From Corallococcus sp. NCRR (GTDB lineage: Bacteria > Myxococcota > Myxococcia > Myxococcales > Myxococcaceae), in the NCBI RefSeq assembly GCF_026965535.1, contig NZ_CP114039.1, positions 620,001 to 684,000 on the forward strand: 64,000 nucleotides of DNA, in the 5' to 3' direction. Shown piece after piece: positions 1 to 64,000 of the stretch. Every line of letters starts with the position of its first letter. Position 1 is the first letter of the stretch. The notes beneath the pieces were generated by a model that was given only the letters and a program-made list of their open reading frames with translations, was not told where the DNA came from and made no database searches. A program made the translations under genes and the position numbers.

Positions 1-1
1 C

Positions 2-943
2 GGTACGAAGACGCGCTACAGCGGCGGGGGGACATCCATCGTCCAACTGATGATGGTGGATCAGCTCCGGAAGCCGTTCCCCCAGGTCATGCGGGAGACG
101 GTGCTGAAGCCGCTCGGCATGAGCAGCAGCTCCTACGAGCAGCCCCTCCCTCCGGCCCTCGCCGCAAGGACCGCGACCGGGACGTATGCCAGCGGGAAGA
201 GCGTCGCGGGCCGCTGGCACGTGTACCCGGAGATGGCCGCGGCCGGACTGTGGACCACGCCGTCCGACCTCGCGCGGGTCGCCCTTGAGGTGTCCAGCGC
301 GAAGGCGGGGAAGTCCAAGCGCGTGCTGTCGCAAGCGATGACGAAGCAGATGCTGACGCGGCAGTCGGAGTCGTTCGGATTGGGCTTCCAGGTGGAGCCC
401 GGCACCGACCGCTTCGTTCACGGAGGCTCGGATGAAGGCTTCCAGGCCGCGTTCATGGCCTTCAGTGACACGGGCAGCGGCGTGTTCGTCATGGCCAACT
501 CCGACAACGGCTTCCTGCTCTTCGACCGCCTCATCGCCAGCGTCGCGGCCGAGTATGGCTGGACCGGGTTCAAGCCCGAGCCCGAGTCGCCGTCCGCCCA
601 CGTGGATGTGCTCATGCGGCTCAAGGGCGTCGACACCGCGCTCGCCTGGTACACCGCGAAGCATCACGAGGGCATGAAGGGCCTGGAGCCAGGGCACCTG
701 AACCAGCTCGGCTACCGGTTGCTGGGAGACGGCAAGGGCGCGGAAGCGGTGCGGGTGTTCGAAGCGAACGTGAAGCTCTTCCCGACGGATGCGAATGCCT
801 ACGACAGCCTGGGCGAGGCACAGCTCCAACTGGGACAGAAGGAAGAAGCCATCGCGAGCTACAGGAAGTCACTCGCGCTGGACGCGAAGAATGCCAATGC
901 GGTGAAGGTCCTCGAAAAGCTGGGGGTGTCCACCGGGAAGTGA
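2..943 (+). CDS. Serine hydrolase (beta-lactamase / class C PBP family) with C-terminal TPRs, 5' partial
   Basis: The frame is open from base 2, so the start codon and the SxxK active-site region lie upstream of the window; about 313 residues are visible. Visible marks of the family are the Tyr-Ser-Gly-Gly-Gly stretch just inside the window (second catalytic box), a KPLGM segment typical of the family, and an HGGSDEGF box that takes the place of the KTG box. After about residue 205 the protein changes into two tetratricopeptide-like units rich in Ala/Leu (around LGYRLLGDGKGAEAVRVFE and YDSLGEAQLQLGQKEEA). This hydrolase-TPR fusion is common in myxobacteria, where such proteins are usually periplasmic or lipoprotein esterases/peptidases; substrate is unknown. 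It converges on the repeat protein at 1051-2487. Confidence 0.85.
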   Translation, partial: GTKTRYSGGGTSIVQLMMVDQLRKPFPQVMRETVLKPLGMSSSSYEQPLPPALAARTATGTYASGKSVAGRWHVYPEMAAAGLWTTPSDLARVALEVSSAKAGKSKRVLSQAMTKQMLTRQSESFGLGFQVEPGTDRFVHGGSDEGFQAAFMAFSDTGSGVFVMANSDNGFLLFDRLIASVAAEYGWTGFKPEPESPSAHVDVLMRLKGVDTALAWYTAKHHEGMKGLEPGHLNQLGYRLLGDGKGAEAVRVFEANVKLFPTDANAYDSLGEAQLQLGQKEEAIASYRKSLALDAKNANAVKVLEKLGVSTGK

Positions 944-1050
944 GCCGTGCGCCGCGCATGGAGGAGCGGCAGGCCCGGCCTGGCTTCGGGGAGCACCTGC
1001 ACCGGTCCCCCAGGCCGAGCCCGAAGCTCGGGATGATATCGTGGGTCCGC

Positions 1051-2487
1051 TCAGCGGTTGTAGACGGCCACGCGCAGCTGGGAGCGGATCTCCATGAGGA
1101 CATCCCGGGGGGCCTTCCCGGCCTTGAGCATCTCCTCCGCGATCCGCCTCCACGCCTCCATCTCACGGGGCTTGGGCGGACGGTAGGCGCCTTCGAGCAC
1201 GTCCTTGAACGCCATGTTGACGATGCCGTCCGGGCTGGGCGTCTTGCCGAAGTCCTTCTCCGAGCGGAGCTTCTCGGAGATGGCGTACATGATGGCCTGG
1301 GAGGCGGAGCCCCCCTTCGCCATCTCCTGCGCCAGCTTCGAGTACTCCGCGTACTCGGCCGGGGTGGCCGTGCGGTTCTCCTTCTCGAAGACGCGCGCGA
1401 AGGCCTTGTCGATGGCGGCCTTGATGGCCTTGGGGTCCTCCGGCTTGCCGCCGTAGTCCTTGATCTGCCGGACCTTCTCCGCGACGGCGAACATGATGTC
1501 CTTGGGGGCGGCGCCCTTCTCCGCGAGCTCCTTGGCCATGGCCCGGTACTCGGCCTTCTCAGCCTCGGTCGTGGGACGCGACTCGTTGTTGTAGACGTAC
1601 TTGTAGGCCTGGTCGATGACGTCGTCGATGACCTTCGGCGAGTTGACCGGCGCACCACCCGTGCTCTGGCGGGCCCGCATCTTCTCCGCGACGGCGAACA
1701 TGATGTCCTTGGAGCTGGAGCCGGACTTCGCCATGTCCTCGGCCATCTTCGTGAACTCCGCGTACTCCGCGGCGTTGGGCTTGCGCGAGCCTTCGAAGAC
1801 CCGATCAAAGCCTTTCTCGATGGCGGACCGGATGACCGCGGGTTCGCCCGGCTTGCCGCCCCAGTCCTTGACCTGCCGGATCTTCTCCGACAGGCCGTAA
1901 AGGAGGTCCTTGCCGCCAAGGCCCTTGTCCGAGAGCTCCCGGGCCAGCTCCCGGAACGCGGCCTTCTCCGACTCGGAGGTGGGACGCGCGTCGTCAAAGT
2001 AGACGTACTTGTAGGCCTGGTCGATGACGGCATCGAGCTCCGCCGCGGTCTTGGGCTTGCTCGGTCCGGTCACCTTCTCGCGCAGCTTCGCGACGAGCGC
2101 GTTTTCAATCTCCTTCACGTCACAGCAGCCCTCATTGCGCATCTTCTGGGCGAGCGCGTACAGCTCATTGCGCTCGGTCGGGCTCGGCAAAGGGATGTTC
2201 TCACCCGCCGCGCGCCGGACGGCGTCATTGACGGCCGTGTCCAACCGCTCGTTGCGGGGCGGGTTCATGGAGGGAGGGAGCAGGTCGTAGGCCGGCGGCG
2301 TCTGCTGGGGCGTGGCCGCGGAGAACGCCGCCGGCGCGGTGCTGTTCGTGGACGCCGCTGGCGTGGTCACGGATGCCTTCAGGGCCGCCAGCAATAGCAG
2401 CTCCGAAGAAGATGCCGGCCGCGTCGTCGTCTGCGCCGTCTGGGCTTTCACTGGAGATGGGGTGGCAGGCTTCTGACCGACCTTCAT
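1051..2487 (-). CDS. Modular protein with six ~67-residue helical repeats
   Basis: Not a family I recognise with certainty. The protein has 478 residues from the ATG at 2487; GAGGA sits six bases upstream of it, whereas for the ATG two codons earlier (2493) the same GAGGA would touch the start. Residues 1-80 are Pro/Ser/Thr/Gln/Ala-rich and probably disordered, with no convincing signal peptide. From about residue 80 to the end come six repeats of roughly 67 residues: an acidic/aromatic helix (IDQAYKYVY or IDKAFARVF), a Pro-Thr turn, a charged helix with EYxxLAxEMAK, then KDIMFAVAEKVRQ and a GGKP linker. Units 2 and 4, and units 3 and 5, resemble each other most, so a two-unit cassette was probably duplicated. 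The spacing recalls DUF4214-like repeats, but that link is weak. Divergent from the gene at 3093. Confidence 0.8.
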   Translation of the reverse strand: MKVGQKPATPSPVKAQTAQTTTRPASSSELLLLAALKASVTTPAASTNSTAPAAFSAATPQQTPPAYDLLPPSMNPPRNERLDTAVNDAVRRAAGENIPLPSPTERNELYALAQKMRNEGCCDVKEIENALVAKLREKVTGPSKPKTAAELDAVIDQAYKYVYFDDARPTSESEKAAFRELARELSDKGLGGKDLLYGLSEKIRQVKDWGGKPGEPAVIRSAIEKGFDRVFEGSRKPNAAEYAEFTKMAEDMAKSGSSSKDIMFAVAEKMRARQSTGGAPVNSPKVIDDVIDQAYKYVYNNESRPTTEAEKAEYRAMAKELAEKGAAPKDIMFAVAEKVRQIKDYGGKPEDPKAIKAAIDKAFARVFEKENRTATPAEYAEYSKLAQEMAKGGSASQAIMYAISEKLRSEKDFGKTPSPDGIVNMAFKDVLEGAYRPPKPREMEAWRRIAEEMLKAGKAPRDVLMEIRSQLRVAVYNR

Positions 2488-2493
2488 GGGCAT

Positions 2494-3092
2494 TCCTCGG
2501 GAAAGAAATACGGTGCTCGGGCTTTACTGATTATGAGACTGAATCCGGCAAAGTTGCCCAAATCCGCATGTCGTGGATACCCCTTAGCACCTGGCGATGT
2601 CTGTCGTTGACGGAAACCCTGTCGGAACAGATGGGGATATGACTGCCAGGCCACACTGCGTGCAGGCAGGCCCGCGCGGCGGCTCTCTTCGACGCCCCGG
2701 CTCCACGCCCCCTCCACCCTGTAACCGGACTCCGCCCTGCCGCGTATTCCTCTTCGCGCCACCCGGAAGGGGCTGGAGGCACTCTCAAAGGCCGAGAGTC
2801 GCCCGCCCTTCCCAACATTCCGCCTGTGAGGTTTGTCCGTTCAGGACAGCGCCCGGGCGGAACCCGATGCCCTCCTCTCTCCCTCGTGATTTGACGCGAC
2901 GCTCCACTCTCCGAGCGTCGACATGGAAACATCCCCACCGAAATGTAATCAACCATCCCACTTCACCGGAATCCGACCAGGAATTTCTTACAAAGTGATC
3001 GAGGTGCGGAAACTTCCGGACGGGGTTGGGGAGAATGGGAAAAAACGGTCGCCGTTCCGGGCGCCGTTCCCATCGAACTCCGGAGTCCGACC
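2494..3092. promoter_or_regulatory. Divergent intergenic region, promoter location inferred
   Basis: This gap of about 600 bases separates two divergent genes whose products both begin with Pro/Thr/Gln-rich low-complexity leaders. It must hold at least two promoters. The stretch 2910-3000 is less GC-rich than its surroundings. The nonamer CGCCGTTCC occurs twice at about 3050-3070, just before the right-hand gene. I see no clear sigma-70 or sigma-54 consensus, and open frames here have no coding character. Confidence 0.4.
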
Positions 3093-4049
3093 ATGACCCT
3101 GCCCATCGGCTACCGCCCGCTTCCGCCGCCCCCGCCGCCCCCGAAGCCTGTCGCGCCGCCCCCGGCGAAGCCGACGACGACGACGCAGCAGCAGCCCGGG
3201 ACGCAGCCGAGCGTCTCCACGCAGACGCAGGGCAACGTTCAGACGCCCTCGCGCAACGTGCTAAGCGGCGAGTCCAGCTTCGAGGCGGGCGGCTCGCGCG
3301 CCGAGGTCAACGGCACCGGCCCCGGCGGCGTCAACACCAACGCCTATGTCCAGGGCCCGACGTTCAGCGCGGACGCGTCCGTGGACGCGGACATTGGCCT
3401 GTCCGGCATCGACGTGAACGTGCAGGTGGACGTGTCCGCCAACTTGGTGGAAGCGGGCGCCAGCGCCACCAAGACGGTGGACTTCGAGATCGCCGGCGAG
3501 CAGTACTCCGTCGAGCTGGACCTGGCGGCGCTGGGCAAGATTGGCGCCGAGGGCTCCATCGACCTGGACCTGCACGTCGGCACCGACGGCAACCTGTCCC
3601 TCAACGCCGCCGCCTCCGGCTTCGCGGGCGCGCAGGCCAGCCTCACGGGCGGCATCGAGCTGAAGCACGAGGGTGACACCCTGGCCTCCGCCAGCATCAC
3701 CGCCAGCGCCAGCGCCGGCGTGAGCGGCGACGCCCACGCGGACATCGGCTTGGACGGCGGCAACCTGGAGTTCGACGTCGGCGTGGAGGCCACGGCCGGC
3801 CTGGGCCTGGGCGTCGAGGTGGAAGGCTCCGTCAACCCCGGCAACATCCTCAAGGCGGTCGGCGAGACGGCCGCCGCGGCCGGTGGCGAGGTGCTGGAGA
3901 ACATCGCCGAGGGCGCCATCAACGCGGGCGGCGCGGTGGCGGACGCGGCCGGCGACGTGTTCAACGGCGCGGTGGACGTCCTGGGCGACCTGGCCGGCGG
4001 CGTGAAGGACGGGCTCAGCACGGTCGGGGATTGGGTGACCCCCTGGTAG
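3093..4049 (+). CDS. Pro-rich-led, glycine-rich beta-repeat protein with hydrophobic Gly/Ala-zipper tail
   Basis: Unrecognised protein of 318 residues; the start is supported by GGAG seven bases before the ATG. Three regions are visible. Residues 1-60 are dominated by Pro, then Thr/Gln (nine Pro in a row broken by Lys), with no signal peptide. Residues 60-250 alternate hydrophobic and polar residues with many Gly, Ser, Ala and Asp (for example VNVQVDVSAN and ASITASASAG), suggesting an extended beta-sheet or beta-helix. Residues 250-310 form an Ala/Gly-rich amphipathic helix region with small-xxx-small spacing, ending in DWVTPW. A disordered basic leader plus a small-residue zipper tail is what secreted effectors or membrane-inserting proteins often show, but no function can be assigned. 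Followed 50 bases later by a TPR gene in the same direction. Confidence 0.75.
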   Translation: MTLPIGYRPLPPPPPPPKPVAPPPAKPTTTTQQQPGTQPSVSTQTQGNVQTPSRNVLSGESSFEAGGSRAEVNGTGPGGVNTNAYVQGPTFSADASVDADIGLSGIDVNVQVDVSANLVEAGASATKTVDFEIAGEQYSVELDLAALGKIGAEGSIDLDLHVGTDGNLSLNAAASGFAGAQASLTGGIELKHEGDTLASASITASASAGVSGDAHADIGLDGGNLEFDVGVEATAGLGLGVEVEGSVNPGNILKAVGETAAAAGGEVLENIAEGAINAGGAVADAAGDVFNGAVDVLGDLAGGVKDGLSTVGDWVTPW

Positions 4050-4099
4050 GCAGGCGTGAAACCGCCCAGCCCCACCGGGCTGGGCTATCCTCCTGAGCC

Positions 4100-5272
4100 A
4101 TGGCCGTCTCCAAGCAAGCATCCTCCGCGGCGCGTTTGATGAAGCAGGGCCTCCTCAAGGATGCCGCCATCGAATTCGAGCGCGCCCTCAAGCAGGATCC
4201 GAAGGACGCGGCCGCGCTGCTCGGGCTCGCGCGTCTGCGCCTCGCGCAGCACGACGAGCCCGCCGCGCGCGAGGTGCTCCAGCGGCTCGTGGCCCTGCAC
4301 CCCACCCACCCCGAGGCGCTGAGCCACCTGGCCCGGCTCGACGCGGAGAAGGGTGACGCGAGGCAGCTCGCGGTGCTGGAGGCGCTCGCGGCCCAGCCGA
4401 AGGCGGGCTTCTTCGAGGTCGTCAACCACGGCCGCGCGCTGCTCGCGCACCACCAGTACCCCGCCGCCATCGCCGCGCTGGAGAAGGCGCTCGCCCTGCA
4501 GCCGGGCAACGCCCAGACGCTGACGTACCTGGGCATGGCGCTCCAGGGAGACAAGCAGCTCGACCGCGCCTTGAAGCGCTATCTGGAAGCGGCGGAGGCC
4601 AGCCGCACGGAACACCTGCCGCTGCTGTTGGCCGCGCGGGTGCAGGTGCTCAAGGACCAGGTGGGAGCGGCGCTCCAGACGCTCCAGAAGGCCATCCTGC
4701 GCAGCCCGCGCGAAACGGCCCTCATCCGGGAGTTCGCGACGCTGTGCTTCGTGGCGGGCGCGCCCGAGCCGGCCATCAAGGCCGCCATCGACATCCGACT
4801 CCAGCAGCCGGACAACGCGGACGCCATCTACCTGCACGGGCTGGCGTCCTTCGTGGCCGGCAAGGACGCGGACGCGGACCGCATCCTGCGCGAGGCCCTG
4901 GCCAAGGTGCCGGACAACACCATGGTGCGCATCGCGCTGGCCAAGGTGCGCCGGCGGATGGGCGACGACGCGGAGGCCCAGAAGCTGCTGGAGGCCGCCC
5001 ACGCCAGCGACCCGTCCGACGTGGGCGCGGCGAATGACCTGGCCGTGCTGCTGATGTCGAAGCCCGGGGGCGCGGCCAACGCGCGCGCGGTGCTGGCGCC
5101 AGCGCTCCAGGCGCATCCGGACGACGCGGGGCTGCACCTCAATCAGGCCCTGTCGCTGGCGGACACCGACAAGGCCCAGGCCCGCACGCACGCGCAGAAG
5201 GCCCAGGCCAGCACCGACAAGCACATCCGCGAGCAGGCGGATCGGCTCGTCGCCGCGCTGGCTGGCAAGTAG
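4100..5272 (+). CDS. TPR repeat protein
   Basis: A 390-residue protein made almost wholly of tetratricopeptide repeats: the recurring pattern of Ala/Leu helices such as AIEFERALKQDPKDAAALLG, AIAALEKALALQPGNAQ and DRILREALAKVPDN, each unit about 34 residues, roughly ten units. There is no signal peptide or membrane segment, so it is probably cytoplasmic and acts as a scaffold. It lies 50 bases after the glycine-rich repeat protein and may be co-transcribed with it; a chaperone-like or assembly role for that neighbour is a guess. The region after its stop holds a transposon scrap. Confidence 0.85.
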   Translation: MAVSKQASSAARLMKQGLLKDAAIEFERALKQDPKDAAALLGLARLRLAQHDEPAAREVLQRLVALHPTHPEALSHLARLDAEKGDARQLAVLEALAAQPKAGFFEVVNHGRALLAHHQYPAAIAALEKALALQPGNAQTLTYLGMALQGDKQLDRALKRYLEAAEASRTEHLPLLLAARVQVLKDQVGAALQTLQKAILRSPRETALIREFATLCFVAGAPEPAIKAAIDIRLQQPDNADAIYLHGLASFVAGKDADADRILREALAKVPDNTMVRIALAKVRRRMGDDAEAQKLLEAAHASDPSDVGAANDLAVLLMSKPGGAANARAVLAPALQAHPDDAGLHLNQALSLADTDKAQARTHAQKAQASTDKHIREQADRLVAALAGK

Positions 5273-5324
5273 TCACCTACGACGCTCGAGGCCGCTGTGT
5301 TCTTCGCGGCCCCGCGCCGTCCAG

Positions 5325-5525
5325 GACTTCCTTTCATCACCGGAGAGGGAGTCCGCGCTGAAGTACGACGCAGCAACCGAACCGCAGGAGCGCGAGGTGC
5401 AGGTCGGCTCGGCGCTCCTCTCGGGTGCGCAGGCGATTGAAGTGGTGCAACCAGGGCAGGCTGCGCTCCACCCCCCAGCGGTGGCGTCCCAGCTTCTGGC
5501 TCGACCCGAATCCTTTGCACGCGCT
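5325..5525 (-). pseudogene. 3' remnant of IS5-type (IS427-like) transposase
   Basis: Reading the minus strand gives SSQKLGRHRWGVERSLPWLHHFNRLRTR-like residues and the C-terminal GCCVVLQR segment, matching the last 60 or so codons of the intact element at 23644-24530. The outer boundary at 5325 also starts with GACTTCCTTTCAT, the same terminal inverted repeat as that element. The other end fades into unrelated sequence near 5525, so only the right end of an old insertion survives. It contains substitutions (RWVVE changed to RWGVE) and no start, so it is dead. Confidence 0.8.
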
Positions 5526-5994
5526 GCTCGCCCAGCGCTGCCAGGCGTACCTGCTCGCTCGCGCACGTCCCCCTGAGCACTGGCGTCGCGAAACGCGCGA
5601 CTGGACACCCGCGGGGTCCGTGCGCCTCCATCCCTCGCCGGAAGCCCAGCAACTGACGCGCATCGGCTGAACCCTCTCACGCGACAACCCCCTTGACGCC
5701 CACCGCGTGCCCCACCCGGGCCGGGCTCCCTCCAGGGCCGCGCCCCGCACCGCGGGATGAGTCATGGCCTGGAGGGGCGTGAGCCCCACCCAGCAGCGTT
5801 CGCCATTCCACGTCTGTCTTTGCGTGTCCCCCGCCGAAAAGGCAGTTGTTGGAACAGAGCACGGACTTCAGCTTCCTGGCACGCAAGCAATCAGGGTCTT
5901 TGCCACCGCTCACGGGCGCTCGTCGCTCCGGGGAGGGTTCTTTTTCGCTTGCGTGAAGGTCCACGGCGAACGACCCGACGGGGAGCACCGCACA
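5526..5994. other. Upstream region of the GH18 gene, no gene recognised
   Basis: About 470 bases between the transposase scrap and the glycosidase start. The downstream glycosidase frame stays open back to an ATG at 5764, but the residues there lack family character. The segment 5930-5960 contains a run of T (GGGTTCTTTTTCGC) that could lie near a promoter. No RNA gene or other coding sequence is apparent. Confidence 0.4.
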
Positions 5995-7977
5995 ATGGCA
6001 AGCAAGACGAAGGAAGACTGCAACTGCGCTGACGTGGCCGATGCGGCCGACGGATGCGTCAAGGTCCAGGTCCACGTGGACCTGAAGAAGAAGACGCTGG
6101 ATGTGAACATGGAGTCGGGGTGCACGCAGCCCGTCGGCGCGGGTCAGGCCCCGGCCCCCACGGCGACCCAGCCGCTGGCCGCCTGGAACAGGCAGAGCGG
6201 AGGTGACACCTTCCAGGTCATCTTCAACGGGAAGGTCTACGAGAACGCCTGGTGGGTCGAGGCGATTCACTGCCCTGGCCAGGTGGATGATCCGAACACC
6301 AACCCGTGGCGCTACAAGCGGGACGCCACGCAGCCGGAGATGGATGAGCTCGGCAACCCGACCGATTGCAACAACCCCATCCCCGAGCCGGGCGACGCCC
6401 TGACCCGCGACGACGCGCAGACCCTGGCCGGTTACAAGAAGGTGGGTTACGAGCGCGACGGCTCCGGCACGAGCAAGCTGTCGTACTCGTCGGCCCGGGT
6501 GGCCAAGCCCGTCTACAACCAGTACGCCCAGGCCAGCACGAAGCCGAAGGTGTCGGCCTACATCACCGACTGGTGCCAGTACGACGGCCGCCTGGACAAG
6601 CCCGCGGACCAGCTCGAGGCCAAGGACTACGGCCGCGGCTTCGACCTGCTGAACATCCCGGTGACGGCCTACGACCGGCTCATCTTCAGCTTCATGGGCG
6701 TCTACAAGCAGGCGCGCAACCCGGAGACGAAGCCCGGGGACAAGGACATCGCGGACAGCATCATCGCGCACGCGGAAGGCGCGGGCTTTGGCCAGCTGGG
6801 CCACGTGACGCTCGTGGACGCGTGGGGTGACCTGGCGTCGTACCGCAACTGCGGCCTCACCGCCGGCCACTACGACGTGACGCCGACGAACTGGCTGAAC
6901 TACTACACCGAGTCGCAGGTGGCGGGCCTGCTCGGCGGTCTGCGCGAGCTGAAGAAGAAGGCCGACGCGGCGAACCACCCGCTGGACCTGGCGTTCTCCA
7001 TTGGCGGCTGGTCCATGTCCGCCTACTTCTCCCCGATGGCGGCCGACCCCGCGCAGCGCAAGGTCTTCATCGACAGCGTCATCGACATCTTCACCCGCTT
7101 CCCCATGTTCTCCGCGGTGGACATCGACTGGGAGTACCCGGGCGGCGGCGGCCTGGACTTCAACCCGGTGCTCCCCGAGGACGGCGCGAACTTCGCCCTC
7201 CTCATCGAGGAGCTGCGCGCCCGCCTGGACGCCCTGCCGGCCCTGCCCGGGGGCAAGAAGCGGGAGATCACCATCGCGGCGGCGTGCGACGTGGAGAAGC
7301 TGAAGCGGGCCAACATCCCGGAGTTGATCCGCAAGGGCCTCAACAACGTCTACCTGATGGCGTACGACTTCTTCGGCTTCTCCTGGGCGAACGAGCTCGC
7401 GCACCACACCAACCTCCACGCGTCCCCGGGCCGGCCCTTCTCCGCCGAAGCCGCGGTGAAGTACCTGCTGGAGTCGGGGGTGCCCTCCACGGCGCTCCAC
7501 ATGGGCTACGCCAACTACGGCCGGGCCGCGGCGCAGGCCAACCCGGACACCGGCACGCACAACAAGCAGGGCAGTCCGCTGGGCTCCTTCGAGGCGGGCG
7601 CGGTGGAGTTCTTCGACTCCATCTTCAACCACATCGACTTCACGAAGAGCCCGCCGGAGGGCAAGCACGGCTTCACGCTGTACACCGACCCGACGCCCAA
7701 CGCGGACTACCTGTACAGCAGCACCATGCAGCACTTCATCTCGCTGGACACGCCGCGCACGGTGAAGGCCAAGGCGGAGTTCGCCCTCGAGCACCAGCTG
7801 GGCGGCATGTTCTCCTGGTCCGCGGACCAGGATGACGGCCTGCTCTGCAACGCCGCGCGCGAGGGCCTGGGCTACTCGCTCACGGCCAACGGCAAGACGT
7901 TCGACATGGCGCCCACCTACAAGCCCGGCGCGACCCGGCCGCTGGGCCCGACGGGCAAGGGCAAGGGTGTGAAGTAG
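5995..7977 (+). CDS. Glycoside hydrolase family 18 (chitinase-like)
   Basis: Hydrolase of chitin or related beta-1,4-GlcNAc polymers. The start at 5995 is chosen because GGGGAG lies nine bases upstream; product 660 residues. Residues 1-60 are Cys-containing and charged, without a signal peptide. Residues around 65-110 (YENAWWVEAIHCPG) resemble a small carbohydrate-binding module of the chitin-binding type 3 kind. The TIM barrel follows, with SIGGWSMS (strand 3) and the catalytic motif on strand 4 reading S373-A-V-D376-I-D378-W-E380-Y-P. The acid Glu and two Asp are kept, but the first Asp of the usual DxxDxDxE is Ser. MAYDFFGFSW is the strand 6 motif and FSWSADQDD the C-terminal Trp strand. 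Absence of a secretion signal suggests a specialised export route or release by lysis, as with chitinases that ride on toxin complexes; this is inference. Terminator-like hairpin follows. Confidence 0.9.
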   Translation: MASKTKEDCNCADVADAADGCVKVQVHVDLKKKTLDVNMESGCTQPVGAGQAPAPTATQPLAAWNRQSGGDTFQVIFNGKVYENAWWVEAIHCPGQVDDPNTNPWRYKRDATQPEMDELGNPTDCNNPIPEPGDALTRDDAQTLAGYKKVGYERDGSGTSKLSYSSARVAKPVYNQYAQASTKPKVSAYITDWCQYDGRLDKPADQLEAKDYGRGFDLLNIPVTAYDRLIFSFMGVYKQARNPETKPGDKDIADSIIAHAEGAGFGQLGHVTLVDAWGDLASYRNCGLTAGHYDVTPTNWLNYYTESQVAGLLGGLRELKKKADAANHPLDLAFSIGGWSMSAYFSPMAADPAQRKVFIDSVIDIFTRFPMFSAVDIDWEYPGGGGLDFNPVLPEDGANFALLIEELRARLDALPALPGGKKREITIAAACDVEKLKRANIPELIRKGLNNVYLMAYDFFGFSWANELAHHTNLHASPGRPFSAEAAVKYLLESGVPSTALHMGYANYGRAAAQANPDTGTHNKQGSPLGSFEAGAVEFFDSIFNHIDFTKSPPEGKHGFTLYTDPTPNADYLYSSTMQHFISLDTPRTVKAKAEFALEHQLGGMFSWSADQDDGLLCNAAREGLGYSLTANGKTFDMAPTYKPGATRPLGPTGKGKGVK

Positions 7978-8000
7978 CCCCTTCCGCCCTCCTGACGTGA

Positions 8001-8036
8001 GCCGCCCCGGACGCCTTCGCATGCGTCCGGGGCGGC
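8001..8036 (+). terminator. Hairpin after GH18 gene
   Basis: A perfect 14-bp GC-rich stem (GCCGCCCCGGACGC pairing with GCGTCCGGGGCGGC) with an 8-base loop begins 23 bases after the glycosidase stop. There is no T-run, so it may be a stabilising or factor-assisted terminator. Confidence 0.6.
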
Positions 8037-8259
8037 TCCGCCCACGCCACGGGCCGCGCCTGATGACTGGAGACATCAGGCAGTGACGGCGGTCACCAGT
8101 CCCAGCCGCGCGAATCGCGCTGGCGCGCCTCCAAGCCCAAGGAAGATCAAGGGATTGCGCATGTCCCTGGGCCTCCGGGGCCCTGGCACGCCCGCTGCTA
8201 TGGGTGGACTCAACGCTGAACGCGGTCCCAACCCTCTTCTTCCTGAAACGAGTTCCCCC

Positions 8260-9063
8260 ATGAAGATCTCCGGTCGCGGCTCCTCCAACGCCATCCGCCG
8301 TCCCCCCGCGCAGGACCTCCCGTCCTCCAAGCCGAGCACGCCCAAGCCGAGCACGCCCAACGCGCCCCAGAAGCCGAACTCGCCCAACACCACGCTGAAG
8401 CCGGACACCAAGCCGAACTCGCCCAACGCGCCCCAGAAGCCGGACGGCAAGCCGAACTCGCCCAACGCGCCCCAGAAGCCGGACTCCCGGTTCTCGAAGA
8501 CCGACCTCTTCAACTCCGCCATGCAGGTGCCGGATGCCCTGCTCTCCACGAGCTCGCTGATCAACGGCCTCCAGGGTCCGGGCGGAATGCCCCCCTCGCC
8601 CGCGATGCTCGACGGCCTCCAGGGTCCGGGCGGAATGCCCCCCTCGCCCGCGATGCTCGACGGCCTCCAGGGTCCGGGCGGAATGCCGCCCTCGCCCGCG
8701 ATGCTCGACGGCCTCCAGGGTCCGGGCGGAATGCCCCCGCCCTCGATGATCGACGGCCTCCAGGGTCCGGGCGCCATGTCTTCCTCGCCGGTGATGCAGT
8801 CGCTCCAGACGGACGCCTTCTCCCCGGCCGGCTCCAGCAAGACCGAGAGCATCGGCAAGCTGCTGGAGGGCATCACCTCGGTGATCAGCAGCATCACGGA
8901 GCTGGTGCAAGCCGCGACCCAGGGCGTGCAGGCGGTCTCCCAGGGCGTGCAAGGCGTGGCCGGTGCCGTTGGCACTGCGGGCGGCTCGCTGCTCGGTGGC
9001 GCGCTCGGTCAGGCCAACCCGGACCCGACCGCCGGCATGAATCAGGCCCCCACCATCGAGTAG
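8260..9063 (+). CDS. Pro/Ser/Thr-rich protein with 16-residue tandem repeats and Gly/Ala-zipper C-terminus
   Basis: Unrecognised; 267 residues from the ATG at 8260 (the frame is open upstream, but this start gives a leader MKISGRGS like those of nearby proteins; no strong ribosome site is seen). Residues 20-80 are built from [16 protein letters not shown] and similar units. Residues about 101-173 are five copies of a 16-residue unit with core [12 protein letters not shown], the last two shortened. The tail (about 195-250) is an amphipathic or hydrophobic helix region with many Gly/Ala/Val/Gln ([19 protein letters not shown]). No signal peptide. The layout of disordered repeat-rich front and small-residue hydrophobic tail matches the protein at 3093, suggesting related roles at the cell surface or in secretion; this is inference. 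A terminator lies 33 bases downstream. Confidence 0.75.
8560..8778 (+). repeat. 48-bp in-frame tandem repeat
   Basis: Four and a half head-to-tail copies of a 48-bp unit coding for (L/I)(D/N)[14 protein letters not shown] at 8560, 8608, 8656, 8704 (45 bp) and 8749 (partial). The first three copies differ at very few positions, including one silent C-to-G change, so copy number is likely to vary between strains. Confidence 0.95.
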
Positions 9064-9095
9064 GCCGACGGCACCGCGCCTCGGAGAAAAACAAG

Positions 9096-9129
9096 GAGCC
9101 CCTTTCCAGCACGGGCTGGGAAGGGGCTC
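9096..9129. terminator. Rho-independent-type hairpin, possibly bidirectional
   Basis: A 15-bp stem (GAGCCCCTTTCCAGC with GCTGGGAAGGGGCTC, one G-T pair) and a 4-base loop. It has an A-run on its left (T-run for the minus strand) and TCTTCGT on its right. It ends transcription of the repeat protein at 8260-9063 and could also stop minus-strand transcripts. Confidence 0.75.
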
Positions 9130-9156
9130 TTCGTCATCACGAGGACCCGGCGCGGG

Positions 9157-9270
9157 TCACTTCGGCGCGCCAGCCCCTGGATGCGCGGCGGGCGCCAGCG
9201 TCACCAGCGCCTCCACGCCGAAATCCGTGATGCTCGACCTGGGCTCCCGGGGCAGCGTCTGCCGCACCTA
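9157..9270 (-). pseudogene. Possible orphan C-terminal gene fragment
   Basis: On the minus strand a frame reads [17 protein letters not shown], then [19 protein letters not shown] and stop, with codon use like real genes. An in-frame TAG interrupts it just upstream of VRQT. It may be the tail of a decayed gene; the product is not recognised and chance is possible in GC-rich DNA. Confidence 0.25.
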
Positions 9271-9403
9271 TCGCACCGCCTCCCGGAGGGCCGGGCCTCT
9301 CAGACCCGGGCACCGGCTCCGGTCCTCTGAGCGAGCCTCCACCGTTGCACGGTCAACCCATGCAGCCCGCGAGGCACCACGTATCCGCGGGAACGGAGGC
9401 CTC

Positions 9404-10600
<1,197 letters not shown>

Positions 10601-10804
10601 CACGCGCGACAGACGGCGCAGGGAAGGGGTGTCCCGGGCGAGGAGCGCTTCCACAGGCGGCGCTCCCAGCCCCTGGAGACTCAAGTCATGTTCCAGCCCG
10701 ACCTCACCGTCCGCGCGTTCTGTCACGCGGACGAGAAGCCCGCCTCTCGCGTGGGGAGCGCGTGGGCCTCCGACTCCCAGGCGCGGCGTGAGGCGCAGCG
10801 CCTC

Positions 10805-11056
10805 TCAGGGCCGCTCGCACGTCCAGACCGAGGACGCCAGCCACAGGGCGGCCCGGGACACGTGGCTGTACACCTCCGCCACGGGCGTGCCGCCCTGCGC
10901 CGTGCACCTGGCGATGGCATCCTCGCGGGCATTCGCCAGCGCGGTGCCGGAGTCATGGCTCTGCCCGCTGCCCGTGACGTACACCACCGCGGCCAGGGCC
11001 GCTCCGGAGCTGGTCAGCAGCAGCGTCAACACAAGGGCGATGGATTGCTTTCTCAT
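10805..11056 (-). CDS. Small secreted protein, unknown function
   Basis: An 83-residue protein with a clear Sec signal peptide: MRKQ, a hydrophobic core SIALVLTLLLTSSGAALA and likely cleavage at ALA-AV near residue 22. The mature part of about 60 residues contains two Cys (one in IARCTAQGG, one in VWTCERP) that could form a disulphide in the periplasm. The pattern of an Ala-rich helix (ALANAREDAIARC) recalls small periplasmic proteins of the DUF4189 kind, but this is only a resemblance. It stands between the EF-Tu paralogue and the VVTWG repeat gene; no operon is evident. Confidence 0.75.
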   Translation of the reverse strand: MRKQSIALVLTLLLTSSGAALAAVVYVTGSGQSHDSGTALANAREDAIARCTAQGGTPVAEVYSHVSRAALWLASSVWTCERP

Positions 11057-11134
11057 GCTCCCGGAATATCCGGTTTTACAGCGAAGGTAGAGAAATAAGA
11101 GCCATGTCGAGGAGGCAGGAGCGCCACGACGGAG

Positions 11135-12922
11135 CTATCGTCGCTGGCCGCGCCCCTGGAGCCGGGACCAGGGCGCCGCGCTCCGCCAGAACGAATCCTC
11201 CCGGCTCAGCAGCCCCTGGCAGAGAGCGCTGGTCGCGCGGGCCGGGGCCTCCGCGTACGAGATGCGGCCCTCCAGTTCCTCCCGGACCCCCGACGCATCC
11301 CCGCCATCCTTGGGCATGCCCCACGCCACCAGGCTGCTCTGCTTCACCGCCGCCAGCGCGCCATAGCCCCGGTAGACGGCATGGACTCCCTCCGCGAGTT
11401 CCCTGGCCACCGAGGAGCTATCCCCGCCCGCCTCCGCGTATCCCCAGGTCACGACGGAGCCGTCCCGCATCAGCGCCGCCAGGCTCGTCCCGGGCCCATT
11501 CATGTACACGTCGAGCACGCCCTGCTGGAGCCGCTCATGCACCGCGGAGCTGTCCGCGCCGTAGAGCGTGCCCCCCCAGGTCACGACGGAGCCATCCGCC
11601 TTGAAGCCCACGTAGGCGACCAGGAAGTGCAGCACCCGCTCCACCCCTCCGGAGAGCTGCGCGATGACGTCCGGATCCCCGACATTGTTCGGGCCCGGAT
11701 CCCCGGGCTCGAAGCCGTAGTGGCCCCAGTTCACCACCGAGCCATCCTCCTTCAGCGCCGCGAAGGCGAAGGTGGTGGCGAACACCTCCTTCACCCCTGA
11801 CTGGAGCTGCTCCCGGACGGCGGAGCTGTCTCCCCCCTTCTCCCCGCCCCAGGTCACCACCGAGCCGTCGTCCTTCAGCGCCGCGAAGGCCTGCGCCGTG
11901 GAGTACACCGCCACCACCCCCGAGCTCAGTTGATCCGCCACCGCGCGGCTGTCGCCTCCCGTCTCGGGGTCCCCCCAGACCACCACCGAGCCGTCCTCCT
12001 TCAGCGCCGCGAAGGCATACATGCTGAAGTGGACGGACTTCACGCCCTCCTTCAATTGCTCACGCGTGGCCTCGTCCGGCACACCGCCTGCCTCCGGGTC
12101 GCCCCAAGCCACCACGGCGCCGCCCTCCTTCAAGGCCGTCACCGCGCCAAAGTTGGGAATCAGGCCGACCACGCCCGAGCGCAGCTCCTCCCGCACGGCG
12201 CTGCTGTCCCCGCCCACCTTCGGGTCGCCCCACGTCACCACGCCCCCGCCCTTCTTGTACGCGATGAAGAACGTCTCGACCTGGAGGACGGCCAGCACGT
12301 CGGACGTCAGCTCGTCCGCCACCGCGCTGATGTCTCCACCCTCGGCGGGGTTTCCCCAAGCAACCACCGAGCCGTCTTCCTTGAGCACCGCGAACGCCGA
12401 CAGCGTGTCCGTCACGGTCCGAACACCGGAGCGGGCCTCTTCCGGCAGCGTGCCGCCGAAGTCCTGATGCCCCCACGCCTCCGCGGTGCCGTCCCCGCGC
12501 AGGGCCACGAAGGCCTGAGACGTTCCGCACAGGGTGCGCACCCCGGTCAGCCTCGCGCCCAGCTCCGGCGGAAGCAGCGCGGGGTGGTTCTCGCCGCCCC
12601 AGGTCACCACCGAGCCATCGTCGCGCAGCGCCGCGAGCACCGAGGGCGCATCGAAGACCGCGTGCGTGGTGAAGACGTTGCGCGCCCGCACCCGCACCCG
12701 GGCCTGCTCGTCACCCTCGCGCGCCACCACCACCAGCGCCTCGCTCGGGCTGCGATCGAAGAAGGTCCTGCCCGTCCCCAGGACCTCGTCCGAGTCATTC
12801 CGCCATTCGATGTCCTCCGCGGAGGTGAGCGCATGGAGCGTCAGCCCGCGGTTGCCCCGGACCTCCAGTGAGACGGGGGAAAGCGCGCTGTCCGGAGCGA
12901 CGGGCGAGGAAGGAGAGGCCAT
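11135..12922 (-). CDS. VVTWG / RCC1-like beta-propeller repeat protein
   Basis: A 595-residue protein from the ATG at 12922, supported by AAGGA seven bases upstream; the frame is open for 25 more codons but lacks character there. After about 95 residues resembling an immunoglobulin-like domain (VSLEVRGNRGLTLHAL) come about ten repeats of roughly 48 residues with the consensus FAALKEDGSVVTWGDPxxGGDSSAVxxQLxxGV. This is the RCC1-like family found widely in dinoflagellates and scattered bacteria; it should fold as one or two beta-propellers. No signal peptide or lipobox is seen. Such propellers bind proteins or polysaccharides, and RCC1 proteins in intracellular bacteria act as effectors; the role here is unknown. 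The C-terminus (about 560-595) is Ser/Arg-rich and outside the repeats. Confidence 0.9.
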   Translation of the reverse strand: MASPSSPVAPDSALSPVSLEVRGNRGLTLHALTSAEDIEWRNDSDEVLGTGRTFFDRSPSEALVVVAREGDEQARVRVRARNVFTTHAVFDAPSVLAALRDDGSVVTWGGENHPALLPPELGARLTGVRTLCGTSQAFVALRGDGTAEAWGHQDFGGTLPEEARSGVRTVTDTLSAFAVLKEDGSVVAWGNPAEGGDISAVADELTSDVLAVLQVETFFIAYKKGGGVVTWGDPKVGGDSSAVREELRSGVVGLIPNFGAVTALKEGGAVVAWGDPEAGGVPDEATREQLKEGVKSVHFSMYAFAALKEDGSVVVWGDPETGGDSRAVADQLSSGVVAVYSTAQAFAALKDDGSVVTWGGEKGGDSSAVREQLQSGVKEVFATTFAFAALKEDGSVVNWGHYGFEPGDPGPNNVGDPDVIAQLSGGVERVLHFLVAYVGFKADGSVVTWGGTLYGADSSAVHERLQQGVLDVYMNGPGTSLAALMRDGSVVTWGYAEAGGDSSSVARELAEGVHAVYRGYGALAAVKQSSLVAWGMPKDGGDASGVREELEGRISYAEAPARATSALCQGLLSREDSFWRSAAPWSRLQGRGQRR

Positions 12923-13252
12923 GCGGAGGTCCTTGCGGAGGCGGGCGGCACTGCCCGCGTCCCCGAATGGATGGGAATGCCTCCGGACCGACCCCACCCG
13001 TCCCAGGGGGAAGACAGCCCTACCCCTCGGGGCTCACTTTCCGGGGTGTTCGCCCTGTAGCGGCTGCGGAGACGGATGATCACGAGCGCATCTCGTGCCC
13101 CCGAATCGCCGGCGGCCGCAAGCGGTCCGCGCCGTGCCGCCGGGACTCCTCCGCGGGTGGCATCCCCCCTACTCGGGAGGTATGCTGTCGCGCTCCTCCC
13201 GCTGAGGCCCGCGGCAGCTCCCGCACCGGAATCAGGTCGGGGCGGGTCGACG

Positions 13253-14434
13253 ATGATCTTCAATACCTTCGCTTATTTCTTCGCGTTCCTCATCCCGTCG
13301 GCCGTCCTGTTCCGCCTCGTGGGACCGAAGCTCCGGGTATGGGTTTGCGCGGTCGCCGGCATCTCATTCTTCATCTACTTCTCGCTCGCCACCCCGCACG
13401 GCGTGTGGGCCGCCAGTTGTGTGTTGATCTTCATCTGGGAGGCGTCGTTTCGCCGGTTCTACGATCTGCGCTCCCGGATGTGTCTCATCGGGATTGGCAT
13501 CAGCGTGTTGATGCTGGGCGTCTTCAAGTACTGGAACTTCTTCACCGGCGCCCTCTTCCTGCCCTGGGACACCCATCCCCTGTACTGGCATTCGGCGTTC
13601 CTTCCCCTGGGCATTTCCTTCTTCACGTTCGAGTTCATCCACTACGCCGCGGACCGGTACAAGGGCACGGTTGAGCGGGGCACGCTGGGGGAATACCTCG
13701 CGTTCATCTTCTTCTTCCCCACCATGGTCGCCGGGCCGATCAAACGCTTCCAGGACTTCCTCCCGTGCCTCCGCTCACCGAGCCTGGACACCGCGAGGGA
13801 TTGGAACCGCGGCGTGACGCGGATCCTGGTGGGACTGGTCAAGAAGTTCATGCTCGCGGACCTGCTGACGAGCGTGACCGACCATCTCAATCGCGATGAC
13901 ATCCTGGCCGCGGATCGCCGCATGCTCCCGCTCTGGCTCCTCGCGTATGGCTGGAAGATCTACTTCGACTTCTCGGCCTACTCCGACATCGCCATTGGTT
14001 CGGGGCGACTCTTCGGCATCCGCATCCCGGAGAACTTCGACTGGCCCTATTTCCGGACCAACATCACTGAGTTCTGGCGGCATTGGCACATCTCGCTCTA
14101 CCGCTGGCTGGTGGACTACGTCTTCATTCCGCTGGGCGGTTCGCGCGGCTCGGCGGCCTTTGCCTCACGCAACGTGCTGATCGTGATGCTGGTCAGCGGC
14201 TTGTGGCACGGGGCGGGCCTCAACTTCCTGGTGTGGGGCCTGTGGCACGGGACGCTGCTCGTCATCCACCGGGAGTGGCGACGACGACGGCCCCTGCCGG
14301 AGGGTGAACGGAAGGTCTTCCATCAGGCGGTGGCGCGGCTGTCCACGTACCTGCTCGTGAACATCGGATGGGCGTTCTTCGCCATGGACCTGCCCACGGC
14401 CGGTGTCTTCTTCCGGCGGCTGGTCGTCGGATGA
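13253..14434 (+). CDS. MBOAT family O-acyltransferase (AlgI/DltB-like)
   Basis: Membrane-bound O-acyltransferase that moves an acyl group, usually acetyl, to a cell-surface polysaccharide through a tunnel in the membrane. The 393-residue product has about ten hydrophobic segments. It carries the family marks FFPTMVAGPIKR, AYGWKIYFDFSAYSDIAIG, ITEFWRHWHISLYRWL, and SGLWHGAGLNFLVWG with the catalytic His. Start at 13253 is placed where the first membrane helix (MIFNTFAYFFAFLIPSAVL) begins; no strong ribosome site is visible. The stop overlaps the next start (ATGA at 14431), so the three genes 13253-15608 form an operon with a small membrane protein and an SGNH-like protein. This trio is the usual make-up of an exopolysaccharide O-acetylation system. 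Confidence 0.92.
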   Translation: MIFNTFAYFFAFLIPSAVLFRLVGPKLRVWVCAVAGISFFIYFSLATPHGVWAASCVLIFIWEASFRRFYDLRSRMCLIGIGISVLMLGVFKYWNFFTGALFLPWDTHPLYWHSAFLPLGISFFTFEFIHYAADRYKGTVERGTLGEYLAFIFFFPTMVAGPIKRFQDFLPCLRSPSLDTARDWNRGVTRILVGLVKKFMLADLLTSVTDHLNRDDILAADRRMLPLWLLAYGWKIYFDFSAYSDIAIGSGRLFGIRIPENFDWPYFRTNITEFWRHWHISLYRWLVDYVFIPLGGSRGSAAFASRNVLIVMLVSGLWHGAGLNFLVWGLWHGTLLVIHREWRRRRPLPEGERKVFHQAVARLSTYLLVNIGWAFFAMDLPTAGVFFRRLVVG

Positions 14435-14625
14435 GGTTCCACATGCGCTTGTTGCAATGGTTGAAGGAAGCCGCCGAGTACGCCGGCGGCGTGACGGAGG
14501 CACCGCCCCCGGGACTCAACCTCCCGCTGTCGAGCGTGGGGTGGGGCTTGTGGTGGACCGTGCTGCTGCTGCTCATCGCGTTGTTCTGCGGGCAGTCGTC
14601 GAAGTTCATCTACATCGATTTTTGA
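14431..14625 (+). CDS. Small single-pass membrane protein of the MBOAT operon (DUF5989-like)
   Basis: A 64-residue product translationally coupled to the acyltransferase by an ATGA overlap; a second ATG four codons later is also possible. It has an amphipathic N-terminal helix (LLQWLKEAAEYAGG), a Pro-rich linker, one membrane helix (WTVLLLLIALFCG) and a short tail KFIYIDF. Size, topology, the aromatic tail and the position beside MBOAT and SGNH genes resemble the DUF5989 family, whose function is not established. It probably sits in the inner membrane with the acyltransferase. Confidence 0.75.
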   Translation: MRFHMRLLQWLKEAAEYAGGVTEAPPPGLNLPLSSVGWGLWWTVLLLLIALFCGQSSKFIYIDF

Positions 14626-14636
14626 GGTGTCCTCCC

Positions 14637-15608
14637 ATGCCGCTCCGGATCCTGTGGCGACAACTGCTGGTCGCGGCCGTGGGGCTGTGCGCGCTCAACG
14701 TCGGCATCGCGCGACTGGCCCGCAACTCCGTGCCCCGGCAGGTCCTCCGCCAGGCGTCGCGCACGTCCGGCACAACCGATCTGTTCCTGGGGAACTCGCT
14801 CATCCAGGCGGGCTTCGTTCCCAGCGTGTTCCAGGAGCGGAGGCCGGAGCGCGTCGCGGTGAACCTGGGGGTCGGCGCCACCTTCCCGGTGGAGCACCTG
14901 CAGATGTATGCCGCCAGCGATCCGGGGACGGTGCGGGCGGTGTACTACGGCTTCTTCGATGATCAGCTGACGCGCGTGCCCGAGGGCCGCTGGACGACGC
15001 TCGTGGGCAACCGCGCGCTGTCGTACTACGTGCGACCCGACATCGCGGAGCGGCTGTACGCGGCCGACTCCCTCTGGCACCGCGCGGCGTTTCGGGCTGT
15101 CTCGGTCGTGCCCATGCTCGTGGAGCGGCAGGCGCTCTGGGCCTGGGTCGAGCGGATTCGCCGGGGGCTCGGCGGTATCGGGATGCCTCGGGTGGAAACC
15201 AACCAGTTCGGCCGCGTGGCCGACTTCTCCCTGTTGGAGCAGGACGCCAGGGCCTTTGAGGACCACTGTCGCCAGGCGGTGGCCGCCGCCACGCCGCTGA
15301 CGCCCGCGGTGGTGGAGATGGCCCGGAGGGCCCGGGCGGGTGGTGGTCAGTTCGTCGTCATCGAGATGCCGATGCCGTCGGCGCATCGGCGGCTCTACTA
15401 CCAGAGCGAGGCGTGGAGGGCGTACCGCGCGATGGTGGAGTCAGCGCTTCGAAGCGAAGGGGCCCTGTATGTCGCTGCCGCCGACTGGATTGGCGACGAC
15501 GGCTTCTCCGACGCCTTGCACCTGTCGCCAGACGGCGCGGTGAGGTTCACCCGAAGCCTGGCGGACTGGTCGGCCCGGGCCATGCCGAGCGTCCCCGCGC
15601 GGCCCTGA
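14637..15608 (+). CDS. SGNH-fold protein of polysaccharide O-acylation operon (AlgX/AlgJ-like role)
   Basis: A 323-residue protein with GAGGT eight bases before the start at 14637. An N-terminal uncleaved anchor or signal (LLVAAVGLCALNVGIARLA) places it outside the inner membrane. TDLFLGNSL is the block I equivalent with the nucleophile Ser, and SDALHLSPDGA near the C-terminus supplies the catalytic Asp-x-x-His pair. In alginate and similar systems such a protein takes the acyl group passed by the MBOAT partner and transfers it to the polymer; that role is inferred from the operon. Acceptor polysaccharide is unknown. No transcription terminator is visible directly after it; about 220 bases further is the boundary repeat of the genomic island. 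Confidence 0.8.
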   Translation: MPLRILWRQLLVAAVGLCALNVGIARLARNSVPRQVLRQASRTSGTTDLFLGNSLIQAGFVPSVFQERRPERVAVNLGVGATFPVEHLQMYAASDPGTVRAVYYGFFDDQLTRVPEGRWTTLVGNRALSYYVRPDIAERLYAADSLWHRAAFRAVSVVPMLVERQALWAWVERIRRGLGGIGMPRVETNQFGRVADFSLLEQDARAFEDHCRQAVAAATPLTPAVVEMARRARAGGGQFVVIEMPMPSAHRRLYYQSEAWRAYRAMVESALRSEGALYVAAADWIGDDGFSDALHLSPDGAVRFTRSLADWSARAMPSVPARP

Positions 15609-15826
15609 CCTCTCTGCCAGGAGGCTGCGCAGTCATCTCATGAAGTCGCTGTCTCACTCGCGTTGACAGGTTCCGATGCCGCGCAAGAGCCTTGTCGCCC
15701 GCGCTCCTGCTTCACGTTGCTCCTCAGTGAAGTCCTGGAAGGGCAGCAGTCTGGCCTCTGGCCGCGGATCGATGGGCTGGAACGAATCCAACCCCGATCA
15801 GAGCCATCCGGCTCCTGATGCCCATT

Positions 15827-15901
15827 AAAACGAAAACGGGCTGGAGACCTTTCGGCCTCCAGCCCGCTTCGTCGATTGGTCGGGGAGACAGGATTTGAAC
15901 C
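15827..15901. repeat. Left attachment repeat: partial tRNA-Pro 3' end plus terminator
   Basis: A 75-bp sequence repeated at 29809-29883 with one mismatch (GATTGG against GTTTGG). It comprises, on the minus strand, the last 26 or so bases of tRNA-Pro including CCA, and the terminator hairpin CGGGCTGGAG/CTCCAGCCCG with its T-run. Here the rest of the tRNA is missing, so this copy is the far-end junction of an element integrated in the tRNA gene. Confidence 0.9.
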
Positions 15902-16125
15902 CGTGGACACGGGGTGCTCCAAACCCGCGACGGCGCACGCCTTTCGCTGAATCGTGAGTGAATCCGGCACTTCGAGTCCACGGGGGGGAAGCCCCACCTA
16001 CCCCACCTCTCCCCCGAAGTCCCTTCCAGCCCTGGAGACATTTTGGAGACGGCGTCAGGAGCACACCGGCAACGCGCGCGGTCCCGATGCCAACTACCTC
16101 TTGGGGAAATTCCTCGCAGCCACGC

Positions 16126-16818
16126 TCACGGCCGCTCGGGGAGCTTGGCTTTCTTAAGATCAAATGAGGCCCAGCAACTTGTCGCGAGATCCACTCCCTT
16201 GGGAGGGAAACCAGCGTGAATGACCTTAAGGCCCTTCTTGTCGAGAAAATCGACGGCGGGGATAAAGTCCCGGTCACTGCTCACAAGCACCGCGACGTCA
16301 TAGGACTTCTCCCAGGCCAGCCGGATCATGTCCGTCACTATGGCGGTATCAACCCCCTTCTCAACTGTGCCTGCCATGCTCCCACTACAGTGAGGGCAAA
16401 CAGCTACAGAGGCATGGCACAACGGACAATCGGGAGGATTTTTCGGCTTGCGCTCCATGGCGGTCACCTGCACGCCTGGAAACCGATCAAGCACGTTCGT
16501 AGCCCAGTGTCGAAGCTTCGTATCTTCTGGTTTCTTGGGGTTATAGGACAGGTAGACGTGCAGGCCTTCGTATCGCATCCGGCCCTGCTGTCCGGCCTCC
16601 AAGGTCAGCTCGGCTGCACGCTGGGTAATCCACGGACCAAAAGTCTTCCAGTCTAGATGGAATTTTTTTCCAATCGCCTGATTGATCCCGAGCTGGAAGT
16701 TCCAGAAGTCAACGAAAATACGAACGCGAACGTCTGGTGCAGCTACAGGAGCAGCACCAGCACCCACGGGACCAGTCACAGCAGCTTTCCTAGGTCTAGA
16801 AAAAAATTCAGGGGGCAA
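16126..16818 (-). CDS. NYN-domain (PIN-like) ribonuclease with internal zinc ribbon
   Basis: About 230 residues from a TTG at 16818; no ATG is available in the first 100 codons, and GTG codons about a dozen codons later are alternative starts. The NYN fold of LabA/DUF88 proteins is shown by VRIFVDFWNFQ (first acidic strand), KGVDTAIVTDMIRLAW and YDVAVLVSSDRDFIPAVDFL with the conserved Asp cluster, then KVIHAGFPP. A CPLC...CPHC pair between them (about residues 135-150) forms a zinc ribbon inside the domain. Such proteins are metal-dependent RNases acting on RNA in the cytoplasm; on mobile elements they may serve regulation or defence, which is inference. It is the first gene of the island and has no obvious partner. 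Confidence 0.85.
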   Translation of the reverse strand: MPPEFFSRPRKAAVTGPVGAGAAPVAAPDVRVRIFVDFWNFQLGINQAIGKKFHLDWKTFGPWITQRAAELTLEAGQQGRMRYEGLHVYLSYNPKKPEDTKLRHWATNVLDRFPGVQVTAMERKPKNPPDCPLCHASVAVCPHCSGSMAGTVEKGVDTAIVTDMIRLAWEKSYDVAVLVSSDRDFIPAVDFLDKKGLKVIHAGFPPKGVDLATSCWASFDLKKAKLPERP

Positions 16819-17210
16819 CCTGTGCAGGCGCCCCCTGGGGATCTAATAGCAGAAGCCGTGGCTGGTAGCCCAACCCGTATCTTCTGCGGGATTTGATGTG
16901 GGGAAGGTAACCGGGCTCGGCATATTGGTCAAGAGCTTCTTGGCTAAAACCCCTAGTACCCATCTAGGTACTTTGGGCTCTTGTCCTGGGGGGACTCCCC
17001 TCGGAGAAGTACTAGTTCGCCCCCTTGTTGGGAGAGCGAGAGAGCCAGAAACCGGTAATGCCGAATTTAGCAGGCCATATCCCCCTTCCTGGATACTGAA
17101 CATCTGAGTCATGTGGGATATGCCCGACAGTCCCCTGCCGGGGTAAATGAACCCGGATAACAGTACCTGCCGCGCCGCCTAACCTAGCCGTCCTCTGTAC
17201 CTAGCAGGCT
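16819..17210. other. Non-coding, AT-richer island sequence
   Basis: About 390 bases without a convincing gene. It holds small palindromes such as GTACC-N6-GGTAC near 16960 and AGTACTAGT near 17008, and an element-end-like sequence CAGGCTGTTGAAAA at about 17203. It may contain the NYN gene promoter. Confidence 0.4.
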
Positions 17211-17385
17211 GTTGAAAAGGGAGGGCGAGCCTTCTGACCTACGAGCTATTGGGGTGGGAATCCAACGTCTCATCCACGGGGTAGCAGGTCGTCACGAGGC
17301 GGAGGCAGCCGGAGGGGATGGTGGTTGGAGGGCCTCAGCGCGGACTTCAATGAGATGGAGCGTTTGTTTTTCATCCCTTGAAGGG

Positions 17386-17598
17386 TCGCTCGGTAACAGC
17401 CACCAGCTCGTGGCCAAGTTCCTCCAGGCATCGGGCCACCCAATCGCTCTCGGTGGAGTCCTCCAGTCAGTAGCGCTGGCGCCTTGGGGCGCCTGCTCAA
17501 CAGTTCCCGTTGGACCCGAAGCCGCTGCTCCAGCACTACTCCGCCTCCCTCCGCCAGGATGCCCCCTTGCTGTCCCGCTTGTGCACGTCGATGCCCAT
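17386..17598 (-). pseudogene. IS110-family transposase N-terminal remnant, frameshifted
   Basis: Minus-strand translation gives FMGIDVHKRDS (the IS110 start with the first acidic residue of the DEDD site). It then continues in another frame as ILAEGGGVVLEQRLRVQREL, and in a third as STESDWVARCLEELGHELVAV, all in the order found in IS110 transposases. At least two frameshifts and the absence of the rest of the gene make it a dead scrap. Just to its right, a plus-strand frame ending in NLELLKGSKQRQAIATEDAL stops at 17827 and overlaps the next gene's GTG, and may be the tail of an island gene interrupted by this insertion. Confidence 0.75.
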
Positions 17599-17860
17599 GA
17601 ACTCGCTGGCCCGCTCCCCCTGCCTTGGCGACCAAGTCCGCGCCGCCGCAATCTGGGCCTCGGTGGGCCTGCTTGCACATCCGTGGCTGGCTGGCCGGCC
17701 GTTCATCTCCTCTATGCTCTGGTCGCGGAAGGTGCGGGCCAACCTGGAGTTGCTAAAGGGATCCAAGCAGCGCCAAGCCATCGCGACGGAGGACGCACTC
17801 CTGGCCGGGGCGGGGACGCAGCCGTGAGCACGACGACGCCCATCCCCGAACTGGAGCGCG

Positions 17861-18151
17861 ATGAATGTGGAGAGCCGTGCTCGTGGACCGATGCTGACGG
17901 GCTGTTCACCGGACCTGCGCAAGGTGGCTGAGGCTGCGCTGAACGAGGGGCGTAGCGTCGAGCTGCACACCGGGAGCAACCGGCAGGGCGTGTCGGTGGA
18001 GACGCTGGTGGTGGACGAGGACCGGGCCGGGCAGAGCGTAGGCGGCACTGCGGTGTGGGGTGACTGGAATTGGGCCACCCACACGCTCCGCACCGACGAG
18101 GACACGGACCTCGTGCTCACCGTCAACGGCGAACCCGCCGAGGAGAACTGA
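17861..18151 (+). CDS. Phage-like small protein, unknown
   Basis: Unrecognised acidic protein of 96 residues or fewer (inner ATG at 17891 is possible). The core is RKVAEAALNEGRSVELHTG and GDWNWATHTLRTDEDTDLVLTVNGE. A GTG at 17824 in the adjacent frame starts STTTPIPELERDECGEPCSW and ends after LFTGPAQGG; a single-base shift would join it smoothly to this frame at LFTG-PDLRKV, so the gene may be frameshifted. The GTG overlaps the stop of an upstream frame, and the stop here overlaps the next start (TGATG), pointing to a tightly packed mini-operon running to 18816, as in phages and conjugative elements. Confidence 0.55.
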   Translation: MNVESRARGPMLTGCSPDLRKVAEAALNEGRSVELHTGSNRQGVSVETLVVDEDRAGQSVGGTAVWGDWNWATHTLRTDEDTDLVLTVNGEPAEEN

Positions 18152-18345
18152 TGCCCCGCCACGATAAGGACAGCACTCCGCCTGAGAATCAGCGCAAGCC
18201 CAAGGGCACCGTCGTAGGCACCGTCCGTGCGCCTCTAACCATGGATGAGATGGCGGCGCTCGGGTATCTGGTCCAGTTGCTCAGGGACTCACCGGGGAGT
18301 CCCCTCCAACGACTCAGGTGCCATTGGTCTCGCGCTTCTTCGTGA
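18151..18345 (+). CDS. Small hypothetical protein of island mini-operon
   Basis: A 64-residue product whose ATG overlaps the previous stop (TGATG). The front is basic and Pro-rich (DSTPPENQRKPKG), followed by TVRAPLTMDEMAALGYLVQLLRDS, which looks like one amphipathic helix. No family recognised. Spacing and coupling are the main support for it being real. Confidence 0.5.
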   Translation: MPRHDKDSTPPENQRKPKGTVVGTVRAPLTMDEMAALGYLVQLLRDSPGSPLQRLRCHWSRASS

Positions 18346-18361
18346 TGCGCGGCGGCATGGG

Positions 18362-18613
18362 TTGAACGTCTATGTCCCTGGGCCTGCCGCCGCAACCGAA
18401 GACGTTGACTGGACGAGGGTTCAACACACTTGCAAGAAGTGCGGCGAGACGAAGCCGGTTGAACCAGAGGTCGGCGTCAGGATGCTCAACGGAGTCCCTC
18501 GGATTCAGAGTTGCTGCAAGGCCTGGCGTAGTGCTCCGATCCAGCCCCCCGAAGAACCAGTCGCCCGAATAGCCCGCATGAGACGCCACCACCCGCAGGC
18601 TGCACCGCCATGA
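18362..18613 (+). CDS. Small zinc-ribbon-like protein 1
   Basis: About 83 residues from a TTG at 18362; the exact start is uncertain. The reading frame is picked because residues DVDWTRVQHTCKKCG match the start of the next gene (DTDWTKVPRTCRLCQ). Cysteines are CKKC and a CC pair in IQSCCKAW, which may bind one zinc. Its stop overlaps the next ATG (ATGA at 18610), so the two are translationally coupled. Likely a nucleic-acid- or protein-binding adaptor of phage or plasmid origin; function unknown. Confidence 0.5.
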   Translation: MNVYVPGPAAATEDVDWTRVQHTCKKCGETKPVEPEVGVRMLNGVPRIQSCCKAWRSAPIQPPEEPVARIARMRRHHPQAAPP

Positions 18614-18816
18614 GCACGGATACCGACTGGACGAAAGTGCCGAGAACCTGCCGGTTGTGTCAGACTCCTGGGACGGTAATCCCCGACTTCGGCATCTGGC
18701 AGGACCGCTCTGGCAAGTGCTTCGCAGAGGTGGACTGCGTGGCCTGCCAGAAGAAGACGACCTTGAAGAAGTTCGTGCGCATCGTGAGACGCCTAGTCCT
18801 GCGGTGGAAGCGATAG
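18610..18816 (+). CDS. Small zinc-ribbon protein 2
   Basis: A 68-residue protein with two CxxC knuckles, CRLC near residue 14 and CVAC near residue 43, separated by an aromatic/acidic stretch (IPDFGIWQDRSGKCFAEVD). A strongly basic helix follows at the C-terminus (KKFVRIVRRLVLRWKR). The knuckles suggest one structural zinc and the tail suggests nucleic acid binding. It is a diverged duplicate of the gene before it and the last of the mini-operon; a GC hairpin follows. Confidence 0.6.
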   Translation: MSTDTDWTKVPRTCRLCQTPGTVIPDFGIWQDRSGKCFAEVDCVACQKKTTLKKFVRIVRRLVLRWKR

Positions 18817-18827
18817 CCCGAAACTAA

Positions 18828-18859
18828 ACGGCCCCGTCTCCGAGTGGAAGCGGGGCCGT
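18828..18859 (+). terminator. Hairpin after island mini-operon
   Basis: Perfect 9-bp stem ACGGCCCCG/CGGGGCCGT with a 14-base loop, 12 bases after the last stop. No T-run, so a weak or factor-dependent terminator. Confidence 0.55.
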
Positions 18860-18903
18860 CGTGCGTCTGGCCGAGAATCTCCTCTACTAATGCCCCAGCA
18901 GTG

Positions 18904-19833
18904 TTAAGTGCTCTGACGGTGCCAGTAGGCGATAGCCTGGAGTTCGGCCAGCCCGTAAACCATTTCGCGGCCTCGCCGAATATTCACATAGAATTTATTC
19001 TGCCCGATGAGAGACAACGCGCGAGCAATCGCTTCCTCTTCATCAGGGCAATCGACTCGCTGGTAGCTTGCTGGCGGCTCGGTTGAATTAGGAGCACGCA
19101 TCAAGCGGTGATCCGACCACTCGACCTTCCATGCGTCATTCAACGATGACTTGCTACGGCTGTTGACTTTGGGATCATTAGCCTTGAGGGAACGGCGGCT
19201 GATATTGAACATGGCGTTCGGGCTGTCGCCCACCCGAGCCACCTTGAAGCCCGCTGCATGTGCAGCCGCAATGCACATGCCATTGGCTACATAGGCAAGG
19301 CCGCCCGGTGCAACCGTTCGCCAATGGCTCTCAACTTTGTGCTTCAGGCCATAGCTGCTCACACTCGCATTGATGGCCTTGGTTTTCTCAAGACGGGTAA
19401 GCCACTGGTAGCAGCGATCAAACTCCTCGATCGCGCTTGGCTTGAGCATCGCCGCTCGGTCTTTTGCGAACTCGCTTTCGATCTGCTCCCGAGTCTTGCT
19501 CTGCGGGCTATGAACTTCTAAGCCGAATGTCGTCAACTCAGGCATCGCGTCCATTGCATCCTTCACCAGAGGACGCATGGCAGCAAGACGAAGCATACCT
19601 TTGGGCGGGCACGGGTCTGCACCAATCTCGATGAGACGCTGCCAAGCAGCGTTGTCATCAAGCGCGGCCTGGATTGGGCCCTGCTTCAGGGCCGCCTTCA
19701 ATGCGGCATTGGTTTTGAAGCCAAAGCCAGCAGCGATAGCTTCGGTGAGATGCGATGATGCAGCGGCCGACGCTAGTTCGGCTGCCTCACGCTTTAGAAG
19801 CTTGATGTAATCCAGATCAATAACGGCGTTCAT
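18904..19833 (-). CDS. Island-borne protein of unknown function
   Basis: Not recognised; 309 residues from the ATG at 19833 (the frame is open 32 codons further without coding character). The N-terminal 50 residues (YIKLLKREAAELASAAASSHLTEAIAAGFGFKTNAALKAAL) resemble the short helical front domain seen in proteins of integrative elements and plasmids, where a GF/GY followed by ALxAAL is conserved. The middle (about 95-190) is charged and helical. The end (DEEEAIARALSLIGQNKFYVNIRRGREMVYGLAEL) has mixed alpha/beta character. No signal peptide, membrane segment or catalytic motif is evident. Convergent with the small-gene operon to its left; GC and codon use are visibly lower than in backbone genes, consistent with transfer. 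Confidence 0.7.
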   Translation of the reverse strand: MNAVIDLDYIKLLKREAAELASAAASSHLTEAIAAGFGFKTNAALKAALKQGPIQAALDDNAAWQRLIEIGADPCPPKGMLRLAAMRPLVKDAMDAMPELTTFGLEVHSPQSKTREQIESEFAKDRAAMLKPSAIEEFDRCYQWLTRLEKTKAINASVSSYGLKHKVESHWRTVAPGGLAYVANGMCIAAAHAAGFKVARVGDSPNAMFNISRRSLKANDPKVNSRSKSSLNDAWKVEWSDHRLMRAPNSTEPPASYQRVDCPDEEEAIARALSLIGQNKFYVNIRRGREMVYGLAELQAIAYWHRQST

Positions 19834-20122
19834 TGTCGAACTCTTCGGGGTCGGTGTCCGCCGATTACGCACCGACCCATAGGGTCGGCAATGAACGAAG
19901 CTGAGCATCATCAGCCTGAGGAATTTCACCCGGCGGCAGGTGCGGTTTCCTTGGACCGAAGATGAATTTACACCATCGGCCAGCAGGTTCCAAGGGGGCG
20001 CGACTGCTCGGCCTCCCCTCTACCATGCAACTTCCTCCGGAAAGTCTCTTCTCCCTAGCGGGATAAGTCCGAGGAGAAGGCTTCGTCCCCGTACCCATTC
20101 GCAAGCGGGCGAGGCGTGATCA
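19834..20122. other. Non-coding stretch before IS630
   Basis: Upstream region of the 309-residue island protein, about 290 bases; presumably its promoter. Nothing else is recognised. Confidence 0.35.
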
Positions 20123-21279
20123 GCTAAGTAGGCCGCCAGAAGTTCCGAGACAAAATCCGGCCGCATGTCCAAATTCTGGGGCATGCGACCGGCAAGAAGC
20201 CCAGCCGAGCTGGGGCTGACAGCACACGACAGGAGGAAGCTGGAGCGAGCGTTGCGGCAGGCACGCGATGCTCGGCACTTCCGTCGCCTTCTGGCCATCA
20301 AGCTCATCGCCGAGGGCAAGAGCCCAGGTGAGGCAGCACACCTGGCGGCCTTGAGTCGTCCGGCCGTCTACTGCTGGTTGGAGCGCTACCTGGCAGAGCG
20401 CACCCCGTCAGCCCTGGTGGATGCACCGCGCTCGGGCCGCCCCAGAAAAGCCCCGCGTCTCACCTCCAAGCGCCTGAGGAGGGTGGTAGGCACAAGCCCG
20501 GAGAAGTCGGGCTGGGCGAGCCATGGATGGACGGTGCCGCTGCTGTGCACTCACTTCCAGCGCCAGGGGTTGGAGGTGTCACCCCGCACGCTGCGCCGAC
20601 GGCTGCATGAGGCGGGGCTGGCTTGGAAGCGGCCTCGGTACATGTACGCGACGGCTGCATCTCACCTGGGGCAGAAAAAGGGGGCCTTGTTCGCCGTCTG
20701 AAGAGGCTCAAGCGCCAGTGGCCTCGTGCGGTACTGGTCGTCATGGGCAGCACCGTGCTGCGTTGGTTTCCACCGCTGCGCGCAGCCTGGGCGCCGGTGG
20801 GCAAGCAGGCGCAGGTGCGGATTACCGGCGAGAACGCCAAGCGCACGCTGTGGGGGGCCATCAATCCACGCACTGGGAGGCGCATCGTCATGGCGACCCA
20901 GCGCGGCAGACAGGAGGACTTCATGGCTTTCCTGCATGCCCTGCGCTCCTCCTCCCCCGGACGCCCGCTGCTGCTGTTGCTCGACAGGGCCAGTTGCCAT
21001 ACCGCCCAGAAATCTCAGCGGCTCGCCACGCGTCTCGGTGTCCACCTGGTGCTGCTGCCCAAGCAGCGCTCGGAACTCAACTGCATGGACCACCTCTGGC
21101 GCCCACTCAAGCAGCGTGTCTCCGCCAACCGGCAGTACCCCACGATGCAGCAGCACATCGATGCCGCCATCCAGTGGGTGCTGGGCCTGTCGCCCCAGGA
21201 CGCCCTCCGCAAGGCCGGCTGCCTCGCCGAGGGCTTCTGGCTACGCGATTTGTTAGAGAACTTCTGGCGACCTACTTAG
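20123..21279 (+). mobile_element. IS630-type element A
   Basis: A 1157-bp element with 21-bp terminal inverted repeats: CTAAGTAGGCCGCCAGAAGTT on the left and its complement with one mismatch on the right. It holds one transposase in two overlapping frames. Its right end is ten bases from the next element. Confidence 0.85.
20165..21279 (+). CDS. IS630-family transposase, two frames joined by -1 shift
   Basis: The first frame (20165-20701, 178 residues) carries the helix-turn-helix part (HLAALSRPAVYCWLERYL). The second frame (to 21279) carries the catalytic part. They join at QKKG-GLVRRLK through a run A5G5 at 20675-20684, where the heptamer A AAG GGG (20677-20683) is in the correct phase for -1 slippage. 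The catalytic domain shows LLLLDRASCHT and ELNCMDHLW for the second and third acids. The first acid, normally in a DE(S/T) box before LRxFPPL, reads GST here, so the Asp appears lost to Gly. Transposition activity is therefore doubtful. The second frame ends exactly at the right inverted repeat. Confidence 0.8.
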
Positions 21280-21289
21280 TGCCACTTAC

Positions 21290-22770
21290 TCCTACAGCTG
21301 TAGTTCGGAAGACTCCGCAGGCTTCCTCCTGTTGAAGAAACAGGAGGGGGAGGAACGAGACCTCCCATGCAGCAGCCATCAGCCACAGAAGCGCAGGCAC
21401 CGGAAGTCCGGCTGGTTGGCCGTCTCGTGACGGAGCTGGAGGAGATAGGCGCCTGGCTGCAGCCGCACTTCCGCAGGCGCGAGGCGCACGCCACTGCGGT
21501 CGAGTACGTGAAGGCCCTCCTGGGACGGGCACAGCGCAAGAATGTGTGGGGCCTTTCGGAGGATGCGGGGCATCAAGCGCCCTATGCCTTCCAGCACCTG
21601 CTGCTGCGAGCGAAGTGGGACGCGGATGCAGTACGCGACGACGTGCTGGAGTACGCGCGCAGGGCGTTGGGCGAAGGCGGCATCCTGGCGATGGACGAGA
21701 CGGGCTTCCTGAAGAAAGGAGAGAAGTCCGTGGGCGTGGCGCGCCAGTACACGGGCACCGCGGGCAAGGTGGAGAACGCGCAAGTGGGCGTCTTCCTCTC
21801 GTACGTGACGCCTCGCGGGCATGCGCTGGTGGACCGGGAACTGTACCTGCCGGAGCCCTGGACGGAGGATGCGGCCCGCCGCAAAGCGGGAGGGATTCCG
21901 GACGAAGTGGGCTTCGAATCCAAACCGGCCCTCGCGCAAGGCATGCTGCAGCGGGCGCTGGGCGCGGGACTGAAGCCGGCGTGGGTGGTGGGGGACGAAG
22001 TCTATGGACGCGACAGCACCCTGCGCCGCTTCCTCGAAGACTTGCACCAGCCCTACGTGCTGGCGGTGGCCTCCAATACGCACGTCTGGCGCGGCTTCTA
22101 CCAGGTGAAGCCTGGAGACATGGTGGAGGAGGTCCCTCCGGAGGACTGGACACGTCTGTCCGCAGGCGCGGGCACCAAGGGCCCTCGCCTCTATGATTGG
22201 GCGCGCATGCGGCTCAACCGGCACCTGGGCCTGTCGCGGTGGCTGCTCTTTCGCAGAGGCCTCGCGGACGGCAAGGTGGCCTTCTACGTCGCCCATGCCC
22301 GGCGCAATGCCTCACTGGAGTCGATGGTGCGCGCCGCGGGCAGCCGGTGGGCCGTGGAGGAGGACTTCGAATCCGCCAAGAACGAGGTGGGCCTCGCCGA
22401 CTATGAGGTGCGCACCTGGACGGCCTGGCACCGGCATATGACGCTGTGCCTGGTGGCCCACGTCTTTCTCGCCGCCGCGCGTGCCGTGGCCAATCAGCAA
22501 CTCCAGGAGGGCCTGCCCCCAAAAGCACTCGGCCTGCCGAGGCGCAGAAACCCCATGCGCGCGTTTCTCGCCCGGCGCGGCCTTCACTAACGGCCTTCGT
22601 CCGCTACTCCGTCCAGGAAGTGCGAGTGCTTCTGGTAGCGCTTCTGCGGCGTGTGGCGGCTCCGCTTGCGCATGTCCTCGCGTGGAGTCGCTGGCGACGC
22701 CACCACCAAGCCGTGGCCATGCAGTGCCACTATCGGGCCCGAAGGGCTCGGTTCAAACTGCAGCTGTAGG
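21290..22770 (+). mobile_element. IS701-type element A
   Basis: About 1481 bp with imperfect inverted ends: TCCTACAGCTGTAGTTCGGAA at 21290-21310 against the complement of TTCAAACTGCAGCTGTAGGA at 22751-22770. One transposase gene. No clear target duplication. Confidence 0.8.
21367..22769 (+). CDS. IS701-family (DDE) transposase with C-terminal tail in -1 frame
   Basis: The uninterrupted frame 21367-22590 gives 407 residues with the DDE acids in MDETGFLKKGEKSVGVARQY, VVGDEVYGRD and EEDFESAKNEVGLADYEVR. After this the frame ends in Arg-rich sequence unlike the family. In the -1 frame, open to 22769, the expected C-terminus appears: YSVQEVRVLLVALLRR then HVLAWSRWRRHHQA and CHYRARRARF. A canonical slippery heptamer C CCA AAA lies at 22518-22524 with CCA and AAA in the zero frame, placed so that a -1 shift joins the two. 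The full protein would be about 467 residues. Either programmed frameshifting or a lesion; similar frame changes in the other IS701 copies favour the first. Confidence 0.8.
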
Positions 22771-22778
22771 ATTACAGC

Positions 22779-23645
22779 CTCTAACAAATGTGAGGGCAGA
22801 GGCGGCGTAGGAGCATGACGCAGCAACCGAGGACGAGGAATCCGAAGTGGACGTCGTCCCTGCGCTCGTCGCGGACGCGAAGGCGGCGCAGCTGGTTCTT
22901 CCAGGCCAGCGTGCGCTCCACGACCCATCGGTAGCGTCCGAGCCTTTCCTTGGACTCAACGCCGGGACGCGCGATGCGGGCGGCAATGCTGCGTAGACGA
23001 AGCCCGCTCCGGTTCTTCCTGGAGGCGTAGGCCTTGTCGGCGTGGAGTTTTCCCGGGCGAAAGCGGCGCTGCCCCGAAGGCATCCGCACCGCGGGCACGG
23101 AGTCGACGAGCGGGAAAAGTTCGTGCGTGTCGTGGACGTTGGCGGCCGTCACGGACTCGGTGAGCGGCAGCCCCTGGGCGTCTACGAGAAGATGATGCTT
23201 GCTACCCGCCTTCGCTCTATCCGTCGAGTTTGGGCCCGTGAGGGCCCCCTTTTTGACGCCCGGACGGACGAGGAGTCGATAGCGGCGCGGGAGAAGTCCA
23301 CCTTGCCGCGCAGGCCCAGTTCATCCAGCAATCGCGCCTGGAGCTTTTCCCACACGCCAGCCCGGGTCCATTCCTCCAGCCTGCGCCAGGCCGTCATGCC
23401 CGACAGGCCGAACTGCTTGCGAGGCAGCATCTCCCACGGGATGCCGCTTCGGAGCACGAAGACGATGGCTTCCAGCGCCGCGCGGTCATCTGCCCGAGGA
23501 CGGCCCAGCTTCTTCTTGGGCCGGGGCGGCGGCAGCAGCGGTGCCACGCGCTGCCAGAAGGCGTCGGGGACGAGTTCGCGGACCATGCCCCTCAACCTGG
23601 GGACGCCCCTTGTGCTCGGCCAGTCCAGCCCTGACTTTCGTTAGA
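22779..23645 (-). mobile_element. IS5-type (IS427-like) element A
   Basis: An 867-bp element with 18-bp imperfect ends, TCTAACAAATGTGAGGGC on the left and the complement of GCCCTGACTTTCGTTAGA on the right. Transposase on the minus strand in two frames. Confidence 0.85.
22781..23595 (-). CDS. IS5-family transposase, two frames joined by -1 shift
   Basis: The first frame (23595-23182) begins MVRELVPDAFWQRVAPLLPP and includes the first acid in AAIDSSSVRASK. A run C5T5 on the plus strand (A5G5 in the gene, 23245-23254) marks the shift site. After -1 slippage the second frame carries TAANVHDTHEL, LHADKAYASR (second Asp) and YRWVVERTLAW (catalytic Glu), ending at 22781 inside the left terminal repeat. 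All three catalytic acids are present, so the element may be functional. Two-frame organisation is typical of this IS5 subgroup. Confidence 0.85.
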
Positions 23646-24530
23646 CTTCCTTTCATAACCCCACCAGCGATGGGGTGGGAATGCAGTCGCTCGGGTGGAT
23701 GTGCACCTTGGAGGCATGAAGCGTGAGCTCGTGCCAGAGGCCCTCTGGCAGCGCATGGAGCCGCTGCTGCCGAAGCGCCGTCGCCACCGCAAGGGAGGCC
23801 GACCGTACGCAGATGACCGCGCGGCCCTGCGCGGCATCCTCTTCGTGCTGAAGACGGGCATCGCGTGGGAGGACCTGCCGACGGAAGTCTTCGGTGTGAG
23901 TGGCATCACCTGCTGGCGCAGGCTCAACCAATGGGTGAAGGCGGGTGTCTTTCGCAAGCTACAGCGGAAGCTGCTCGACGAACTGGGCATGCGCGGCCGC
24001 ATCGACTGGAGCCGTGCCTCCTTCGACTCGGGCAGTGTCCGGGCTCAAAAGGGGGGCCCGAAACGGGCAAGAATCCCACCGACAGAGGGAAGAAGGGCTC
24101 CAAGCACCATCTCGTCGTAGACCGAAAAGGGCTGCCACTCGCCGTGCTCCTGTCGGCCGCCAACGTGCACGACATGAAGCGCGCACTCCCCCTCGTCGAT
24201 GCCATCCCTCCCGTACACACCGGGCGCCGCGGCCGGCCGCGTAGGCGCCCCAAGAAGGCGCACGGTGACAAGGGCTACGACTACGCCGTCATCCGCCGCG
24301 GACTCTGCGAGCGGCGCATCAAGCCGCGCATCGCGCGCAAAGGAGTCGAGTCGAGCCAGAAACTGGGACGCCACCGCTGGGTGGTGGAGCGCAGTCTGTC
24401 CTGGTTGCACCACCTCAAGCGCCTGCGCATTCGAGAGGAGCGCCGAGCCGACCTGCACCTGGCGCTCCTGCAGCTCGGTTGCTGCGTCATACTTCAGCGC
24501 AGACTCCCTCGCCGGTTATGAAAGGAAGTC
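23644..24530 (+). mobile_element. IS5-type (IS427-like) element B
   Basis: An 887-bp element with perfect 17-bp ends GACTTCCTTTCATAACC / GGTTATGAAAGGAAGTC, flanked by TTA on both sides. It inserted at the very end of element A. An old right-end fragment of the same kind lies at 5325-5525, outside the island. Confidence 0.9.
23716..24521 (+). CDS. IS5-family transposase, two frames joined by -1 shift
   Basis: Start placed at 23716 (MKRELVPEALWQRMEPLLPK). The first frame runs to 24120 and contains FDSGSVRAQKGG with the first catalytic Asp. The heptamer A AAG GGG at 24048-24054, zero-frame codons AAG GGG, allows -1 slippage to the second frame, which reads GSKHHLVVDRKGLPLAV, HGDKGYDY (second Asp) and RWVVERSLSWL (Glu), ending at 24521 just inside the terminal repeat. 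The catalytic triad is complete. Confidence 0.87.
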
Positions 24531-24534
24531 TTAG

Positions 24535-25950
24535 TACTACCCGGTCACTTGAATCCAGGGGGCCCGTGTGATCTACGGCCGGGATGACACCCGCGCAGCT
24601 CAAGAAGTTGGATGAGTCGCTGAGCGCCTATCTCGAAGAGATGGTCGCCGGCATGGGGCGACTGGAGAGGCGGCGCGCCATGGAGGCCTATGTCACGGGC
24701 CTACTGCTGGATGGGGAGCGCAAGAGCATCGAGCCGATGGCGGCCCGGCTGGTAGAGGACGCCAGGGATGTCGAGGCAATGCGCCAGCGACTGCAGCAGT
24801 GCGTCTCGCAAGGGACGTGGAGCGACGAGGCGCTGAGGGAGCGACTGGCGCGGAAGCTGGAAGAGCGGCTGCCGGAGGTGGAAGCCCTTGTGGTGGACGA
24901 CACGGGCTTCCCGAAGAAGGGGAAGCACTCGGTGGGAGTCGCCCGTCAGTACTCGGGGACGCTGGGGCGCACGGACAACTGCCAGGTGGCCGTCAGCCTG
25001 CATTTGGCTGGGGCTCGTGGCAGCGGGTGTATCGGCATGCAGCTGTACCTGCCCGAGGAGTGGGTGACGGAGAAGGACCGACGCAAGGCGGCCGGAGTCC
25101 CCGAGGCGGTAGGCGCCTCGCGCAAATGGGAATTGGCGCTGTCGCAGTTGGATGACGCGTTGGAGTGGGGCGTGCGCAAGCACGTCGTCCTGGCGGATGC
25201 GGGGTATGGCAATTGCCGGGAGTTTCGCGAAGGACTCACGGCACGCGGGCTGCCCTACCTCGTCGCCGTGCCGGGGCAGCACAAGGTGTGGCCTCCGGGG
25301 GCGACGCCGCACCTGCCCGTGAAGAAGGCTGGCGCGTACGGACGCCCCCGGACTCGCTTCGTCGACGACAGCGGCGTGCAGCCCTGGACGATTGAAGAGT
25401 TGGCGCGCCAGTTACCCGAGGAGGAGTACCGCCGCATCAGCTGGCGCGAGGGCAGCCGCGGCACGCAGTCCTCCACTTTCGCCGCAGTGCGAATCCAGGT
25501 CGCTGAAGGCCATGTCGTGCGCAAGGCGCCCGGCGCTCCCGAGTGGCTCCTGTGTGAGTGGCCGCCGGGCGAGGCCGCGCCAACGAAGTACTACCTCTCG
25601 TCTCTGCCGGAAGACACGCCCCTCAAACGCCTCGTCACCCTGGCGAAGCTGCGCTGGCGCGTCGAGCGCGACTACCAGGAGATGAAGGGCGAAGTCGGCC
25701 TGGACCATTTCGAGGGCCGCACCTGGAGAGGCTTTCACCACCACGCCACCCTCTGCATGGTGGCCCATGGCTTCCTCGCGCTCCGTCGAGCGCTTTTTCC
25801 CCCGGAGGAGGATTCCCTGGACCCTTCCCCAGGTGCGTCGGCGGCTTCAGCATCTGCTGCTGCGCCGCCTCGGCCATTGTCCGCTGTGCCTCCGCAGACT
25901 CGGCGCTCGCGCTCCTCCTCGAGGACCGTCACGCATCTGATCAAGTAGTA
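24535..25950 (+). mobile_element. IS701-type element B
   Basis: A 1416-bp element flanked by the 4-bp duplication TTAG (24531-24534 and 25951-25954), as expected for IS701 (YTAR targets). Ends TACTACCCGGTCA and TGATCAAGTAGTA are imperfect inverted repeats. It abuts IS5 element B. Confidence 0.88.
24584..25948 (+). CDS. IS701-family transposase with conserved tail in +1 frame
   Basis: The zero frame gives 454 residues with DDE acids in VVDDTGFPKKGKHSVGVARQY, VLADAGYGN and RWRVERDYQEMKGEVGLDHFEGR. Its last 46 residues, after ALRRALFPPEE, are low-complexity Ser/Ala/Pro. In the +1 (or -2) frame the same DNA encodes WTLPQVRRRLQ, LLLRRLGHCPLC and RGPSRI, stopping at 25938-25940. That alternate tail matches the alternate tail of the neighbouring copy (26007), so it is the ancestral C-terminus. 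The run CTTTTTCCCCC at about 25793-25803 is the likely shift region. Confidence 0.85.
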   Translation: MTPAQLKKLDESLSAYLEEMVAGMGRLERRRAMEAYVTGLLLDGERKSIEPMAARLVEDARDVEAMRQRLQQCVSQGTWSDEALRERLARKLEERLPEVEALVVDDTGFPKKGKHSVGVARQYSGTLGRTDNCQVAVSLHLAGARGSGCIGMQLYLPEEWVTEKDRRKAAGVPEAVGASRKWELALSQLDDALEWGVRKHVVLADAGYGNCREFREGLTARGLPYLVAVPGQHKVWPPGATPHLPVKKAGAYGRPRTRFVDDSGVQPWTIEELARQLPEEEYRRISWREGSRGTQSSTFAAVRIQVAEGHVVRKAPGAPEWLLCEWPPGEAAPTKYYLSSLPEDTPLKRLVTLAKLRWRVERDYQEMKGEVGLDHFEGRTWRGFHHHATLCMVAHGFLALRRALFPPEEDSLDPSPGASAASASAAAPPRPLSAVPPQTRRSRSSSRTVTHLIK

Positions 25951-25954
25951 TTAG

Positions 25955-27361
25955 GTGCTGTTAGTCGGTTATTGAAGCCGCCGGTCGATCATGATCTACG
26001 GTCGCGATGGACCGGCGGACGCTGAAGCGACTCGATGAGGAGTTGCGCGAGTACCTCGACTCGATGGTGGAAGGCATGGGCCGCCCCGAGCGGCGCGCCG
26101 CGATGGCGGCGTACGTGACGGGGCTGCTGCTCGACGGCGAGCGCAAAAGCATTCAACCGATGGCGGCACGGCTGGTGGATAACGCGTCGGAGACGGAGGC
26201 GATGCGCCAGCGGCTTCAGGAGTGCGTCGTCATCAGCGGATGGTCCGATGCGGAGGTGTTCCGACGCCTGGGCCAAAAGCTGGAGCGGGAACTGCCGGGA
26301 CTGGAGGCGTTCGTCCTCGACGATACGGGCTTTCCGAAGAAGGGGACGCACTCGGCCGGCGTGGCACGCCAGTACTCGGGCACGCTGGGGCGAATCGACA
26401 ACTGCCAGGTGGCGGTGAGTCTGCACCTGGCGGGCGAGAATGGCTCTGGCTGCATCGGCATGCGGATGTACCTCCCAGAGGCCTGGGCGAAGGACACCGC
26501 ACGTCGCAAGAAGGCAGGCATTCCAGAGGACGTGGGCCTCACGGAGAAGTGGCGGCTGGCTCTGGCGCAGTTGGACTCGGCGCTTGCCTCTGGCGTGCGC
26601 AAGCATGTCGTGCTTGCCGACCCGGGCTACGGGGACTGCGGGGATTTTCGCGATGGCCTCGTCGAGCGAGGGCTGGACTATGTGGTGGGCATCAAGGGCG
26701 AGACCTCTGTGTGGCCGCCAGGCAGCACCCCAACCATTCGCAAGAAGCCGCCGGGCAGTCGCGGTCGGCCTTCCACTCGGCACTACGACGACAAGCATCC
26801 GCCGGTGCTGGTGGGCGTGCTGGCCAAGGAGTTGAAGTACCGCGCCGTCAGCTGGCGCGAGGGAAGCCGGGGCTGGCAGTCCTCTCGCTTCGCAGCCGTC
26901 CGCATCCGGACGGCGCACCGGCATATGAATGGAGTGCCGCCTGGAGATGAGCAGTGGTTGTTGTGCCAATGGCCCCAAGGAGCGCAGGCCCCCACGAAAT
27001 TCTGGCTCTCCTCCCTCCCAGCTGACACGTCTATCCGCACCCTGGTGCGCCTGGCCAAGCTGCGTTGGCGCATCGAGCGCGACTACCAGGAGATGAAGCA
27101 GGAACTCGGCCTGGACCACTTCGAGGGCCGCACCTGGCGGGGCTTCCACCACCACGCCACCCTCTGCGCCATGGCCCATGGCTTTCTCGCGCTCCGACGA
27201 GCGCTTTCCCCCCCGGGGCCGGGTGAAATGGACGCTGCCTGAAGTCCGCCGCCGTCTTCAACAGGTGCTGTTGCGCTGGATAGGCGTCTGCCCCCTCTGC
27301 CGCAGGCTCGTCGACGACTCGAACCTGCCGCGCGGCCCCTCTCGAATCTGATCAGGTGGTA
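25955..27361 (+). mobile_element. IS701-type element C
   Basis: A second IS701 copy directly after element B. The right end CTGATCAGGTGGTA resembles that of B and is followed by CTAG, a YTAR target, into which the IS630 dimer has jumped. The left inverted repeat is not recognisable, so the left boundary is approximate and may be truncated. Confidence 0.7.
26007..27351 (+). CDS. IS701-family transposase with conserved tail in +1 frame
   Basis: The zero frame (26007-27242, 411 residues) carries VLDDTGFPKKGTHSAGVARQY, VLADPGYGD and RWRIERDYQEMKQELGLDHFEGR, and ends abruptly with PGEMDAA. In the +1 (or -2) frame the DNA continues as WTLPEVRRRLQ, VLLRWIGVCPLC and RGPSRI, stopping at 27349-27351 inside the terminal repeat. 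It aligns clearly with the alternate-frame tail of element B though the DNA has diverged. The run CTTTCCCCCCCC near 27204-27214 is the candidate shift site. Confidence 0.85.
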
Positions 27362-28484
27362 CTAGTCCTCGTCCCGGATGAAGTCCTCCGGTTGGTAGTG
27401 GAAGGTGTGCCGGGCCTTGGCGGTGGTGAAGGCCCAGCGAATGGGAACGCGGTGGCGGTTGGCATCGCGTTCCCAGGCGCGAGTCCTGTCGCGCAGGGTC
27501 TCCACGGAAGCGATGCGCTGGTGTCCCAGGCATTGACGCGAGACGAGGCTCACCTCGATTTCAGCCTGATTGAGCCAGCTGCCGTGCACAGGCGTGTAGT
27601 GCACGCAGAAGCGACTCCACAGGCGCAGGCCCTGCTTCCATCCAAAGCGACGTGTCAGCGAGAAACGTGTGTGGATGTTGAGGTTGTCCAGCACGAGGTG
27701 AATCTTTCGGGCGTTGGGGTAGCGGCGCGCCAGGTCCCGCACCGCTTCCGCGAAATCAGCGGCCTTGCGGCAGCGCGTCGCCTTGACGAAGTGGCGCCCT
27801 GTCTGCGGCTCCACCGCGCAGAAGAGATTGGCGGTGCCACACCGGACATATTCGAAGTCACGCCGAGCGACAGCGCCAGGGTGCATGGGCAGCACGTCTC
27901 GCTTGGAGTCCAGCAGTTGTACGGGCCTCTCGTCGAAGCAGACGACGGGCTCACGTCGGCTGAAGGGCTTCTCGTAAAGGGCCAGCACGTCCTCCATGCG
28001 CTGGACGTACTGGGCATCCAGGCTGGGCACGCACCACCTTTTTTTCCCGCCACGGCTTCAAGTCATGCCGCTGCAGGAGCTCGCGCACCGTCTCCATGCC
28101 TACGTGAGGCACGATTCCCCGTCCTACGACTTCACGCACCAGCAGGCTCAGCGTCCACCGGGCATATCCCTCCGGTGGACTGCTGCACACCAGCGCCACG
28201 ACTTGGGAGGCCTGCCCGGGAGTGAAGCGTCGCTGGCGCCCAGGCCGTGGCCTCTCCTGGAGGGCAGCATCAAGGCCTTCGCGCCGGTAGCGCCCTCGCA
28301 CCTGCCGCACCGTCCGCTCCGAGAGGCCCGCAGCTTCTGCAGCGGCCACACCCGTCCAGCCTTCCCCCAGCAACTGCAGGGCCCGTGCTCGCTTCAACAC
28401 CCGCACCGAATGCCGGCCCCGGCGCATCAGCGCGTCCAGCGCCTCCTTCTCCGCCTGCTTCAGCTTCACGCCAGGCTCCTGCAT
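27362..28484 (-). CDS. IS630-family transposase copy 1, two frames joined by +1 shift
   Basis: The first frame (28484-27951, 177 residues) holds the helix-turn-helix region AAEAAGLSERTVRQVRGRYR. The second (28030-27362, 222 residues) holds VVCFDERPVQLL, IHLVLDNLNIHT and SWLNQAEIEVS, so all three catalytic acids are present. The frames meet at WREKK, encoded by a run of seven A (28040-28046, T on the plus strand); joining them needs +1 (or -2). The stop codon TAG is completed by the TA target outside the element. Confidence 0.88.
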
Positions 28485-28543
28485 GTCGACCCTCCTACTT
28501 GGGCCAACATGCAGCCTCGGCAGACTTCATCCGGGACGAGGAC
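27365..28543 (-). mobile_element. IS630-type element B (dimer copy 1)
   Basis: A 1179-bp element with perfect 21-bp ends (GTCCTCGTCCCGGATGAAGTC and complement), flanked by TA, the target duplicated by IS630/Tc1 elements. It sits inside the CTAG that bordered IS701 element C. Confidence 0.95.
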
Positions 28544-29665
28544 TAGTCCTCGTCCCGGATGAAGTCCTCCGGTTGGTAGTGGAAGGTGTGCCGGGCCTTG
28601 GCGGTGGTGAAGGCCCAGCGAATGGGAACGCGGTGGCGGTTGGCATCGCGTTCCCAGGCGCGAGTCCTGTCGCGCAGGGTCTCCACGGAAGCGATGCGCT
28701 GGTGTCCCAGGCATTGACGCGAGACGAGGCTCACCTCGATTTCAGCCTGATTGAGCCAGCTGCCGTGCACAGGCGTGTAGTGCACGCAGAAGCGACTCCA
28801 CAGGCGCAGGCCCTGCTTCCATCCAAAGCGACGTGTCAGCGAGAAACGTGTGTGGATGTTGAGGTTGTCCAGCACGAGGTGAATCTTTCGGGCGTTGGGG
28901 TAGCGGCGCGCCAGGTCCCGCACCGCTTCCGCGAAATCAGCGGCCTTGCGGCAGCGCGTCGCCTTGACGAAGTGGCGCCCTGTCTGCGGCTCCACCGCGC
29001 AGAAGAGATTGGCGGTGCCACACCGGACATATTCGAAGTCACGCCGAGCGACAGCGCCAGGGTGCATGGGCAGCACGTCTCGCTTGGAGTCCAGCAGTTG
29101 TACGGGCCTCTCGTCGAAGCAGACGACGGGCTCACGTCGGCTGAAGGGCTTCTCGTAAAGGGCCAGCACGTCCTCCATGCGCTGGACGTACTGGGCATCC
29201 AGGCTGGGCACGCACCACCTTTTTTTCCCGCCACGGCTTCAAGTCATGCCGCTGCAGGAGCTCGCGCACCGTCTCCATGCCTACGTGAGGCACGATTCCC
29301 CGTCCTACGACTTCACGCACCAGCAGGCTCAGCGTCCACCGGGCATATCCCTCCGGTGGACTGCTGCACACCAGCGCCACGACTTGGGAGGCCTGCCCGG
29401 GAGTGAAGCGTCGCTGGCGCCCAGGCCGTGGCCTCTCCTGGAGGGCAGCATCAAGGCCTTCGCGCCGGTAGCGCCCTCGCACCTGCCGCACCGTCCGCTC
29501 CGAGAGGCCCGCAGCTTCTGCAGCGGCCACACCCGTCCAGCCTTCCCCCAGCAACTGCAGGGCCCGTGCTCGCTTCAACACCCGCACCGAATGCCGGCCC
29601 CGGCGCATCAGCGCGTCCAGCGCCTCCTTCTCCGCCTGCTTCAGCTTCACGCCAGGCTCCTGCAT
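28543..29665 (-). CDS. IS630-family transposase copy 2, two frames joined by +1 shift
   Basis: Same product as copy 1: first frame 29665-29132, second frame 29211-28543, meeting at the seven-A run at 29221-29227. The sequence appears identical to copy 1, including both frames and the stop formed with the TA target, so both copies are equally likely to be active. Confidence 0.88.
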
Positions 29666-29724
29666 GTCGACCCTCCTACTTGGGCCAACATGCAGCCTCG
29701 GCAGACTTCATCCGGGACGAGGAC
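28546..29724 (-). mobile_element. IS630-type element C (dimer copy 2)
   Basis: Second copy of the 1179-bp element, head to tail with copy 1 and separated from it only by one TA (28544-28545). The two copies look identical over their full length, so the dimer is recent or kept uniform. Confidence 0.95.
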
Positions 29725-29808
29725 TAGAACCGCTCCACCACGCAGCAGGACATGCACCTGATCCCTGCGGCCATCCGGATACGGAAAGGACCGCAGCGTC
29801 AGTCCCCA

Positions 29809-29883
29809 AAAACGAAAACGGGCTGGAGACCTTTCGGCCTCCAGCCCGCTTCGTCGTTTGGTCGGGGAGACAGGATTTGAACC
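29809..29883. repeat. Right attachment repeat within tRNA-Pro
   Basis: Partner of the repeat at 15827-15901, 74 of 75 bases identical. It covers the 3' 25 bases of tRNA-Pro and the terminator. This copy belongs to the intact tRNA gene, which was presumably restored by sequence brought in by the element. Confidence 0.9.
29811..29850 (-). terminator. Terminator of tRNA-Pro
   Basis: On the minus strand, CGGGCTGGAG/CTCCAGCCCG stem of 10 bp with a 10-base loop, followed by TTTTCGTTTT. Strong intrinsic terminator 10 bases beyond the tRNA. An identical copy is in the left repeat. Confidence 0.9.
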
Positions 29884-29935
29884 TGCGACCCCTTGGTCCC
29901 GAACCAAGTGCTCTACCAGGCTGAGCCACTCCCCG
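29859..29935 (-). tRNA. tRNA-Pro (anticodon CGG)
   Basis: A 77-base cloverleaf on the minus strand with encoded CCA. The acceptor stem is CGGGGAG/CTCCCCG, the D-loop GGCTCAGCCTGGTAGAGC, the anticodon stem-loop CTTGG-TTCGGGA-CCAAG giving anticodon CGG, and the T-arm GGTTCAAATCC. It is the integration site of the island to its left. Confidence 0.97.
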
Positions 29936-30188
29936 ATATCCGGTGCTGCGCCAGGAACTGCTCTCGGGCCCGGCGAAGCGTGGGCGGATCTATCCGAGCC
30001 GCTTCCTTCAGTCAACGGACTCTTTCGCCTCCCCCTTCCCTCCCCCTCCCCGCCCCCCTCGCTCCCCCGACTGTTGTCCTACCTACCCTTCAGGACGGGA
30101 CAATGTTCACCCTCTTCACAAGATCCGGGCCTTCCTGTAGTTCCAAGATGTTGCACGTTGATCCGCCCCTGTTCCCCCACAGAGGACC
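29936..30188. promoter_or_regulatory. Upstream region of tRNA-Pro and of the receiver gene
   Basis: About 250 bases between the divergent tRNA and receiver genes. It contains a long pyrimidine tract (about 30026-30072, mostly C with T). The receiver gene has AGAGGA a few bases before its ATG at 30189. Promoter elements cannot be fixed by eye. Confidence 0.4.
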
Positions 30189-30587
30189 ATGACTGCTCCC
30201 ACTGTCCTCATCTCGGATGATGAGCCCCTTGTCGTGTCCGCACTCGCCCGGGAGGCCAAGCGCTCCGGCCTCGTCTGCGTGTCCGACACCACCTCCGAAC
30301 ATGTGATGGAGCTGGCCCGCAAACACCGGCCCGCGGTCATCATCCTGGACATCAATCAGCACCAGGATGGACGCGACCTGCTCGCGCAGCTGAAGAAGGA
30401 CCCCGTCACCCGCGACAGCAAGGTCATCATGCTCAGCGGCGTGGAGGATCAGTTCACCCGCCACGTGTGCTTCGAGCTGGGCGCCGACGACTACGAAGTG
30501 AAGCCGTGCGACCCCACCTTCATGACCCGCATCGCCCGCATGGCCGCCGCCGCCGTGCGCCCCCCCGCTTCGCCCGAAGCCGCCTGA
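30189..30587 (+). CDS. Single-domain response regulator receiver protein
   Basis: A 132-residue CheY-like protein. The acidic pocket SDDEP (10-11), phosphoacceptor Asp in IILDINQHQDGRDLL (about 54), Thr/Ser in MLSGVED and the Lys in YEVKPCD complete the phosphorylation site. No output domain, so it signals by protein contacts or as a phosphate shuttle. The partner kinase is unknown; the hybrid kinase at 56790-58745 is far away. It converges with rpe with one base between stops. It is the first backbone gene to the right of the island. Confidence 0.9.
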   Translation: MTAPTVLISDDEPLVVSALAREAKRSGLVCVSDTTSEHVMELARKHRPAVIILDINQHQDGRDLLAQLKKDPVTRDSKVIMLSGVEDQFTRHVCFELGADDYEVKPCDPTFMTRIARMAAAAVRPPASPEAA

Positions 30588-30588
30588 C

Positions 30589-31248
30589 TCACGCCGGCCG
30601 CAGCGAACGGATGGCCTGCGCGTAGTCCTTCGCGCCAAACACGTAGCTGCCCGCCACCAGCACCGTCGCCCCCGCGTCCACCACGCGCTTCGCCGTCTGC
30701 GCGTTGATGCCGCCGTCCACCTCGATGTCCACGTCCTTCAGCCCCCGCGCGTCCAACATCGCGCGCAGCCGGCGGACCTTGTCCACCGTGGACTCGATGA
30801 ACGACTGCCCCCCAAACCCCGGGTTCACGCTCATCAAGAGCACCATGTCCACGTCCCCGAGCACCTCTTCAATCGCCGACAGCGGCGTGCCCGGGTTCAA
30901 CACCACCGCGGGCTTCGCCCCCGCCTGACGGATGGTCTGCAACGTGCGGTGCAGGTGGGGGCTCGCCTCCTGGTGCACCGTCAGCACGTCCGCCCCCGCC
31001 TTCGCGAACGCCTCCACGTACTTCTCCGGCTCGACAATCATCAGGTGCACGTCCAGCGGCTTCGTCGCCACCCGCTTGATGGCCTCCACGATGACCGGCC
31101 CCAACGTGAGGTTGGGCACGAACCTGCCATCCATGACATCCACGTGAATCCAATCCGCGCCGGCGGCCTCGATGGCGCGGACCTCCTCTCCCAGGCGGCT
31201 GAAATCACAGGAGAGCAGCGACGGAGAGATGCGGACGGGGCGGGTCAT
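30589..31248 (-). CDS. rpe: Ribulose-phosphate 3-epimerase
   Basis: Interconverts ribulose 5-phosphate and xylulose 5-phosphate in the pentose phosphate pathway, in the cytoplasm. The 219-residue length is normal for the family. Motifs: SPSLLSCDF, the metal-binding [16 protein letters not shown] and [23 protein letters not shown], and the DIEVDGGI and AGSYVFG phosphate-binding region. All metal and catalytic residues (two His, two Asp) are present. Divergent from the HD-GYP gene at 31422. Confidence 0.97.
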
Positions 31249-31421
31249 GGCGGCGCTTCTTAACCGCTTCCGGACGCCCCGGGTACCTCCGCCCGGCAGG
31301 ACAGAGGGCTGGCGGACAGAGGTGGACCTGTCAGGTGGGGGGTCCGGGCGGCCGATACAGCCCGCGTGCTACAACCTGACGCGCCCGCGGCCATCCGCCG
31401 CATCCCACGGAGCCCGCCCCG

Positions 31422-32930
31422 GTGCTTCCCCAGTCCGTGCCCGCCTCCCCCAACCTGTCCCGCCGGCTCGCGAAGCTGACGTCCATCCTGGATGTCGCCA
31501 AGGCGATGAGCGCCGAGCGCGACCTGGACCTGCTGCTGCCCCTCATCCTCTATGAGGCCACCAAGGTCGTGGAGTCGGACCGCTGCTCGCTCTTCATCCT
31601 GGACCGCGAGCGCGATGAGCTCTGGAGCAAGGTGGCCCAGGGCTCCAAGAACGAGATCCGCCTCCCCTCGGGCAGCGGCATCGCCGGACAGGTCGCCCAG
31701 ACGGGCGCCGTCATCAACATCCCCGACGCCTACGCCGACCCCCGCTTCAACAGCTCCTTCGACGTCTCCAGCGGCTACCGCACCCACACCATCCTCTGCG
31801 TCCCCATGCGCGACGCCAACGGGGACGTGACGGGCGTCATCCAGGCCCTCAACAAGCGCGGCGGGCAGGTGTTCGACGCGGAGGACGAGGAGCTGCTGCT
31901 CGCCCTGGGAGCCCAGGCCGCTGGCGCGATTGAGAACGCCCTCCTCCATGAGGAAATCAACCGCCTCTTCGAGGGCTTCGTCTCCGCGTCCGTCGTCGCC
32001 ATCGAGGCGCGCGACCCGACCACCGCCGGCCACTCCGGCCGCGTCGCGGACCTCACCGTGTCCCTGGCCCAGGCGCTGGAGCACCACACCACCGGCCCCT
32101 ATGCCCAGACGCGCTTCACCGCCGTGGAGCTGCAGGAGCTGCGGTACGCGTCGCTCCTGCATGACTTCGGCAAGGTGGGCGTGCGCGAGAACGTGCTCGT
32201 CAAGGCGGAGAAGCTGTACCCGCATGAGCTGGAGGCGCTGCGCGCCCGCTTCCAGTTGGCTCGCAAGGACCTGCAGCTACAGAGCTCCCGGCGCCGGCTG
32301 GCCGCCGTGGAGGTCCGCGGGCTGGCCGCCCTGCCCTCCATCCACCAGGAGGAGGACGCGCGGCTGGGCCAGGAGCTGGCCCAGTTGGATGAGGTGATGG
32401 GCTTCCTGCTCACCTGCAACAAGCCCACGGTGCTCGCGCAGGGCAACTTCGAGCGGCTGCTGGAATTGGGCAAGCTCACGTTCACGGATGCGCACGACCA
32501 TGGGCAGGCGCTGCTCTTGCCCCATGAAATCCAATCCCTCTCCATCACCCGCGGCACGCTCTCCCCGGAGGAGCGCCGCGAAATCGAGAGCCACGTCGAG
32601 CACACGTACCGCTTCCTGTCGCAGATTCCGTGGACCCGCGCGCTGCGCCGCGTGCCGGAGATTGCCTACGCGCACCACGAGAAGCTGGATGGCACGGGCT
32701 ACCCTCGCGCCGTCCCGGAGATCCCGGTGCAGTCCCGGATGATGTCCATCTGCGACATCTACGACGCGCTCACCGCGAGCGACCGGCCCTACAAGAAGGC
32801 CGTGCCGCACGCGCTCGCGCTGGACATCCTCAAGAAGGAGGCGGGGTCCGGACAGCTCGACAGGGACCTCTTCACCATCTTCGTCGAGGCGGAGATTCCC
32901 CGCCGGGCCCTCAAGAAGAGCCCGGCGTAG
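31422..32930 (+). CDS. GAF / HD-GYP phosphodiesterase with insertion
   Basis: A 502-residue protein from a GTG with GGAG upstream. A GAF domain at about 20-170 (VVESDRCSLFILDRERDELW, SGIAGQVAQTG, LCVPMRDANGDVTGV) probably senses a small ligand. The HD-GYP domain then begins with TTAGHSGRVADLTV and LLHDFGKVGV (HD motif) and ends with IAYAHHEKLDGTGYP (GYP motif) and DIYDALTASDRPYK. HD-GYP proteins break down cyclic di-GMP. Between the HD and GYP parts lie about 125 extra residues rich in Leu/Arg/Gln (QLARKDLQLQSSRRRL to THDHGQALLL-like), absent from the standard domain. Metal ligands appear kept. Soluble, no membrane segment. Confidence 0.9.
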   Translation: MLPQSVPASPNLSRRLAKLTSILDVAKAMSAERDLDLLLPLILYEATKVVESDRCSLFILDRERDELWSKVAQGSKNEIRLPSGSGIAGQVAQTGAVINIPDAYADPRFNSSFDVSSGYRTHTILCVPMRDANGDVTGVIQALNKRGGQVFDAEDEELLLALGAQAAGAIENALLHEEINRLFEGFVSASVVAIEARDPTTAGHSGRVADLTVSLAQALEHHTTGPYAQTRFTAVELQELRYASLLHDFGKVGVRENVLVKAEKLYPHELEALRARFQLARKDLQLQSSRRRLAAVEVRGLAALPSIHQEEDARLGQELAQLDEVMGFLLTCNKPTVLAQGNFERLLELGKLTFTDAHDHGQALLLPHEIQSLSITRGTLSPEERREIESHVEHTYRFLSQIPWTRALRRVPEIAYAHHEKLDGTGYPRAVPEIPVQSRMMSICDIYDALTASDRPYKKAVPHALALDILKKEAGSGQLDRDLFTIFVEAEIPRRALKKSPA

Positions 32931-32939
32931 GACGCTGCA

Positions 32940-34370
<1,431 letters not shown>

Positions 34371-34469
34371 ATGAGGCCGAACATCCGGCCCCAGCGCGTT
34401 TCGGTCAAGGAGTCACGGAGCGCGACCGAGCAGGTAAACCAGTAAATGTCCAGGCCGCTCGGCGTGCGC

Positions 34470-35309
34470 TCAACCGCGCAGCAGCGCGCCCAGGTTCTCG
34501 CGCTCCCAACGCAGCGCGGCGGCGTAGTGCGGGTACGTGCGCTCGCGCTCGCGGAAGGCGCGCGGGTGGTGCACGCGGCGCCCGGTGCGATTGCTGCTGG
34601 GGAACAGCTGGTGGAGCATCTCGTGGAAGACGATGAACTCCACGAAGAAGGCGGGCACGTCCGGCTTGTCCAGCGCGGGGTGGATGCGGATTTCGCGCGT
34701 CTGGTGGTCGTAGACGCCCAGGCGGATGGACTTGCGGCGGCGGCGCGGGGGCATGCGGCCCCAGCCGATGCGGGCCTGGATGGCGTTGCCGAAGTAGGCC
34801 TCGTTGACGCCGTTGTAGAGCGCGCGCAGGTCGAAGCAGCGGCCCAGCGGATTCAATTCCGCGTCGGATTCCCGGCGCAGCTGGCGGATGAGCGGCTGCT
34901 GGCCCCGGATGTACTCGTCCAGCAGGGCGCCCGCGGCGCGGTGCCCCCGGCCCGCGTAGTCCGCCACCGCGCGCACGATGACTTCGGGCGCGTCCAGGAA
35001 CATGTGGTGCAGCCGCAGTTGGAGCACCTGCGAGCCGCGGCGGAAGGACACCATGGTGGAGCGGTTGTCCGTCACGGCCAGGCGCACCGGCATGCCCAGG
35101 TTCGCGCTCAGCCGCCACGCGAGCGACTCCGCGCGAGACCAGAGCTCCTCGCGCGACGCGGTGAGGACGCGCGGCGCTTCCTCCGCGACGCGGTTGCGCG
35201 GCGGCAGGGGCGCCTGTCCCTCCGGCGCGCGCTGCGCGGGAGTGGCGGCGCGTTCCGCGGACGAGCCACGCGGGAACAGGGACATCTGGCGGAAGGCTTC
35301 GGGCGTCAC
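34470..35309 (-). CDS. SprT-like zinc metalloprotease domain protein
   Basis: A 279-residue protein from a GTG at 35309; no clear ribosome site, and an ATG eight codons on is an alternative. The C-terminal half is SprT-like: LYNGVNEAYFGNAI, RLGVYDHQTREIRIHPAL, and VEFIVFHEMLHQLFP with the HExxH zinc site at about residue 230, then Tyr/His residues near the end. SprT/Spartan domains are usually linked to protease action on DNA-protein crosslinks or unknown roles. The N-terminal 50 residues are Pro/Arg-rich, and residues 50-120 form a separate alpha/beta segment. Lies between NFACT and pyruvate kinase genes on the same strand. Confidence 0.82.
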   Translation of the reverse strand: MTPEAFRQMSLFPRGSSAERAATPAQRAPEGQAPLPPRNRVAEEAPRVLTASREELWSRAESLAWRLSANLGMPVRLAVTDNRSTMVSFRRGSQVLQLRLHHMFLDAPEVIVRAVADYAGRGHRAAGALLDEYIRGQQPLIRQLRRESDAELNPLGRCFDLRALYNGVNEAYFGNAIQARIGWGRMPPRRRRKSIRLGVYDHQTREIRIHPALDKPDVPAFFVEFIVFHEMLHQLFPSSNRTGRRVHHPRAFRERERTYPHYAAALRWERENLGALLRG

Positions 35310-35437
35310 GCGGGGGGCATCGTACCCGGCACTTCCCGAACCTCAAGGCCAGGGGCTGGATGCCCGTCCGCCTGTCGACCGGGCCCACACGCCGAGCGCG
35401 ACACCCCGGGTTGAATTCGTCCCAGAGGCATCGTCCT

Positions 35438-36904
35438 TCAGGACAGGGGGCCCGGGTCGCCATGGCGCGACTTGAGCAGCCGCTCCAGCCGCTCCGGCTC
35501 CATGCGCACCACGAAGGTCTTCTCCCGGGCATAGGTCACCTGCCCCGGAGCCGCGCCCTTCTGCTTGCGGACGAACTTCACCGGCATGTAGCTCACCTCG
35601 CCGCGGGGTTCGCCCTTGGCGCCCGAGTGGTGCAGCGCGAGGTGCGCCGCGTCCAGGAGCACCTCCTGCGCCACCTCCGCGTTCTTCTCCAGCGGCACCA
35701 CCACGTGGCTGCCCGGCAGGCCGCGCGCGTGCATCCACAGGTGCCACGGACGGGCCACCTTGAAGGTGAGCTGGTCGTTGTCCTCCGAGCCGCGCCCCAC
35801 CCAGATGCGAGAACCGCCGTGGCCCACGTACTCCTTGAAGGGCAGGCCCCCCTTCGGGCCCTCTTCCCCCTGGGTCACCTGGAGCACTTCCACCTGCGCG
35901 AGCAGCGCGGCGTCATCCATGGCTTCAATCTGCGTGAGCGCCGCCTGCGCGTGGGCGACCTCTCGCGCCAGCTCCGCCTCGCGGTGGCGGGCCTGCTCCA
36001 CGCCGCGCAGCAGGCGCCGGTACTGGTGGAAGTGCCAGTCCACCTGCTCCTGCGGCGTGCGCGTCGGGTCCAGCTTCACCTCCACCTCCTCCACGCCGGC
36101 CTCCGTGTAGACGGGCAGGACGATGAAGGTCTGGGACACGCCGCGCTTGAGCCGGTACAGGTTCTGCGTGAGGACCTCGCCCACCTGGCGGTGCTTCTCC
36201 GCCTCCGGGCCCCGGGCCGCGTCCGCGCGGACCTTCTCCAGCGTGCGCGAGGAGCGCTTCAGCCGCGCCCGGTACGGCTGCGCGAGCCGGCGGCGGATGG
36301 CGTCCGCGCGGCTGGTGCGGTCCTTCTGTCCGAGCACCCGCTCGGCGGCCTGCAGCCTGGGCAGCGCGTCGTCTTCCTTCGGCTCCAGACGCGAGGGCTG
36401 CGCGCGGCCCTTCGCCAACGCCTCCGCGGACACGGGCTCCGGAGGCGACCACTGCGCTCCGGGATAGAGGTTGCGCCGCTGACCGAACCCCTCGCCGGAG
36501 AGCATCAGGACGCGGTGGTTGTCGCTGAGGAGCAGCAGGCCTCCGGGCGCGCCCACCTCCATCACCAGGCGGCGGCGCACGTCCTCGCGCTCGAACTCCA
36601 GGACGATGGCGCGGCTCTCCTCCAGGTAGCGCGCGCCCTGGAGCTTGAAGCCGGTGAGCTCCTGGCGCAGCCAGCGCTGGAAGGGGGCGGGCTCTCCTGG
36701 CGTGGGGAAGCGATCTTCCGCGACGGACAGGCGCGACAGCTCGCCTTCGGCGCAGAGGCACAGCACCACCGATCTGCCGGGGACGCGCAGCTCCAGGTAG
36801 GCCAGGCGGGGCAGCGGGCACCACGCCTTCTGGGCCACCGCGCCCACCAGCCGGGCCGCGGCCTCCGCCACGACCTCCTCGAACTCTACCGGACGCAGCG
36901 ACAT
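35438..36904 (-). CDS. NFACT-family protein (RqcH / FbpA-like)
   Basis: A 488-residue protein; the start at 36904 is chosen for GGGAGGGG placed six bases upstream. The NFACT-N domain (VPGRSVVLCLCAEGELSRL, GFKLQGARYLEESRAIVLEF) spans about 1-170, a helical and coiled-coil middle (about 180-350) follows, and the NFACT-R/DUF814 domain at about 370-470 contains FKEYVGHGGSRIWVGRGSEDND, PWHLWMHARGLPGSHVV and AAHLALHHSGAK. Bacterial RqcH binds the 50S subunit with a stalled peptidyl-tRNA and adds Ala tails. This protein is shorter than typical RqcH, so the helix-hairpin-helix part may be reduced, and the rescue role is inferred. Promoter region lies beyond a terminator at 36950. Confidence 0.88.
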   Translation of the reverse strand: MSLRPVEFEEVVAEAAARLVGAVAQKAWCPLPRLAYLELRVPGRSVVLCLCAEGELSRLSVAEDRFPTPGEPAPFQRWLRQELTGFKLQGARYLEESRAIVLEFEREDVRRRLVMEVGAPGGLLLLSDNHRVLMLSGEGFGQRRNLYPGAQWSPPEPVSAEALAKGRAQPSRLEPKEDDALPRLQAAERVLGQKDRTSRADAIRRRLAQPYRARLKRSSRTLEKVRADAARGPEAEKHRQVGEVLTQNLYRLKRGVSQTFIVLPVYTEAGVEEVEVKLDPTRTPQEQVDWHFHQYRRLLRGVEQARHREAELAREVAHAQAALTQIEAMDDAALLAQVEVLQVTQGEEGPKGGLPFKEYVGHGGSRIWVGRGSEDNDQLTFKVARPWHLWMHARGLPGSHVVVPLEKNAEVAQEVLLDAAHLALHHSGAKGEPRGEVSYMPVKFVRKQKGAAPGQVTYAREKTFVVRMEPERLERLLKSRHGDPGPLS

Positions 36905-36949
36905 GGGCCCCTCCCGGGCGGACACACGAGGAGAGGTAAACCCCTGGCC

Positions 36950-36989
36950 CGCAAAAGAAAAACGGCCCGGCGGGTTTCGCCGAGCCGTT
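36950..36989 (-). terminator. Terminator of the histone-like gene
   Basis: Stem AACGGCCCGGCG/CGCCGAGCCGTT of 12 bp with one mismatch and a 5-base loop, followed on the minus strand by TTTTTCTTTTGC. It ends the transcript of the gene at 37029-37235 before the NFACT gene. Confidence 0.85.
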
Positions 36990-37028
36990 CACCGGACGTC
37001 AACGGACGCCCGAAATGACACCGCTACT

Positions 37029-37235
37029 TCAGGCTTCCGGGGTCGCCGGGGCCGCGGGGGCCGCAGCCTTGCGGCGGGAAGCGGTCTTCTTCTTCGCGGC
37101 CTTCTTGGCGGCCGGCTTCTTCGCGGCGGCCTTCTTGGCCGTACCGCGCTTGGCGGCAGGAGCCTTGCGGGCGGTCTTCTTCGTCGCGGTCTTCTTCGTC
37201 GCGGCCTTCTTCGCGGTCTTCTTCTTCGCGGCCAT
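37029..37235 (-). CDS. Histone H1-like Lys/Ala-rich nucleoid protein
   Basis: A 68-residue protein with GGAGG six bases before its ATG at 37235. Nearly the whole chain is KK/AA/T pattern (KKKTAKKAATKK, KRGTAKKAAAKK), ending in a neutral Ala/Pro tail. The composition and the KAAKK-type repeats match bacterial H1-like proteins that bind DNA through a flexible basic chain and help condense the nucleoid. Single gene with its own terminator; its short GC-repetitive coding sequence also shows internal DNA repeats. Confidence 0.88.
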   Translation of the reverse strand: MAAKKKTAKKAATKKTATKKTARKAPAAKRGTAKKAAAKKPAAKKAAKKKTASRRKAAAPAAPATPEA

Positions 37236-37582
37236 CGGAATCCTCCGTTCAGTGTTGAGGCCCGCGAGGACGCGAGCCCTGCACCCACTTCGAACTGAAC
37301 GTGAGTGCTTGAAATGAATGGTACGGGCGACATGCCAGTGTGTCAACGCATGGTGATGTATTGCAGTGCGCGGCGAGGCCGATTTTTGGCCTCCGGGCGC
37401 TTCGAACCGTTCGTGGCGGTCATTTCGGGGGTCCGGCGCGTCGCGTGCGAGGCCGAGTTTCCGGCTCCGGACGCACTTCGAGGGTCCGCGCTACAGGTCT
37501 GGATGTCCGCTGCCGTGCATCCGGCGCGCGCGCATCGCGTCGCTTCACGTCGTGGAGGCGGCGGCCTACGGTGCCCGCCCGC
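37236..37582. promoter_or_regulatory. Divergent region between histone-like and GH1 genes
   Basis: About 350 bases holding the promoters of two divergent genes. The part next to the histone-like gene (37300-37390) is AT-richer, as expected for a strong promoter. Two imperfect copies of a motif around CCGGCGCG and of TCCGG(A/C)CGC occur at 37390-37530. No coding sequence is supported. Confidence 0.4.
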
Positions 37583-38899
37583 ATGAGCTCCCCCGCGCTG
37601 ACCTTCCCCGCGTCCTTCACCTTCGGCGTCGCCACGTCCGCGTACCAGGTGGAGGGCGGCATCGAGAACGACTGGGCCCAGTGGGAGCGGCAGGGGAAGT
37701 TGAAGGAGCCCCATGCGCGATGCGGCCGCGCGGTGGACCACTGGAACCGCTACGCGGAGGACTTCGCCCTGGCGAAGGCGGTGGGGGCCACGGCGTTCCG
37801 GCTGTCGCTGGAGTGGGCGCGCATCGAGCCCGAGCGCGGCCGGTTCGATGGCGCGGCGCTGGAGGGCTACCGCGAGCGGCTCTTGAAGCTGCGCGCGATG
37901 GGCTTGCGGCCCGTGGTGACGCTCCATCACTTCACCCACCCCACGTGGTTCCACGCGTCCACGCCCTGGCACCTTCCGGAGAGCCTGGAGGCCTTCCGCC
38001 AGTACGTCCGCCGGTGCGCGCCCCTGTTGGAGGGGCTGGACGCGCTCGTCATCTCCTTCAACGAACCGATGGTCCTCTTGTTGGGCGGCTACCTCCAGGG
38101 CCTGATGCCGCCGGGCATCGCGGACGGGGCGAAGACGATGGCCGCGCTCGGCAACATGGTGCGCGCGCACGTCATCGCGCGGGAAGAGCTGGGCCAGCAC
38201 CTGGGCCGGGTGGAGCTGGGCATCTCCCAGAACATGCTCGCGTTCGCGCCGGACCGCTGGTGGCATCCCCTGGACCGCTCGCTGGTGCGGCTGGCGGCCC
38301 CGGCCTACAACCACGCGTTCCACGAAGCGCTGTCCTCCGGGCACCTGCGCGTGTTCATGCCGGGCGTGGCGTCCACGGACGTGCGCATCGAGGGGGCGCG
38401 CGACTCCGTGGAGTTCGTGGGCGTCAACTACTACACGCGCGCGCACCTGCGCTTCATGCCGCGCCCACCCTTCATCGACTTCAAGTACCGCGACCCGGAC
38501 GGGCGCGGACTCACCGACATCGGGTGGGAGCAGCGGCCCGAGGGCTTCCTCCAGCTCCTCCAGGAGGTGAAGCGCTACGGCAAGCCGGTGTGGGTCACGG
38601 AGAACGGCATCGACGACCGCCAGGGCACGGTGCGGCCGGAGTACCTGCACGCGCACCTGCGCCAGGTGCTGGCCGCGCGCGAGGCGGGCGTGGACGTGCA
38701 GGGCTACCTTTATTGGAGCCTGCTGGACAACTTCGAGTGGCTGGAGGGTTGGGGCCCGCGCTTCGGCCTCTACCACGTCGACTTCGACACGCTGGAGCGC
38801 CGCCCCACCCCGGCCTGCGACTACTTCCGCGCCGTGGCCACCGGGCGCGTGCTGGTGCCGCCAGGCGCTGGCGCCGCTCAGCCCAGCGCCGCGCGGTAG
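37583..38899 (+). CDS. Glycoside hydrolase family 1 (beta-glucosidase-like)
   Basis: A 438-residue intracellular beta-glycosidase. Start at 37583 fits the family N-terminus (TFPASFTFGVATSAYQVEGG). Catalytic residues: the acid/base Glu in ISFNEPM at about 165 and the nucleophile in WVTENGIDD at about 350. Substrate-binding RLSLEWARIEP, TLHHFTHPTW and LYWSLLDNFEWLEGWGPRFGL are all present. Likely cleaves aryl- or oligo-beta-glucosides. Its 3' end overlaps the convergent dusB gene by 22 bases. Confidence 0.95.
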   Translation: MSSPALTFPASFTFGVATSAYQVEGGIENDWAQWERQGKLKEPHARCGRAVDHWNRYAEDFALAKAVGATAFRLSLEWARIEPERGRFDGAALEGYRERLLKLRAMGLRPVVTLHHFTHPTWFHASTPWHLPESLEAFRQYVRRCAPLLEGLDALVISFNEPMVLLLGGYLQGLMPPGIADGAKTMAALGNMVRAHVIAREELGQHLGRVELGISQNMLAFAPDRWWHPLDRSLVRLAAPAYNHAFHEALSSGHLRVFMPGVASTDVRIEGARDSVEFVGVNYYTRAHLRFMPRPPFIDFKYRDPDGRGLTDIGWEQRPEGFLQLLQEVKRYGKPVWVTENGIDDRQGTVRPEYLHAHLRQVLAAREAGVDVQGYLYWSLLDNFEWLEGWGPRFGLYHVDFDTLERRPTPACDYFRAVATGRVLVPPGAGAAQPSAAR

Positions 38900-39891
38900 T
38901 CCACTTCCGGCTCCTCCAGGGGAGCGGTGGGGTCCGTGTCCGCGCCCGCGAAGAAGCGGCGCACGCTGTCCTCCACCGCCTCCGGCGAGTCCAGCCCGTT
39001 CACCTCCGAGCGGAAGTGCGCCGCGCCCTTGAGGCCGTGGGCGTACCAGGCCAGGTGCCGGCGGAAGGAGCGCACCGCGCTCAAGGGCTCCCCGACGAAC
39101 TCCGCGTGGGCCCGGGCGTGCTCCAGTACCAGCGCGCAGCGCTCCTCCGGCGTGGCGGGCGGGCCGCCCGAGAGTTCGCGGAAGAGCCACGGGTTGCCCA
39201 GGGCGCCCCGGCCAATCATCACGAAGTCGCAGCCGGTGCTGTCCAGCATGCGGTGGGCGTCCGCGACCGTCTTCACGTCGCCGTTGCCCATGATGGGCAG
39301 CTCCGGGAAGTGGCGCTTCAGGTCCGCGATGTGGGCCCAGTTCGCCTGCCCCGAGTAGCCCTGCTCGCGCGTGCGTGGGTGCAGGGCGAGCCCGGCGCAC
39401 CCGGCCTCCTGCAGCGCCTCCGCCACCTTCAGATAATTGAGCGTGCGCGCGTCCCAACCCGAGCGGATTTTACAGGTGACGGGCAGGCCGGTGGCTTCCC
39501 GGATGGCGCGGACGATGTCGGCGGCGCGGGGCACGTCGCACAACAGGCCGCTGCCGGCGCCGTTGCGCACCACCTTCTTCACCGGGCAGCCCATGTTGAT
39601 GTCGATGACCTGCGCGCCCGCGGCCTTGCCCACCCGCGCGGCCTGGGCCATGGCCTCCGGCTCGCCTCCGAAAATCTGGAGCGAGTAGGGCTTTTCCACG
39701 GTGGCGTCGTAGCGCAGGTACTTGAGGGTGCGCTGGTTCTGGCGCATCAGCCCCTGGGCGCTGACCAGCTCCGTGGGGCAGAGGGCCGCGCCCAGCCGGA
39801 AGGCGATGACGCGGAAGGGGCGCTCGCTCACGCCGGCCATGGGCGCGAGGATGTAGGGGTTGGGGAGCGTGTAGGGACCCAGCTTCAGCAT
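38878..39891 (-). CDS. dusB: tRNA-dihydrouridine synthase
   Basis: FMN enzyme reducing uridine in the tRNA D-loop. Start at 39891 begins MLKLGPYTLPNPYILAPMAG, the standard Dus N-terminus; product 337 residues. Motifs: APMAGVSERPFR, QIFGGEPEAMAQAA, DINMGCPVKKVVRNGAGSGL with the catalytic Cys, TCKIRSGWD, HPRTREQGYSG, IMGNGDV and MIGRGALGNPWLF. Placement in the DusB branch follows from MGCPVKKV and overall length. Overlaps GH1 at its 3' end and diverges from the protease gene at 39988. Confidence 0.93.
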   Translation of the reverse strand: MLKLGPYTLPNPYILAPMAGVSERPFRVIAFRLGAALCPTELVSAQGLMRQNQRTLKYLRYDATVEKPYSLQIFGGEPEAMAQAARVGKAAGAQVIDINMGCPVKKVVRNGAGSGLLCDVPRAADIVRAIREATGLPVTCKIRSGWDARTLNYLKVAEALQEAGCAGLALHPRTREQGYSGQANWAHIADLKRHFPELPIMGNGDVKTVADAHRMLDSTGCDFVMIGRGALGNPWLFRELSGGPPATPEERCALVLEHARAHAEFVGEPLSAVRSFRRHLAWYAHGLKGAAHFRSEVNGLDSPEAVEDSVRRFFAGADTDPTAPLEEPEVDYRAALG

Positions 39892-39987
39892 GCGGAAAGA
39901 CACCCTATACCCGCTGGAGGAACAGAAGTGCGCGGGCCATGAGAACGGCCCTGCGCGAGTGGGGGCCAACGATTAAGGTCCCCCTCC

Positions 39988-41415
39988 ATGTTCCGTTTTC
40001 GGCTCGGGAGCGTCCCCGTCCACGTCCACACGAGTCACCTGCTCTTCTCCGCGGTGTTCGCCTACCAGTCCCTTCCCCTGCCGGGCCGGCACTCGGGCGC
40101 CGGGTGGCTGGGGGCGCAGCTGGCCGACTCCGCGTCGCCCGGGTACATGGGCGCGGTGGTGGCCTACGTGCTGGCGTGGATGTTCATCATCTTCGTCTCC
40201 GTGCTCGTCCATGAGCTGGGGCACGCGGTGGCCTTCCGCTTCTATGGTTACCAGCCGAGCGTGGACCTGGTCTTCATGGGCGGCGTCACCCGGCCCAACA
40301 CGGACGCGCCCCTGGTCTGGCACCGGGACGTGGTGAGCAGCTTCGCGGGGCCGCTGGCGGGGCTGACGCTGGGCGTCCTGTGCCGGGTGGTGCTGACGCA
40401 GGTGGAGGGCCGCTCGGAGATGGCGGACTTCTTCCTGGGCAACTTCTTCTTCGCCAACATGTGGTGGGCGGTGCTGAACCTGCTGCCAGTGCCCCCCCTG
40501 GATGGCGGGCACATCAGCACGGCGCTGGCGACGCGGATGTTCGGGCGGCGCGGCTTCATCGTGTCGCACGTGCTGGCGCTGGGCCTGTGCGTGGGCCTGG
40601 TGCTGCTCAGCATCAAGCTCGGGGCCCTGTTCATGGGCGTCCTCTTCGCCATGTTCGGCTTCCAGTCGTTCCGCGTGCTGACGGACGTGATGCGCGCTCG
40701 CAACGAGGCGAAGGAGGAGGAGGGCCCCAATGCCCAGACCCTGCGCGAGGCGCAGCAGGCGCTGCGCGAGGACCGGCTGGACGACGCGTGGCGGCAGGGC
40801 AACCGGGTGCTGGAGACGGAGGGCCTGTCCCCGAACCTCACCAGCCGGACCCATTACCTGCTGGGCTGGGTGGCGCTGAAGCAGGGCCACGGGCGGCCCG
40901 CGCTGGACCACTTCTCCCAGGTGCAGGGCCAGCCGGTGGAGATGCACGCGGTGGCGGCGGCGTTCTCGCTGGTGGGGGATGACGCCCGGGCGGTGGGCTA
41001 CTGGAAGCAGGCGTGGGGCGAGTCGCGGGACCGCACGGTGATGCACGAGTACGCGGGCGCGCTCATCCGGCTGGGCCAGGTGAACGAGGCGCTGCGGCTG
41101 CCCGGCGTGGACCCGGCGGCCGCGTTCCGGTGCGCGGAGCGGGCGCTGTTCATCCGGGGCGCCTATTCGGAGGCCGCGGCGGTGAGCGAGGCGGCGCTCA
41201 AGCACGTGCCGGACCCGGGCATCGCGTACGACGCGGCCTGCGCCTTCTCACGCGCGGGCAACGTGGCGGACGCGGTGCGGCTGCTACAGCGGGCGGAGGA
41301 GCTGGGCTTCAAGGACGCGGCCTATGCCGCCTCCGACGAGGACCTGGCGCACCTGCACGGGCACCCCGCCTTCGAGGAGTGGCTGGCGAGGCTGCGGCCG
41401 GCCGCCTCGTCCTGA
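39988..41415 (+). CDS. Site-2-type membrane metalloprotease (M50) with TPR-like C-terminus
   Basis: A 475-residue protein. The membrane part (1-225) has about six hydrophobic segments, the zinc site VHELGH at 75-79 and the third ligand in LNLLPVPPLDGGH, as in the rhomboid-like or Rv-type M50B proteases that cut within membranes. From about 245 to the end it is soluble TPR-like (AQTLREAQQALREDRLDDAW, ALDHFSQVQGQPVEMHAV), where most M50 proteases of this type carry CBS or PDZ domains. Site-2 proteases commonly release sigma factors by cutting membrane anti-sigma factors. An ECF sigma factor and its membrane anti-sigma follow 55 bases later on the same strand, so this protease may act on that pair; this is inference. 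Confidence 0.88.
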   Translation: MFRFRLGSVPVHVHTSHLLFSAVFAYQSLPLPGRHSGAGWLGAQLADSASPGYMGAVVAYVLAWMFIIFVSVLVHELGHAVAFRFYGYQPSVDLVFMGGVTRPNTDAPLVWHRDVVSSFAGPLAGLTLGVLCRVVLTQVEGRSEMADFFLGNFFFANMWWAVLNLLPVPPLDGGHISTALATRMFGRRGFIVSHVLALGLCVGLVLLSIKLGALFMGVLFAMFGFQSFRVLTDVMRARNEAKEEEGPNAQTLREAQQALREDRLDDAWRQGNRVLETEGLSPNLTSRTHYLLGWVALKQGHGRPALDHFSQVQGQPVEMHAVAAAFSLVGDDARAVGYWKQAWGESRDRTVMHEYAGALIRLGQVNEALRLPGVDPAAAFRCAERALFIRGAYSEAAAVSEAALKHVPDPGIAYDAACAFSRAGNVADAVRLLQRAEELGFKDAAYAASDEDLAHLHGHPAFEEWLARLRPAASS

Positions 41416-41470
41416 CAGGGCGACTTTCTCCCGACCGGCGCCCCTGGGGCCCTAGAATCCACGCCCGCCC

Positions 41471-42112
41471 GTGAGCCCTTCGTCCCCTCCCGTGAAACCT
41501 GATGCCGCGCCCGTGCGTACCGGGGACATGCCAGCGTCTCCGGAAGCCTCCGGGGGAGGTGCCGGCGACCCGGACGAGGTGTTGATGGAGCGGTTCTGCC
41601 AGGGAGACGCGCAGGCGTTCGACGCGCTCTTCCAGCGCTACGCGCGCCCCGTCCAGGGCTACCTGGCGCGCCTCACCGGCAGCCCCGCCACCGCCGAGGA
41701 CCTGGCGCAGCTCACCTTCCTGTCCCTGGTGCGCGCGCGGGGCCGCTATCAGCCCGGCGCCCGCGTCCGGCCCTGGCTGTACGCCATCGCCACCAACGCC
41801 GCGCGCGACCATGCGCGCCGCCACCGCCGGCCGGAGGACCTCACGCCCGAGGGGGAGTTGCCCCTCACCGCCGTGGCGGACACGCCGGAGCCTCGCGACC
41901 TGGGGCTGGAGCGCGCGGTGCAACACGCCCTGGCGCAGCTTCCCGAAGGCCAGCGGCTGCCCATCCTCATGCACCGCTTCGAGGGCATGGGCTTCGCTGA
42001 AATCGCCGAGGCCCTGGGCCTCACCGAGAGCGCGGTGAAGGTCCGCGCCCACCGGGGCTACGCGCGGCTGCGCGAGCTGCTCGCGCCCCTTCAGCAGGAG
42101 ACCTCCCGATGA
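41471..42112 (+). CDS. ECF-type RNA polymerase sigma factor
   Basis: A 213-residue sigma-70-family protein from a GTG; the first 40 residues are Pro/Ala-rich and disordered. Region 2 (DAQAFDALFQRYARPVQGYLARLTG, AEDLAQLTFLSLVRARGRYQPGARVRPWLYAIATNAARDHARRHRR) and region 4 (LPEGQRLPILMHRFEGMGFAEIAEALGLTESAVKVRAHRG) are complete. Its stop overlaps the anti-sigma start (ATGA at 42109), a normal sign of a sigma/anti-sigma pair. It probably drives its own operon, including the site-2 protease upstream, but no -35/-10 motif could be assigned. Confidence 0.95.
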   Translation: MSPSSPPVKPDAAPVRTGDMPASPEASGGGAGDPDEVLMERFCQGDAQAFDALFQRYARPVQGYLARLTGSPATAEDLAQLTFLSLVRARGRYQPGARVRPWLYAIATNAARDHARRHRRPEDLTPEGELPLTAVADTPEPRDLGLERAVQHALAQLPEGQRLPILMHRFEGMGFAEIAEALGLTESAVKVRAHRGYARLRELLAPLQQETSR

Positions 42113-42891
42113 CGCCCGAGTGCGAACGCGTCCTGGACCGGATGGACGGCCCGTTGCCTCCGGACCTGGCGTCACACGCGGCCGGGTGCTCGGACTGCCG
42201 CGCCCTGCTGGAGGGCTTCCAGGTGCTGGCGCCCCCCGCCTCCGCCGCGCCCGCCGTCCCCATCGATGAAGCGAAGCTCGAGCAGTCGCGGCGCCAGTCG
42301 CTCACGGAGCTGGCGGCGCACCCCTTGCCCACGCCGTGGTGGAAGGAGGTGGCGGTGCTGCTCGCCACCTACCTGGGCGTGGGCGTGCTGGGGCTCTTCT
42401 GGGTGGGCCGGCACGGGCTGCTGCTCAACTCCGCGTCGCCCATGGCGGTGGCGCTGGTGGCGCTGCTCATCGTCGTGGGCGTGGGCGGCGGAGCGATGGT
42501 GGCCCTGGCCCCGAGGCAGCGCGCCTGGCCCTTCACGCTCGTGGCCGTGGGCGCGCTCGTCGTGGCGCTGGCGCAGTTGACCGGGCGCTCGGGCGTCCAG
42601 GTGCGGCCGTTCCTCGCGGGCACCCTGGGGTGCATGGGCGCGGAGGTGGCGCTTTCGGTGGTGCCGCTGGCCCTGGCGCTCGTCCTCCTGTGCCGCTCCG
42701 CCTTCCAGCCCGTGCGGGCGCTGGCGGCGGGGCTGTCCTCCGCGGGTGTGAGCCTGCTGGTACTTCACGTGCACTGCCCGGACGGCAGCGCGGGCCACCT
42801 GATGCTGGGCCACGTGCTGCCGTGGTTCGTGCTGGCGGGCGTGGCGGTGTTCATCCGCTCGCGCCTGCCGTCCCGCTCGTTCGCGCCCTGA
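42109..42891 (+). CDS. Membrane anti-sigma factor (zinc-binding, polytopic)
   Basis: A 260-residue protein translationally coupled to the sigma factor. The N-terminus holds a zinc-type anti-sigma motif HAAGCSDC (H-x3-C-x2-C), which binds the sigma factor in the cytoplasm. From about residue 80 there are six hydrophobic segments (for example VAVLLATYLGVGVLGLFWVG, MAVALVALLIVVGVGGGAMVAL, HVLPWFVLAGVAVFI), resembling the DUF1109/NrsF class. Unlike classical single-pass anti-sigmas, signal reception probably occurs within the membrane. Upstream protease may help release the sigma factor. Confidence 0.88.
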   Translation: MTPECERVLDRMDGPLPPDLASHAAGCSDCRALLEGFQVLAPPASAAPAVPIDEAKLEQSRRQSLTELAAHPLPTPWWKEVAVLLATYLGVGVLGLFWVGRHGLLLNSASPMAVALVALLIVVGVGGGAMVALAPRQRAWPFTLVAVGALVVALAQLTGRSGVQVRPFLAGTLGCMGAEVALSVVPLALALVLLCRSAFQPVRALAAGLSSAGVSLLVLHVHCPDGSAGHLMLGHVLPWFVLAGVAVFIRSRLPSRSFAP

Positions 42892-42902
42892 GCGCGGGCG
42901 CC

Positions 42903-43343
42903 CTACTGGAGCCGCGACAGCGCTTCCTGGGGGAAGGCCCGCGCGTCCACCTTGGCGTGCCACTCCTTGATGCGGCCGTCCGGCCCGATGACGACGCCCA
43001 CGCGGCGCGCGTTGGAGGCCGAGGCGTCATCCGCGGCCCCGTAGGCCAGCCCCACCTTGCGATCCACGTCGCACAGGAGCGGGAAGTTGAAGCCGAACTT
43101 CTGGGAGAACGCCTGGTTCTCCTCCGGCGTGTCGAAGCTGATGCCCAGGATGGCGGTGTCCTTGGACTCGTACTGGGTCTTGTGGTCGCGGAAGGAGCAG
43201 CCCTCCGCGGTGCATCCCGGGGTGTCCGCCTTCGGGTAGAACCAGAGCACCACGTTCTTGCCCCGGTAGTCCGACAGCCGGTGCGTCTTCCCCGTCGAGT
43301 CCTGCACGGTGAACTCCGGCGCCACGTCTCCCTGCTTGAGCAT
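42903..43343 (-). CDS. bcp: Thioredoxin-dependent peroxiredoxin (Bcp / PrxQ type)
   Basis: Reduces hydrogen and organic peroxides with thiol donors in the cytoplasm. Start at 43343 is favoured because AAGGAGG lies eight bases upstream; product 146 residues. It has VAPEFTVQDSTGKTHRLSDYRGKNVVLWFYPKADTPGCTAEGCSFRD, shown here in parts: the PGCTAEGC segment contains the peroxidatic Cys and, five residues on, the resolving Cys typical of PrxQ. GISFDTPEENQAF and FPLLCDVDRKVG complete the fold. Convergent with the anti-sigma gene. Confidence 0.94.
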   Translation of the reverse strand: MLKQGDVAPEFTVQDSTGKTHRLSDYRGKNVVLWFYPKADTPGCTAEGCSFRDHKTQYESKDTAILGISFDTPEENQAFSQKFGFNFPLLCDVDRKVGLAYGAADDASASNARRVGVVIGPDGRIKEWHAKVDARAFPQEALSRLQ

Positions 43344-43520
43344 GTGCGATGCCTCCTTCATGGGGTGGAAACCGGGGGCGTCGTAGCACGCTCCGGGGGC
43401 AGGGGGCCGGGCACCGCTCGGGTGATGTGTGGAGTGGAGTGCAGGCGGACGGCACCGGGGGGGCGCCATCATCAAGATGCTTGAAACGCACCGGACTCCT
43501 CCGTTTAGTAGGTGCACCAA

Positions 43521-45632
43521 ATGAACACCTCGGACGAACCTCCGCCTGCCCAAGCGCAGCGGATGACCGCGCTCACGCTCTGGGCGCGACAGAACCTTTC
43601 ACGCCTCATCTACTTCCTGCTGGGCGCGTCCAATCGCATCCGCCTGCCGACCCCCTCGGTGTTGCCCATCGCGGGCGCGGTGGTCGGGCTCTACAGCGGG
43701 CTGGCCGCGGGCATCTTCTCCAACCTCATTGGCGTGATGAGTGGCATCACGTTCAGCGCCGCGGAGCTGGCGGCGACGTTCAAGCCGCAGCGGCTGCGCA
43801 CGTTGATGGAGTCGCTCTCCTCCGCGCGCTGGCACCTGGAATACGCGCTGGTGGGCGTGCCGCTCGCCCTGGGCGCGCTCCTGCTGGCGCGGGTGATTGA
43901 GCCCGGCGGCCCTCGCGACGAGGTGAAGCGCCGCCTGCGCCTGCTGGCGCTGCTGACCCTGGGCGCGCTGTCGCTCTACTACCCGCTGGTGGGCCTGGCG
44001 GCCGTGAACGCCGTGTTCGGCCACGCGCACAACCTGCCCGCGGTGCTGCCGCACCTGCCCTGGTGGCTGATGCTGCTCGCGCCCACGGTGGGCGGCCTGG
44101 CGGTGGGGCGGCTGTTGCGCGACCGGCCGGAGACGCATGGCCACGGCCTTCCGGAGGTGGTGCGCGCGGTGAAGAGCGGCGCCAACGTGGTGCCGGCGGA
44201 CCGGGGGCTGCTCAAGCTCATCGCGTCCGCCATCACCATTGGCAGCGGCGGCTCCGCGGGCCGAGAGGGCCCCATCGTCTATGGCGGCGCGGCGTTCGCG
44301 TCCAGCGTGGGGCGCGTGCTGGGCTTCAGCCGCAGGGAGCTGTCCATCCTGTTGGCGTGCGGCGCGGGCGCGGGCATCTCCGCGTCCTTCAACGCCCCCA
44401 TCGCGGGCGCGGTGTTCGCGATGGAGATCATCCTGCGCGAGTTCGAGCTGCGGGTGTTCTCCCCCATCATCCTGGCGAGCGTGGCGGGCACGCTGGTGAG
44501 CCGCGGCGTGCTGGACGAAGCGCCCATGCTCAACCGGGTGAACTACGAGCTGGTCAGCGGCTCGGAGGTCTTCGCCTACGCGGCGCTGGGCATCGGGTGC
44601 GGGCTGCTCTCGTTCGCGTTCGTGAAGCTGCTGCACGGGGTGGAGCACTTCTTCCACGGCGGCATGGGTGGAAGGTTGTCCCCGTGGCTGGGGAAGAAGC
44701 CGCTGCCGGTGCGCGCCGCGCTGGGCGGCCTCTGCACGGGCTTGCTCGCGTTCCTGAGCCCCACGGTGTGGGGCAGCGGGCACGACTACATCAACCTGGC
44801 GGCGGCGGGACAGCTGCCCTTCCTCTTCCTGGTGACGGCGTGCGTGCTGAAGCTCGTGGGCACGTCGCTCACCATTGGTTCAGGCGGCTCCGGCGGCACG
44901 TTCTTCCCGGCGGCGCTGATTGGCGCCATGGCGGGCGGCGCGTTCGGCACGCTGGTGCACTACTTCTTCCCGCACGCCACGGGCCCCAGCGGCGCGTACG
45001 CCATCGTGGGCATGGGCGGCGCGGTGGCGGCGCTCACGCGCGGTCCGCTCACCGGCATGATGATGCTGTACGAGCTGAGCGGCAGCCACGAAATCATCCT
45101 GCCGCTGATGGTGACGTGCACTATCGCGTCCGCGGTGTGCCACTTCCTCACGGAGCGCACGGCGCCCAAGGTGCAGAGCGACGAGGACCTGCTGGCGGCC
45201 ACGCACGTGCGCGCCCTGATGACGGAGGTGCCGGCGGTGACCGCGGGCACGCCGCTGCGCGCGCTGACGGACCAGCTGCTCACGTCCGAGGCCGGCACGC
45301 TGCCGGTGCTGGACACCGAGGGCAACCTCTACGGCACGGTGCAGGTGGAGCAGCTGCGCGAGGTGTGGCGCGACGAGTCCATGTACCCGCTGCTCGTGGC
45401 CAGCGACCTGGCGCGCAAGCTGCCCGCGCTGGCGCCGGACTCGGACCTGGCGCATGCGCTCCAGGTGATGGACCAGGAGGACGTGGACGCATTGCCGGTG
45501 GCGCCCGTGCTGGGCCTCTCTCCGTGCGGGCTCATCACCCGCGCCGCCGTGCGGCGCTTCCTCTTCGCGCAGCACACGCGCGCGCACTCGACGGGCAACT
45601 ACCCCGTCACGCCCTCGGAGGCGGCGCACTGA
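43521..45632 (+). CDS. ClC-family chloride channel/antiporter with CBS pair
   Basis: A 703-residue integral membrane protein; ATG at 43521 is preferred over a GTG three codons earlier. About 12 to 16 hydrophobic segments follow. Selectivity-filter signatures: GSGGSAGREGPIVYGG, the GIS-like CGAGAGISASFNAPIAGAVFAMEI, and GSGGSGGTFFPAALIGAM, with Tyr-containing ELSGSHEII. The conserved gating-Glu motif is present in GREGP; the second, proton Glu of antiporters lies in the AMEIILREFE region. C-terminal residues 560-690 form two CBS domains (VRALMTEVPAVTAGTPLRAL, LPVLDTEGNLYGTV), which usually bind adenine nucleotides. Likely role: chloride or anion movement and acid resistance. Confidence 0.95.
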   Translation: MNTSDEPPPAQAQRMTALTLWARQNLSRLIYFLLGASNRIRLPTPSVLPIAGAVVGLYSGLAAGIFSNLIGVMSGITFSAAELAATFKPQRLRTLMESLSSARWHLEYALVGVPLALGALLLARVIEPGGPRDEVKRRLRLLALLTLGALSLYYPLVGLAAVNAVFGHAHNLPAVLPHLPWWLMLLAPTVGGLAVGRLLRDRPETHGHGLPEVVRAVKSGANVVPADRGLLKLIASAITIGSGGSAGREGPIVYGGAAFASSVGRVLGFSRRELSILLACGAGAGISASFNAPIAGAVFAMEIILREFELRVFSPIILASVAGTLVSRGVLDEAPMLNRVNYELVSGSEVFAYAALGIGCGLLSFAFVKLLHGVEHFFHGGMGGRLSPWLGKKPLPVRAALGGLCTGLLAFLSPTVWGSGHDYINLAAAGQLPFLFLVTACVLKLVGTSLTIGSGGSGGTFFPAALIGAMAGGAFGTLVHYFFPHATGPSGAYAIVGMGGAVAALTRGPLTGMMMLYELSGSHEIILPLMVTCTIASAVCHFLTERTAPKVQSDEDLLAATHVRALMTEVPAVTAGTPLRALTDQLLTSEAGTLPVLDTEGNLYGTVQVEQLREVWRDESMYPLLVASDLARKLPALAPDSDLAHALQVMDQEDVDALPVAPVLGLSPCGLITRAAVRRFLFAQHTRAHSTGNYPVTPSEAAH

Positions 45633-45701
45633 GCCTTTGATGCAGGGCGTGGCCAGGGTGGGTCTGTCAGGAAACCCGGGGAGCGGGCATCCTTGGGCGC
45701 C

Positions 45702-48700
45702 ATGTCCGACCCCGCCCTGTCCGCCCTGCGCTCCGAGCTGAACGCCACCTTCCACGACGCCCGGGTGCGTCAGATGGTGGCGCTGGGACGCAAGGCGCGG
45801 ACGGACCCGGCGGCGCAGGCGCAGCTGGACGCGCTGTCGCGGGGTGACGCCTTCGAGCGGCGGCTGGCCCTGGCCGCCCAGTTCACGCGCCGGGATGGCG
45901 CGGCGGTGCTGAAGGCCACGGCGGACGAGTCCTTCCGCGTGCGCGCGCTGGCCTTCGAGCTGGTGTCGCTGGCCTGTGACGATGCCCAGGCGCTGGAGGC
46001 GCTGCGCATGGCGCACGGGATGCGCCGCGAGCAGGCCGTCATCCACCAGCTGCGCAAGCGCAAGCGGCACGCCGTCATCGACGCGTTCCTGGACGGGCTG
46101 GCGGAGCGGGGCGAGCACGTCACCTTCGCGGACACGGCGCCGCTGGGCTCCGAGGCGAGCCTGCGCAAGCACCTGGCGCGCGCGCTGGAGCGGCCCAGCT
46201 ACCGGTTCTGGGCGCGGCTGGCCCGGCATGCGCCCTCCGTGCTGGGACAGGTGCTGCTGGAGCAGCTGAATGCCGTCCCGGGCGAGCCGGACCCCGTCAC
46301 GAGGCAGAACCTGGCGTGGGGCATGGGGTGGCTGGCGGAGCGGACGCCGGACGTGGCGGAGACGCTGCTGGCGCTGCTCCTGGAGCGAGGCATCCCGCCG
46401 GACGAGCACGCCGTGCGGACGCTGGTGAAGCATCGCCCCTTGCGCATGGTGGCGCTGCTGCGCCAGCGGTCCCCGGCGTTCCTCCCGCACCTGCTGTTCG
46501 CGAGGTCCCTGGCGTCGCTGGATGCCGAGTCCCTGACGTGGATCGTCCAGCGCGACCCGACGCTGCTGGGCCGCGCGGAGGACGTGCTGAAGGAGCTGCC
46601 GGAGCCGCTGCACGCGACGCTCACCAATGCCTGGGCCGCGTCCGTGGAGCGGGCCCCCGCGTGGGGCACGCCCCTCATCGCGCGCATCGCGGACCCGGCC
46701 CTGCGTGAGAGCGTCTACGCGCGCTGGACCGTGGGGGCGCGCACCCGGGATGGCGTCATCGCGCCGGAGTACGTGCGGCACCTGCCGGTGGAGCTGCGCG
46801 AGCGGGAGGCGCGCCGGCACCTGGACGAGGTGGTGGCGCTGGGGACGCGCGCGGAGGCGCGGTTCGCCTATGCGCGCTTCCTGCCCTGGGAGGAGGCGCT
46901 GGGCGCGCTGCGGGGCACGCTGGGGCACCCGGACGCGGCGATGCGCGGCGTGGCGCTGAGCGCACTCCTGGCGCTGCCCGGCCTGCGCCCGGATGAGCCC
47001 GCGTGGGTGGCCCCCGCGCTGGCGATGGTGCTGGCCCGGAAGAACGAACAGGACCCCGTGCGCGGGGTGATGCTCCAGGCGCTGACCGAGTGGCCCCGGC
47101 GGATGTGGCGCGCCGAGCACACCGAGGCCCTGGGAAGGATGCTGCGCGACGCGCTGGACGCGGCGGACCTGTCCATGGGGACGGCGCAGTCGGCGGAGCG
47201 GCTGCTGGTACGGGCCTTCGGCGCGGACCCGGCGTGGGGCGCGCAGTGGCTGGGCACCTTCCTCAAGGAGCGCGGCCGCATCCAGGACGGCGGGCTGGGC
47301 CACCGGTTGACGGACGACGAGGTGCGCAAGGCCGCGCCCCACCTGCTGGCGCTGGCGAAGGTCTGGACGGAGCGTGAGCGCGGCGGACCCCTGCTCCAAC
47401 TGGCGGCGAGCCTGGGCAAGCGCGCGGCGCTGGTGCCCGGCCTGTCGGATTGGCTCGTCTCCGTGCGCGACACGGCGCCGGACAACCGGCTGGCGCTGGC
47501 GTTGAGCGCGTGGCTGTCCCGGGAGGACCGGCCGCGCTTCGAATCGACCCTCGCGGCCACCCTGCGCCGCTGGCGGGACCGGGGCTGGGACGAGGAGGTG
47601 GTGGCGCTGGCGGCGGCGGAGAAGGACGGGCTCCCGCTGCACCGGGAGCTGGTGGAGGAGCTGGAGCGCGTGGCGCTGCGGCTGGGCAAGCCGTCCGGCA
47701 ATGCGCTGTGGGTGCTGCGCTCCCGCGCGGTGAAGGACTTCGACCGGATGCTGCCCGCGTTGCTCAAGCGGGATGAGAGCGCCATCGCCATCCCCGTGGT
47801 GCGCGAGTTCCTGCACCGGCGGCGGCAGGACCTGCTGGGGCCGTACCTGAACGCGCCGGTCATCACCGGCCAGTTCGCCACGGGCGTGACTCACTGGCTC
47901 CTGCCGTTCGACTCGGGGTTCTTCCGGTGGACGGTGGAGCAGAACCAAGCGTATTCGCGCGCGCTCTCGAAGCTGTGCGCGGACATGGAGCGGGACACGC
48001 CGTCCGTGCTGGTGGCGGTGACGCGGATGGCGGCGCTGGACTGGGCGCCCATGGACTCGCTCCTGGCGCTGGCGAACGACAAGCGGCCCGCGGTGCAGGA
48101 GCGGGCCCTGCGGGTGATGGCCCGGTGCGACCAGGGCCAGGGCGTGCCCACGCTGCTGGCGGCGCTGGAGGATTCGCGCGCGCGCATCGCCATCTACGGC
48201 CTGCGCCGCGCGTTCAACGGCATGCCCGTCACGCGGGTGCTGACGCTGCTGGCGGAGGTGCCGCTGACCAAGGTCACGGTGGCCAAGGAGGTGGTGCGCC
48301 TGCTGGGCGAGCTGCGCTCGGACGCGAGCTATGAGCGGCTGCTGGAACTGGACGCGAAGCCGTTGCACCGCGACGTGCGCATCGCGCTCCTGCGCGCGCT
48401 GTGGGACCACCTGGACCGCGAGCCCACGTGGGCGGTGTTCGAGCGCGCCGTCACCAGCGAGGACGCCATCATGGCGTCGCGCGTGGGGGACATCCCGGCG
48501 GACCGGCTGACGGAAGGACTGGATGCGCGGCTGTCCGCGCTGCTCGCGAAGGTGCTGGCGCGGCCGGAGCCGGATGCGCGTATCGACCTGCTGCGGCGCG
48601 CGGCCTGGCTGTCCGTGAAGGACCGGGAGCGCGTGTTCCTCTCCGCCTGTGGCGCGCGGCTGGCCTCGCCGTATGACGACGAGGTGCGCGCGGCGATGGG

Positions 48701-49265
48701 CGCGCTGGTGTACCGGGCCGACGAGCGCGACGTGGAGCTGTTCGAGCGGATGCTGGAGGCGGTGTCCCAGGACCGGCGCGCGCTGAGCGTGGCGATGGAC
48801 GCGCTGCTCCAGCCCCGGGACCGGATGCGGCCCGTGCCCCTGAGCGCGGTGCAGGGACTGGTGACGGGGCTGCTCACGAAGGACCCGTGTCTGGCGACGC
48901 TGCGCGTGCGCTGCGCGGCGGTGGCCCTGGCGCCGCCGGCCTTCGCGAGCCACCTGGACACGATGGGCCAGGAGGGCTGGCTCCACGCGGACGCGCTGAT
49001 GGCGGCCCAGGTGGCGGTGTCGAACCTGCCGGTGGACATGATGGAGACGGTGGGCGGACCTCTGGCGCACAGCCCCAGTCCGGAGGCGCGGCGCGTGGCC
49101 CTGCACTGCCTGGTGCGCGACGCGGGGGACGGGCGCGGGTGGACGGAGGAGCGGCTGGAGGCGCTCGCCATGTTCCAGCGCGATGAGTCCCCGCTCGTGG
49201 CCGGCGCCGCGCAGTTCGTGTTCCCGCCCCGGGAGATGGTGAAGGCCCCGGAAGCGGCGGAGTAG
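45702..49265 (+). CDS. Very long HEAT-like helical repeat protein
   Basis: A 1187-residue protein; ATG at 45702 is preferred over one three codons upstream. It is almost fully helical and rich in Leu, Ala and Arg, with loosely repeated HEAT-type units of about 35-40 residues, clearest at ADESFRVRALAFELVSLA, DKRPAVQERALRVMARC, DSRARIAIYGLRRAF and HRDVRIALLRALWDHLD. No signal peptide, membrane segment or catalytic motif. Likely a large cytoplasmic scaffold. Single gene, 70 bases after the ClC gene and ended by a strong terminator. I do not recognise a named family; the HEAT assignment is by pattern. Confidence 0.8.
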   Translation: MSDPALSALRSELNATFHDARVRQMVALGRKARTDPAAQAQLDALSRGDAFERRLALAAQFTRRDGAAVLKATADESFRVRALAFELVSLACDDAQALEALRMAHGMRREQAVIHQLRKRKRHAVIDAFLDGLAERGEHVTFADTAPLGSEASLRKHLARALERPSYRFWARLARHAPSVLGQVLLEQLNAVPGEPDPVTRQNLAWGMGWLAERTPDVAETLLALLLERGIPPDEHAVRTLVKHRPLRMVALLRQRSPAFLPHLLFARSLASLDAESLTWIVQRDPTLLGRAEDVLKELPEPLHATLTNAWAASVERAPAWGTPLIARIADPALRESVYARWTVGARTRDGVIAPEYVRHLPVELREREARRHLDEVVALGTRAEARFAYARFLPWEEALGALRGTLGHPDAAMRGVALSALLALPGLRPDEPAWVAPALAMVLARKNEQDPVRGVMLQALTEWPRRMWRAEHTEALGRMLRDALDAADLSMGTAQSAERLLVRAFGADPAWGAQWLGTFLKERGRIQDGGLGHRLTDDEVRKAAPHLLALAKVWTERERGGPLLQLAASLGKRAALVPGLSDWLVSVRDTAPDNRLALALSAWLSREDRPRFESTLAATLRRWRDRGWDEEVVALAAAEKDGLPLHRELVEELERVALRLGKPSGNALWVLRSRAVKDFDRMLPALLKRDESAIAIPVVREFLHRRRQDLLGPYLNAPVITGQFATGVTHWLLPFDSGFFRWTVEQNQAYSRALSKLCADMERDTPSVLVAVTRMAALDWAPMDSLLALANDKRPAVQERALRVMARCDQGQGVPTLLAALEDSRARIAIYGLRRAFNGMPVTRVLTLLAEVPLTKVTVAKEVVRLLGELRSDASYERLLELDAKPLHRDVRIALLRALWDHLDREPTWAVFERAVTSEDAIMASRVGDIPADRLTEGLDARLSALLAKVLARPEPDARIDLLRRAAWLSVKDRERVFLSACGARLASPYDDEVRAAMGALVYRADERDVELFERMLEAVSQDRRALSVAMDALLQPRDRMRPVPLSAVQGLVTGLLTKDPCLATLRVRCAAVALAPPAFASHLDTMGQEGWLHADALMAAQVAVSNLPVDMMETVGGPLAHSPSPEARRVALHCLVRDAGDGRGWTEERLEALAMFQRDESPLVAGAAQFVFPPREMVKAPEAAE

Positions 49266-49288
49266 GCCCCCTCGGGTCGCGGCGGTCC

Positions 49289-49317
49289 AAAACCTGTCCG
49301 ACTGTCGGACAGGTTTT
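49289..49317. terminator. Strong bidirectional intrinsic terminator
   Basis: Perfect 13-bp stem AAAACCTGTCCGA/TCGGACAGGTTTT with a 3-base loop, A-run on one side and T-run on the other. It lies between the convergent HEAT-like gene and the glycosyltransferase gene and can stop both. Confidence 0.95.
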
Positions 49318-49369
49318 CGCGGTGCGCCACTGGCAGGGCGGCGCGTCCGTCTTCCCCGGCTCCGGACGC

Positions 49370-50422
49370 TCAGTTCAGGGAGCGGACCGGAGCCATCCAG
49401 GCGGCTCCGCGCTCCGCCTCGCTCGCGTACTGCTCCAGTCGCAGCGCCCGGTGGGCCACGGTGTGTTCGGCCAGGACCCGGGCCCGGGCTCGCATGCCCA
49501 GGTGGCGCCGGTCCGCTTCGGGCATCGCGAGCAGGTAGCGCAGCACGTCCTGCTCCGTGCGGGCGACCATCACCTCCTCGCCCAGCGCGAAGAGGTCCTC
49601 CAGGCCCGGCCAGGGGTCGCAGATGAGCGCCGCTCCGCGGGCGGCGGCCTCGAACAGGTTCGCTCCCGGCGTGTGCTCGGCCTGGGAGAGCGCCAGCGTG
49701 AAGCGCTGCGCACCGAGGAAGCCCCCGTGCTCCTGGAGGGAGGGGACCGCGTGCCTCGCTACGTTGGCGGGCCAGGCGTCATCCACCGCCGACAGCGTGC
49801 CCGCGAGCACGAAGCGCCCCTCGGGCCAGCCTCGCGCGGCGCCCAGCAACCATTGCTTCAGGAGCCCCCGCCGCTCCGGCGACGCCGGCCCCGCGTCCCC
49901 CAGGTCCCAGCGCGTCCGGCCGCTTCCGGGCGCGAAGTGCTCCGCGTCCACTCCCGGCGGGAACACGCGCGCGCGGGCCACGCCCCACTCGCGCTCCAAT
50001 TGACGGGGTACCGGGCCTCCACTGGAGCAGAGATACAGCCGGTAGCCCGCGAAGAGGCCCGGCGTCATGCAGGCGGGGTCCTCGCGAAGGGCGTGCCGAG
50101 CCAGCGTCCGGGGCGTGTCCCGGTCCCAGAAGACGGTGAGCCCCCTCGCCGTGTTCGTGGTCCAGCGGCTCACGTCCGCGACCTGCGGCGCCTCCGCGTC
50201 CACCAGCACCAAGTCCGCGCGGCGCACCCTCGAATGGAAGCGCGCGTGGAGGTCCGCCAGGTCCAGATACGACGCATCTCCGAGTGCACCGGGCGCCGAG
50301 CGCTCCAGGAAGAGGACCGCGTGGCCGCGCCGCCGGAGCGCCTGCGCGAGCTGTCTCGGGGCCGTGGCCGCCTGCACCTCGGCGGTGGCCCGGCACACGG
50401 GGCCCAGGAAGACGATGTCCAT
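49370..50422 (-). CDS. CgeB-like glycosyltransferase
   Basis: A 350-residue protein; the start at 50422 begins MDIVFLGPVCRATAE, the first beta strand. Two Rossmann-like halves are seen: GHAVLFLERS and ADLVLVDAEAPQVADV in the first, and FVLAGTLSAVDDAWP and GANLFEAAARGAALICDPWPGLEDLFALGEEVMVARTEQDV in the second. That last block is typical of CgeB/YkvP family transferases (GT-B fold, GT4-related), which modify spore or cell surfaces. FPPGVDAEHFAPGSG resembles the donor-binding loop. Donor and acceptor unknown. Single gene on the minus strand. Confidence 0.85.
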   Translation of the reverse strand: MDIVFLGPVCRATAEVQAATAPRQLAQALRRRGHAVLFLERSAPGALGDASYLDLADLHARFHSRVRRADLVLVDAEAPQVADVSRWTTNTARGLTVFWDRDTPRTLARHALREDPACMTPGLFAGYRLYLCSSGGPVPRQLEREWGVARARVFPPGVDAEHFAPGSGRTRWDLGDAGPASPERRGLLKQWLLGAARGWPEGRFVLAGTLSAVDDAWPANVARHAVPSLQEHGGFLGAQRFTLALSQAEHTPGANLFEAAARGAALICDPWPGLEDLFALGEEVMVARTEQDVLRYLLAMPEADRRHLGMRARARVLAEHTVAHRALRLEQYASEAERGAAWMAPVRSLN

Positions 50423-50638
50423 CCACTCGGGCCTCCTCACGCCCCCAGCCCGGCGGACGGAGGACGCCCCGCGCGCGGCATGCCCCAGGGCTATCGCTCC
50501 GCGCCCCGGGCGGACAAGCCAGCAGGCCGCGTGCCGCGTGAACTCCTCAACGGCACGGCCGGCGTCCGGCCCGCGCGTGCCATGAGGACGTCCGCGAGTG
50601 GACCGTGCCCCTGTCCCGTGAGCCAGAGCGCCTCGCGG

Positions 50639-51199
50639 CTACTTCGTCGCGGGCGCGGCCTGGGTGGGCGGCGTGGTGCCCGCCGGGGCCGCCGCGGGCT
50701 TCGCGGCGCCGCCCTTGCGCAGGGGACACGCGGCGATGGCGCCCGAGACGTCGATGGCGTCCTTGCCCTCGCTCACCTTGAGCACCTTGCGGTCATCGCC
50801 CACGACGAACGTGTAGCGCTTGGACACCGTCACCACCGGCATCTTCACGTCGTACGCGCCCACCACCTTGCCGTCCGGATCCGGGATGAACACGAAGGGC
50901 GCCTTCAGCTCCGTCTTGAAGCGCGCCAGCGTCTCCGCGTCGTCCGTGGAGAAGGCCAGCACCTGCCCCTGCGCCTGCTCGATGTCCTTGTAGCGGTCGC
51001 GGTACGCGGTCAGCTCCTTCGTGCAGCCGCTGGTGAACGCCTTGGGGAAGAAGGCCACGATGACGGGCCCCTTCTTCACCATCTCCGACAGCGTGTAGGT
51101 CGTCCCCGCGGTGTCCTTCACCGTGAAGTCCGGGGCGGTGTCACCCACCTGGGGAATCGCTGCGCTGAGCCATCCGACGACGAGCAGGGAGTTGAGCAT
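50639..51199 (-). CDS. Exported peroxiredoxin (PrxQ/AhpC-TSA fold)
   Basis: A 186-residue protein with a short N-terminal hydrophobic stretch ([16 protein letters not shown]) likely to be a signal peptide. The peroxiredoxin fold follows: [42 protein letters not shown] with one active Cys, [30 protein letters not shown]. The resolving Cys of PrxQ (five residues on) is replaced by Leu; a further Cys lies in [10 protein letters not shown] near the C-terminus. The tail of about 25 residues is Ala/Pro/Thr-rich. Probably a periplasmic peroxide scavenger, distinct from the cytoplasmic Bcp at 42903. Confidence 0.88.
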
Positions 51200-51254
51200 G
51201 CCCGGGACTTAACGGGCCCCGGCCACCGCGACAAGCTCCCGGCGCCCCAGGCCC

Positions 51255-52550
51255 TTACGACGAGGCCATGCGGGCCCACACGGCGGCGGCGGCCTCGCGC
51301 GACTGCTCGGCCACCACCGTGGGGTTCACCGACAGCGGCCTGCGCGCCCACACGCGCCACACGCCGTCCACCATCACCGCCTCCACGTGGCGGCTGCCCA
51401 GCCCGTGCACCACGTGCCACGCCAGCGTCTCCGCGGTCAGCGGCGTGGGCGACAGGTAGTCCAGCACCAGCAGGTCCGCGAGCGCGCCCTCGCGCATGGG
51501 GCCGATGGCCGCCTCGAACACCTGTGACGCCAGCCGGTGGCCGTTGGCCAGGTAGCGCAGCACGTCGATGGGCTGCCCCGCCTCGCGCGAGCGCAGGTAC
51601 GCCGCTTGCGCCTCCGCGAACAGGTCCGGCGACGTTCCGTCCGTCCCCAGCGACGCGCGCGCCCCGAACTTCAGCGCGGGCGCGTAGCCCACCTCCTGGC
51701 CCTGGTTGGAGCGCGGCGTGTGCAGGAACCATGTCCCCGTGGCCAGCACCTGCGCCAGGTCCGCCCACGCCAGGTGCCCCACGTGCGCCGCCATGGCGCG
51801 GGGTGACAGCAGGTTGCTGGTGAGCAGCCGCGTCACCGGCGAGTTGCCGTGGCGCTCGGTGGACAGCCGCTCGTCCAGCGGGTCCTCGGCGAGCGGGAAG
51901 TGCAGGCCGGTGCCGGTGGTGTTGAGCGCCTCGCCCAGGCCCTGGAGCGCGTCGTCGCCCAGCGTGAAGCAGGGGCCCGCGCCCACCTGTCCCCGGAAGC
52001 GGCCCCGGGCCTTGCGCGCGAAGCTGACCGTCTCCTCCAGCCCCTCCTCGCGGCCCACCGCGCCCATGCGGTCCGTCACCGCGTAGGACAGCACGCCGCG
52101 CACGCCCACCTCATGGAGGCCGCGCGCCGCGCGCAGGAGCGAGCCCGTCACCGCCTTGGGCGAGGCGTGCAGGTCGAACAAGGTGGTGGTGCCGCACTGG
52201 ATGGACTCCAGGCCGCCCGCCGTGGCGGCCACCTGCACCGCGTCCAGGTCCAGCGCGTTCTCGAAGGGCCAGCGCACCTGCTCCAGCAGGCCCTGGTAGG
52301 ACGTGGGGGTCGGACGGACCAGGCCGCGCGACAGCACGGTCGCCAGCCGGTGGTGGGCGTTGACGAGCCCCGGGAAGACGAGCTTGCCGGACAGCGCGAC
52401 CACCTCGTCGTCGGGGCCGGGCGCGAGGTCCTCGCCCCGCGCCACGATGCGCTCACCTTCGATGCGCAGGTCCACCCGCTCCACGGACGCAGGTTCCAGC
52501 TCGACGACGAAACCACCCTTGAGGACGGTGCCCAACATCCCTCCCTGCAT
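51255..52550 (-). CDS. Amidohydrolase, SsnA-like
   Basis: A 431-residue metal-dependent hydrolase fold. N-terminal beta part (VLKGGFVVELEP, GKLVFPGLVNAHHR) and TIM barrel. Metal-site pieces: NAHHR where the family has HxH, so the second His is Arg; TGLHFPLAEDPLDE; AAHVGHLAW; and SLGTDGTSPDLF with the conserved Asp. FLHTPRSNQGQEVGYAP resembles the PRSN..NNVGYAP segment of SsnA proteins of the selenate and purine-salvage type gene clusters. The deaminase or hydrolase substrate is unknown, and loss of a metal His makes activity uncertain. Convergent to nothing close; divergent from the kinase gene at 52796. Confidence 0.85.
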   Translation of the reverse strand: MQGGMLGTVLKGGFVVELEPASVERVDLRIEGERIVARGEDLAPGPDDEVVALSGKLVFPGLVNAHHRLATVLSRGLVRPTPTSYQGLLEQVRWPFENALDLDAVQVAATAGGLESIQCGTTTLFDLHASPKAVTGSLLRAARGLHEVGVRGVLSYAVTDRMGAVGREEGLEETVSFARKARGRFRGQVGAGPCFTLGDDALQGLGEALNTTGTGLHFPLAEDPLDERLSTERHGNSPVTRLLTSNLLSPRAMAAHVGHLAWADLAQVLATGTWFLHTPRSNQGQEVGYAPALKFGARASLGTDGTSPDLFAEAQAAYLRSREAGQPIDVLRYLANGHRLASQVFEAAIGPMREGALADLLVLDYLSPTPLTAETLAWHVVHGLGSRHVEAVMVDGVWRVWARRPLSVNPTVVAEQSREAAAAVWARMASS

Positions 52551-52795
52551 TCGCGTGAAGTACGCGAGGTTCGTGAAGGCGGCCCCCTCCCCTTAGGGGT
52601 CACGCGTGAGGCCCGCGACGTTAGCACTCCCGGCCCGTCCTCCGTCATCGGCTCCACACATCCGTTCACCCACACCCGTCGTCCCGGCCGGCCCAATACG
52701 GTGGGCATGCGCCGGGCAGCCGGGGCCAGGCAGGCAGGCGGCGCGTCATGACGTTGGGCGCCGGGGGCGCGGGCCCGTAGACTGGCGCCACCTTG

Positions 52796-55000
52796 GTGTC
52801 GGAACCCGGCGTTTCCTGGGCAGGCCGCTACCGCTTGAGCGCGCGCATCGCGACGGGCGGCATGGCGGAGGTGTATCTGGCGCGCGCCATCAGCCTGGAC
52901 GGGCAGCGTGGCCCGGCCGTGGCGGTGAAGCGGCTGATGCCGCACCTGGTCGCGGACCGGCGCATCGTGCAGATGTTCCTCAACGAGGCGCGCATCACCG
53001 CGCAGGTGCGCCACCCCAACGTGGTGTCCATCCTGGAGCTGGGCATGGAGGGCGGGGAGCCCTTCATCGCCATGGAGCTCTTGGAGGGGCGCTCGTTCGC
53101 GGAGGTGCGGCAGGAGGCCGCCGAGCGAGGCCAGCGCGTGCCCCTGGGCATCACCCTGCGCGTGCTGGTGGATGCGTGCCGGGGGCTGGATGCCGCGCAC
53201 CGCGCCGTGGACGAGGCGGGCCGGCCGCTGAAAATCGTCCACCGCGACTTCACGCCGGACAACATCCACGTCGGGGCGAACGGCGCGGTGAAGGTCATCG
53301 ACTTCGGCATCGCGAAGGCGGACGCGATGGGAGCGGGGACGGAGCCCGGGACGCTGAAGGGGAAGTTCTTCTACATGTCGCCGGAGATGATCGCCGGCCG
53401 CAGCGTGGACCACCGCGCGGACCTGTTCGCCGCGGGGGTGATGCTCTACGAGCAGCTGTGCGGCCGGCGGCCCTTCACCGGCATGTCCACCGACGAGGTG
53501 CTCACGCGCATCTCCGAAGGAAGGCCGAAGCCGCCCACCGCGTTCGACCCGTCCGTGCCGCAGGCGCTGGAGACGGTGTGTCTCAAGGCGCTCGCGAAGG
53601 ACCCGGAGGCGCGCTTCGACAGCCTGCAGACGTTCATCGCCGCCATCGAGAGGCTGGGCGGGCCCGCGGAGGTCGCCGCGCCGGCGCAGGTGGCCGGGTA
53701 CCTGGACACGCTGTTTCCGCCGGACCGGGACCCCAAGCGGCTGGCGCTGCGCAACGCGAGGCTCGCGGATCCGTCCAATTCGGGCGCGGATGGAACCCCC
53801 GGCATGGACGTGCTCCCGCCGTTCGGCGTGCAGGGCATCCCGTCCTGGCCCGTGCCTCCACCGGTCGCCGCTCCGGAGGCCTTGCGCCCCCTTCCGCCCG
53901 TGGGCAGCCACACCGTGTCGATTCGCGGTGCGACCCGGCCCGTGACGGCGGAGATTCCGGCCTCGACCCCGAGCGCCCCGGCGGAGGGCGCCGCGAGCCT
54001 CCAGGCCCCGGTGTCCGAGAGCACGGTGCGCGCTCGCGAGCCGGCGTCGCGTGGCGCTCCCCGGTCGCGCAGGGCGCTGGCCATCGTGGCGGGCGTGCTC
54101 GCGCTGGGCGGACTGGGCGCGGGGGCCACGTGGTACCTGCGGCGCCCGGACCTGCCGCCCCCCGCGAGGATCGCCGCCGCCGAGGCCGCGACGACGGCGG
54201 AGGCGAAGGTGTCCGCGCTGGAGGGGCTGGGCAAGGACGTGCGCGCCACGGCCGGGGAGCTGGCTCGCGCGGGCACGCTGCTGCTCGACGCGGGCGCCCA
54301 CCCGCAGGCCCTGGCGCTGGCGGAGGCCTATACCTCGCGCTTCCCGAAGGAGGCGGAGGCGCACCTGCTCGCCGCGCGCGCCGCCACCGAGCTGCGCATG
54401 GGCAAGCGCGCGGAGCGCGCCATCGACGAGGCCACCGTCCTGGCCCCCAAGGACATCCGCGCGCCGTTGGCCCTGGCCGACCTGCGGGCCCTCCAGGGGG
54501 ATGTGCCGGGTGCGCTGACCGCGCTCGCGAAGGCGTACGCGCAGGCGCCGGGCTCCGCCAAGGTCGCCCCCCGCTACGGCCAGCTCCTGTCGCAGGGAGG
54601 CCGGCTGGACGAGGCCGCCACCGTGCTGTCCGCCTGGACGCGCCAGCACGACGACGCCGAGTCCCTGGCGGAGCTGGGCTTCGTGCGCTTCCGGCAGGAG
54701 AAGCTGGACGACGCCACCGCCCTGCTCAAGCGCGCGCAGCGCAAGGCCCCCTCGCTCGCGGTGGCCCACTCCTACCTGGGCGCGGTCCTCTTCCGGCAGG
54801 GCGACCTGCGCGGCGCCGAGCGCGAATATCGGGAGGCCGAGCGTCTGGCCCCGGACGATCCCCGCGCCCTCACCGCGCGTTGCCAACTGCACGTCCACGA
54901 AGGCGATGCCACCGGGGTGGCCGAGGTGAAACGTACGCTGGCGGAAAGGTTTCCGGACCGGGCGGTGGCGCTCGCGGCGGAGTGCGGAGCGGGGAACTAG
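52796..55000 (+). CDS. Membrane-bound Ser/Thr protein kinase with TPR C-terminus
   Basis: A 734-residue kinase from a GTG (a TTG codon precedes it). The kinase domain spans about 10-285. It shows the glycine loop IATGGMAEVYLA, VAVKRL, the catalytic loop HRDFTPDN, IDFGIAK, and a GTLKGKFFYMSPE activation segment. HRDFTPDN differs from the usual HRDLKPEN but keeps the catalytic Asp. A long Pro/Ser-rich linker (300-420) and one membrane helix (ALAIVAGVLALGGLGAGATWYL, about 425-446) follow, and then periplasmic TPR units (about 480-725). This arrangement suits sensing outside the membrane with signalling inside. First gene of an operon with an esterase and a deacetylase. Confidence 0.95.
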   Translation: MSEPGVSWAGRYRLSARIATGGMAEVYLARAISLDGQRGPAVAVKRLMPHLVADRRIVQMFLNEARITAQVRHPNVVSILELGMEGGEPFIAMELLEGRSFAEVRQEAAERGQRVPLGITLRVLVDACRGLDAAHRAVDEAGRPLKIVHRDFTPDNIHVGANGAVKVIDFGIAKADAMGAGTEPGTLKGKFFYMSPEMIAGRSVDHRADLFAAGVMLYEQLCGRRPFTGMSTDEVLTRISEGRPKPPTAFDPSVPQALETVCLKALAKDPEARFDSLQTFIAAIERLGGPAEVAAPAQVAGYLDTLFPPDRDPKRLALRNARLADPSNSGADGTPGMDVLPPFGVQGIPSWPVPPPVAAPEALRPLPPVGSHTVSIRGATRPVTAEIPASTPSAPAEGAASLQAPVSESTVRAREPASRGAPRSRRALAIVAGVLALGGLGAGATWYLRRPDLPPPARIAAAEAATTAEAKVSALEGLGKDVRATAGELARAGTLLLDAGAHPQALALAEAYTSRFPKEAEAHLLAARAATELRMGKRAERAIDEATVLAPKDIRAPLALADLRALQGDVPGALTALAKAYAQAPGSAKVAPRYGQLLSQGGRLDEAATVLSAWTRQHDDAESLAELGFVRFRQEKLDDATALLKRAQRKAPSLAVAHSYLGAVLFRQGDLRGAEREYREAERLAPDDPRALTARCQLHVHEGDATGVAEVKRTLAERFPDRAVALAAECGAGN

Positions 55001-55011
55001 CTTCCACCACC

Positions 55012-56028
55012 ATGCGCCTTCGCTTGCTCGCCCTCGCCGCGTCCAGCCTGCTGCTGACCGCCACCGCGTGCGGCGCCACGGACGACTCCAGCACGCCGCC
55101 CGACGACGAAACGGAGCTTCCGGACACGCCGGCCGGGGACGTGGCTCCCGCGGACCGCACGGCCTGCTCGGGCCTGACCGTGACGCCCGGCACCTACGAC
55201 TGGACGGTCGAGCACGGCGGCCAGACGCGCGCCTACCGCGTCCATGTCCCCACCGGCTACGACGCCACGAAGCCCACGCCCGTCGTCCTCAGCTTCCACG
55301 GCTTCGGCTCCACCGAGCAGGAGCAGGAGGCGCTGACCGGCTTCTCCACCCTGGCCGACGCGGAGGGCTTCATCGCCGTATACCCGCGCGGCCTCAACTT
55401 CCCGGAGATCTACGGCCGGGGCGAGGCGGACACACGGGGCTGGAATGGCGAGGCGTGCTGTGGCCCGGCGCAGATCGCCAACGTGGACGACGTGGGCTTC
55501 GTGGACGCGCTGCTCGCGGACCTGGACACCCGCGTGTGCACCGACCCGCGCCGCGTCTTCGCCAACGGCTTCTCCAACGGGGGGTTCTTCTCCTACCGGC
55601 TGGCCTGTGAGCGCGCCCAGCGCATCGCCGCCATCGCGCCCGTGTCCGGCATGGAGGGCGTGACGGACTGCCGCCCGTCGCGTCCCGTCCCCGTGCTCCA
55701 TTTCCACGGCAGCGCCGACGAGACCATCTTCTACGACGGAGGCAGCAACGTGCTCGGGGGAAGGCCCTACCCGTCCGCTCCGGAGTCCGTGCGCCGCTTC
55801 GCGGAACTCAACGGCTGCACCGGCCCCCAGCAGCAGACGTATCAGCAGGGCAACAGCACCTGTGTGGCGTATACGGGCTGCCAGCCGGAGAGCGCCACCG
55901 CGAGCCTGTGCACCGTCACTGGCGGCAAGCATGCCTGGCCGGGCCAGCCCCTCTACAATGGCGGCACGACGGACCTGGACGCGACCCTTCAGATGTGGCG
56001 CTTCTTCCAGGCGCGTCCCCGCCCTTGA
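55012..56028 (+). CDS. Lipoprotein esterase, PHB depolymerase / LpqC-like
   Basis: A 338-residue alpha/beta hydrolase 11 bases after the kinase stop. The signal peptide ends in a lipobox-like TATAC, so it is probably a lipoprotein. YRVHVPTGYDATKPTPVVLSFHGFGSTE opens the hydrolase; the nucleophile Ser is in NGFSNGGFFSYRLA, the Asp in HFHGSADETIFYDGG, and the His in GGKHAWPG. This set is that of the polyhydroxybutyrate depolymerase/feruloyl esterase group (LpqC). Several extra Cys (EACCGP, CTGPQ, TGCQPE) may form disulphides. Substrates would be short-chain esters or plant and polymer esters; not resolved. Confidence 0.9.
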   Translation: MRLRLLALAASSLLLTATACGATDDSSTPPDDETELPDTPAGDVAPADRTACSGLTVTPGTYDWTVEHGGQTRAYRVHVPTGYDATKPTPVVLSFHGFGSTEQEQEALTGFSTLADAEGFIAVYPRGLNFPEIYGRGEADTRGWNGEACCGPAQIANVDDVGFVDALLADLDTRVCTDPRRVFANGFSNGGFFSYRLACERAQRIAAIAPVSGMEGVTDCRPSRPVPVLHFHGSADETIFYDGGSNVLGGRPYPSAPESVRRFAELNGCTGPQQQTYQQGNSTCVAYTGCQPESATASLCTVTGGKHAWPGQPLYNGGTTDLDATLQMWRFFQARPRP

Positions 56029-56041
56029 AGGAGGCCAGGCC

Positions 56042-56803
56042 ACGCAGCCCCGCGCGCTCATCATCAACGCCGATGACCTGGGCTACGACCCGGGCATCAC
56101 CCGGGGCATCCTCCAGGCCCTGCGCGAGGGCGTCGTCTCCTCCGCCACCCTGCTGGTGAACGCACCGGACTCCGAGTCCGCCGCGAGGCAGGCCCGGGGA
56201 CTCGCCATCGGGTTGCACCTGAACCTGGACCGGGGCGCGCCCGTGGCCCAGGGCTTCCCGCGCGAGTGGCGCACCGTGGATGGAGGCCTCGACGGCGGCC
56301 GCGTGGACGGACTGCCCGCGGACGTGGTGGAGGCGGAGGCGCTCGCGCAGTTGGAGCGGCTGGAACGATTGCTGGGCCAGGCCGCCACGCACCTGGACGT
56401 GCACAAGCACCTGCACCGGCATCCTCAAGTATTGGAGGGACTGTCCCGCGTCGCGAGGCGCGCGGGCCTGCCGGTGCGCTCCATCGACGCGGACATGCGC
56501 GGCGAGCTGCGGGCCCGGAGCGTGGCCACGAACGACCACTTCGTGGGCGAGTCTGGCGCGACGGCGTACTGGACGCCGGAGCGCTTCGCCCAGACCCTGG
56601 CGGCGCTGCCTGGCGAAGGCGTCACGGAGTGGATGTGTCACCCCGGCCACCTGCCCGAGCTCGTCACGACGCGCTACGCCGCGCAGCGAGAGGTGGAGCG
56701 GGCCACCTTCGTGGACGCCCGTGCGCGCACGGCCCTGGAACACGCGGGAGTGCGCCCCACGGACTACCGCGTCCTGCGCGAGGCCCCACTCACGCGGGCG
56801 TGA
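56042..56803 (+). CDS. YdjC/ChbG-like carbohydrate deacetylase
   Basis: About 253 residues if translation starts at the ACG at 56042. AAGGAGG lies seven bases before it, right after the esterase stop, and the domain begins five residues later (RALIINADDLGYDPGITRGI). No ATG, GTG or TTG fits nearer than an ATG at 55958, which would lie 70 bases inside the esterase gene and add 28 residues without family character. Conserved metal residues: the DD in INADDLG, HLDVHKHLHRHP and MCHPGH. ChbG-type enzymes remove acetyl groups from chito-oligosaccharides. Its end overlaps the convergent histidine kinase by 14 bases. The start codon choice is the main uncertainty. Confidence 0.82.
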   Translation, partial: TQPRALIINADDLGYDPGITRGILQALREGVVSSATLLVNAPDSESAARQARGLAIGLHLNLDRGAPVAQGFPREWRTVDGGLDGGRVDGLPADVVEAEALAQLERLERLLGQAATHLDVHKHLHRHPQVLEGLSRVARRAGLPVRSIDADMRGELRARSVATNDHFVGESGATAYWTPERFAQTLAALPGEGVTEWMCHPGHLPELVTTRYAAQREVERATFVDARARTALEHAGVRPTDYRVLREAPLTRA

Positions 56804-58745
56804 CGAGCGGAAGCTCCGACTCCACCGGCGTCAGCGTCCGGCGATTCTCTCGCGTCAGCATGGTGCGCACGCCCGCGAGCAGCTCCTCCGGGCGGTACGG
56901 CCGAGGACACAGCGCGGCGTTCTCCTGCGCCCACCACGGCCGCGCATCCCCCGCCAGCAGGATGGGCACCGGCCTGGCGCGAGGCAGCGTGGCGAAGGTC
57001 TCCAGGAAGCTGCCCACCGCGGACTGCGTGGCGCTCGTGGACAGGACGATGAGGTCCACCGGCAGGTGCGTCGCCTTGCGCAGGGCCTCCGCGCCGCTCT
57101 GCACGGTGAAGACCTCGAAGCCCTCTGCGCGCAGGGTACGCTCCGCCGTGGCCTCCTGATTCGAGTCCTCGTCCAGCACCAGCACGCGCCGGGGCAGCCT
57201 GCGCACCTCGTGCGCGGGCATGCGCGGCAGGTCCAGGAGGAACGTGGAGCCTTCGCCCTCGCGGCTGCGCAGCGCCAGCGCGCCGCCGTGCATCTTCACG
57301 ATGGAGTGGCTGATGAACAGCCCCAGCCCCAGCCCGCCGAAGTTGCGGTGCGACACGTTGCGCGCCCGGTAGAAGCGCTGGAACACCAGCGCTTGATCCG
57401 CGCCCGGAATCCCGATGCCGTGGTCCTGCACCTGGATGCGCGCGGACTCGGCCGTGCGCCCCACCCGCACCGCGATGGGCGCCCCCACCGGGCTGTACTT
57501 GTGCGCGTTCTCCAGCAGGTTCACCAGCACCTGCTCCAGCCGGTCCCGGTCCCCCAGCACCCAGACGCCGTCGTGCGGCACGTCCACCGTGAAGGGCCGC
57601 TCGAAGGCGTGCCGGAAGTGGTCCACCACCTCCGCCACCAGTTGCCCCACCTCCAGCGGAGACGAGTCCAGCGCCAGCCGGCCCAGCTCCAGGCGGCTTG
57701 CGTCCAGCAGGTCCTCCACCAGCCCCGCCAGCCGGTCCACCTGCCGCTTGGACTTGAGCACGCTCGCGAGCGCCACCGGCTGCCCCGCGGCGAGGCGGCG
57801 CTCCATGGAGTACAGCCCCAGCTTCAGCGGCGTGAGCGGCGTCTTCAGCTCGTGCGACGCGATGGACATGAACTCCTCGCGCACGCGCAGGGCGGACTGG
57901 GCCTCGCGCAACAGCCGCGCGTTCTCCACCGCCACCGCCAACTGGCTGGCCGCCGCGCTCCACATCTCCAGTTCGCGCACGGAGAAGGACGCGCCCTGCT
58001 CCTTGTAGATGAGCAGGAGCCCCACCGTGCGGCGCGGCGCGCACAGCGGCACCGCCGCGAACACGGAGCCCACCGCGTCGCCGTACCCGCGCTGGATGCC
58101 CAGCTGCGGCTGGCGCAGCGCCAGGGCTTGGCGGTAGGGGTCCTCGGACGGGTCGAACGCGTCCTGCGGCGCGTCCAGGCCCTCCAGGTCCGACACCGCC
58201 ATGCGCTTGAGCGTCGCGTCGTCCTCCTCGTAGAGGAACACCTCCGCGCGCCGCACCTGGGCACACCGCACCAGCGACACGACGGCGGCCGAGCAGACGC
58301 GGTCGACCTCCAGCGACTCACCCACCGCGCGGGCAATCTCCCGCACGGCCTGTGAAAACGCGCCCTCGTCGTCCACGCCGGACGGCTCCACCACCAGCCA
58401 CGCCCCGGCCGTGCCGTTCGTGTGGGTGGGCTTCACCTGCACACGCACCTGCCGCAGCGTTCGGGTGATGACATGGCCGGAGTGGGCCCGGTGCTCGCGG
58501 ATGGCGCGCTCCAGGGCGTCCAGGCTGCGGCCCGGCTCCAGGGCCTCCAGCAGGGTGCTGCCCTGTGAGAGCGTCACGCCCGTCTTGGCCGCGAAGCCCT
58601 CCTCGCACCATTGGACGCGCAGGTCGGCCCCCACGCGCAGGAGCGCTTGGGGCAGGCACGAGAGGACATCCTCGAGGTCATTGGGTGGCAGCATGGAAGG
58701 GGGCGAAGCAGGGGTCGCCGGAGGGAGATAGGAATCCCCGAGCAT
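56790..58745 (-). CDS. Hybrid sensor histidine kinase with GAF and degenerate receiver
   Basis: A soluble 651-residue kinase (start at 58745; an ATG at 58694 is also possible). Domains in order: a PAS-like segment (about 20-110, [19 protein letters not shown]), GAF (about 125-290, [18 protein letters not shown]), HisKA with phospho-His in [16 protein letters not shown], HATPase ([49 protein letters not shown]), and a C-terminal receiver-like domain ([19 protein letters not shown]). In the receiver the phosphoacceptor position reads [12 protein letters not shown], Ser for Asp, so it cannot be phosphorylated in the normal way. Convergent with the deacetylase gene, divergent from queF. Confidence 0.9.
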
Positions 58746-58887
58746 GATCGCCAACCACCCCCGGACGTTCTCCTGTCCCAGGGGGTCGCGGCACGTTGGG
58801 ACCCGAACAGAGCCGGTGCCGGGCAGCCGGGGAGGCGACGTTGTGCAGGGCGGTGACACACGCCGAACGTGTGCTACACGACAGCGC

Positions 58888-59253
58888 ATGCCCTCTCAGC
58901 CGTCCAAGGAAATCCAGACCTTCCCCAACCCCGCCGCCGATCGCGACTACGAGATCGCCTTCGACGTGCCGGAGTTCACCTGCCTGTGCCCCCTCACGGG
59001 CCAGCCGGACTTCGCGCGCTTCACCATCAAGTACGTGCCGGATCAGCTCTGCGTGGAGCTCAAGAGCCTGAAGATGTACATGTGGTCCTACCGCAACGAA
59101 GGCGCCTTCCACGAGAAGGTGACCAACACCATCGCGGACGACATCATCAAGGCCATCCAGCCGCGCAAGCTCACGGTGGTGGGCGACTTCTTCGTGCGCG
59201 GCGGCATCGGGACCATCGTCACCGTCACGCACGACAAGAAGAAGCAGGCCTGA
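58888..59253 (+). CDS. queF: NADPH-dependent 7-cyano-7-deazaguanine reductase (preQ1 synthase)
   Basis: Reduces preQ0 to preQ1 in queuosine biosynthesis. The 121-residue length fits the unimodular QueF class (short form). Catalytic Cys lies in [15 protein letters not shown], and the QueF motif with substrate-binding Glu is [33 protein letters not shown] and [12 protein letters not shown] complete the T-fold, which assembles into a decamer. Start at 58888 gives a normal N-terminus. Divergent from the histidine kinase; convergent with a kinase gene at 59264. Confidence 0.97.
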
Positions 59254-59263
59254 GCCACGCCTC

Positions 59264-60367
59264 TCAGCGGGTGAGCTGCTCCAGGAGCGGCGCCCACTGG
59301 GACTGGGACAGGTAGAGGCCGGTGCCCGCCGCCGCGACGCCGGCGGTGAGCGCGGCCAGCACCCACTTGAGCTTGCCCGGCGCGCGCGTGGGCTTCTTCG
59401 TGGCGAAGACGTCCAGCACGCCCAGCTCCTGCTGGGTGAGGTGGGCCAGGGCCTCCGTCTCCGTGAGCTTCTCGCGGTAGCGCAGGAAGGCCACGAGCAG
59501 CGCGGGGTGGGACACGCGCACCTCGTGGGCGAGGAACAGGTCCAGCTCGCGGCGCATGGCCGCGGCGTCCGGGAAGCGGGCCTCCGGCTTCACCGACAGC
59601 GCGCGCTTCACGATGCGCGCGAGCGGCGGCGGCACGTTCGGCGCCACCTTCTGGAGCGGCGTGAACTTGCCGTCGCGGATGCGGGCGAAGACCTCGCCGG
59701 CCGTCTTGCCCACGAAGGGGCGGGTGCCGGAGAGGGCCTCGTAGAGGAGCACGCCCAGGGAGAAGATGTCGGTCCGCGCGTCGATGGGCGCGCCCGTCAC
59801 CTGCTCCGGGGACATGTACGACGGGGTGCCCACGGCCATGCCCTGCTGGGTGAGGGCTTCGAGGCTGACATCCTTGGCGATGCCGAAGTCCATGAGCTTC
59901 ACCTCACCGGACTTGGTGAGCATGACGTTCGCGGGCTTGAGGTCGCGGTGGATGATGCGGCGGAAGTGCGCGTGGTCGAGCGCGCTGGCGATGCGCGCGC
60001 CGATGACGGCGGCGACGTCCGGGGGCAGCGGGCCGTCCTTGATGAGGCCGTGGAGGGTGGGGCCGTCCACGTACTCCATGACCATGAAGAGGCTGTCGTT
60101 CTTCTCCACCAGGTCATAGAGCGTGACGATGTTCTGGTGGCGGAAGGCGGCGAGCGCCAGCGCCTCCCGGCGGAAGCGGGACAGGGCCTCCTGGTCGCGC
60201 TGGCCTTCGGGGAGCAGCTCCTTGATGGCGACCTCGCGCTGAAGCAGCTCATGCAGGCCGCGATACACCAACGCCATGCCGCCCCGGCCCAGCTCGCCGA
60301 GCACGCGGCAGGCGCCAATCTTGCGGTGGCGGATCCTCTCACTCTTCTCTGCGGCGGCGACGGTCAC
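59264..60367 (-). CDS. Ser/Thr protein kinase with C-terminal membrane helix
   Basis: A 367-residue kinase from a GTG at 60367. Kinase domain about 15-280: LGELGRGGMALVYRG, VAIKELLPEG, IIHRDLKPANVML, LMDFGIAKDVS, VGTPSYMSPEQV and DIFSLGVLLYEALSGTRPFVG, all catalytic residues present. After it a helical region (FLAHEVRVSHPALLVAFLRY) and then one membrane segment (LKWVLAALTAGVAAAGTGLYL, about 335-357) with a very short outer tail. Likely anchored in the inner membrane facing the cytoplasm. Convergent with queF. Confidence 0.95.
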   Translation of the reverse strand: MTVAAAEKSERIRHRKIGACRVLGELGRGGMALVYRGLHELLQREVAIKELLPEGQRDQEALSRFRREALALAAFRHQNIVTLYDLVEKNDSLFMVMEYVDGPTLHGLIKDGPLPPDVAAVIGARIASALDHAHFRRIIHRDLKPANVMLTKSGEVKLMDFGIAKDVSLEALTQQGMAVGTPSYMSPEQVTGAPIDARTDIFSLGVLLYEALSGTRPFVGKTAGEVFARIRDGKFTPLQKVAPNVPPPLARIVKRALSVKPEARFPDAAAMRRELDLFLAHEVRVSHPALLVAFLRYREKLTETEALAHLTQQELGVLDVFATKKPTRAPGKLKWVLAALTAGVAAAGTGLYLSQSQWAPLLEQLTR

Positions 60368-60641
60368 GGGTCGCAGGGTATCGATTCACGTCTCATGCGT
60401 CGATGGGCCCTCCCTGGCCGGGTGGATTCGCACAGGTGTGATGGAAAGGCGCGGTGTCGCTGTCTCGCGCCAGGGGGCCTACCTGGGGCGCGGGGACTGA
60501 CAGGCGGGAGACAGCGGGCTGCGACGCGGGACGCATGGATGGCCTGCCTCACGGAGCGCTCCGCCACCCGTTCCCCTCCGTCCTGCACCGCCCCGCGGGC
60601 GTTCCCATGCTTCTTCCATTCAACGTGCCTGGGAGGACGCC

Positions 60642-61229
60642 ATGACGGAACGGGACGCATACATCCAGAAGATGGAGGCCGAGCAGCGCGAGGCGACCGC
60701 TCGCTTCCGCGAAATCGAAGCCCAGGCGGACCTGGCCGACAGTGAGGACACGCTGGATGTCCTCACCGGCGCCCGTGCCTTCAACGACGACGTCAACCGC
60801 GAGCTCCAGGCGCTCCGCCGCGCCGACGAGCGCGACTGGGAGCGCGTCAAGGCCGGCGCGGAGAAGGCCCGCGGCCGCTTCCGCGAGCACCTGGACAAAG
60901 CGGGCTCCCGGTGGGCAGGGCTCCGCGAAGGCTACCAGCGCCAACGCGAAGCCGAGCTGAAGGAGCTGGGCGCGCAGATGGACAGTTGGATCGCCGCCCA
61001 CAAGCGCACCCGGGCCGAGGACTCGCTGCTCACCCGCGAGGAGCTCGACTTCATCACGCGCGGCCTGAAGTCCTCCGGCGAGATGCTCAAGAACCTGCGC
61101 CACGCGCGCGGCCATGTCTGGAAGACGGCCCGCGATCAGTACGAGGCCAACTGGCGCGAGTTGCAGGAGCGCTCCCGCCGCATCCGCGCCGAGGGCGCCC
61201 AGGAGGAAGCCGGCGCTTCCCCCTCCTGA
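60642..61229 (+). CDS. Coiled-coil protein of unknown function
   Basis: A 195-residue, highly charged and almost fully helical protein. Heptad-like patterns are clear in RDAYIQKMEAEQREATARFREIEAQ and WAGLREGYQRQREAELKELGAQMDSW. No signal peptide or membrane segment. I do not recognise a family. Gly-poor, Arg/Glu/Ala-rich composition suggests an elongated scaffold or structural protein, perhaps interacting with phosphorelay or nucleoid partners; this is a guess. Followed by a hairpin terminator just before ppx. Confidence 0.75.
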   Translation: MTERDAYIQKMEAEQREATARFREIEAQADLADSEDTLDVLTGARAFNDDVNRELQALRRADERDWERVKAGAEKARGRFREHLDKAGSRWAGLREGYQRQREAELKELGAQMDSWIAAHKRTRAEDSLLTREELDFITRGLKSSGEMLKNLRHARGHVWKTARDQYEANWRELQERSRRIRAEGAQEEAGASPS

Positions 61230-61288
61230 AGCCCCATCTTCACCAACGCCACACGGCTGTCACACGGCTACGCTAGGAACCGCCCCCA

Positions 61289-61332
61289 CCTGGAGGGACA
61301 CGGCCCGGAAGGACCGTGCCCCTCCAGGCGTT
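61289..61332 (+). terminator. Intrinsic terminator or attenuator just before ppx/gppA
   Basis: Stem CCTGGAGGGACACGG/CCGTGCCCCTCCAGG (one mismatch in 15 bp) with a 10-base loop, followed by CGTTTTCG. It ends 60 bases after the coiled-coil gene and only about 16 bases before the ppx ATG, so it may act in the ppx leader. A TACGCT hexamer at about 61269-61274 could be a -10 box upstream of it. Confidence 0.7.
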
Positions 61333-61347
61333 TTCGTCCGCGAGCCC

Positions 61348-62868
61348 ATGGCCCTTCCCGCCCGTCCCTCCCCGACCCCCGTCCTCGCCGCCATCGATGT
61401 GGGCACCAACGCCGTGCGCCTGGAGCTGGCCCGCCCGGACGCCGAGGGCTCGCTCGAGACCCTGCACCAGGAGCGAGACCCCATCCGCCCCGGCGAGGGC
61501 GTCTTCAACACCGGCGTGATGTCGCCGGAGACGGCCGACCGCCTCCTGTCCACGCTGCGCCGCTACGCCGCGCTCTGCCGCCGTCACAAGGCCCAGGTGC
61601 GCGCCGTCGCCACCAGCGCGCTGCGCGAGGCCCGCAACCAGCAGGACATCGTGCGGCGCGTGCATGAAGAGGCCGGCCTGGAGCTGGAGGTCGTCAGCGG
61701 CAAGGAGGAGGCCCGCCTCATCTGCCTGGGCGTGCTGCACCGCAAGCCCGCCAACTCCCGCTCGCTCCTCGTGGACATTGGCGGTGGCAGCACGGAGGTG
61801 GCCATCGCCACCGGCGAGAAGCCCGACGAGCTCTGGAGCCTCTCCCTGGGCTCCGTGCGGCTCACGGAGGTGTTCGACACCGCGCGCGCCGTGACGCCCA
61901 AGCAGCTGCGGCTGATGCGCAGCTTCGTGGAGGAGACCCTCCACAAGACGCTCCCGGAGAAGCTCCCCGCCCTGCCCCGCGTGGCGCTGGGCTCGTCCGG
62001 CACCATTGGCGCCGTGGTCGGCTTCGCCGCCGCGGACAACGGAGGCAATGCCACCGTGCGACAGCTCACCCAGACCGTGGAGGCGCTGGCGAAGATGCCG
62101 CCGGAGCGCCGCCGCAAGCGCTTCGACCCGCGCCGCGCGGACATCATCGTCTCCGGCGCCGTCATCCTGGAGGGCGTCGCGCGTCACCTGGGCGTGGAGT
62201 CCGTCAGCATCGTCAACCGCGGCCTGCGCGACGGCCTGCTCGTGGACCTGCTCTACCGCCAGGACGAATCGCGCGAGGACCACAGCCTCGCGGACGCGGC
62301 GCTCGCCATGGGGCAGCGCTTCCGCTTCGACGAGAAGCACGCCCGCCAGGTGGCGCGCCTGTCCCTGGCCCTCTTCGACGGCCTGGCCTCGCTGCACCAA
62401 CTGCCCCTGTCCGTGCGCCCGCACCTGGAGGTCGCCGCGCTCCTGCACGACATCGGCACGGCGGTCAGCTACGAGCGCCACCACCGCCACACCTACTACC
62501 TCATCCACAACGCGGACCTCCCGGGCCTGGCGGACCGCGAGCGTGAAATCATCGCGCGCGTCGCCCGCTACCACCGGCGCTCGCCGCCGGAGCTGTCCCA
62601 CTCCGGCATGGCCGGGCTCACCCCGTCCGAAGCGCGGCGCGTGCGCAAGCTGGCCACGCTGCTGCGGGTGGCGAACTCGCTGGACCACAGCCACCACCAG
62701 CCCATCCGCGACTTCAAGGTGACGGACGGCCGCGAGGCGGTGACGCTGCACCTGCACGCCCGCCACCCCCTCGACCTGGAGCTGTGGAACGCCGAGCGCG
62801 AGGTCGCCGCCTTCCGCAAGGTGTTCGGCAAGCGGCTCACCTTCCAGGTCCACTCGGCCGGGCGTTAG
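61348..62868 (+). CDS. ppx: Exopolyphosphatase / guanosine pentaphosphate phosphatase family
   Basis: A 506-residue protein of the Ppx/GppA family, which removes terminal phosphate from polyphosphate or pppGpp. N-terminal actin-like fold: AAIDVGTNAVRLELA, VRAVATSALREARNQ, VSGKEEARLICLG, LLVDIGGGSTEVAI and ALGSSGTIGAVVGF. The C-terminal half is HD-type (VAALLHDIGTAVSYERHHRHTYYLI). The HD part with ADP-like helical domain is as in longer bacterial Ppx/GppA proteins, and both activities are possible; the ppx symbol is a default. No good ribosome site is visible before the ATG. Confidence 0.92.
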   Translation: MALPARPSPTPVLAAIDVGTNAVRLELARPDAEGSLETLHQERDPIRPGEGVFNTGVMSPETADRLLSTLRRYAALCRRHKAQVRAVATSALREARNQQDIVRRVHEEAGLELEVVSGKEEARLICLGVLHRKPANSRSLLVDIGGGSTEVAIATGEKPDELWSLSLGSVRLTEVFDTARAVTPKQLRLMRSFVEETLHKTLPEKLPALPRVALGSSGTIGAVVGFAAADNGGNATVRQLTQTVEALAKMPPERRRKRFDPRRADIIVSGAVILEGVARHLGVESVSIVNRGLRDGLLVDLLYRQDESREDHSLADAALAMGQRFRFDEKHARQVARLSLALFDGLASLHQLPLSVRPHLEVAALLHDIGTAVSYERHHRHTYYLIHNADLPGLADREREIIARVARYHRRSPPELSHSGMAGLTPSEARRVRKLATLLRVANSLDHSHHQPIRDFKVTDGREAVTLHLHARHPLDLELWNAEREVAAFRKVFGKRLTFQVHSAGR

Positions 62869-63030
62869 CGTCCGTCTCCCCGCCCGCTCTCCGGCGGAGG
62901 GAGCGCGGCGCCTGTCCTGCCCCGCTCCAGCGCCATGCCCAGAGTCCAGACGAACGGGTCCCGTGTGCCTTCGCGAAGGCGCCGTGGGCCTTCACGTCTT
63001 TCGAGGCCCTGGCGGGGCAAGGAGCGGAAC

Positions 63031-64000
63031 ATGAAGGCAGTCGTTTTCCATGGCATCGGGGACATCCGGCTGGACGACGTCGCGGAGCCGAAGCTGAAGG
63101 AGCCCACGGACGCCATCATCCGGCTGACCGCCAGCGCCATCTGCGGCACGGACCTGCACATGATTCGCGGCACCATGCCCGGCATGAAGCCCGGCACCAT
63201 CCTCGGCCACGAAGGCGTGGGCGTCATCGAGGAGTTGGGCAAGGACGTGCGCAACTTCAACGTGGGCGACCGCGTGGTCATCTGCTCCACCATCGGGTGC
63301 GGCAACTGCTCGTACTGCCGCGCGGGCTACTATGCCCAGTGCAACGACGCGAACCCCAACGGCCCCGACGCGGGCACGGCCTTCTTCGGCGGGCCGGCGA
63401 TGACGGGCCCCTTCGACGGCATGCAGGCGGAGAAGGCGCGCATCCCGCACGCGGCCATCACCATGGTGAAGGTGCCCGACGGCGTCACCGACGACCAGGC
63501 CATCCTCGTCTCGGACATCTTCCCCACGGGCTACTTCGGCGCGGAAATGGCGGAAATCAAACCCGGTGACACCGTGGCGGTGTTCGGCTGCGGCCCGGTG
63601 GGCCTGTTCGCCATCGTGAGCGCGAAGCTGCTGGGCGCGGGGCGCATCTTCGCCATCGACAGCCACGAGGACCGGCTGGCGCTCGCGAAGGCCCAGGGCG
63701 CGGAGGTCATCAACTTCGAGCAGGAGGATCCGGTGGAGACGCTCAAGCGCTTCACCGGCGGCATCGGCGTGGACCGCGCCATCGACGCGGTGGGCGTGGA
63801 CGCGCAGCACGCGCACCACGGCCCGGCGGCCAAGAAGGCCAAGGCGGAGAAGCCCGAGTTCAAGCGCGAGGTGGAGCAGGTCGCCCCCAAGCAGAATCCG
63901 GACGGCGACAACTGGGTGCCCGGCGACGCGCCGTCGCAGGCCGCGCAGTGGGCGGTGCAGGCGCTGGCCAAGGCGGGCACGCTGTCCATCATCGGCGTGT
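63031..64000 (+). CDS. Zinc-dependent alcohol/formaldehyde dehydrogenase family, 3' partial
   Basis: Medium-chain dehydrogenase cut by the right window edge; about 323 residues visible. AAGGAG lies six bases before the ATG. Catalytic zinc ligand Cys38 in AICGTDLHM, TILGHEGVGVI with the His-Glu pair, the structural zinc loop of four Cys in GCGNCSYCRAGYYAQC, and the NAD-binding FGCGPVGLFAIVSAKLLGA. An Ala/Lys-rich insert around 265-300 (HHGPAAKKAKAEKPEFKRE) is of the sort seen in formaldehyde-dehydrogenase-like ADHs that act without glutathione. Substrate not determined. The 160-base gap before it is GC-rich, with a weak hairpin. Confidence 0.9.
   Translation, partial: MKAVVFHGIGDIRLDDVAEPKLKEPTDAIIRLTASAICGTDLHMIRGTMPGMKPGTILGHEGVGVIEELGKDVRNFNVGDRVVICSTIGCGNCSYCRAGYYAQCNDANPNGPDAGTAFFGGPAMTGPFDGMQAEKARIPHAAITMVKVPDGVTDDQAILVSDIFPTGYFGAEMAEIKPGDTVAVFGCGPVGLFAIVSAKLLGAGRIFAIDSHEDRLALAKAQGAEVINFEQEDPVETLKRFTGGIGVDRAIDAVGVDAQHAHHGPAAKKAKAEKPEFKREVEQVAPKQNPDGDNWVPGDAPSQAAQWAVQALAKAGTLSIIGV

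Follow-up and report, generated by a model that had tools for sequence, protein, structure and literature searches.

A six-module helical protein of Corallococcus as a candidate substrate of the needleless type III system of predatory myxobacteria

Prey lysis by Myxococcus xanthus requires a non-flagellar type III secretion system, T3SS*, which is recruited to prey contact and which the cited accounts describe as having no secretin, needle or translocon (PMC12075869, PMC10433427). It is described as a non-flagellar type III system that branched off early and has been argued to be incapable of secreting to the outside (PMC3459982), and its effectors were called unknown in a 2023 review (PMC10433427). 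Proteins with a DUF1521 domain, such as NopE and VIC_001052, are described in the cited text as type III-secreted and self-cleaving at a GDPH site (PMC6506597).

Here we compare with these systems a gene encoding a leader followed by six repeated modules, found in a window (the whole stretch of DNA analysed, 64,000 nucleotides) of the genome of Corallococcus sp. NCRR. This genome holds two SctV-type loci. Pfam recognizes SctN, R, S, T, U, V, Q and an FHA/YscD protein in the locus at 8.92 Mb, which is of the same type (SctN, Q, R, S, T, U, V, FHA/YscD, LcrH-like) as the needleless T3SS* locus of M. xanthus (mxan_2434-2464). A locus of this type adjoins the module gene in four other genomes but not in the window, whose gene is separated by about 1.5 Mb from the T3SS* locus of its genome and is not linked to it. 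DUF1521 genes of the kind that encode NopE1, NopE2 and VIC_001052 (DUF1521/MIIA) neighbour 8 of 40 module loci, whereas the module proteins themselves have no DUF1521 domain and the window's own genome has no match to it (PF07481). Judged from sequence, the window protein is most likely exported as a substrate of the non-flagellar T3SS* of predation, a reading to which we give a little less than an even chance.

The gene, its leader and its modules

The gene lies on the minus strand at 1051..2487, where the first-pass annotation had placed it, and its translation gives 478 amino acids. An ATG at 2493 offers an alternative start (ORF 1051-2493, minus strand, 480 amino acids), and the residue numbers used below follow the 480-residue reading. 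A Shine-Dalgarno-like GAGGA (2494..2498, minus strand) is spaced 6 nt from the ATG at 2487 and 0 nt from that at 2493, so the former, which was also the start implied by the earlier coordinates, is the better choice. GC content by codon position is 0.61/0.46/0.91. The gene is present in a single copy in its 9.79 Mb genome, in which the next three matches have E values of at least 0.35.

A Pro/Ser/Thr-rich leader had been noted ahead of the modules, and both composition and model bear this out. In the stretch proposed to serve as type III export signal and chaperone-binding region (2293..2487, minus strand; rich in S, T, P, Q and A), S, T, P and Q make up 51% of 65 residues, and residues 1-67 have pLDDT values below 50 in the AlphaFold2 model, that is, they are predicted to be disordered. 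No Sec-like start was seen in the window protein, in which the longest hydrophobic run within the first 45 residues is seven residues long and comes after residue 28. By pLDDT, composition and hydrophobic runs, the protein thus has the disordered, S/T/P-rich N terminus without a Sec signal that we looked for in a substrate, and these predicted features make secretion plausible, through a type III system and not through Sec. An LLPPS motif marks the junction between leader and module 1 (2269..2283, minus strand), with L72 and P73 invariant in an alignment of eight rows.

Six modules were recognized on the minus strand by self-comparison, by a hidden Markov model (HMM) and in the structural model: module 1 (residues 82-149; 2047..2250), module 2 (150-217; 1843..2046), module 3 (218-285; 1639..1842), module 4 (286-353; 1435..1638), module 5 (354-420; 1234..1434) and the C-terminal module 6 (421-480; 1054..1233), which ends in LRVAVYNR, with L, R, A and N of this ending invariant in the same alignment. 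The first-pass annotation had described six modules of a constant 67 residues; self-comparison and iterated HMM searches uphold the number, but the period is about 68 and not quite constant, with HMM start spacings of 69, 68, 68, 68 and 64 and a last module of about 60 residues. Its pairing of module 2 with module 4 and of module 3 with module 5 was confirmed, at 52% and 50% protein identity and 76% and 73% DNA identity, respectively. Ungapped self-matching peaks at an offset of 136 with a score of 277, far above the maximum of 47 among 60 shuffles, which supports the duplication of a two-module cassette that had been suggested from the pairing. Module 1 is the weakest of the six (20-30% identity to the others, z 1.8-6.4). 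The AlphaFold2 model, built from the eight-row alignment, has 18 helices, three per module, each module being predicted to form a three-helix bundle, in agreement with the helical nature first assigned to the modules. The full-length model has a mean pLDDT of 74 and a pTM of 0.43, so it does not fix the arrangement of the modules relative to one another; modules 4 and 5 modelled alone reached a mean pLDDT of 90.

The first-pass annotation had also noted a second leader-plus-repeat protein head to head with this one and had taken the arrangement to point to shared biology. The neighbour does exist, at 3093-4049, and has a Pro-rich start followed by Gly/Ala/Asp-rich repeats, and 42 of the 96 genomes of the bacterial family encode relatives that are up to 90% identical. 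The expectation of shared biology did not hold: among the 40 module loci this protein is present at the window's own only, in 21 other genomes that encode both proteins the two are never within 60 kb among the matches listed, and its N terminus does not match the module leader (579 of 1,000 shuffles score as high). Another protein of the window, at 8260-9063, has a Pro/Ser-rich start (MKISGRGSS...), four near-identical 16-residue repeats and a hydrophobic helical end, and its N terminus likewise fails to match the leader (239 of 1,000 shuffles as high). The gene at 5995-7977, which we take to resemble a family 18 chitinase by its DIDWEYP motif, has no obvious Sec start. Two ORFs of equal length with identical first 70 residues (27362-28030 and 28543-29211) lie among transposase-like small ORFs.

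Relatives and named families

The window protein found no usable family in Pfam, NCBIfam, PHROGs or PADLOC, as had been anticipated, and by sequence comparison the module proteins are an unnamed family. A single-protein search found relatives in 28 of the 96 genomes of the window's bacterial family, and a profile search across the order found them in 37 of 145 genomes; all 37 belong to the window's own family and they cover 7 of 46 genera. A search of genome contigs with the window protein as query found no relative, and one with an alignment of the Myxococcus type found eight loci. A record named Comamonas sp. KCTC 72670 (BNCN01000017.1, L083) has a module gene of the Myxococcus type and is probably mislabelled; the same sequence is found in a genome placed in the Myxococcus genus.

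To survey copy number we compared 40 proteins, leaving six fragments (L043, L046, L057, L067, L114 and L116) out of the count. Exactly six modules were found in 30 of 34 complete members, the exceptions being L034 and L035 with seven and L037 and L113 with five; in L113, one 135-residue stretch goes unrecognized. The spacing of modules depends on the clade, with extremes of 64-65 and 76-77 residues. Within each protein of three genomes of one genus (g7), the inner modules share 99-100% of their residues, compared with 76-84% between species, and similar identity within a protein is found in L036 (99%), L112 (97%) and L042 (77% within, 58% between). Modules that are near-identical within proteins and divergent between them indicate that the modules are homogenized while their number stays mostly at six.

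DUF4214 (PF13946), to whose spacing the modules had been loosely likened, is the closest named domain that we found. Both consist of tandem helical modules of similar length with a common pattern, AY..vfgR.P...E...W, but the window protein itself is not matched by PF13946 even at E ≤ 10. Among relatives, 4 of 31 matched PF13946 at E ≤ 0.1, and L039 accumulated 23.3 bits (cut-off 23.2) with no single stretch passing. Such scans are misleading for this family because weak matches add up across near-identical repeats: 143 Pfam families matched some member at E ≤ 0.1, and L036 reached HTH_Tnp_Mu_2 at E 1.3e-17, evidently a spurious match. Since spurious hits in the same scans are stronger, the L039 sum is weak evidence, and we based the DUF4214 link on profile-profile comparison instead.

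We used hhalign to align 225 modules of the family with a set of DUF4214 modules drawn from the same bacterial family (30 loci tried, four of them left out for a wrong frame). The probability was 84.4% against all DUF4214 modules collected, 90.9% against those of the L127 type and 79.7% against the remainder, compared with at most 4.9% for 100 column shuffles, 0.1% for the reversed profile and at most 0.7% for five unrelated families. When subgroups were compared with the two DUF4214 subsets, the signal came from the type III-linked Corallococcus type (93/91%) and L037 (83/65%), with lower values for the Myxococcus type (21/41%), genus g7 (26/29%) and L034-L036 (1/4%), and with 8/32% for the window protein's own six modules. 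This spread means that remote homology to DUF4214 holds for the family and not for the window protein alone, and the family's modules taken together are supported as remote homologues by these profiles. The original likening to DUF4214 therefore stands as remote homology at the level of the family (80-91%, controls ≤ 4.9%) and not for the modules of the window alone (8-32%).

The window's own genome encodes a DUF4214 repeat protein near 8.788 Mb (L127 679-2265) with five modules of similar pattern and an N terminus that resembles a Sec signal by eye, and close relatives of it are found in L155 and L156. In other genera, several DUF4214 proteins (L137, L144, L145, L151 and others) begin with a part that is not of the Sec type and carries a D-x-F-E motif ahead of the domain, and the leaders of some module proteins hold an F-containing motif similar to it.

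Other named families and folds gave weaker matches. The phycobilisome linker family PF00427 scored 14.6 bits against the window protein (E 0.034), short of its cut-off of 28.7, and the weak local likeness extends to fold-search matches with 5y6p (E 0.21), 2l06 (Z 3.9) and 3ohw (Z 3.2); these are under every cut-off, with nothing beyond a common helical arrangement. A match of the family profile to ribosome recycling factor in a PDB sequence search (E 0.0016), together with two weaker matches, was judged to be due to chance. Fold searches of the PDB with the full-length and two-module models returned nothing at E ≤ 0.001, and the best Z scores, 6.1 and 5.3, are inside the background that the tool states for helical models.

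Type III neighbourhoods and the leader profile

We examined 40 module loci, 39 from other genomes and the window's own, four of the stretches being shorter than 15 kb at contig ends, with gene calls and starts taken from a codon-usage caller, not from a standard gene finder. Eight loci, which fall in three lineages only, hold both a DUF1521 (NopE-like) gene, confirmed by PF07481 in all eight genomes, and a SycD/LcrH-like gene; the GDPH cleavage site is present in the DUF1521 proteins inspected. Four of these eight also hold SctV and an FHA/YscD (SctD) protein: L037 in Myxococcus, and L053, L065 and L066 in genus g7. In L037, SctV scored 817 bits (NCBIfam cut-off 692) and SctU 385 bits (cut-off 358), and two TPR proteins had SycD/LcrH as their best NCBIfam match at 61.5 and 69.6 bits (cut-off 104.8, not reached). 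In the loci L039, L040, L041 and L044 of four Corallococcus species, the module gene is followed by a DUF1521 gene and a chaperone gene on one strand, and within the fetched stretch these trios are away from the main T3SS locus.

A helical protein of 69-77 amino acids is encoded inside T3SS* loci by identical genes in tandem, with two to five of them in several genomes (L106 4919-6018 in the window's own genome; also L065, L066, L053, L109, L117 and L118). The T3SS needle family PF09392 was its only or best weak Pfam match in two of six cases tested (E 0.006 in L117 and 0.14 in L106, both over the full length and under the cut-off), and this protein could possibly be a cryptic needle or rod subunit.

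We searched the N termini of 979 neighbourhood genes with an HMM of the leader, for which only the first 28 residues of 14 module proteins had been used. Its three best non-module hits (E 0.006, 0.035 and 0.077) were small genes of 108-151 amino acids between SctU and SctV in three T3SS loci, followed by a small gene adjoining the module gene in L113 and then by the DUF1521 gene of L037. As 76 of 785 distinct genes lie strictly between SctU and SctV, the chance of three out of three would be 0.001, but these hits come from the same locus slot and are not independent. A small, variable gene with an S/T-rich leader was seen between SctU and SctV at L110 9666-10040, L109 14367-14693, L117 6208-6663 and L106 4222-4737, and some of the small SctU-SctV proteins have an AWQ motif after the leader.

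The profile was then applied to a held-out set of 338 genes from 20 further T3SS regions and 205 genes from 20 control regions of the same genomes. The seven best-scoring genes all lay in T3SS regions; scores of at least 6 bits were reached by 7 of 338 genes in T3SS regions and none of 205 in control regions (Fisher P = 0.035), scores of at least 10 bits by four versus none (P = 0.15) and scores of at least 5 bits by 10 of 338 versus 1 of 205 (P = 0.040). Two DUF1521 proteins of genus g3, L162 and L163, were the second and fourth best held-out hits. When leaders were shuffled, the real score was reached by 0-2 of 1,000 shuffles for seven hits and by 4 and 18 of 1,000 for two more, for hits that had been picked as best beforehand and with the S/T/P-rich composition contributing to the match. 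That so few shuffles reach the real score suggests that the order of residues counts in the leader match, not composition alone. A reciprocal profile of the leaders from T3SS loci placed several module proteins above nearly all unrelated genes, weakly (E of at least 0.2), and scored the window protein from an internal start only, not from its true start. On the window's own genome, the leader profile gave the window protein as its sole convincing match and did not recover the small gene of the own T3SS locus. Seven other matches in this genome (E 0.23 to 9.6), four of which were examined, were unconvincing.

Proposed export by T3SS* and its alternatives

If the favoured reading of export by T3SS* is right, the export signal would reside in the leader of about 67 residues, which in some relatives would also bind the SycD-like chaperone whose gene is adjacent. 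The protein would leave the cell in unfolded form, leader first, and would then fold into a string of six DUF4214-related three-helix bundles that may act as a scaffold or binding rod at the contact between predator and prey. We infer export by T3SS* from the gene neighbourhood and the leader match; that the protein binds the chaperone, lies outside the cell and serves as a scaffold there are further inferences. Against export by T3SS* stand the distance of the window gene from the T3SS* locus, the absence of DUF1521 from its genome, a leader match that is weak for each single gene, and the published argument that T3SS* does not secrete to the outside (PMC3459982).

A rather unlikely reading, but the one that survives best beside it, is that the protein is a secreted or surface scaffold that leaves the cell by another route, such as Kil/Tad, vesicles or non-classical export, with T3SS genes as occasional neighbours. 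This would fit the 32 of 40 module loci, including the window's and both of the M. xanthus type, that have no T3SS, DUF1521 or SycD-like gene nearby, and DUF4214 repeat proteins can be of the Sec type, as the N terminus of L127 679-2265 suggests, which by eye resembles a signal peptide. The full-length model also matches the N-terminal, lipopolysaccharide-binding domain of the S-layer protein RsaA (6z7p, Z 5.9 over 58 aligned residues; 6t72, Z 5.9 over 132 residues at an rmsd of 13.2). However, these scores are below the level deemed meaningful and tied with those of unrelated helical proteins (best 6.1), and RsaA is absent among the matches listed for the two-module model. The window protein, moreover, shows no Sec-like start, and the module leader appears to match those of DUF1521 proteins and small T3SS-locus proteins beyond mere composition.

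It is improbable that the module protein functions in stress, in spores or in the matrix of myxobacteria and has no part in secretion. The spore proteins MspA-C (PMC2875238) were considered as possible members of the family. Many members are stand-alone genes, and one Myxococcus type adjoins a chemosensory operon, which we take to be dif, but such a role would leave both the disordered leader and the repeated linkage to DUF1521 and SycD-like genes unexplained. We consider it quite improbable, too, that the protein stays in the cytoplasm as an accessory of T3SS*, a sorting platform or chaperone-like scaffold. The module gene does stand beside SctV in four loci, and a count of six modules, as seen in 30 of 34 complete members, might correspond to a six-fold structure. 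Against this, module proteins are patchy (28 of 96 genomes) and an SctV-type gene is present in 94 of 96 genomes of the family, which argues that the module protein is no core part of T3SS*; its leader also appears similar to that of DUF1521 proteins, a group secreted in other organisms.

Rulers of the SctP/YscP type are exported by their own type III system, and the gene order N-O-P-Q usually puts SctP between the SctN and SctQ sides. That the module protein sets needle or pilus length by its repeat number is very improbable despite its helical repeats, nearly fixed copy number and leader-type N terminus, because in the T3SS locus of the window's genome this place is taken by a different gene, of 285 amino acids (L106 13349-14206), and many T3SS* genomes have no module gene, and no ruler or T3S4-type (substrate-switch) Pfam family matched the window protein at E ≤ 10.

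Extending the favoured reading of T3SS* export to the neighbours, we tentatively suggest that the six-module proteins, the DUF1521 proteins and the product of the small SctU-SctV gene may together be the substrate set of an ancestral-type needleless type III system, with one common S/T/P-rich N-terminal export leader (M-x-x-K-[IV]-G-x-[RN]-x-P...). The rod would then be a dedicated part that is delivered to, or acts at, the contact site, and its six modules would be held against continual homogenization. A family that can be recognized by its leader and its neighbours would provide concrete candidates for T3SS* effectors, and a module number that stays near six despite strong homogenization would offer a clean case for asking what fixes the number of repeats.
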